The notes below the pieces were generated by a model. The model did not search any database and had not been told where the DNA came from. It was given only the letters and a program-made list of their open reading frames with translations. A DNA stretch of 32,830 nucleotides from Terriglobia bacterium. GTDB lineage: Bacteria; Acidobacteriota; Terriglobia; Terriglobales; Acidobacteriaceae. The stretch covers positions 1-32,830 of the forward strand of contig JAJPJZ010000176.1 in assembly GCA_021323935.1 (NCBI GenBank), given 5' to 3'. A program made the translations under genes and the position numbers. This document shows, piece by piece, positions 1 to 32,830 of the stretch (the stretch's first letter is position 1; each line of letters begins with the position of its first letter).

Positions 1-522
1 CGCTTTGCCTTCAAGGCGCACCAGGCCATCACGCATTTTCGCCAGCTTCGCGAATGCGCCCAGCTCGTCAGCGATTTCCTTGCAGCGCTGAATCCATTTG
101 CCGCGGCGCGGAAGCTTGGCCCGGTGCTGTTCCAGACGCCGCCGCACCTGAAGTGCGACGTTGAGCTGCTTGGCGAATTCGTCGCCGTGTTGCCGCGCAG
201 CGGCCATTTCGCCTTTGAATTTCGACATGAGAGCTGGTTCGCAGCCCCGGTTTACGACCTGCTGCGCGAACACAACCTGGCGCTCTGCATGGCCGAATCG
301 GAGAAGCTCGAAGTGCCGCGCATCCGCACTGCCGATTTCGTGTACCTGCGGCTGCGCCGCGAGCCATACGATGCCGCTTCGCTTGCCGAAATATCAAAGC
401 AGGCGCGGGAACACGTCAACAGCGGCGCCGATGTGTTTGCCTACTTCAAGCATGAAGATGATCCCATGGGCGCGCTCCACGCCGAGCTTCTACTCGAAGG
501 CAGCTCCGCCACGCTGGCGTAG
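1..522 (+). CDS. DUF72 (YecE-like) family protein, 5'-truncated by window edge
   Basis: Frame 1 is open from base 1: RFAFKAHQAITHFRQLRECAQ...GPVLFQTPPHLKCDVELL...FAFEFRHESWF...YLRLRREPY...VFAYFKHEDDPMGALHAELL, matching DUF72 motifs (FxFKAxQxITH, FEFRHxSW, YxYFKxE). Confidence 0.88.
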   Translation, partial: RFAFKAHQAITHFRQLRECAQLVSDFLAALNPFAAARKLGPVLFQTPPHLKCDVELLGEFVAVLPRSGHFAFEFRHESWFAAPVYDLLREHNLALCMAESEKLEVPRIRTADFVYLRLRREPYDAASLAEISKQAREHVNSGADVFAYFKHEDDPMGALHAELLLEGSSATLA

Positions 523-560
523 CGCCGTCGCAAACCTGTGGATCGCTCAGTGAATCCTGG

Positions 561-1550
561 TTGCTATCTCATCCGGGCGCTTGGCCGAGGCACAATGAAC
601 GTGTGCCTGCCGCGCGCACTGCCGCCGCCGATGAAGGCCTGCTGCTCTCGTTCTTCGACTACCTGAAAGTCGAAAAAGGGCTGCGCCCGCTGACCGTCGA
701 AGCTTACCGGCGCGATCTCGCTCAATTCGGCGAATGCCTGCGCAAGCGCCGCCGTACGCTGGCCCAGGCGCGCCGCGAAGACGTACGCGCATTCCTCTCG
801 CGCGGCCTGGCTGATGGGCTCGATAGCCGCTCGGCCGCCCGCAAACTCGCTGCCTTGCGGCACTTCTACAAGTACCTGCTGCTCGACCGCGTTACCGAGT
901 GCGATCCCACGCTGGACATCGAAACCCCGAAGCAGTGGAAGGTGCTGCCCAAGTCACTTGCCCCGAGCGAGGTGGCAGCGATGCTCTCCGCGGCCGCCGA
1001 GGGCAAGAATGACTCGAAAGTGGCCGCCGCGCTGCAGGAGCGCAACCTGGCTATTCTGGAGGTCCTGTATGCCGGCGCGTTGCGGGTCAGCGAGTTGACC
1101 ACGGCGCGAACCGAGGACTTGAAGCTCGATCTCGGCATCATCCTGGTGCGCGGCAAGGGCGATAAGGAACGCATTGTGCCGCTCGGCGCAGCGGCGCAGC
1201 GCGCCATCTCTAATTACCTGCGCTCGGGGCGGCGCACGTTGCTGGGCGGCAAGATTTCGCCGCTTCTGTTCGTTGGCCGCGGAGCAAAGCGGCTGAGCCG
1301 CCAGCGTATCTGGCAGATGGTGAAGCGCGCCTCGGAAGCCGCCGGGCGCCACGCCAGCCCGCACATGCTGCGCCACAGTTGCGCCACTCACATGGTGGAG
1401 CGAGGCGCTGACTTGCGCACGGTTCAAACGATTCTGGGCCACGCCGATATAGCGACCACGCAGGTATATACGCACGTGGCCACAGATCGGCTCAGCAGTG
1501 TCTACCGCGCGCACCATCCCCGGGCGCGGGCAAAGCAGGAGCAACCGTGA
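561..1550 (+). CDS. Tyrosine recombinase, XerD-like (start uncertain; in-frame GTG at 603 also possible)
   Basis: N-terminal SAM-like core-binding region (FFDYLKVEKGLRPLTVEAYRRDL) and catalytic residues R (LYAGALRVSEL), K (VRGKGDKERIVPLG), HxxR (HMLRHSCATHM), H (LGHADIATTQVYTHV), Y. Confidence 0.93.
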   Translation: MLSHPGAWPRHNERVPAARTAAADEGLLLSFFDYLKVEKGLRPLTVEAYRRDLAQFGECLRKRRRTLAQARREDVRAFLSRGLADGLDSRSAARKLAALRHFYKYLLLDRVTECDPTLDIETPKQWKVLPKSLAPSEVAAMLSAAAEGKNDSKVAAALQERNLAILEVLYAGALRVSELTTARTEDLKLDLGIILVRGKGDKERIVPLGAAAQRAISNYLRSGRRTLLGGKISPLLFVGRGAKRLSRQRIWQMVKRASEAAGRHASPHMLRHSCATHMVERGADLRTVQTILGHADIATTQVYTHVATDRLSSVYRAHHPRARAKQEQP

Positions 1551-2500
1551 AGGCTGCCGCTGCGCATCCCTGCGACCGTGCGGTCCGCGATTTTCTGGCC
1601 GAACTGCATCGCCGCAGCGCGTCTGTTCATACCGTGGCGGCGTATCGCAAAGACCTCACAGCATTCGCCGCTTACATCGGCAGCCAGCCGCTTGACGCCA
1701 TCGACCACACGCGCATCCGCAGCTATCTTGCGCAGCTCTACGAGCGCGGACTGCAGAAATCGTCGGCGGCGCGCGCTCTGGCGGCGCTGCGGTCGTTCTT
1801 CCGATACCTCGCTCGCGAAGGCGTGCTGCAGACGAACCCGGCGGCGCTGGTCGCCACTCCCAAACTGCCCAGGCAACTGCCGCGCGTCCCCACGATTGAA
1901 GAAATGGCCGGCGCACTGCAACCACAGAGCAGTGACGATTCAGTATTTCCCGAACGCGACGCCGTCATCCTCGAGCTGCTGTACGGCTCCGGCCTGCGCA
2001 ACTCAGAACTGGTTGGGCTTGAGCTTGGCCAAGTGGATTGGCCGCATCAGCGTCTCCTGGTTCGCGGCAAAGGCAGCAAGGAACGCTATGTGCCGTTCAG
2101 TGACTCGGCTGCTCAAGCCATCCGGCAATACCTCCCGAAGCGGAATGCTGCGGTCATGGCCGCCAGGCAGCGCCGCGCACCGGCGCGCACCCGTTCCGCG
2201 GCCACTCGCGTCGAGCGCCATTCGGCGCTGCTGGTCAATGCGCGGGGCGGCAGGCTGACCACGCGCAGTGTCGGACGCATCGTCAAGCGGATTGCAGTGG
2301 CGCGCGGACTCTCGCCTGACGTGCATCCGCACACGCTGCGGCATGCCTTCGGCACGCATCTGCTCGAAGAAGGCGCTGACCTGCGCGCCATCCAGGAAAT
2401 GCTGGGGCATCAGCGCCTCTCCACCACCCAGCGCTACACTCAGCTTTCCGTCAAACACATCATGCAGGTGTACGACGACACTCATCCCCGCGCCAAGTGA
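1547..2500 (+). CDS. Tyrosine recombinase, XerC-like
   Basis: RDFLAELHRRSASVHTVAAYRKDL; LYGSGLRNSELVGL; VRGKGSKERYVPF; HTLRHAFGTHLLEEGADLRAIQEMLGHQRLSTTQRYTQ. GTG start overlaps the upstream stop (GTGA). Confidence 0.92.
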   Translation: MKAAAAHPCDRAVRDFLAELHRRSASVHTVAAYRKDLTAFAAYIGSQPLDAIDHTRIRSYLAQLYERGLQKSSAARALAALRSFFRYLAREGVLQTNPAALVATPKLPRQLPRVPTIEEMAGALQPQSSDDSVFPERDAVILELLYGSGLRNSELVGLELGQVDWPHQRLLVRGKGSKERYVPFSDSAAQAIRQYLPKRNAAVMAARQRRAPARTRSAATRVERHSALLVNARGGRLTTRSVGRIVKRIAVARGLSPDVHPHTLRHAFGTHLLEEGADLRAIQEMLGHQRLSTTQRYTQLSVKHIMQVYDDTHPRAK

Positions 2501-2614
2501 CGTGCTTCCATGGACGAACGCCCGGCGTAATCATGGCTGCATCGCGATAGAGGCCCGCCGCTGAAATTGACCGCCTTCGCGCGAGCCAAGTAGAATCTGC
2601 ATATCGCGCGCTGC

Positions 2615-2688
2615 TGCCCCCTCGTTCAACGGCAGGACAGCTGACTCTGGATCAGCATATCGGGGTTCGAATCCCTGGGGGGCAGCCA
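2615..2688 (+). tRNA. tRNA-Gln (anticodon CTG), CCA encoded
   Basis: Acceptor TGCCCCC/GGGGGCA; anticodon arm GCTGA-CTCTGGA-TCAGC (anticodon CTG); T arm CGGGG-TTCGAAT-CCCTG; discriminator G followed by CCA. Confidence 0.95.
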
Positions 2689-2749
2689 ATCAGCTCAATC
2701 ACTTGCCAGGGCTGTTCCGGCACCCTGGCCGTGGGCAGTACGTCGACAT

Positions 2750-2960
2750 TCACCATCTTTCTGCCGGAGCGCCAAGCGTGGCGCGCAAGCCTTTCATCAG
2801 TAGCATCAGGTGGAGTTCAAGGCCAGGGCAGCTCTCAAAGCCGAATTTGCGGTAGAAGGCGCGGCTTCCTCGTCGATGGCGCGAACCGGACGGCGCGGCC
2901 GCCTGCTAAGGCGATCGCCGCCCTTCAGAACTCGACCCCTTGCGTTGTCATTACGCCGGC
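2750..2960 (-). pseudogene. Degraded GNAT acetyltransferase C-terminal fragment
   Basis: Reverse strand reads FYRKFGFESCPGLELHLMLLMKGLRATLGAPAERW*, a GNAT C-terminal signature. The preceding AIDEEAA lies in another frame (apparent 1-nt indel near 2858-2861), with stops further upstream and no start. Confidence 0.7.
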
Positions 2961-3169
2961 ACGAAGCGCGCTGCTCCAAACCGGCACAATACCCTGGCGG
3001 CCCAGAAACGCACGAGCCGGCCAGTGGCCTGTCCCGCATCATGCCCGGCGTTCCGGCTGCTTGACGGAAGCCGCTCACGGCAAACGGCGCCGAGCATTTA
3101 GACTCTCACTCTGGCGATTTTGCGGCTGGGACGTGAGCGCCCCTGCCTCTGAACTTTCCAGAGCTCACC

Positions 3170-5455
3170 ATGGCTGATGATCGAAGTTCGACGCTGAAGG
3201 TCAATGCCGGGCAGCAGATCCCGTCGCCGCGCGGCGGCGCGGTGCAGGTGTTCGTGGCCACGACCGTGATGCTGTCATTCATCTCGTTCTGGCGGGCGGC
3301 GGCCATTGTTCTCTCCGACCTTGCCTCGTCGGCGTACTACGTTGGCGGCGACACCGAGAACATCGTCGGCAAAAGCGCGCCGTGGTTTGTGCTGGCCGTG
3401 ATGTTGTTCAGCTACGCGGTGCGGGCGCTCTACATTGAATCGAGCTCGATGTTCGTGCGCGGCGGCGTGTACCGCGTAGTGAAAGAGGCCATGGGCGGCA
3501 CGCTGGCCAAGTTTTCAGTCTCGGCGCTGCTGTTCGATTACATCCTGACCGCGCCGATCAGCGCCGTCGCGGCAGGCATTTACCTTGCCGGCTTCCTCAA
3601 GGACGTGGCGGGCTATTCCGGCTATGCGCTGCACTACAACGACAATTACTTCGCCGCCGGGTTTGCCGTGCTGATCGAGCTGTACTTCTGGTGGAAGAAC
3701 ATCCAGGGCATCCACGAATCCAGCGACAAGGCCATGAAGATCATGAAGATCACCACCGTCATGGTGGTGATCCTGATCGGCTGGTCGATCTACACGGTGT
3801 TAAAACTGCACGCGCACCTGCCACCGCTGCCCTCGCCGCACAACTTCGCCATCGTTAAAGGCGAGAACAAGACCGACGAAGCGCTGGGCTGGCTGCACGG
3901 CTCCTGGGTGCAAGGGGTGATGCCGTTGATCCTGCTGATCGGGTTTGGCCACGCGGTGCTGGCCATGAGCGGCGAAGAGACGCTGGCGCAGGTCAATCGC
4001 GAAATCGAAAGCCCCAAGCTGAAGAACCTGGAAAAAACCGGCTTCATCATTTTCGTTTACAGCCTGCTGTTTACCTCGCTGGTGTCGTTTTTTGCCGTGA
4101 TGATCATTCCGGACGCGCAGAGGCCGCAATTTTTCGGCAACCTGATCGGCGGGATTGCGATGTTCCTGGCCGGGCCGATGCCGGCAAAGCTGCTGTTCCA
4201 CGCATTTGTCGTGGTGGTGGGCGTGCTGATCCTCGCCGGCGCCGTGAACACCGCAATCATCGGCGCCAACGGCGTGCTGAACCGCGTGGCCGAAGATGGC
4301 GTCCTGACCACGTGGTTTCAGCGCCCGCATAAACGCTACGGCACCAGCTACCGAATCATCCACCTGATTGTTGCGCTGCAGGTGGCCACCATCGTGATCA
4401 GCCGCGGCAACGTGTTCCTGCTGGCCGCTCTGTACGCCTTCGGCGTGATCTGGAGTTTTTCGTTCATGGCGCTTTCCGTGATGGTGCTGCGCTTCAAGCA
4501 GGCCGACGCCAAGCGCGAATGGAGGGTGCCCATCAATCCGCGCATCGGCGGGCGCGAGGTCCCGGTCGGCTTGATGGTGATTGCAGCAGTGCTGTTCGCC
4601 ACCGCCATCATCAACCTGTTCACTAAGCCCGACGCAACCATCGCCGGCGTGGGTTTCAGTTGCGTGTTCTTTGTGATCTTCACGATTTCAGAGCGGCATG
4701 AACACAAGGTGCGCGCCGCGGCTGAAAACATCGAACAGTTTCGCGTCAGCGAGCGCGAGGACCTGGACACGGCGGCCATCGCGGTTCGTCCCGGCAACAT
4801 CCTGGTGGCAGTGCGCGATCCGCGTAATCTCGGCTACCTGCAGCAGGTGCTGCATGACACCGACACCACGCGCCAGGATGTGGTGGTGATGACGGCGCGC
4901 CTTTACCATCGCGAGCACAGCTTCGGCGGCTCAACCCAGATGGAAGCCAAGTACGTCTTCGATCTTTACGAGCAGGAGCTGTTTACCCGCGTGGTTGCGG
5001 TGGCCGAAAAAGAAGGTAAGCCGGTGCACTTGCTGGTAGTTCCGGGAACCAACGTGTTTGACACCATCGTAGGCACGGCGCAGCGGCTGCAATCGAGCAT
5101 GATCGTCAGCGGGCTCTCACAGCAGTTAACGGCTGACGAACAGGGCAAGTTTACCGGCGACGCATGGGAGCGCCTGCCCGAGCCGCGCGCCTCAATGACG
5201 TTGCAGATCGTCGCGCCCAGCGGCGAGGCGCACCGCTACGAACTGGGGCCGCACACGCCGGGCCTGCGCAAAGACGACCTGGTGCTGGTCCACGATGTTT
5301 GGCTGGAGCTTACCGCCATGCCTGAGTTCCGCAAGCTGCACCACTACCACGTAATCTCGGTCGCGGTGGAGCGGCTGCGGCGCGACCTGCACAACAGCGC
5401 GCGGGCTGAAGTTCTGGGCGAACTGAGTAAAGACCTGGACAGCCCCAACGACTGA
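3170..5455 (+). CDS. APC-superfamily amino acid permease with Usp-like cytoplasmic C-terminal region
   Basis: About 12 hydrophobic segments with APC-type motifs (VYRVVKEAMGGTLAKFSVSALLFDYILTAPISAVAAG; GHAVLAMSGEETLAQVNREIESPKLKNLEKTG). Soluble C-terminal region ILVAVRDPRNLGYLQQVL...HLLVVPGTNVFDTIVGTAQRLQSSMIVSGLS resembles universal stress protein folds. Confidence 0.9.
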   Translation: MADDRSSTLKVNAGQQIPSPRGGAVQVFVATTVMLSFISFWRAAAIVLSDLASSAYYVGGDTENIVGKSAPWFVLAVMLFSYAVRALYIESSSMFVRGGVYRVVKEAMGGTLAKFSVSALLFDYILTAPISAVAAGIYLAGFLKDVAGYSGYALHYNDNYFAAGFAVLIELYFWWKNIQGIHESSDKAMKIMKITTVMVVILIGWSIYTVLKLHAHLPPLPSPHNFAIVKGENKTDEALGWLHGSWVQGVMPLILLIGFGHAVLAMSGEETLAQVNREIESPKLKNLEKTGFIIFVYSLLFTSLVSFFAVMIIPDAQRPQFFGNLIGGIAMFLAGPMPAKLLFHAFVVVVGVLILAGAVNTAIIGANGVLNRVAEDGVLTTWFQRPHKRYGTSYRIIHLIVALQVATIVISRGNVFLLAALYAFGVIWSFSFMALSVMVLRFKQADAKREWRVPINPRIGGREVPVGLMVIAAVLFATAIINLFTKPDATIAGVGFSCVFFVIFTISERHEHKVRAAAENIEQFRVSEREDLDTAAIAVRPGNILVAVRDPRNLGYLQQVLHDTDTTRQDVVVMTARLYHREHSFGGSTQMEAKYVFDLYEQELFTRVVAVAEKEGKPVHLLVVPGTNVFDTIVGTAQRLQSSMIVSGLSQQLTADEQGKFTGDAWERLPEPRASMTLQIVAPSGEAHRYELGPHTPGLRKDDLVLVHDVWLELTAMPEFRKLHHYHVISVAVERLRRDLHNSARAEVLGELSKDLDSPND

Positions 5456-5467
5456 TGCGCAGCGGCA

Positions 5468-7908
5468 TCATTGCTGGCGCAGCGCGACCGCCGGTCAACC
5501 CTCATGGCGCGCTGTGCAGGCAGATAGCAGGCCGCAATCGTGATGCTGATCAGCAGCGCGGCGACGCCGGCAAAGGTCGAGGGATCATGAGCGCTGACGC
5601 CGAATAACTGGCTTGCCATCAGCCTTGTGAGCACGAGCGCAGCGGCCGTGCCGGCAATCGCGCCCAAGGCCGCCATTTTTGCGCCTTCGGTCAGCACCAT
5701 ACGCAAAATGTCTTTGCGGCCGGCGCCGAGCGCCATGCGCACGCCAATTTCCTGCGTGCGCTGGCCCACCAGATATGACGCCACGCCGTAGGTGCCGACG
5801 CACGCCAGCACCAGCGCCAGCGCCGCCAGCCCGGCGAGCAGCACCATGGTCACGCGCCGCGCAGCCATGGAGCGGCCCCACACTTCATCCATGGTGTCCA
5901 CGTTGTAAACCACTTCGCGCGGGTCGGTGCGCCTCACCGCATCGCGAACTGCGCTCATCACCGCGGCAGGATCGCCATACGTCCGCAGGACTACAGCTAC
6001 GCCGCCGGCCACCATGGGCATCAGCTTCTCAGGCAGCTGCATGAACGGATAAAAGAACTGCGGCTCAATGGCCGCTTTGGGATCACCGGCCGGGCCCCAC
6101 TGTTTCACGTGTTCGACTACGCCGACAATTTGCGCCTGCACGTCGAACTGCTCCAGGTTGACCAGCTTGCCGATTGCGTCCTGTCCCGGCAAATAAGTGC
6201 TCGCGAAATCGTTATCCACCACGATGACCCTGGGCGCGTGTTCGTCATCCTGCGGGCCGAGGAAGCGCCCGCGCAGCAGGGTGATCCCCATCGCCTGCTG
6301 AAAGCCGGCTTCAGCCAGGTAAAACATTGCGGCGTGCATGTCATTGTCATTCGCGGGCTTGGGTTCGCCCTGGATCCACAGAGGCAGCGACGAATCGTGG
6401 ATCATGGGCCGCGAGCCCAGCGTTACCGAAACTGCCTGCACGCCGGGCACGTGCTGCATGGTTTGGTCGAACTGCCGCAGGCGGGCGCGGGTTTCGGCAG
6501 CGGTGGTATTCGGGGTAGCCGGCATCGAGAGCGAGAACGTTATCGCTTGGCTTGGATTGAAGCCGGGGTCCACGCGCCAAAGCGCAGCCAGCGTGCGTAC
6601 CATCAGCCCGGCGCCGACCAGCAACACCAGGGCGACCGCAACCTCGGCAGCGATGAACAAGCCGTGCAGGCGGCGGCGAACCCCGCTGGTGCCGCGGCCG
6701 GCCTCCTTGAGAACGTCAACCAGGTTGATGCGGGTGGCCTTGAAGGCCGGCGTCAGCCCAAACAGGGTTCCGGCGGCAAATGAGAGTGCGATCGAGAACA
6801 GCAGCACTCTGCCGTCAATGGCGACTTCGCTGATGCGGGGCACGGACGCGGGGATGAGCTTCAGCCCGGTCTTCAGGCCTGCGAACGCCAGCAGCACTCC
6901 GGCCGCGCCGCCAATCGCAGCCAGCATGATGCTTTCGGTAAGCAATTGCCGCATCAGTCGTGACTGATTGGCGCCGAGCGCGGCACGGACGACCAATTCG
7001 CGCGAGCGCGCCACCGAACGCGCCAGCAGCAGGCTGGCCACGTTCGCACACGCAATCAAGAGCAGGAAACCAACGGCCGCCAGCAAGACCAGGAGCAGGG
7101 GCTGTACGTCGCCCACCTGGTCGTCCTTCATGGAGATGACTTTGATGGCCAGGTCCTTGTCAGCTTCAGGAAATGCGGCCGCAAGGTTCTGCGCGATCGT
7201 GTTCATCTCGGCCTGCGACTGCGCCCGCGACACTCCGGGCTTCAGCCGGCCAAAGGCGCGCGCGCTGACCGAAATGCGGCGATCGAGAAATGACGGGTCG
7301 TTCCACTGGCCAATGGGTGTGTACACGTCGCGGCTGTTGCCGTAGAAGGTGAAATCGGCGGCAATGACGCCCACCACGGTATAGGCGCGGCCGTTCAACA
7401 CAATGCTGCGGCCAATTACATCGGGCGAAGATCCAAATTTGCGCTGCCACACGCCCCCGCTCAGGATGACGACCGGGGCTGCGCCGATGTGGTCATCATC
7501 AGCGCGGAAGGTGCGGCCGAGGATAGGATTCACCTGCAACGTGGAAAAAAATCCGGCGGAAACCATGTAGCCGCTCAACCGCTCACCCTCATCGGCGCCC
7601 ACCAGGTTGTAATCCTGGCTGCGATACACGGCCATTGACGCGAACGAGCGCGCCTGGCGCTGCCAATCGAGAAAATTGAGGTAAGAAATCGGCTCCTTGC
7701 CCGAGGCGGGCGTGCTGCCATACAGGGCCACCAGTTCGCCGGAGTGGGGATAAGGCAGCGGGTTCAGCAGCACACCGTTCACCACTGAGAACAGCGCGGT
7801 GTTGGCGCCGATGCCGAGCGCCAGCGTCAGCACGGCAATTGCGGCGAAGTCTGGAGCTTTTGCCAGCGATCGCAGGCTGTAACGCACGTCAGAGTAGAGG
7901 TCGTGCAT
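5468..7908 (-). CDS. ADOP-family (acidobacterial duplicated orphan permease) MacB/FtsX-like ABC permease; C-terminus apparently frameshifted (ORF as read runs to 5344)
   Basis: MHDLYSDVRYSLRSLAKAPDFAAIAVLTLALGIGANTALFSVVNGVLLNPLPYP; two FtsX-like permease domains; VGQRTQEIGVRMALGAGRKDILRMVLTEG. Start set at the MHDLYSDVRY Met (7906-7908). Confidence 0.9.
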
Positions 7909-7962
7909 AGCGCCGATAATTAAAGCAGATTTCTGCGCAGGGCAGAATTCCAAGGCGAGTGA

Positions 7963-9321
7963 TTAAAAATCGACGTGCAGCCGCGCGCCCGGAACCACCA
8001 CCGGCCCGCGATCACGGTTGTAGCCGGGATTTGCGATTTCCTGGACATCGATGCCGGCGAATACTCCCCGCCAGAGGTGGGCGGTGTAATAGGCTTCCAC
8101 GATCTGCTCACGCCCGTAGGTAAGAAAGCCATCGCCCAGCAGAAAGCCGCGGCCGCCCAGGCGCAGGTATTGCTGATGGTCTTTCGAGATGCCGTTAGAG
8201 ACGAAAGCGACGCCGAGTTTATCGAGCTTGCGGTGCCAGCTTGCGCCGGAGTAATCGCCGCCCGCCTCGATGGTCTGGTCCACTTCCGTATAGGCGAAGG
8301 ATTCGTTGTGGCCTTCATTCCATCCCCATCGCCCAAAGAGACGCAACGAATCCGTTACCGGCTGCTCCAGGTTGATGCCGAAGCCGTACTTGATCCGGCC
8401 CTGTCGGCGGGTGTTTTCGATGATCGGCCGGCTATCGAGTCCGCTGAGGAAGCGCGCAATGGACTCGCGATAGTTGCCCATGTTGGCGTCGTTCACGAAC
8501 GTCAGCAGGCGAACCACGGCGGGCCGGTTCAGCAGGCGATGCGAAGCCATTTCGAATTCAATGTTCTCGCTACGGGCGCGACTGAAGTCCCAATCAAGAT
8601 CGATGCCGTTCGCCACCTTCGGCATCAGCATCTCGGCAAATCGTGCCGCAAAGCCGCCGTCGTGATACTCAACCAGCGCGCCCCATGTGTAGCCCCGCGT
8701 ATCGGCGGCGTAGTCGAAGGCGCCGTTGTTGTCCACCGTCCAGTTCATGAATTGCAGGTGGCTATCGCTGCCGACTGAGTTGACGTCGAAGAAATCAGCG
8801 GCGCTGAACTTGCCCAGGCGGAATTCAAGCCGGCGAACGGGGACGGAAGTTGAAAGCGAAAGCCAGTTCCGGGCGGCCTCGGCGCGTTTCGGAGAAAGCG
8901 GGATGGTCTGGTGAAGCATGACGCGTGCCAGGTACGGAGTTGCCCCGAGCGCAGGATTGCGCACTACATCGAGGTTCGTGAATCCCGCCAGGCCCAGCGC
9001 ATCGCTGATGCCGCGGCCGCCCGTGGTCTCGACGTCGAGCAGCAGGTCAGTGTCGCGTGTCAGTAGAAAGCCGGTAAATAAAGTTGCGACGTGTGATGTG
9101 GCCTTCTCGTAGCGAGGCCGCAAGCTGTTTGCGCCGCTGTAGAGAGCGCGAAAATCAGGGTGCGCCTGGAAGATGACGTTGACCTGCCCTGAAAGCCACC
9201 AGCGGCCGGTCGGAGGGTGATCGAACATCGTGACCGGGTCCGGCGGTTGCTCCGCAGGCTGCTGCGCGTTGGCAAACGCGGCAATCAGCAACAGAAGCAG
9301 CATTACGAGCAGCACGCGCAT
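7963..9321 (-). CDS. OprB-like carbohydrate-selective porin family protein
   Basis: Signal peptide MRVLLVMLLLLLIAAFANAQ, then beta-barrel-like sequence (LRLFGRWGWNEGHNESFAYTEVDQTIEAGGDYSG...GNYRESIARF) ending in aromatic F. Start placed at 9319-9321 because of the signal peptide. Confidence 0.75.
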   Translation of the reverse strand: MRVLLVMLLLLLIAAFANAQQPAEQPPDPVTMFDHPPTGRWWLSGQVNVIFQAHPDFRALYSGANSLRPRYEKATSHVATLFTGFLLTRDTDLLLDVETTGGRGISDALGLAGFTNLDVVRNPALGATPYLARVMLHQTIPLSPKRAEAARNWLSLSTSVPVRRLEFRLGKFSAADFFDVNSVGSDSHLQFMNWTVDNNGAFDYAADTRGYTWGALVEYHDGGFAARFAEMLMPKVANGIDLDWDFSRARSENIEFEMASHRLLNRPAVVRLLTFVNDANMGNYRESIARFLSGLDSRPIIENTRRQGRIKYGFGINLEQPVTDSLRLFGRWGWNEGHNESFAYTEVDQTIEAGGDYSGASWHRKLDKLGVAFVSNGISKDHQQYLRLGGRGFLLGDGFLTYGREQIVEAYYTAHLWRGVFAGIDVQEIANPGYNRDRGPVVVPGARLHVDF

Positions 9322-9427
9322 GGGGTGGTTTTCGAGCGAATGGTAATGGCGATCCCGGAACGAACGACTCAGGGCCGAAGGCGGCCAGGCGCGGCGTCGC
9401 CCCGAGGCGCCATCGTCGCAAAAGACA

Positions 9428-12085
<2,658 letters not shown>

Positions 12086-12109
12086 TACTCGCTCTCCCCG
12101 GCTTGCGCC

Positions 12110-13939
<1,830 letters not shown>

Positions 13940-14059
13940 GTGTCCTCGCTAACTGCCCGGGCGCATGCGCCCGAACACCACGACTCGGCTCGACGGACGG
14001 CCGAACCAGCAGCCGCGGCAAGGCAGCATTGTACCGATGGCCGGCGAGACAAGAAGTGA

Positions 14060-14803
14060 TTAGTGGGCGGGGGTATGGTGGCGGTGCAGCAGCTTCGCTT
14101 CGAGGTCGGGGCCGAATTCAGAGAAGATGCCGCCCACACTGCCGTAGGCGAGCGAGATCGCCGAGCGGCTCATGGTCAGCTCAAAGCCGCGGTCTGACGG
14201 CGGGTAATACAGATTAGAGATGCCGCCGGTGGTGAAGGCGCCGAAGAAGTTCGCGAAGCTTGGCGAGCGCGTTCCCCGGTCGGTGCGGCACACAAATTCC
14301 TGGGTGATGGCGTGAGCCAGCCGCGTGCGGAAGCCGCCCTGGCCAAGCCGGAAAAATCGCGGGTCCTCCTTCAGCAGAATCGGGTAAAACGCGTTGCTGA
14401 AAAATCCGCTCGACATTCCATCCGCCAGCGCCGCGCCGTAACGCTTGCCGTATCCGGCGGCGCCCTGCCCATATTCAGGAAATTCGTTTTGCCACTGGCT
14501 CAGCCCGGCTTGCAACCCGATGGCTGCGCCCTCAAACGGATCAAACGCGGTCTTGGCCCAGAGGTGGAGCTTCTCAGGCGCAGTGAGCGGGCGCGCATTC
14601 TGGCGGCTGGTCACGCCGAACATGGGCACGACGCCCAGCATGCGCTGAGATTGCTCAGCCTGCATGGCCGTGTCTTCCGCGGTCTTGGGTTTCGCCGGCT
14701 GCGAGTTGGCTTTTACGTTGCCGTCGGAAGCGGCGGCAGGGCTTTGCTGCGCCACAGAAAACACAGATGCCAGGCAAAGAAGTGTGACCAGAGAGACGCG
14801 CAT
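14060..14803 (-). CDS. Secreted/envelope hypothetical protein
   Basis: Complete ORF with signal peptide (MRVSLVTLLCLASVFSVAQQ), consistent with the strand of neighbours. No family recognised. Confidence 0.7.
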   Translation of the reverse strand: MRVSLVTLLCLASVFSVAQQSPAAASDGNVKANSQPAKPKTAEDTAMQAEQSQRMLGVVPMFGVTSRQNARPLTAPEKLHLWAKTAFDPFEGAAIGLQAGLSQWQNEFPEYGQGAAGYGKRYGAALADGMSSGFFSNAFYPILLKEDPRFFRLGQGGFRTRLAHAITQEFVCRTDRGTRSPSFANFFGAFTTGGISNLYYPPSDRGFELTMSRSAISLAYGSVGGIFSEFGPDLEAKLLHRHHTPAH

Positions 14804-14926
14804 TCAGCACCGATTCTAGGCGTGGGGTAGGTAACGCAACCTGAGCAAACTATTATTTGTTTGTAACGAGTTGACAGCCAGATTACGAACGGCCAGCACC
14901 CAACGCGGCAAGGCTTTGGCCGCCGG

Positions 14927-16261
14927 CTAGAACGGCCTGGCGTGAGCGGACGCAATTGCCGGATTGCGGTAGAGAAGCGCACCGCCCACGCACCATGCGG
15001 CCGCAATGGCGTATTCGCTGGCCGTGAAGTGGCCGGGAATGGCGGGAAGCAGCTTGATGGCGAGCAGCGTGACGGCAACCGCCGCGCCCACTAGCGCAAT
15101 GCCGGCGCCTTTGCGGCGCATGAGCAGAAATGAAACGCAGGCGAACAGCCAGCCGGCAGCGCCTGCTGCGGAACCAATTTCGGTAATCGGGACCAGCACG
15201 GCTTCACCCGCCAGCACGGCTGCCGCCGTCATCAACGCAGCACAAACAATTGCCGCAGTTGGCGTTTGCCGCCGCGGATGCAAGCTCCCCAGCGCTTGCG
15301 GAACGTAGCCGGCGCGGCCCAGGGCAAACAGCAATCGAGTGGCCGCCACAAAGTTGCCGTTAAAAATCTTGACAAGTGAAACCAGCGCCACCGCCAGAAT
15401 GGCGTTGGCCAGCCACTTTGCGCCGAAAGCTCGCTCGAAGGCAGTCGCTGTCAGGAAGCCGCCCGAGCCCAGGTTTCGCCACGGGTACACGTAGCTTGCC
15501 GCCGCAATTACGGCGAGGTAAAACAGGACGCCCACGGCGAGCGCCAGCAGAATGGCGCGGAAGAAATTCTTTCGCCGAAAATCGACACGCGACTCTTCCG
15601 AGCACTTTGCCACCGCCTCAAAGCCAATCAGGAAATAAGGCGCGATCTGCAGCACCAGGATGATCGAGACCCACGGCGAATGCGTGAACAGCGGCTGGAG
15701 ATTGCCGCTTGATCCGCGCACCGCTGCCAACACCACGAACGCGGCGCCGCACGCCAGGATCGCAAAGCTCGACCAGTTCTGCAGCCGCGCCGTCACGCTG
15801 ATGCCGCGGTGGTTCAGCAAAGCAATTAGGGCGATGAGCAGGAGGCCGACCACGAGCTGCGGCCACTCGACCACGAGCCCGCCCACGGAGTACAGGGTTC
15901 CGCGATTCAGTGCAGGGAACAGCCGCGCCAGGATTTTGCCGATGGCAACCGCCTCCCACGGGCAGACCACCAGGTATGCCGGGACCATCAGCCAGCCCGC
16001 AAAAAAGCTCGCACGCGGCGGCATCACGGCGGAGGCGTAAGCCAGCTCAGCGCCGGCATCGGGAATGGCGGCCACGAGCTGCCCATAAACCCAGGCGATG
16101 GGCAGCAGCGCAAGCCCGCAGAGCGCAAAGCCAAGCATGGTGCCGGCAGGGCCGCCCCGGGCCAGCCAGTCATCCATTAATACGAGCCAGCCCGCGCCGA
16201 TCATCGTGCCCCAGCCGAGCGCGAAATAATCAACTACGCGAAGTTTACGGGCCAGCGGCAT
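14927..16261 (-). CDS. APC-family amino acid permease
   Basis: MPLARKLRVVDYFALGWGTMIGAGWLVLMDDWLARGGPAGTMLGF...; multiple TM helices; IGFEAVAKCSEES. Start placed at MPLARK (16259-16261); ORF extends to 16327. Confidence 0.87.
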   Translation of the reverse strand: MPLARKLRVVDYFALGWGTMIGAGWLVLMDDWLARGGPAGTMLGFALCGLALLPIAWVYGQLVAAIPDAGAELAYASAVMPPRASFFAGWLMVPAYLVVCPWEAVAIGKILARLFPALNRGTLYSVGGLVVEWPQLVVGLLLIALIALLNHRGISVTARLQNWSSFAILACGAAFVVLAAVRGSSGNLQPLFTHSPWVSIILVLQIAPYFLIGFEAVAKCSEESRVDFRRKNFFRAILLALAVGVLFYLAVIAAASYVYPWRNLGSGGFLTATAFERAFGAKWLANAILAVALVSLVKIFNGNFVAATRLLFALGRAGYVPQALGSLHPRRQTPTAAIVCAALMTAAAVLAGEAVLVPITEIGSAAGAAGWLFACVSFLLMRRKGAGIALVGAAVAVTLLAIKLLPAIPGHFTASEYAIAAAWCVGGALLYRNPAIASAHARPF

Positions 16262-16333
16262 TTTGGCGTGCCTAGGATATCTGACCGCACGGCTTCCGTG
16301 GTATGCTCCCCACAATTCGGGGGACACCGTTAC

Positions 16334-17020
16334 ATGGCAAGCGCACTTTCAGCCCCGGCCTGGCAGCCGCCTCGCCGGTCAAAGAAGAAAATCGTCTTCT
16401 GGTTGGTTTTTTTCGCTGTCACTGCATTCGTCACTTACATGAAGAATGCGCGCGTCTTCGATCCATCCTCTGAAGTCGCCCGCCACTTCAGCCCCGGAAC
16501 CAGGTTCCTGATTCCGCACGCATTCTTTTCCGGCATCGCGCTGGTGATGGGCGCCTTGCAGTTTTCAAACCGCCTGCGCGCGCGCTTCCTCGCGCTGCAT
16601 CGCAGGCTCGGCTATGTGTACGTTGTTTGTGTGGTGGTGGGCGCGCCGATGGCGATTCCGCTCTCCGTGAAAATCGGCACGCCTTCCCTGGTGGCAGCGT
16701 CAGTGGTGCAGACGTTTGGCTGGGTGGCCTGCACTTTGATCGCGCTCTACTGCATCCGCAACGGCAATATTCAACAGCACCGGCGCTGGATGCTGCGCGG
16801 CTACCCGTTCGCGGTGGTGTTTACCGTGACGCGAGTCATCATTCCGATCCCGCCAATCCTGCGTTCAGGAGTTGTCGGAACCGAAATCGTGGTGTGGTGC
16901 ACGATCGCCGCCGCGGCTTTTCTGCCGACGCTCGTGCTTGAGTGGCCGGCACTGCGCCGCGCCCGCCCATCTGCACCGCGGGCCTCGGCTACTGCTCAGG
17001 CGGCGACTGCGGTGCAGTGA
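16334..17020 (+). CDS. DUF2306-like membrane protein
   Basis: HFSPGTRFLIPHAFFSGIALVMGALQFSNRLRARFLALHRRLGYVYV...IQQHRRWMLRGYPF pattern typical of DUF2306. Confidence 0.8.
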   Translation: MASALSAPAWQPPRRSKKKIVFWLVFFAVTAFVTYMKNARVFDPSSEVARHFSPGTRFLIPHAFFSGIALVMGALQFSNRLRARFLALHRRLGYVYVVCVVVGAPMAIPLSVKIGTPSLVAASVVQTFGWVACTLIALYCIRNGNIQQHRRWMLRGYPFAVVFTVTRVIIPIPPILRSGVVGTEIVVWCTIAAAAFLPTLVLEWPALRRARPSAPRASATAQAATAVQ

Positions 17021-20000
17021 GCGAAAGCTCAGGCAAGCCCGCCTGGCGCAACTGGGAGTTGATGCCGGGCAGCGACTGCTTGAACTCATTCAGGCGTGGC
17101 GTCATGGCGTCGAACTGACGTTGCAGCTCGGCGGCAGCCTCCGCATCCTGCGAAGTCGGCGCTGCATCAGCTTCCTCCACCGCGTTCATCAAGGCCAGCA
17201 GGCCCCCGCGAATTGAGGTCACGGTATCCTGCCGTGGGCCGGCGCCGCGGCCGCCGCCAAAGCCCTGTTCCTGCCCCAGCAGCGCTGTGACTTTCTGCAG
17301 CGTGTCATTCACCACCGCAGGCGAATTCTGGCCCTGGCGCATCTGGTTCAATTGCGAGCGCATCGATTGCAGCGCCTGGAAGGCCTGGTTCGCCGCCACA
17401 GCCTGGTCGTAGAGCTTTTTGGCCAGCGTGAACTGCGCCTGCAGATCGGCGGCTGAGGCCTTGACGCGCGGATCGTTGCGCACATCGAGCATCTGCGTGG
17501 CGGTTTGACCGTGGGCGGTCACCGTGACCTTGTAACGGCCAGGCGTCACCCACGGCGATGTGCCCGAAGGCGCCGTGTTATGCGGCACGGCCGCGATGGG
17601 ATAATTCGGGCGAATGCCCGGCAGCGGCGCCCAGTGCAGGTCCCACACCATGCGGTGCATGCCGGCGCTGGTACCGATGCGTTGCGGCGGGCGCAGCCAA
17701 TACAGCGGGATGGCCAGCCGCGGGTCGACTTCCGGCACAGGATCAGCGCTGGAATAGCGCCGAACCAGGTTGCCGCCCGCATCCGCAATCTCGATGGTCA
17801 CCGGCCCGGACGCATCGGCGCCCAGCCAGTAATCAATGATGGCCCCGTCGGGCGGGTTCTGCCCTGCCGGCGTATCGGGCGGCAGCGGCGTATCGGGATT
17901 CATGTCCCAGCGCACGCGGGTTGCGACCTCAGGAGCAAACAGCTCCAGCGGCTTTTGCTCCGCGCCCGCAGCTATCTGGCGCAGGGCCGTAATGTCATCC
18001 AGGATCCAGAAGCCGCGCCCATGCGTGCCGGCCGCCAGGTCGTCATCTTTGACAATGATGTCGCGCACCGAGCTGGCCGGCATGTTCAGCCGCAGCGATT
18101 GCCAGCGCTCCCCATCATCAAAGCTCACGTAAACGGCGCGCTCGGTTGCGGCGAACAGCAGTCCCTTGCGCTTGGGATCTTCGCGCACGGAATTCACATT
18201 TTCATCTTGCGGAATGCCGCTGACGATTTCCGTCCAGGTGTTGCCGCCATCATGCGTGCGCAAGATATGGGGCCGCAAGTCGTCGAGGCGAATGGTGTTG
18301 ATGGCGGCGTACGCGGTCTGCGCGTCGAAATGGCCGGCATCGAGTTGCGAAACCTTAGCCCACGGCGCAAGCTGCGGCGGCGTCACGTTGCTCCAGTTTG
18401 CGCCACTGTTCGTCGTGACCTGAATTTGGCCGTCATCGGTGCCTGCCCAGATGCGGTTCACGTCGAGCGGGGAAGGCGCCACAGCGTAGATCACGCCGCG
18501 CTGCGCCGGCTGCGCTGACTGCTCGCCTTTATATTTGCCCACGCTTGCGGGGATTTCCCACGTCTTGCGCGTCAGGTCAGGAGAAATCTGCTTCCAGTGA
18601 TTGCCGCCGTCGCGAGTTTCCCACAGCATGTTGCTGGCGACATAAAGAATGTGCGGGTCCTTCGGCGAAAAAATCACCGGCTCGGTGCGCACCGCACGAT
18701 AATCGGGGCCGCGCAACGGCTTTGGCGAAACGTTTGCCACCTGCCCGGTGCGCCGGTCGTAGCGCGTCACCTTGCCGCCGTAAACCAGGTCCGGATCGAG
18801 CGGGTCAGGCGCAGCATACCCATACTCTTCAACCGCCACCGGGTGCCAGTCGCGCATAGTGATCTCGCCGTCATTGCCGCGGCTGCGAATGCACACTGAG
18901 CCGCTGTCCTGCTGCCCGCTGCACAGCCGGTAGGGAAAGGCGTTATCAGCGGTGACGTGATACACCGCGGCCGTGGGCTGCGTGTACCACGAGCTCCAGC
19001 TTTCGCCGCCATTTACGCTGATAATTGCGCCCTGGTCGCTGGTGATCAAAATAATGTTCGGGTCGTTGGGATTGATCCAGATGTTCTGATAATCGTCGCC
19101 GCCGGGAGCGCCGCGAATGCCAGTCCAGCTTTTGCCGCCGTCGGTTGATTTCCACACCACCGTGCTGGTGACATAGAGCACATCAGGATTTTTAGGATCA
19201 ACCCGCGGCACCGGCAGGTCGCCGCCGCCGATGCGCGAAGCCGGGCGCGTGTCGGTCGTGGTTTGCGTCCAGTTGTCGCCGCCGTCATCGGAGCGATAGA
19301 TGCTGACGCTGCGCCCATTGGCAACCGTGGCGTAGAGCCGCTGCGAATCGAGGGGCGAGATGGTGACATCAACCTGCACGACGCCTTCGGGCAGCCCTTT
19401 TGTTAGCTGCCGCCAGGTTGTGCCGCCATCCACCGACTTAAACAATCCTCCCGTCGTCCCGCCCCATGCCGAGTTTTCCCACGGCCCTTGCCGCGCCTCC
19501 CACATGCCGGCGTACACCACCTGCGGATTGCTGGGATCGATTTCTACAAATGAGCCGCCGGTGTTTTCGTCTTTGTACAGGACCTTCTCGAAGGTCTGGC
19601 CGCCGTCGGTTGAGCGGAAGATGCCGCGCTCCTGGTTCGGCCCATAAGGATGGCCGAGTGCAGCCACGAACAGGCGATCGGGATTGCGCGGGTCCACTGA
19701 AATCCAGGGGATCTGCTGGGTGTCGCGCAACTGCGGCAGGTGGGTCCAGGTTTTGCCGCCGTCGAGCGACTTGTACATGCCGTCGCCCAGCGCCAGGTCA
19801 GGCCGGTTCAGGCCTTCACCGGTGCCGGCGTAAATCGTGTTAGGTTGCGCCGGAGAAATGCCCAGCGCGCCGATAGAGCCTACCGGCTGGTCGTTCCACA
19901 ATGATTGCCAGGTGTGGCCGTAATCGGTCGTCTTCCACACGCCACCATTCGATACGCCGATATAAAACACGTTCGGCTGCGCGGCGATTCCCGCCAGCGC

Positions 20001-20132
20001 GCGCGTGCGCCCGCCACGATAAGGCCCGATTTCACGCCAGCGCATGTCTTGAAACAGGCGCGAATCGTAAGACTGCGAAAAACAGAAAACTGAGAGGAGC
20101 GAGAAGAGCAGGAACAGGTGTGCACGTTTCAC
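16989..20132 (-). CDS. Secreted VPS10/sortilin-like BNR (beta-propeller) repeat protein
   Basis: Signal peptide MKRAHLFLLFSLLSVFCFSQ; many Asp-box-like repeats (GVWKTTDYGHTWQ, GMYKSLDGGKTWT, GIFRSTDGGQTFE, GLFKSVDGGTTWR, SIYRSDDGGDNWT, VVWKSTDGGKSWT). Confidence 0.92.
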   Translation of the reverse strand: MKRAHLFLLFSLLSVFCFSQSYDSRLFQDMRWREIGPYRGGRTRALAGIAAQPNVFYIGVSNGGVWKTTDYGHTWQSLWNDQPVGSIGALGISPAQPNTIYAGTGEGLNRPDLALGDGMYKSLDGGKTWTHLPQLRDTQQIPWISVDPRNPDRLFVAALGHPYGPNQERGIFRSTDGGQTFEKVLYKDENTGGSFVEIDPSNPQVVYAGMWEARQGPWENSAWGGTTGGLFKSVDGGTTWRQLTKGLPEGVVQVDVTISPLDSQRLYATVANGRSVSIYRSDDGGDNWTQTTTDTRPASRIGGGDLPVPRVDPKNPDVLYVTSTVVWKSTDGGKSWTGIRGAPGGDDYQNIWINPNDPNIILITSDQGAIISVNGGESWSSWYTQPTAAVYHVTADNAFPYRLCSGQQDSGSVCIRSRGNDGEITMRDWHPVAVEEYGYAAPDPLDPDLVYGGKVTRYDRRTGQVANVSPKPLRGPDYRAVRTEPVIFSPKDPHILYVASNMLWETRDGGNHWKQISPDLTRKTWEIPASVGKYKGEQSAQPAQRGVIYAVAPSPLDVNRIWAGTDDGQIQVTTNSGANWSNVTPPQLAPWAKVSQLDAGHFDAQTAYAAINTIRLDDLRPHILRTHDGGNTWTEIVSGIPQDENVNSVREDPKRKGLLFAATERAVYVSFDDGERWQSLRLNMPASSVRDIIVKDDDLAAGTHGRGFWILDDITALRQIAAGAEQKPLELFAPEVATRVRWDMNPDTPLPPDTPAGQNPPDGAIIDYWLGADASGPVTIEIADAGGNLVRRYSSADPVPEVDPRLAIPLYWLRPPQRIGTSAGMHRMVWDLHWAPLPGIRPNYPIAAVPHNTAPSGTSPWVTPGRYKVTVTAHGQTATQMLDVRNDPRVKASAADLQAQFTLAKKLYDQAVAANQAFQALQSMRSQLNQMRQGQNSPAVVNDTLQKVTALLGQEQGFGGGRGAGPRQDTVTSIRGGLLALMNAVEEADAAPTSQDAEAAAELQRQFDAMTPRLNEFKQSLPGINSQLRQAGLPELSLTAPQSPPEQ

Positions 20133-20250
20133 GCCCGAAAGATTAAAGGCAGGCGCGCAAAGTTAAAAGGCAAAAGTTAAAAGGCAGAGTACAAGGATGC
20201 TTCAACCGGCCAGCAAGTGTTTGATTGCCGCGATGAGCGGCGCGCGCAGC

Positions 20251-20985
20251 CTACGGTTTGGCGTTCTTGTGGACTTCCACGGTGCTCCAGGTTTTGTCGG
20301 CGGCGTGGCAGATATTTTCCAGCGGGCATTCGGCGCATTTTGGCCTGCGCGCGATGCACAGCTTGCGCCCATGCCAGATGACCTGGTGCGAAAAATCTGT
20401 CCAGCGCTCGCGCGGGATGATGCGCATCAGGTCCTGCTCGATTTTCACGGGCTCATCGTTCCGGGTGAGCTCCAGCCGCCGCGAAATGCGATGCACGTGA
20501 GTATCGACAACTACGCCCTCATTCTTCCTGAACCAGGTGCCGAGGACCACATTGGCCGTCTTCCGAGCCACACCCGGAATCGTGAGCAGCTCGTCCATGG
20601 TTTCGGGCACGCGGCCGCCAAAGTCGCTCGTGACCTTCTTGGCCGCGCCCACCAGCGATTTCGACTTGTTGCGAAAAAAGCCGGTGGAGCGAATGTCAGG
20701 CTCGAGCTGCTCCGGCTTCAGCGCCGCAAACTCAGCCGGCGTGGGATATTTGCGGAACAGCTCCGGCGTCACCATGTTCACCCGAACATCCGTGCATTGC
20801 GCCGAAAGAATCGTTGCCACCAGCAGCTCCCACGCGCTGCTGTGATTCAAGGCGCAGGTCACCGCCGGATAAGCGGCATCGAGCCGCTTCATGATTTTGC
20901 TCACGCGGTCAGCCGCCAGCGGATCAAAGCGCACGGCCTTGCGGCCGGTTCTCCTGGCTGGCGATTTCGTCGATGACTTGGCCAA
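20251..20985 (-). CDS. nth: Endonuclease III
   Basis: HhH-GPD motif LLTIPGVARKTANVVL with catalytic Lys; VVVDTHVHRISRRL with catalytic Asp; 4Fe-4S cluster C-x6-C-x2-C-x5-C (CIARRPKCAECPLENIC). Confidence 0.95.
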   Translation of the reverse strand: MAKSSTKSPARRTGRKAVRFDPLAADRVSKIMKRLDAAYPAVTCALNHSSAWELLVATILSAQCTDVRVNMVTPELFRKYPTPAEFAALKPEQLEPDIRSTGFFRNKSKSLVGAAKKVTSDFGGRVPETMDELLTIPGVARKTANVVLGTWFRKNEGVVVDTHVHRISRRLELTRNDEPVKIEQDLMRIIPRERWTDFSHQVIWHGRKLCIARRPKCAECPLENICHAADKTWSTVEVHKNAKP

Positions 20986-21012
20986 TTTGCGTATCTGAGC
21001 CGCGAATCGCCG

Positions 21013-21705
21013 CTATCCCAGGCGCTCCAGCATCTCCTGCACGCTGGTTTGCACGCACGTGAACATGGGAGTGTCGCGCTGGGTGTAGCGGTTCGCGTCG
21101 GTTTCGCGCATGCCTTGCACCGCGTCGAGCACGTCTTCGGGAACGTCGCTCTCGTAGGCGAGAAGGAAATCCTGATCGTCCAGGCCGAACGAATAAATCA
21201 CGTTCATCTTGACCTGCGGAAAATTAATGAGCTCCTTGATCCAGTCGTTGATGATGGTCTGGCGCTGGTCGGGATCGAGCGTGTACCAGTTGGCGTTCTT
21301 CACCAGCGGCGACAGAAACAGGTACTTGCGCTCGCCGGGCTTAATCGCCCGAATATCGACCTGGCGGCTTTCCTCGTAACGAATCATGTAGCGCGAGCGC
21401 TTGGTCATGCCCAGGAAGTTATGCGCGATTCGCAGGTAGCCGCCCAGGCGTGTGCCCAGCAGCTCGGCCGACATGTGCTGCAACTCGTCAAGCGAATAGC
21501 AGATGCGCCACAGCATCATCTGGGCTTCAGCGCGCGTGCCCACGGTGGAATACGGCACCACCCGCATGCTGCCGGTGGAGTTCCAGCGAGTGATTACGTC
21601 GGCGAATTCGCGGCGATGCTCGTCGCGCTCCGCGGCCGGCACCCGCCGCCACTCCGGCTCGGCGCGATAGAACGTAAACGTGACGAATTGGCGTCGATCA
21701 GCCAT
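21013..21705 (-). CDS. Chlorite dismutase/HemQ-superfamily protein; proximal His appears replaced by Trp
   Basis: RQFVTFTFYRAEPEWRRVPAAERDEHRREFADV; FLSPLVKNANWYTLDPDQRQ; NVIYSFGLDDQDFLLAYESDVPEDVLDAVQGMRETDANRYTQRDTPMFTC matches the HemQ/Cld C-terminal pattern. Confidence 0.88.
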   Translation of the reverse strand: MADRRQFVTFTFYRAEPEWRRVPAAERDEHRREFADVITRWNSTGSMRVVPYSTVGTRAEAQMMLWRICYSLDELQHMSAELLGTRLGGYLRIAHNFLGMTKRSRYMIRYEESRQVDIRAIKPGERKYLFLSPLVKNANWYTLDPDQRQTIINDWIKELINFPQVKMNVIYSFGLDDQDFLLAYESDVPEDVLDAVQGMRETDANRYTQRDTPMFTCVQTSVQEMLERLG

Positions 21706-21915
21706 TGCCGAAATTTATCTTAGCGCAATCTCTCGGTGCTGCCCGCGCTCACCTGCCGCCGGCCCGGACTGCGCCTATCGCTGCAGCAAACCACGCTGCT
21801 GCCGCGGTTGCCAGTTTTGAATTCCGTCCTGTATTGGCGCGGGCGCGAGCCCGGTTCCCAAAGAATGCCCTTTCGTAACCTGCCTTCGCCCGCGCTTTGG
21901 CGATACATTGCAGCC

Positions 21916-22149
21916 ATGGCGGTACGCGCACTTCAACTCGGCCAACTATGGCGTCGCGATTCCAGCGGCGATGTATTCCTGGTCACCAAGCTCTACAGCG
22001 AAGTGTTTTCGCAGATTGCCGTGTTGCGCCGCGCGCCCGCCAATGGCACCGCGGAAGGCGAAACTATTCGCGTCAAAGTTGTGCGCGGCGATGCCGGCTC
22101 AACCCTGCCCGGCTACACCTTCACGCAGGATGCCGGCGACGAGTTCTGA
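21916..22149 (+). CDS. Small hypothetical protein (77 aa)
   Basis: MAVRALQLGQLWRRDSSGDVFLVTKLYSEVFSQIAVLRR...TLPGYTFTQDAGDEF; credible composition, no recognised family. Confidence 0.6.
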   Translation: MAVRALQLGQLWRRDSSGDVFLVTKLYSEVFSQIAVLRRAPANGTAEGETIRVKVVRGDAGSTLPGYTFTQDAGDEF

Positions 22150-22242
22150 GATCCAACTAAGTTTTCTGCCGACAATCCCGCGACTGCGCCTCATCTGACA
22201 ACGCAATTAAAGCTGTTTTGCCGGCCTCCGCTACACTGAACG

Positions 22243-22890
22243 GTGCTGGAAAAACTACTAGCCGAATTGTTCGCGTTCTGCGTCGCGGTTGAAAGTGCCG
22301 GCGGCTATCCCGGCGTCTTGCTGCTCATGGCCATCGAATCGGCCTGCATTCCGCTGCCGTCTGAAGTCATCATGCCCTTCGCCGGCTACCTGGTTTATAC
22401 CGGCCGGTTCAACCTGTATGCCGTGGCAGCGGTCGGCGCGCTGGGCTGCAATGCGGGGTCGTTCGTGGCTTATCTCATCGGCTACTACGGCGGCAGGCCG
22501 CTGGTCGCGCGTTACGGTTCCTACGTGCTGGTAAGCCGCAGGGAACTGGAACATACCGAGCGCTTTTTTTCGCGGCACGGCAGCGCAACCGTGTTCATTT
22601 CGCGCATGCTGCCGGTAGTGCGGACGTTTATTGCCCTGCCCGCGGGTGTGGCGCGCATGCCGCAAGGCCGCTTCCATCTCTACACTTTCCTTGGATCGTT
22701 CCCCTGGTGCCTTGGCCTGGCGTGGCTGGGAATGAAGCTGGGGGAACGCTGGGACAAAGATCCTCGCCTCAAGACCTGGTTCCACCGCTTTGATGCCGCA
22801 ATCGTCATCATCATCGTGGCGCTCGGAATCTGGTTCGTATGGTCGCGCTGGCGCCAGCGCATCCGCGCGTCAGACGTTGCTCAGCCATAA
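22243..22890 (+). CDS. DedA family membrane protein
   Basis: GYPGVLLLMAIESACIPLPSEVIMPFAGYLV; GSFVAYLIGYYGGRPLV; FFSRHGSATVFISRMLPVVRTFIALPAGVARM. Confidence 0.93.
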   Translation: MLEKLLAELFAFCVAVESAGGYPGVLLLMAIESACIPLPSEVIMPFAGYLVYTGRFNLYAVAAVGALGCNAGSFVAYLIGYYGGRPLVARYGSYVLVSRRELEHTERFFSRHGSATVFISRMLPVVRTFIALPAGVARMPQGRFHLYTFLGSFPWCLGLAWLGMKLGERWDKDPRLKTWFHRFDAAIVIIIVALGIWFVWSRWRQRIRASDVAQP

Positions 22891-23046
22891 CGCTCAACCT
22901 CGCTCATCACCGGCGTTGCTTTGCAGCAACGACGCAGGGCCGCATAGTGGGCAACACGCGCCGGGAATTTACTTCACCGGCTTGCGTTTACAAATCTCCT
23001 ACGAATACGAGAAGATGAACATTTCACCTTGATTGACAGGAGCGCC

Positions 23047-24417
23047 ATGCCAACGCGCGCAAAATCTGCGGCTTCGTCGAAACGTCCGTCTGCCAGCAAG
23101 TCCACCAGCAATGTTGCTCCTCCCAAAGGCAAGCTGGGCATCATGATCCCCGGCATGGGCGCCGTCGCAACTACCTTCGTCGCCGGCGTTGAAGCCGTGC
23201 GCCGTGGCATCGCCAAGCCCATCGGCTCGCTTACCCAGATGGGCACCATTCGCCTGGGCAAGCGCACCGCCAACAAGACGCCGCTGGTGCGCGATTTCGT
23301 GCCGCTCGCCGCGCTCGATGACCTGGTCTTCACCGGCTGGGACATTTTTCAGGACAACATGTATGAATCGGCCATGAATGCCGGCGTGCTCGAGCGCTCG
23401 CTGCTGACCGAAATCCGCCCGTTCCTGCAGGGCATCAAGCCTCGCCCCGCCGTCTTCGACCGCGAATACGTCAAGCGCCTCGATGGCCCTAACGTCAAAA
23501 AAGGCAAGAACAAGATGGAGCTGGTGGAACAGGTCCGTGCCGATATCCAGGACTTCAGGAAAACCAGCGAGGCTGATCGCCTGGTGATGATGTGGTGCGG
23601 GTCCACCGAAACCTTCATTCAGCCGAGCGAAGTTCATCAATCCGTGAAGTCTTTTGAAGAAGGGCTGCGCAAAAACCACAAAGACATCGCGCCCAGCATG
23701 ATTTACGCCTACGCGGCGCTGCAGGAAGGCGTGCCGTTCGCCAACGGCGCGCCCAACCTCACGGTCGATATCCCGGTAATGCAGGAGCTTTCGCGCAAGA
23801 ACAGCGCGCCTATATGCGGCAAGGATTTTAAGACCGGCCAGACCTTGATGAAGACGGTGCTGGCGCCTGCCTTCAAGGCGCGCATGCTCGGCCTCTCCGG
23901 CTGGTACTCAACCAATATCCTCGGTAACCGCGACGGGGAAGTGCTCGACGATCCCGGCTCCTTCAAGACCAAGGAAGAATCCAAGCTGGGCGTGCTGGAA
24001 CACATTCTCCAGCCCCAGAAGTATCCCGAGCTCTACGGCAATATCTTCCACAAGGTTCGCATTAACTATTATCCGCCGCGCGGTGATAACAAAGAGGGTT
24101 GGGACAATATCGATATCTTCGGCTGGCTCGGCTATCCCATGCAGATCAAGGTCGATTTTCTGTGCCGCGATTCCATCCTGGCCGCGCCCATCGTGCTTGA
24201 CCTCGTCCTGTTCCTTGACCTGGCGCAGCGCTCGCCCGAACTGCGGGGCCTCGGCATCCAGGAATGGCTCAGCTTCTATTTCAAATCGCCTATGACCGCG
24301 CCCGGGCTCTACCCCGAGCACGATTTGTTTATTCAATCGATGAAGCTCAAGAACACGCTGCGCCACCTGCGCGGCGAAGAGTTGATCACGCACCTGGGGC
24401 TGGAGTATTACGATTGA
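23047..24417 (+). CDS. Inositol-3-phosphate synthase family protein
   Basis: GKLGIMIPGMGAVATTFVAGVEAVRRG (Rossmann motif); FTGWDIFQDNMYESA; LSGWYSTNILGNRDGEVLDDPGSFKTKEESKLGVLE. Met at 23047 preceded by AGGAG. Confidence 0.9.
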   Translation: MPTRAKSAASSKRPSASKSTSNVAPPKGKLGIMIPGMGAVATTFVAGVEAVRRGIAKPIGSLTQMGTIRLGKRTANKTPLVRDFVPLAALDDLVFTGWDIFQDNMYESAMNAGVLERSLLTEIRPFLQGIKPRPAVFDREYVKRLDGPNVKKGKNKMELVEQVRADIQDFRKTSEADRLVMMWCGSTETFIQPSEVHQSVKSFEEGLRKNHKDIAPSMIYAYAALQEGVPFANGAPNLTVDIPVMQELSRKNSAPICGKDFKTGQTLMKTVLAPAFKARMLGLSGWYSTNILGNRDGEVLDDPGSFKTKEESKLGVLEHILQPQKYPELYGNIFHKVRINYYPPRGDNKEGWDNIDIFGWLGYPMQIKVDFLCRDSILAAPIVLDLVLFLDLAQRSPELRGLGIQEWLSFYFKSPMTAPGLYPEHDLFIQSMKLKNTLRHLRGEELITHLGLEYYD

Positions 24418-24492
24418 CCTTGGGCGCGGAGATCTGCATGGTTCTGCAGCGGGCGATAATCCCGCCGCTGCTCGGCGGCATCTCATTGGTGA

Positions 24493-24915
24493 ATGCGTGT
24501 TCTTGCCGCATCCCTGGTGCTTCTGCTGGTATCGCCGGCATTTGCCAGCACTCCTGCCAGCTTCCGCGGCAAAGTGATCGAGTTTCCTAACGAAAAGCGC
24601 TCAGCGCCTGACCTGATCTTCGTCATGGCTCGCAACGGCGCGCTGCGCCGCGTGCAGGTGGGAAAAGCCCGTGTCAGCTACGATGAGCATATTCCCGCCA
24701 GGCTCCGCTACAGGCAGCACAGCCAGGGCCTGAAGCACGGCGCCGAAGTTCGCGTCGAAGCCGAAGAGAACGGCCACGGCCTGTGGCGTGCCCGCACTAT
24801 CGAAATCATCGGGGTTCCCGGCGCTCCCGCGCCTGAGCCGCGCGCCCAGGCCAGGCCCAAGCTTCCGCAAAGCGACCGCCCCGCCACCGGGCCCGTGCTC
24901 TCCAAGCGCAGTTAG
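24493..24915 (+). CDS. Exported hypothetical protein (140 aa)
   Basis: Signal peptide MRVLAASLVLLLVSPAFAS; SFRGKVIEFPNEKR...VRVEAEENGHGLWRARTIEIIG, small beta-rich-looking domain. Confidence 0.65.
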   Translation: MRVLAASLVLLLVSPAFASTPASFRGKVIEFPNEKRSAPDLIFVMARNGALRRVQVGKARVSYDEHIPARLRYRQHSQGLKHGAEVRVEAEENGHGLWRARTIEIIGVPGAPAPEPRAQARPKLPQSDRPATGPVLSKRS

Positions 24916-25116
24916 CATTTTTCCTTTTTCGTCTCCGTTGTTTCGCAAACGCCGCAGCCGCCGCCTGCCGTGAAGGCCGCTCTGGTGTCTCACCGAAGCA
25001 TTTTGCCGGCTCCGCCATGCGGCCAGCCCGGACCTGCCCATTTGGGTGATGTGGCCGTGCTTAAACTGCGCGATTCTGCAGATGCCGGAGCACGTTCCCG
25101 GCGAATGGAGATCAGA

Positions 25117-25986
25117 ATGGCAACGACATTAACCGAACTTTCAAAGGCCCTGGCGGACGCGGTCGAGGCGGCAGGGCGCAACGTAGTTGCAGTGCACGAA
25201 GGCGGGCGCGCAGGCGTGAGCGCAACTCTGTGGCGCGATGACATCGCCGTAACGGCGGCGCATACCATCGCCGGCCTCAAATCCGTCACGCTCACCCTGC
25301 CCGATGGCACGAGCGGCACCGCCGAGGTCGCCGGCGTGCTCCCCACTGCTGACCTCGCCGTGCTGAAGCTGGCAAAGAAATATTCAAGCCACGCGCAAGC
25401 TGCCGCGGCCGGCGCACTTCGCGTCGGCGACTTCGTGCTCGCCGTGGGCAGGCGCGGCGCGAACGGCGTTGTGGCCACGCACGGCATCATCAGCGCCATT
25501 GGCGAGGGAGAAAAGCCGCTGCGCCTTGACGTACAGCCATTCACCGGCTTCAGCGGCGGTCCGCTGGTCGGGGCCGATGGGCGCGTTATCGGCGTCAACA
25601 CCTCCGGCCCGCGCCGCAACCTGGCCACAATTCCCGCAGCAGCAGTTGAAAGCGCCGTGGTCACCCTGCTCGCCAAAGGCCGCTTTCCCGTGCCTTACAT
25701 CGGCATTGGCCTGCAGCCGGTGCGGCTCTCCTCAAGCGCCCAAAGCGATGCGGTTCGCCGCGCCCTGCTGGTCGTGATGGTTGAGCCCTCAGGCCCGGCG
25801 CACAAGGCAGGGCTGCTCGTGGGAGACATCATCAGTCATGTCGATGGCGCCGAACTCACCCAAGCTCGCGACCTGGAGCGCGCGCTGAAGCCCGAGCGCA
25901 TCGGCCAATCCATCCGCGTAGGAGTCATCCGGGCGGGCAAGCAGCAGGAGATCGCGGTCACCATCGGCGACCGCGAATCGCGCTGA
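25117..25986 (+). CDS. Trypsin-like (S1C/HtrA-like) serine protease with C-terminal PDZ, no evident signal peptide
   Basis: His VTAAHTI, Asp TADLAVLKL, Ser GFSGGPLVG; PDZ-like VVMVEPSGPAHKAGLLVGDIISHVDGAELTQARDLERAL. ATG at 25117 preceded by GGAG at 25107-25110. Confidence 0.87.
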   Translation: MATTLTELSKALADAVEAAGRNVVAVHEGGRAGVSATLWRDDIAVTAAHTIAGLKSVTLTLPDGTSGTAEVAGVLPTADLAVLKLAKKYSSHAQAAAAGALRVGDFVLAVGRRGANGVVATHGIISAIGEGEKPLRLDVQPFTGFSGGPLVGADGRVIGVNTSGPRRNLATIPAAAVESAVVTLLAKGRFPVPYIGIGLQPVRLSSSAQSDAVRRALLVVMVEPSGPAHKAGLLVGDIISHVDGAELTQARDLERALKPERIGQSIRVGVIRAGKQQEIAVTIGDRESR

Positions 25987-26019
25987 CCGAGGCCGAATTC
26001 AGAACAGGAGGGAAGTGCG

Positions 26020-26616
26020 ATGGCTGCAGCGGTGAATCCGGCGGGCGAGTTGAGCATCATTGGGAGCACGGGTTTTGGGGAGGCGGCCGAGCGCCTGCGC
26101 GCCGTCACGGTGCAGGTCATCACCGCAACCCGCGCCGGGGCCGGGTTCGGCTCTGGCGTGCTGTGGTCGGCTAACGGGCTGGTGATCACCAATGCGCACG
26201 TGGCGTCACGCGGGCGGGTGGTGGTGGTCTTCCAGAACGGCAGCCGATACGAAGCGGTAGTCGCCGGCGCCGACGGCCAGCATGATCTCGCCGCTTTGCA
26301 GATTCGGGGAGCAGTGTTCAGCCCGGCGGCAGTGCGCGATTCAGCCACGCTGCGCGTCGGCGAGCTGGTGATCGCGATGGGCAATCCGCGGGGTGAAATC
26401 GGCGCGGTCACGGCAGGCATGGTGCATCGCGTTGGCCAGGGCAGCCTGATTGAAACCGACGTTCACCTTGCGCCCGGCAACTCCGGCGGGCCGCTCGCCG
26501 ATAGCGAAGGGCGCGTGCTCGGCGTGAACTCGTGCATCGTCAATGGCCTTGGAATCGCGATTGGAAGCCGCGCCATTCAAGCATTCGTAGCGCGGCTGGT
26601 GAGCGCAAAAAACTGA
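26020..26616 (+). CDS. Minimal trypsin-like serine protease (no PDZ, no evident signal peptide)
   Basis: GFGSGVLWSANGLVITNAHVA, HDLAALQI, PGNSGGPLADSEGRVLGVNS; AGGAGG ribosome-binding site upstream of ATG. Confidence 0.87.
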   Translation: MAAAVNPAGELSIIGSTGFGEAAERLRAVTVQVITATRAGAGFGSGVLWSANGLVITNAHVASRGRVVVVFQNGSRYEAVVAGADGQHDLAALQIRGAVFSPAAVRDSATLRVGELVIAMGNPRGEIGAVTAGMVHRVGQGSLIETDVHLAPGNSGGPLADSEGRVLGVNSCIVNGLGIAIGSRAIQAFVARLVSAKN

Positions 26617-26617
26617 A

Positions 26618-27199
26618 ATGGTGCGTGTTCGCATCGTCGCTCGAAGTGCTGTCTCGGCTGCCGGCTTTGAAGCTGTGCTGCTTGCCGGCGGCCGCTGCGA
26701 AATCAGCCGGTCTGCCGCCGACGTGGTGCTGGTCGAAGCCGGCCTGTCGCTGAAGCATGCCCTCGAGCGCGTGCGTGAGCACTCGGAGAGCGCGTGCATC
26801 GTTATTGCCGATAACCTGTCGCGGCGCGAGCTGCTTCACGCGCTGCATTCCGGCGTGCTGGCGGTTCTGCCGACGGCGTGCTCGCCCGAAGAGCTGCTCG
26901 CCGCCATTGAAGCCGCCGCCGCGGGCCTGGCAGCTTTCACCCCTGAGCAGCTCGAACGGCTGCTGCCTTCGGCTGCCGATCCGGGCGACGGCGACCTCAG
27001 CGAGCCGCTCACGGCGCGCGAATCGCAGGTGCTCGAACTGCTGGCCCAAGGCCTGGCCAACAAAGAAATCAGCGCCGCGCTGCACGTCTCCGAGCACACC
27101 GTCAAATTTCACGTCAGCTCAATCATTGCCAAGCTGGGCGTCGCCGGCAGGACCGAAGCCGTCAGCCGCGGGGTGCGCGACGGCCTCATCCTGCTCTAA
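26618..27199 (+). CDS. LuxR/NarL-type regulator with degenerate receiver-like N-terminus
   Basis: C-terminal LTARESQVLELLAQGLANKEISAALHVSEHTVKFHVSSIIAKLGVAGRTEAVSRGVRDGLI (GerE/LuxR HTH). N-terminal half receiver-like but without canonical acidic pocket. ATG 1 nt after the preceding stop. Confidence 0.9.
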   Translation: MVRVRIVARSAVSAAGFEAVLLAGGRCEISRSAADVVLVEAGLSLKHALERVREHSESACIVIADNLSRRELLHALHSGVLAVLPTACSPEELLAAIEAAAAGLAAFTPEQLERLLPSAADPGDGDLSEPLTARESQVLELLAQGLANKEISAALHVSEHTVKFHVSSIIAKLGVAGRTEAVSRGVRDGLILL

Positions 27200-27225
27200 T
27201 GAGCGGGCGATGATTGTCAGGGCCG

Positions 27226-28542
27226 CTACGCGCGGTTCATGCGCCGGTATTCGTCGAAGGCTGCCAGGAACCGGTCGATGTCCGACTTCAGCAGGTAATA
27301 CGGCGTTGAGAGGCGCAGCTTGGAAGGCTCGCCGCCGCGGATGCGGATCTTCTTCGTCTGCCACAGCCAGTTCTCCAGGTCCATGCGCTTGATCGGCGGC
27401 ACGTTCACCGTGGCAATGCCGCAGCGCAGTGCCGGGTCAGGCGAGGTCCACGATTCCGCGCCACGCTTCACCATCTCTGCATGAATGTAGTCGGCCATGG
27501 CGCGATGCCGCCGCTCGATGCGGTCAAGCCCAATGTGATTGCACAAGTTAATTGCCGCGCGCAGCCCCCAGAGGTTGGGCACATTCGAGGAACCGAACAT
27601 CTCAAAGCGTTGCGCTTTTAGTTGCGGCTCGTCCCAGCCGTGCGTGGCAAGCGTGTTCCACACCCGCTCCTGGACTTCCGGCCGGATGTACAGATACCCG
27701 GAGCCTTTGGGCGCCATCAGCCACTTGTGCGGGCTCGAAGTATAAAAATCGCAGCCGATCTCGTGAATGTTCAGCCGCATCATCCCGGTGACGTGCGCGC
27801 CATCGAAGGCGGAGAGAATGCCTTTATCCCGAGCGAACTGCGCGATCTCGCTGGCCGGCAGCACCACGCCCGTATCGGTCGAAATGTGGCTGACAAAAAT
27901 AATGCGGGTGCGCGGCGTGATGGCGTCGCTGATACGATTCAGGATTTCGGCGGCGCTCTTCGCCGGCTTGGGAATCTGGAACTTCTTTACCACCACGCCG
28001 TAGCGCTTGGCCCGCAGGTTCCACGGCTGTTCACCGCCGGGGTGCTCCTGGTCGCTCATCAGCACCTCGTCGCCCGCCTTCATCTCCAGCCCATTGGCGA
28101 TGTAGCTGTTGGCTTCGGTGGCGTTGCGCACCAGCGCAATTTCGTCGCGCGAAGCGCCCACAAACTCCGCCAGCGGATCGCGAAACTCGTTCCACGAGTC
28201 GTAGCCCCAGATCGGGTAGTCCTCGGGGTTGGGCTGGTCCATGCGCTCGGTTTGCTTGTAGCCGTCAAAAACGGCGTTCAGGACAGGCCATGGCGACGAG
28301 CCTACCGTGCCGTTATTCAGGTAAACCTCATCGCTCGGGATGAGGAACTGCTTGCGCATCTCGGCCCAGAACGGGTCTTCGTTAGGGAAGGCAGCCGGAT
28401 CGGGCAATTTGGCCGGCGGCGCCGGGTCAGGGCCGGCCGAAGGCACCCCCGCCTTCGCACTCGATTGCGCTAACGACCTTAGTTCCAGCGGGATGGCCAT
28501 CCCGGTGGCTGAAACTGCAGCTAAAAAACGCCGTCGATCCAT
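27226..28542 (-). CDS. Class V (PLP-dependent) aminotransferase-fold protein with Tat signal
   Basis: N-terminus MDRRRFLAAVSATGMAIPLEL (Tat-like); LSAFDGAHVTGM; DFYTSSPHKWLMAPKGSGYLYIR (PLP lysine motif). Confidence 0.9.
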   Translation of the reverse strand: MDRRRFLAAVSATGMAIPLELRSLAQSSAKAGVPSAGPDPAPPAKLPDPAAFPNEDPFWAEMRKQFLIPSDEVYLNNGTVGSSPWPVLNAVFDGYKQTERMDQPNPEDYPIWGYDSWNEFRDPLAEFVGASRDEIALVRNATEANSYIANGLEMKAGDEVLMSDQEHPGGEQPWNLRAKRYGVVVKKFQIPKPAKSAAEILNRISDAITPRTRIIFVSHISTDTGVVLPASEIAQFARDKGILSAFDGAHVTGMMRLNIHEIGCDFYTSSPHKWLMAPKGSGYLYIRPEVQERVWNTLATHGWDEPQLKAQRFEMFGSSNVPNLWGLRAAINLCNHIGLDRIERRHRAMADYIHAEMVKRGAESWTSPDPALRCGIATVNVPPIKRMDLENWLWQTKKIRIRGGEPSKLRLSTPYYLLKSDIDRFLAAFDEYRRMNRA

Positions 28543-28793
28543 CTGCGCGCTCCTGTCAATTCCCAGAAAAGCTCTGCCGTGGGTCCGCCCGAAAACCGGC
28601 CCGCCATAGTACTCCAGGCGCGGCTCGGGGAGTGAAAGAACGCCAAAATATCAGAAACTTCCGCCCCGCCCGGTGGTCTAATGAAATTGAGGCAGCTTCC
28701 GTCCCAGCGTCAAACCCTGAGCAGCAGCCGGATAACAGAACGTAAGCGTTTGGCGTCCAACTAATTAGCCGCGGAACTGCCAATTCGGCAAGC

Positions 28794-28799
28794 TATAAT
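28794..28799 (+). promoter_or_regulatory. Possible sigma70-type -10 element upstream of the M48 gene
   Basis: Exact TATAAT about 47 nt before the ATG at 28846; no convincing TTGACA-like -35. Confidence 0.35.
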
Positions 28800-28845
28800 G
28801 AAATCAGCCGCTGACCGCATCAGCACAGTCCCACAGGAGTTCTCT

Positions 28846-30030
28846 ATGAAGTCGCGCGCGATTGCTCTGTTGGCATTCGCTTTGCTGCTGGTCTCGAGCG
28901 TTGCAGCCCAGGACACGACGGGCGCCACCAACACCAACAAAGACAGCAACACCAAGAAAACTGACACGCAGGCCGCTACTACGCCCGCCCAGAGCCCGGC
29001 CTCAACCACGGCAGACCCGGCGAAACCGGGTGACTCAAAATTGCAGGCGTCGAACGCCGCGGCCAAGCCCGCTGAGAGCGAAACCATGGGCGCGGACCCG
29101 TCGAAGGTGAAGCACGATGGCTCGCTTGACGACGTTGACGCCATCGGCAATCGCAAAATCGGCGAGAAGGGCCTGGGCGACTGGTACGGCATTGAGTCGG
29201 AAATCAAGATGGGCAAGCAGTTTGCCCAGCAGATTGAAGCCTCGGTCAAGCTGGTCAACGACCCGGTGATCTCGGAATACGTGAACCGCCTCGGCCAGAA
29301 CCTGGTGCGCAACTCTGACGCCAAGATGCCGGTCACGTTCAAGGTGATCGATGACGACAGCATCAACGCCATCACGCTGCCTGGCGGCTTTATTTATGTG
29401 AACTCCGGCACCATCCTGGCGGCTGACAATGAAGCTGAACTTGCCGGCGTTATGGCGCATGAGCTCGGTCATAGCTGCGCCCGCCACACCACCCACCAGA
29501 TGACGAAGATGAACTGGGCGAACATTGCCAGCATCCCGCTGATCTTCGTGGGCGGCGGTATTGGCCTGGCAGCGCGCGAAGCTGCCGGCATCGGATTGCC
29601 CGTGACGTTCATGAAGTTCTCGCGCGCCGATGAAGCCCAGGCGGATTATCTGGGCGCCCAGTACGCCTGGAAGTCAGGCTACGATCCTGAAGCGCTGGTC
29701 ACGTTCTTCGAAAAGGTCGAGGCTCAGGAGAAGAAGAAACCCGGCACAATTTCCAAGGCATTTGCTTCGCATCCGCAGACGCCTGACCGCGTTGAAGCCA
29801 CGCAGAAGGAAATTGCCACGATCATCCCGGCCAAAGACCAGTACATCGAATCGACCAGCGAGTTCGATGATGTGAAGGCGCGCCTGGCGGCAATCGAAAA
29901 CAAGCGCAAGATCAACGACGATAAAGACGGCAACAAGCCGACGCTGCGCCGCGCGCAAAACGATAAGAAGGGCGACGGCACCAGCAAGAGCGACGACGAT
30001 CGGCCAACGCTGCATCGCCGCGATCAGTAA
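28846..30030 (+). CDS. M48 family metalloprotease, exported
   Basis: Signal peptide MKSRAIALLAFALLLVSSVAAQ; NAITLPGGFIYVNSG; VMAHELGHSCARH (HExxH); SRADEAQADYLG; AGGAG upstream of ATG. Confidence 0.93.
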   Translation: MKSRAIALLAFALLLVSSVAAQDTTGATNTNKDSNTKKTDTQAATTPAQSPASTTADPAKPGDSKLQASNAAAKPAESETMGADPSKVKHDGSLDDVDAIGNRKIGEKGLGDWYGIESEIKMGKQFAQQIEASVKLVNDPVISEYVNRLGQNLVRNSDAKMPVTFKVIDDDSINAITLPGGFIYVNSGTILAADNEAELAGVMAHELGHSCARHTTHQMTKMNWANIASIPLIFVGGGIGLAAREAAGIGLPVTFMKFSRADEAQADYLGAQYAWKSGYDPEALVTFFEKVEAQEKKKPGTISKAFASHPQTPDRVEATQKEIATIIPAKDQYIESTSEFDDVKARLAAIENKRKINDDKDGNKPTLRRAQNDKKGDGTSKSDDDRPTLHRRDQ

Positions 30031-30048
30031 CTGTTCTGAGCAGAAATC

Positions 30049-30076
30049 AGGCCGCAGCACTCGCTGCGGCCTTTTT
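30049..30076 (+). terminator. Rho-independent terminator downstream of the M48 gene
   Basis: AGGCCGCAG-CACTCG-CTGCGGCCT followed by TTTT; 9-bp perfect stem, 6-nt loop. Confidence 0.88.
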
Positions 30077-30356
30077 ATTGCCGTGGAAACACTACCGGCG
30101 ACTTCCCCTGGAAGCTCTTCGCGTGCCGGTCAGCGAATATTGTTTACTTGATCGTGAGATGAAGCGGGCTGGCTGCCTGCGGTGCCATCTCGTCCCGCAT
30201 CGGCGGGATTAGGAAGATGTACGCCCCACCAGCCCCAGCAGGGTTCTTCCCGCAGGCCAGCCTTGCTGATTTCGATGTTCCTGACCTGCCGGAAGGGTGC
30301 CTTTGCTCGCCGGAGTCGCTCGCTGCCTTCGGCTCATCCAATACAATAGGAATGCG

Positions 30357-30968
30357 ATGAAGGACGAACGCGACACACCGTCAGTTCCGGCCGCCGAGAC
30401 GCACCTTTCAGGCAAGCAGCGCTTTGAAGACCTGGTGGGCAGCGAGCACGATCGCCGCCAGACTGCCTACGCCACCTATGGCGGCGGCGGCCAGCCCGAA
30501 GGCATCGTTTTCACCACGCTCGATAAGGCCGTGAACTGGGTGCGCAAGAACTCGCTGTGGCCCATGACCTTTGGCCTGGCTTGCTGCGCCATCGAGATGA
30601 TGGCGATGGGGGCGTCACGTTTTGATATTGCCCGCTTCGGCGCCGAAGTTTTTCGGCCTTCGCCGCGGCAGTCGGACCTGATGATCATTGCCGGCCGCGT
30701 GTCGCAGAAGATGGCGCCGGTCATCCGCCAGCTCTGGGAGCAGATGCCGGAACCGAAGTGGGTGATCTCGATGGGCGCCTGCGCAACTTCAGGCGGCGTG
30801 TTCAACAACTACGCGCTGGTCCAAGGTGTGAACCAGGTGGTGCCGGTTGATGTCTATGTGCCGGGCTGCCCGCCACGCCCTGAAATGCTCATCTACGCCA
30901 TCACGCTGCTGCAGGAAAAGATTGGCAACGAACGCGGCAGCTTTAAGCGCGCGCTGAACCTGGCGTAA
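30357..30968 (+). CDS. nuoB: NADH-quinone oxidoreductase subunit B
   Basis: [80 protein letters not shown]...[13 protein letters not shown], with all four cluster-N2 cysteines. Confidence 0.95.
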
Positions 30969-31059
30969 GGATCGCGGGCTTATTTGCCGCAGTGCTCTCC
31001 ATCGGCAGTCGCCGCAGCAGCGCAAACAGCAGCGGCAGACGTCAAACATCCTCTGCAAT

Positions 31060-32514
31060 TCATTTGCTCACCTTTTCGTCGCGCTTGGCTGCGGCTTCAA
31101 GCGGCCGCTGTGGCTCGGTCATGCGCACCGGATCAAGAATTTCGTTAATCTCTTCTTCCTTCAGCAATCCCTTGGAGCGTGCAATTTCGATAATCGATTT
31201 ACCGGTGGCGACCGATTCCTTGGCAATCTCCGCCGCCTTGGCATAACCGATGTAAGGATTCAGCGCGGTGGCGAGCGACACCGTGCTCTGCGCGTAGAAC
31301 TCAGCGCGCTTCGGATTCGCGGTGATGCCGGCCACGCACTTTTCCGTGAACTGGCGCAGCATGTTGGTCAGGATCGTGATGCTCTGCATCACGCTGTAAG
31401 CCATCGTCGGCATCATGACGTTGAGTTCGAGCTGGCCCGCCTGCACCGCCAGCGCCACTGCCGCGTCATTGCCGACTACCTGGAACGAAACCATGGCGGC
31501 CAGCTCAGGCATTACCGGATTAATCTTGCCCGGCATGATGCTTGAGCCCGGCTGCAGCGCCGGCAGGTTGATTTCGCCAAAGCCGGTGTTCGGGCCCGAG
31601 GAAAGCAGCCGCAGGTCGTTGGAGATGCGAATCACTTCGAGCGCCAGGTTGCGCAGCGCCGCCGAAACCGTGGCCATCGCCAGGTTCGACTGCATGGCGT
31701 ATCGCATATCGTCAACCGCGACCAGCTTCTGGCCTGAAATGCGTGCCAGGTTGGCCACGGCTTTTTCGCGGTAATCAGGATGAGTGTTGATGCCGGTTCC
31801 CACCGCCGAACCGCCCAGGCCCAACTCGCGCAGCAGCTCTGAATTTTGCCGAAGCAGCGTCGTTGAGCGGCGAATGGCGCCGGCGTAGGCGGCGAACTCC
31901 TGCCCCAGCCGCATCGGCACTGCATCCTGCATGTGCGTGCGGCCCGACTTCATGATGCCCCAGAACTCCTTGCCCTTAGCTTCGAACGCGGCCGCCAGCC
32001 GCTCCAGCACCGGATACAGCTCTTCGAGCGCCAGCAAACTCGCCAGCCGCATGCCGGTAGGGAAGACGTCGTTGGTGCTCTGGCCGTAGTTCACGTGGTC
32101 GTTAGGGTGGACGTTCTGGTATCCGCCGAGCGTTCCGCCCATGATTTCGTTGGCGCGGTTGGCGATGACTTCGTTGGTGTTCATGTGGAAGCTGACGCCG
32201 GCGCCGGCCTGGAACACGTCAACCACGAAAGCGTCGTTCCACTTTCCCTGCTGCACCTCGCGCGAGGCCTGGATGATTGCGTCCGCGCGCTTCGAATCAA
32301 CCAGGCCGAGGGTTTTGTTGGCTTCGGCGGCGGCTTCCTTGATCATTCCGAACGCGCGAATCAGCGTGGGATGGGCGCGCATGCCGCTGATGGGGTAATT
32401 TTCCACGGCGCGAGCAGTTTGAATTCCGTAGTAAACGCCGGCGGGAATTTCCTTGGTTCCGATGGAATCTTTTTCGGTGCGGGTGGCGCCTTTCGCCGAG
32501 CTGTTCCCAGACAT
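31060..32514 (-). CDS. aspA: Aspartate ammonia-lyase (fumarase/aspartase superfamily)
   Basis: DSIGTKEIPAGVYYGIQTARAVENYPISG; HMNTNEVIANRANEIMGG; SGRTHMQDAVPMRLGQEF; signature GSSIMPGKINPVMPE. Confidence 0.9.
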   Translation of the reverse strand: MSGNSSAKGATRTEKDSIGTKEIPAGVYYGIQTARAVENYPISGMRAHPTLIRAFGMIKEAAAEANKTLGLVDSKRADAIIQASREVQQGKWNDAFVVDVFQAGAGVSFHMNTNEVIANRANEIMGGTLGGYQNVHPNDHVNYGQSTNDVFPTGMRLASLLALEELYPVLERLAAAFEAKGKEFWGIMKSGRTHMQDAVPMRLGQEFAAYAGAIRRSTTLLRQNSELLRELGLGGSAVGTGINTHPDYREKAVANLARISGQKLVAVDDMRYAMQSNLAMATVSAALRNLALEVIRISNDLRLLSSGPNTGFGEINLPALQPGSSIMPGKINPVMPELAAMVSFQVVGNDAAVALAVQAGQLELNVMMPTMAYSVMQSITILTNMLRQFTEKCVAGITANPKRAEFYAQSTVSLATALNPYIGYAKAAEIAKESVATGKSIIEIARSKGLLKEEEINEILDPVRMTEPQRPLEAAAKRDEKVSK

Positions 32515-32555
32515 GATCGCTCCTGCTGAGTGCGAATAGAAATGAAGGACTCTAG

Positions 32556-32561
32556 ATTATA
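32556..32561 (-). promoter_or_regulatory. Possible -10 element for the aspartase gene
   Basis: TATAAT on the minus strand in the 98-bp divergent intergenic region; no clear -35. Confidence 0.35.
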
Positions 32562-32612
32562 TTGATAGCAAGTTTCGCAGCGCAGGCTGACGCAAGAATC
32601 TGACCCAGGCTG

Positions 32613-32830
32613 ATGCCGGAGAATGACATCTTCGACGTTGTAATCATCGGCGCCGGCCCGACCGGCCTGGCCTGCGCCATTGAGGCTCGCCGCGCCGGCT
32701 TCACCGCCCTGAACATCGACAAAGGGTGCTTGGTCAACTCGCTCTATAACTACCCCACCAACATGGTATTTTTCACCACGCCTGAGCTGCTTGAAATCGG
32801 CGATCTGCCTTTCACCACTTCCAATCAAAA
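32613..32830 (+). CDS. YpdA-like FAD/NAD(P)-dependent oxidoreductase, N-terminus only (runs off window)
   Basis: MPENDIFDVVIIGAGPTGLACAIEARRAGFTALNIDKGCLVNSLYNYPTNMVFFTTPELLEIGDLPFTTSNQK: GxGxxG Rossmann motif and the VNSxYxYPTxxxFFxxxExLEIGD pattern of YpdA-type proteins. Confidence 0.85.
   Translation, partial: MPENDIFDVVIIGAGPTGLACAIEARRAGFTALNIDKGCLVNSLYNYPTNMVFFTTPELLEIGDLPFTTSNQ

Follow-up and report, generated by a model that had tools for sequence, protein, structure and literature searches.

Three closely spaced genes on a contig of a Terriglobia bacterium raise the question of whether two trypsin-like proteases and a regulator with a GerE DNA-binding domain form a single functional unit and, if so, what connects them. 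The contig, analysed at its full length of 32,830 nt (32.8 kb) and referred to here as the window, is one of the 408 that make up a 3.4-Mb genome assembly. The original prediction described three same-strand genes, here called P1, P2 and the regulator, with gaps of 33 nt (P1/P2) and 1 nt (P2/regulator), and the re-derived coordinates agree with it (Table 1). Since the upstream neighbour (24493-24915) is a small gene whose start is signal-like and an aminotransferase gene (27226-28542, minus strand) is convergent with the cassette on its downstream side, the stretch 25034-27199 can stand as a unit of its own. A consensus scan for a sigma-70 promoter or a terminator at the cassette gave nothing useful. 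Two observations concern other genes of the window: the aminotransferase is of class V and has a twin-arginine-like N-terminus (MDRRRFLAAVSATGMAI), and a NuoB-like protein (30297-30968, plus strand) carries about 65 additional N-terminal residues ahead of its NuoB domain.

Table 1. Features of the cassette, in positions of the window.
Feature	Position	Strand	Basis or remark
Predicted operator CTGCCCATTTGGGTGATGTG	25034..25053	+	64-83 nt upstream of P1 start
P1	25117..25986	+	289 aa; ATG at 25117, stop at 25986
P1 catalytic His49 codon	25261..25263	+	alignment; not His in 20/86 relatives, one of these a gap
P1 catalytic Asp79 codon	25351..25353	+	alignment
P1 catalytic Ser146 codon (GFSGG)	25552..25554	+	alignment; other residue in 24/86 relatives
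P1 PDZ domain	25693..25962	+	Pfam PDZ_2, residues 193-282
YIGI carboxylate-binding loop of P1 PDZ	25696-25707	+	loop retained in active and dead P1 relatives
P2	26020..26616	+	198 aa
Regulator gene	26618..27199	+	193 aa
GerE DNA-binding domain, signature SEHTVKFHV	27005..27166	+	Pfam; most conserved stretch of regulators
Codons of tail GLILL-COOH, proposed PDZ ligand	27182..27196	+	strict tail in 56/56 cassette regulators

In the window, both proteases have a complete His/Asp/Ser triad, as had been claimed, and the alignments place it at H49/D79/S146 in P1 and H60/D89/S155 in P2. P1 matches the Pfam families Trypsin_2 (3.7e-18) and PDZ_2 (1.9e-16), and P2 matches Trypsin_2 (2.3e-28), with no PDZ match in the window's protein; longer relatives of P2 have a C-terminal extension that resembles a PDZ domain on visual inspection. 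The AlphaFold model of P1 (pLDDT 92.3) includes the PDZ domain, and the top fold match in the PDB is DegS with a YQF peptide (1.7e-23). Against the curated DegP, DegS and HhoA family cut-offs of 416, 423 and 450 bits, P1 scores 139.7, 100.5 and 113.2 bits and misses all three. In the phylogenetic tree, P1 forms a single, fully supported clade separate from other HtrA proteins.

HtrA/Deg (S1C) proteases are usually, though not universally, exported or membrane-anchored. No export signal or membrane anchor was found in P1 by hydropathy or in the AlphaFold model, in which residues 2-20 form a confident helix attached to the protease domain. The maximal N-terminal 17-residue hydropathy is 0.75 for P1 and 0.85 for P2, compared with 1.7-2.7 in the three exported HtrA proteins of the same genome. 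Moving the P1 start upstream does not rescue export, because the in-frame sequence gained (24970-25116) lacks hydrophobic character; it also includes the predicted operator. The export signals from re-annotated starts that the original prediction regarded as damaging were thus not seen for P1, and both proteases look cytosolic from hydropathy and the P1 model, as it had proposed. This location is not remarkable by itself, since HtrA-like proteases without a signal exist outside the cassette. Five loci of the same phylum (L104, L106, L110, L113 and L126) encode such proteins without a clear signal peptide (motif LLDAYSxAV...SPSVVNI), and cytosolic HtrA-like proteins may be widespread.

The distribution of the genes bears directly on whether they belong together. 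A search of 80 relatives with P1 gave six genomes with a strong match; besides the window's own, in four of these a GerE regulator directly follows a full-length P1, and in one genome of the same family P1 and its Edaphobacter aggregans counterpart are nearly identical. When 84,980 species genomes were scanned with a profile, 80 loci emerged, across which start codons were set by alignment. A GerE regulator lies beside P1 on the same strand in 50 of the 70 loci whose downstream sequence spans 1.5 kb or more, and P2 is present as well in 24 of the 50. The cassette occurs in at least nine phyla (Acidobacteriota, Cyanobacteriota, Chloroflexota, Gemmatimonadota, Rokubacteria, Thermomicrobiota, Armatimonadota, Deinococcota and Pseudomonadota), mostly in the order P1-P2-regulator or P1-regulator, with regulator-P1-P2 in several Chloroflexota. 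The original prediction had named a lack of co-occurrence outside this strain as the result that would speak against it; the genes were found to co-occur widely. By comparison, the phylum sample contains 23 other HtrA-like loci (L104-L126), all without a regulator of this kind beside them, and no flanking genes are conserved across phyla. Pairwise distances of P1, P2 and the regulator correlate (r 0.68-0.77, Mantel p 0.0005), as would also be expected from shared descent. Taken at the level of gene order, these data support the view that the genes form one conserved unit. Some copies are located on plasmids, whose records label the pair only "S1C family serine protease" together with "response regulator transcription factor" or "LuxR C-terminal-related transcriptional regulator".

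A shared DNA motif accompanies the genes. Unsupervised EM, run on 70 non-redundant loci with 290 nt surrounding the P1 start of each, recovered a 20-bp near-palindromic motif, CTRSCCATTYGGCYGATGYG, in about 60 of the 70, located roughly 50-150 nt upstream of P1 and in the same orientation (log-likelihood 463, compared with 63-78 for six shuffled sets). Its first 16 columns are a near palindrome (self-reverse-complement similarity 0.84, compared with an average of 0.68 over shifts), which is what a dimeric helix-turn-helix protein would give, and the motif extends asymmetrically (GATG), pointing the same way as P1. When about 890 kb of loci were scanned with the position weight matrix, essentially one site was found, ahead of each P1; the window site scores 26.8 and the runner-up in the window 11.6. 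In the genome of the window, searched by mismatch pattern rather than by matrix, this site is the sole copy with 0-1 mismatch, and no wider regulon is visible there (6 two-mismatch sites, compared with 20 for a reversed-pattern control). Cassettes hold nearly all copies of the site in four Nostocales genomes. A second operator-like site (L048:3187, score 18.8) was noted in a Thermosynechococcaceae genome ahead of a signal-less HtrA-like gene (3303-4343); it implies that small regulons may exist, and in this genome the regulator may have a further protease under its control. In myxobacteria, P1-P2 carries the motif with no adjacent regulator, and each of the two genomes tested, Pyxidicoccus (L229) and Corallococcus (L231), has one outstanding unlinked cassette-type regulator that ends in GLVTL. 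As far as genome comparison can show, the predicted operator, P1, an optional P2 and the regulator are co-inherited across phyla, and the motif is essentially single-copy per genome.

The two proteases have had different fates. P2 forms a clade of its own (support 89), with the exception of myxobacterial P2, and is not a recent copy of P1, which corrects the earlier term "paralogue-like"; a recent P1-P2 duplication is ruled out by the separate clades. The P2 triad is kept in all 42 relatives that cover it. The P1 triad is intact in 61 of 85 relatives and lost in the other 24, with replacements such as Glu-Asp-Ala in Nostocales and Glu-Asp-Glu in relatives from Acetobacteraceae. This loss maps to six changes on the tree, at least four of which are independent, as forced by strongly supported branches. 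A dead P1 stands beside a live P2 in 11 cassettes, and the reverse combination was never seen; in L010, L011, L060, L092, L088, L095 and L220, a dead P1 has no adjacent P2, and the regulator with its tail is retained. The PDZ carboxylate loop is maintained in dead as in active P1, a conservation that is partly built in, because the genome collection was queried with peptide patterns taken from the PDZ domain; loops starting with G[YF]LG cannot match pattern 1 and are therefore exempt. The alignments show that P1, judged by its residues, is often no longer a protease yet keeps its peptide-binding part, and that P2 stays catalytic by the same measure.

The regulator has a Pfam GerE match (2.3e-21) and no receiver match. 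In the window a receiver-like fold is kept according to AlphaFold and Foldseek, which matches ChrA, LiaR and VraR; the acidic pair is missing, and the acceptor position is occupied by Glu. Among cassette regulators, 26 of 55 have an Asp where the acceptor normally lies, and only 4 of the 55 combine it with the acid-pocket residue. The degenerate receiver that had been proposed for the window is therefore borne out, and the pocket residues are degenerate across cassette regulators. The receiver is nearly gone in L028, L089, L096 and L220, in all of which the tail is retained; L089, L096 and L220 pair a dead P1 that has its PDZ domain with a receiver-less regulator of 124-131 residues that keeps the tail. 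One of these, L220, lies on a conjugative plasmid of Bradyrhizobium sp. Ash2021, where a dead P1 is followed by a 125-aa regulator ending in GVINL, with no operator match above threshold. A cassette regulator of Edaphobacter aggregans (L077:5810-6459) is split into two adjacent ORFs, probably by a frameshift or sequencing error.

This tail is the second recurrent element of the regulator. All 56 cassette regulators terminate exactly at Gly-x-[LIV]-x-hydrophobic-COOH, a count that does not amount to 56 independent observations because they form one lineage. The same strict terminus occurs in 9 of 65 other GerE regulators (about 14%; 0/24, 4/28 and 5/13 in three sets), so that, on the evidence of the compared termini, the tail is characteristic of cassette regulators and not exclusive to them. 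The Gly-[LI]-[IV] portion is common in NarL-type regulators; the distinctive feature is stopping right there on a hydrophobic residue. Two close relatives of the regulator, L189 (G106) and L202 (G326), have the strict tail, and neither P1 nor the operator motif occurs within about 6 kb of them. In the AlphaFold model, the tail is extended beyond the last helix. From the conservation of the tail and of the PDZ domain, we infer a contact between the two.

These elements can be combined into a tentative scheme, whose chances are put slightly below even: a self-contained, autoregulated cytosolic protease operon for quality control, in which the PDZ domain of P1 binds the regulator tail and expression is set by titration feedback. 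Judging from synteny and the single-copy motif, the regulator would bind the operator motif, as repressor or activator, and mainly control its own operon. The PDZ domain of P1 would bind the hydrophobic C-terminal tail and lock the regulator in one state. Proteins that are damaged or unassembled and expose hydrophobic C-termini would compete for the PDZ domain and free the regulator, which would lead to more P1 and P2; the competing proteins would then be degraded by P2 or by an active P1. Under this titration scheme P1 would be sensor and adaptor and P2 the blade, comparable to DnaK as sensor for HspR. Since L089, L096 and L220 keep the PDZ domain of a dead P1 and a bare DNA-binding domain with the tail, the simplest assumption makes recognition of the tail by the PDZ domain the core, with proteolysis as an additional output. 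The broader proposal, that this is a widespread cytosolic stress-sensing circuit in which the PDZ domain of an active or dead protease directly reads a transcription-factor tail, cytosolic hydrophobic C-termini set expression, and the irreducible core consists of a PDZ pseudoprotease and a bare, tailed GerE domain, is possible, and we would lean against it at present.

Other explanations of the same genes have to be weighed. The regulator may sense something else, such as a small ligand, a phosphorylation partner or redox state, through its variable N-terminal domain, with the proteases as plain effectors and the tail serving GerE dimer packing. The single motif and co-inheritance require no PDZ contact, and both the receiver-like fold in the window and the frequent acceptor-position Asp would fit; however, the receiver residues are degenerate throughout, the domain is nearly lost in some cassettes whose tail remains, and the retention of the PDZ domain in dead P1 is left unexplained, so we consider this unlikely, though worth keeping in view. 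Rather improbable is a proteolytic switch, in which operon activity is set by cleavage, with P1 and P2 acting on the regulator or on one another in the way that DegS cleaves RseA. PDZ-activated proteolysis is established for DegS, the best fold match of P1, and the triad is always intact in P2 and of the active type in most P1 relatives. Set against this are the cassettes that have a dead P1, no adjacent P2 and yet a regulator with its tail, as well as the alignment of cassette regulators, in which no conserved cleavable linker was seen. As the core mechanism, proteolytic processing by P1, which the original prediction had given as an example, is not supported in view of the 24 dead P1 relatives and of those cassettes, in which the PDZ domain and tail are kept.

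Cytosolic trypsin-like proteases are also found in biological-conflict systems (PMC7159879), and a conflict or phage-defence module would agree with the plasmid-borne copies and the patchy distribution (a strong P1 match in 6 of 80 relatives, four of them, besides the window's own, being cassettes). The PADLOC matches are weak, however, and confined to the trypsin fold shared with RT-Protease_XI, by which a known defence system was rejected; moreover, flanks are not conserved and no NTPase or toxin recurs among the neighbours, which makes such a role very improbable. That ordinary HtrA paralogues merely lie next to an unrelated regulator is hardly credible: all three families are common, but gene order and motif are conserved across phyla and the P1 clade stands apart from other HtrA proteins, so that synteny and motif refute chance neighbourhood.

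The proposed autoregulated operon resembles several known systems without coinciding with any. Like HtrA/Deg proteases (MEROPS S1C), P1 combines a trypsin-like domain with a PDZ domain bearing a [YF]xG[LIV] carboxylate loop; unlike them, it has no export signal, forms a separate clade, is often catalytically dead, falls far under the DegP/DegS cut-offs and is coupled to a dedicated transcription factor. With the DegS/RseA/sigma-E pathway it would share a PDZ domain that reads hydrophobic C-termini and is tied to stress-gene transcription, as proposed for the cassette; that pathway is periplasmic and membrane-bound and acts by anti-sigma cleavage, whereas the cassette parts all appear cytosolic. 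The regulator has the receiver-like domain and GerE helix-turn-helix of NarL/FixJ-type regulators (LiaR, VraR, RcsB) and differs in its degenerate phospho-acceptor pocket or lost domain, its strict hydrophobic C-terminus and the lack of a recurrent linked histidine kinase among cassette neighbours. As in the HspR-DnaK and HrcA-GroEL circuits, the operon encodes putative quality-control proteins together with a predicted regulator of their own. According to PMC8223512 and its reference Bandyopadhyay 2012, HspR is encoded in the dnaK operon, which it autoregulates together with its co-repressor DnaK, and its hydrophobic C-terminal tail mediates the dependence on DnaK; the cassette regulator likewise has a hydrophobic C-terminal tail. 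The proteins are unrelated, with a GerE regulator in place of HspR and a PDZ (pseudo)protease in place of the chaperone, and the cassette feedback is a proposed one.

No description of the module was found in the open-access literature, in keeping with its earlier selection as a candidate undescribed system, and the cassette appears to be an undescribed self-regulating unit. Two of its features are unusual: a dedicated 20-bp operator motif that is recognisable across many phyla, and a protease that, next to its own regulator, has repeatedly turned into a pseudoprotease with a PDZ domain. The cassette offers a ready two-protein case for intracellular PDZ control of transcription factors in bacteria, and a function would follow for many genes annotated merely as "S1C family serine protease" and "response regulator".
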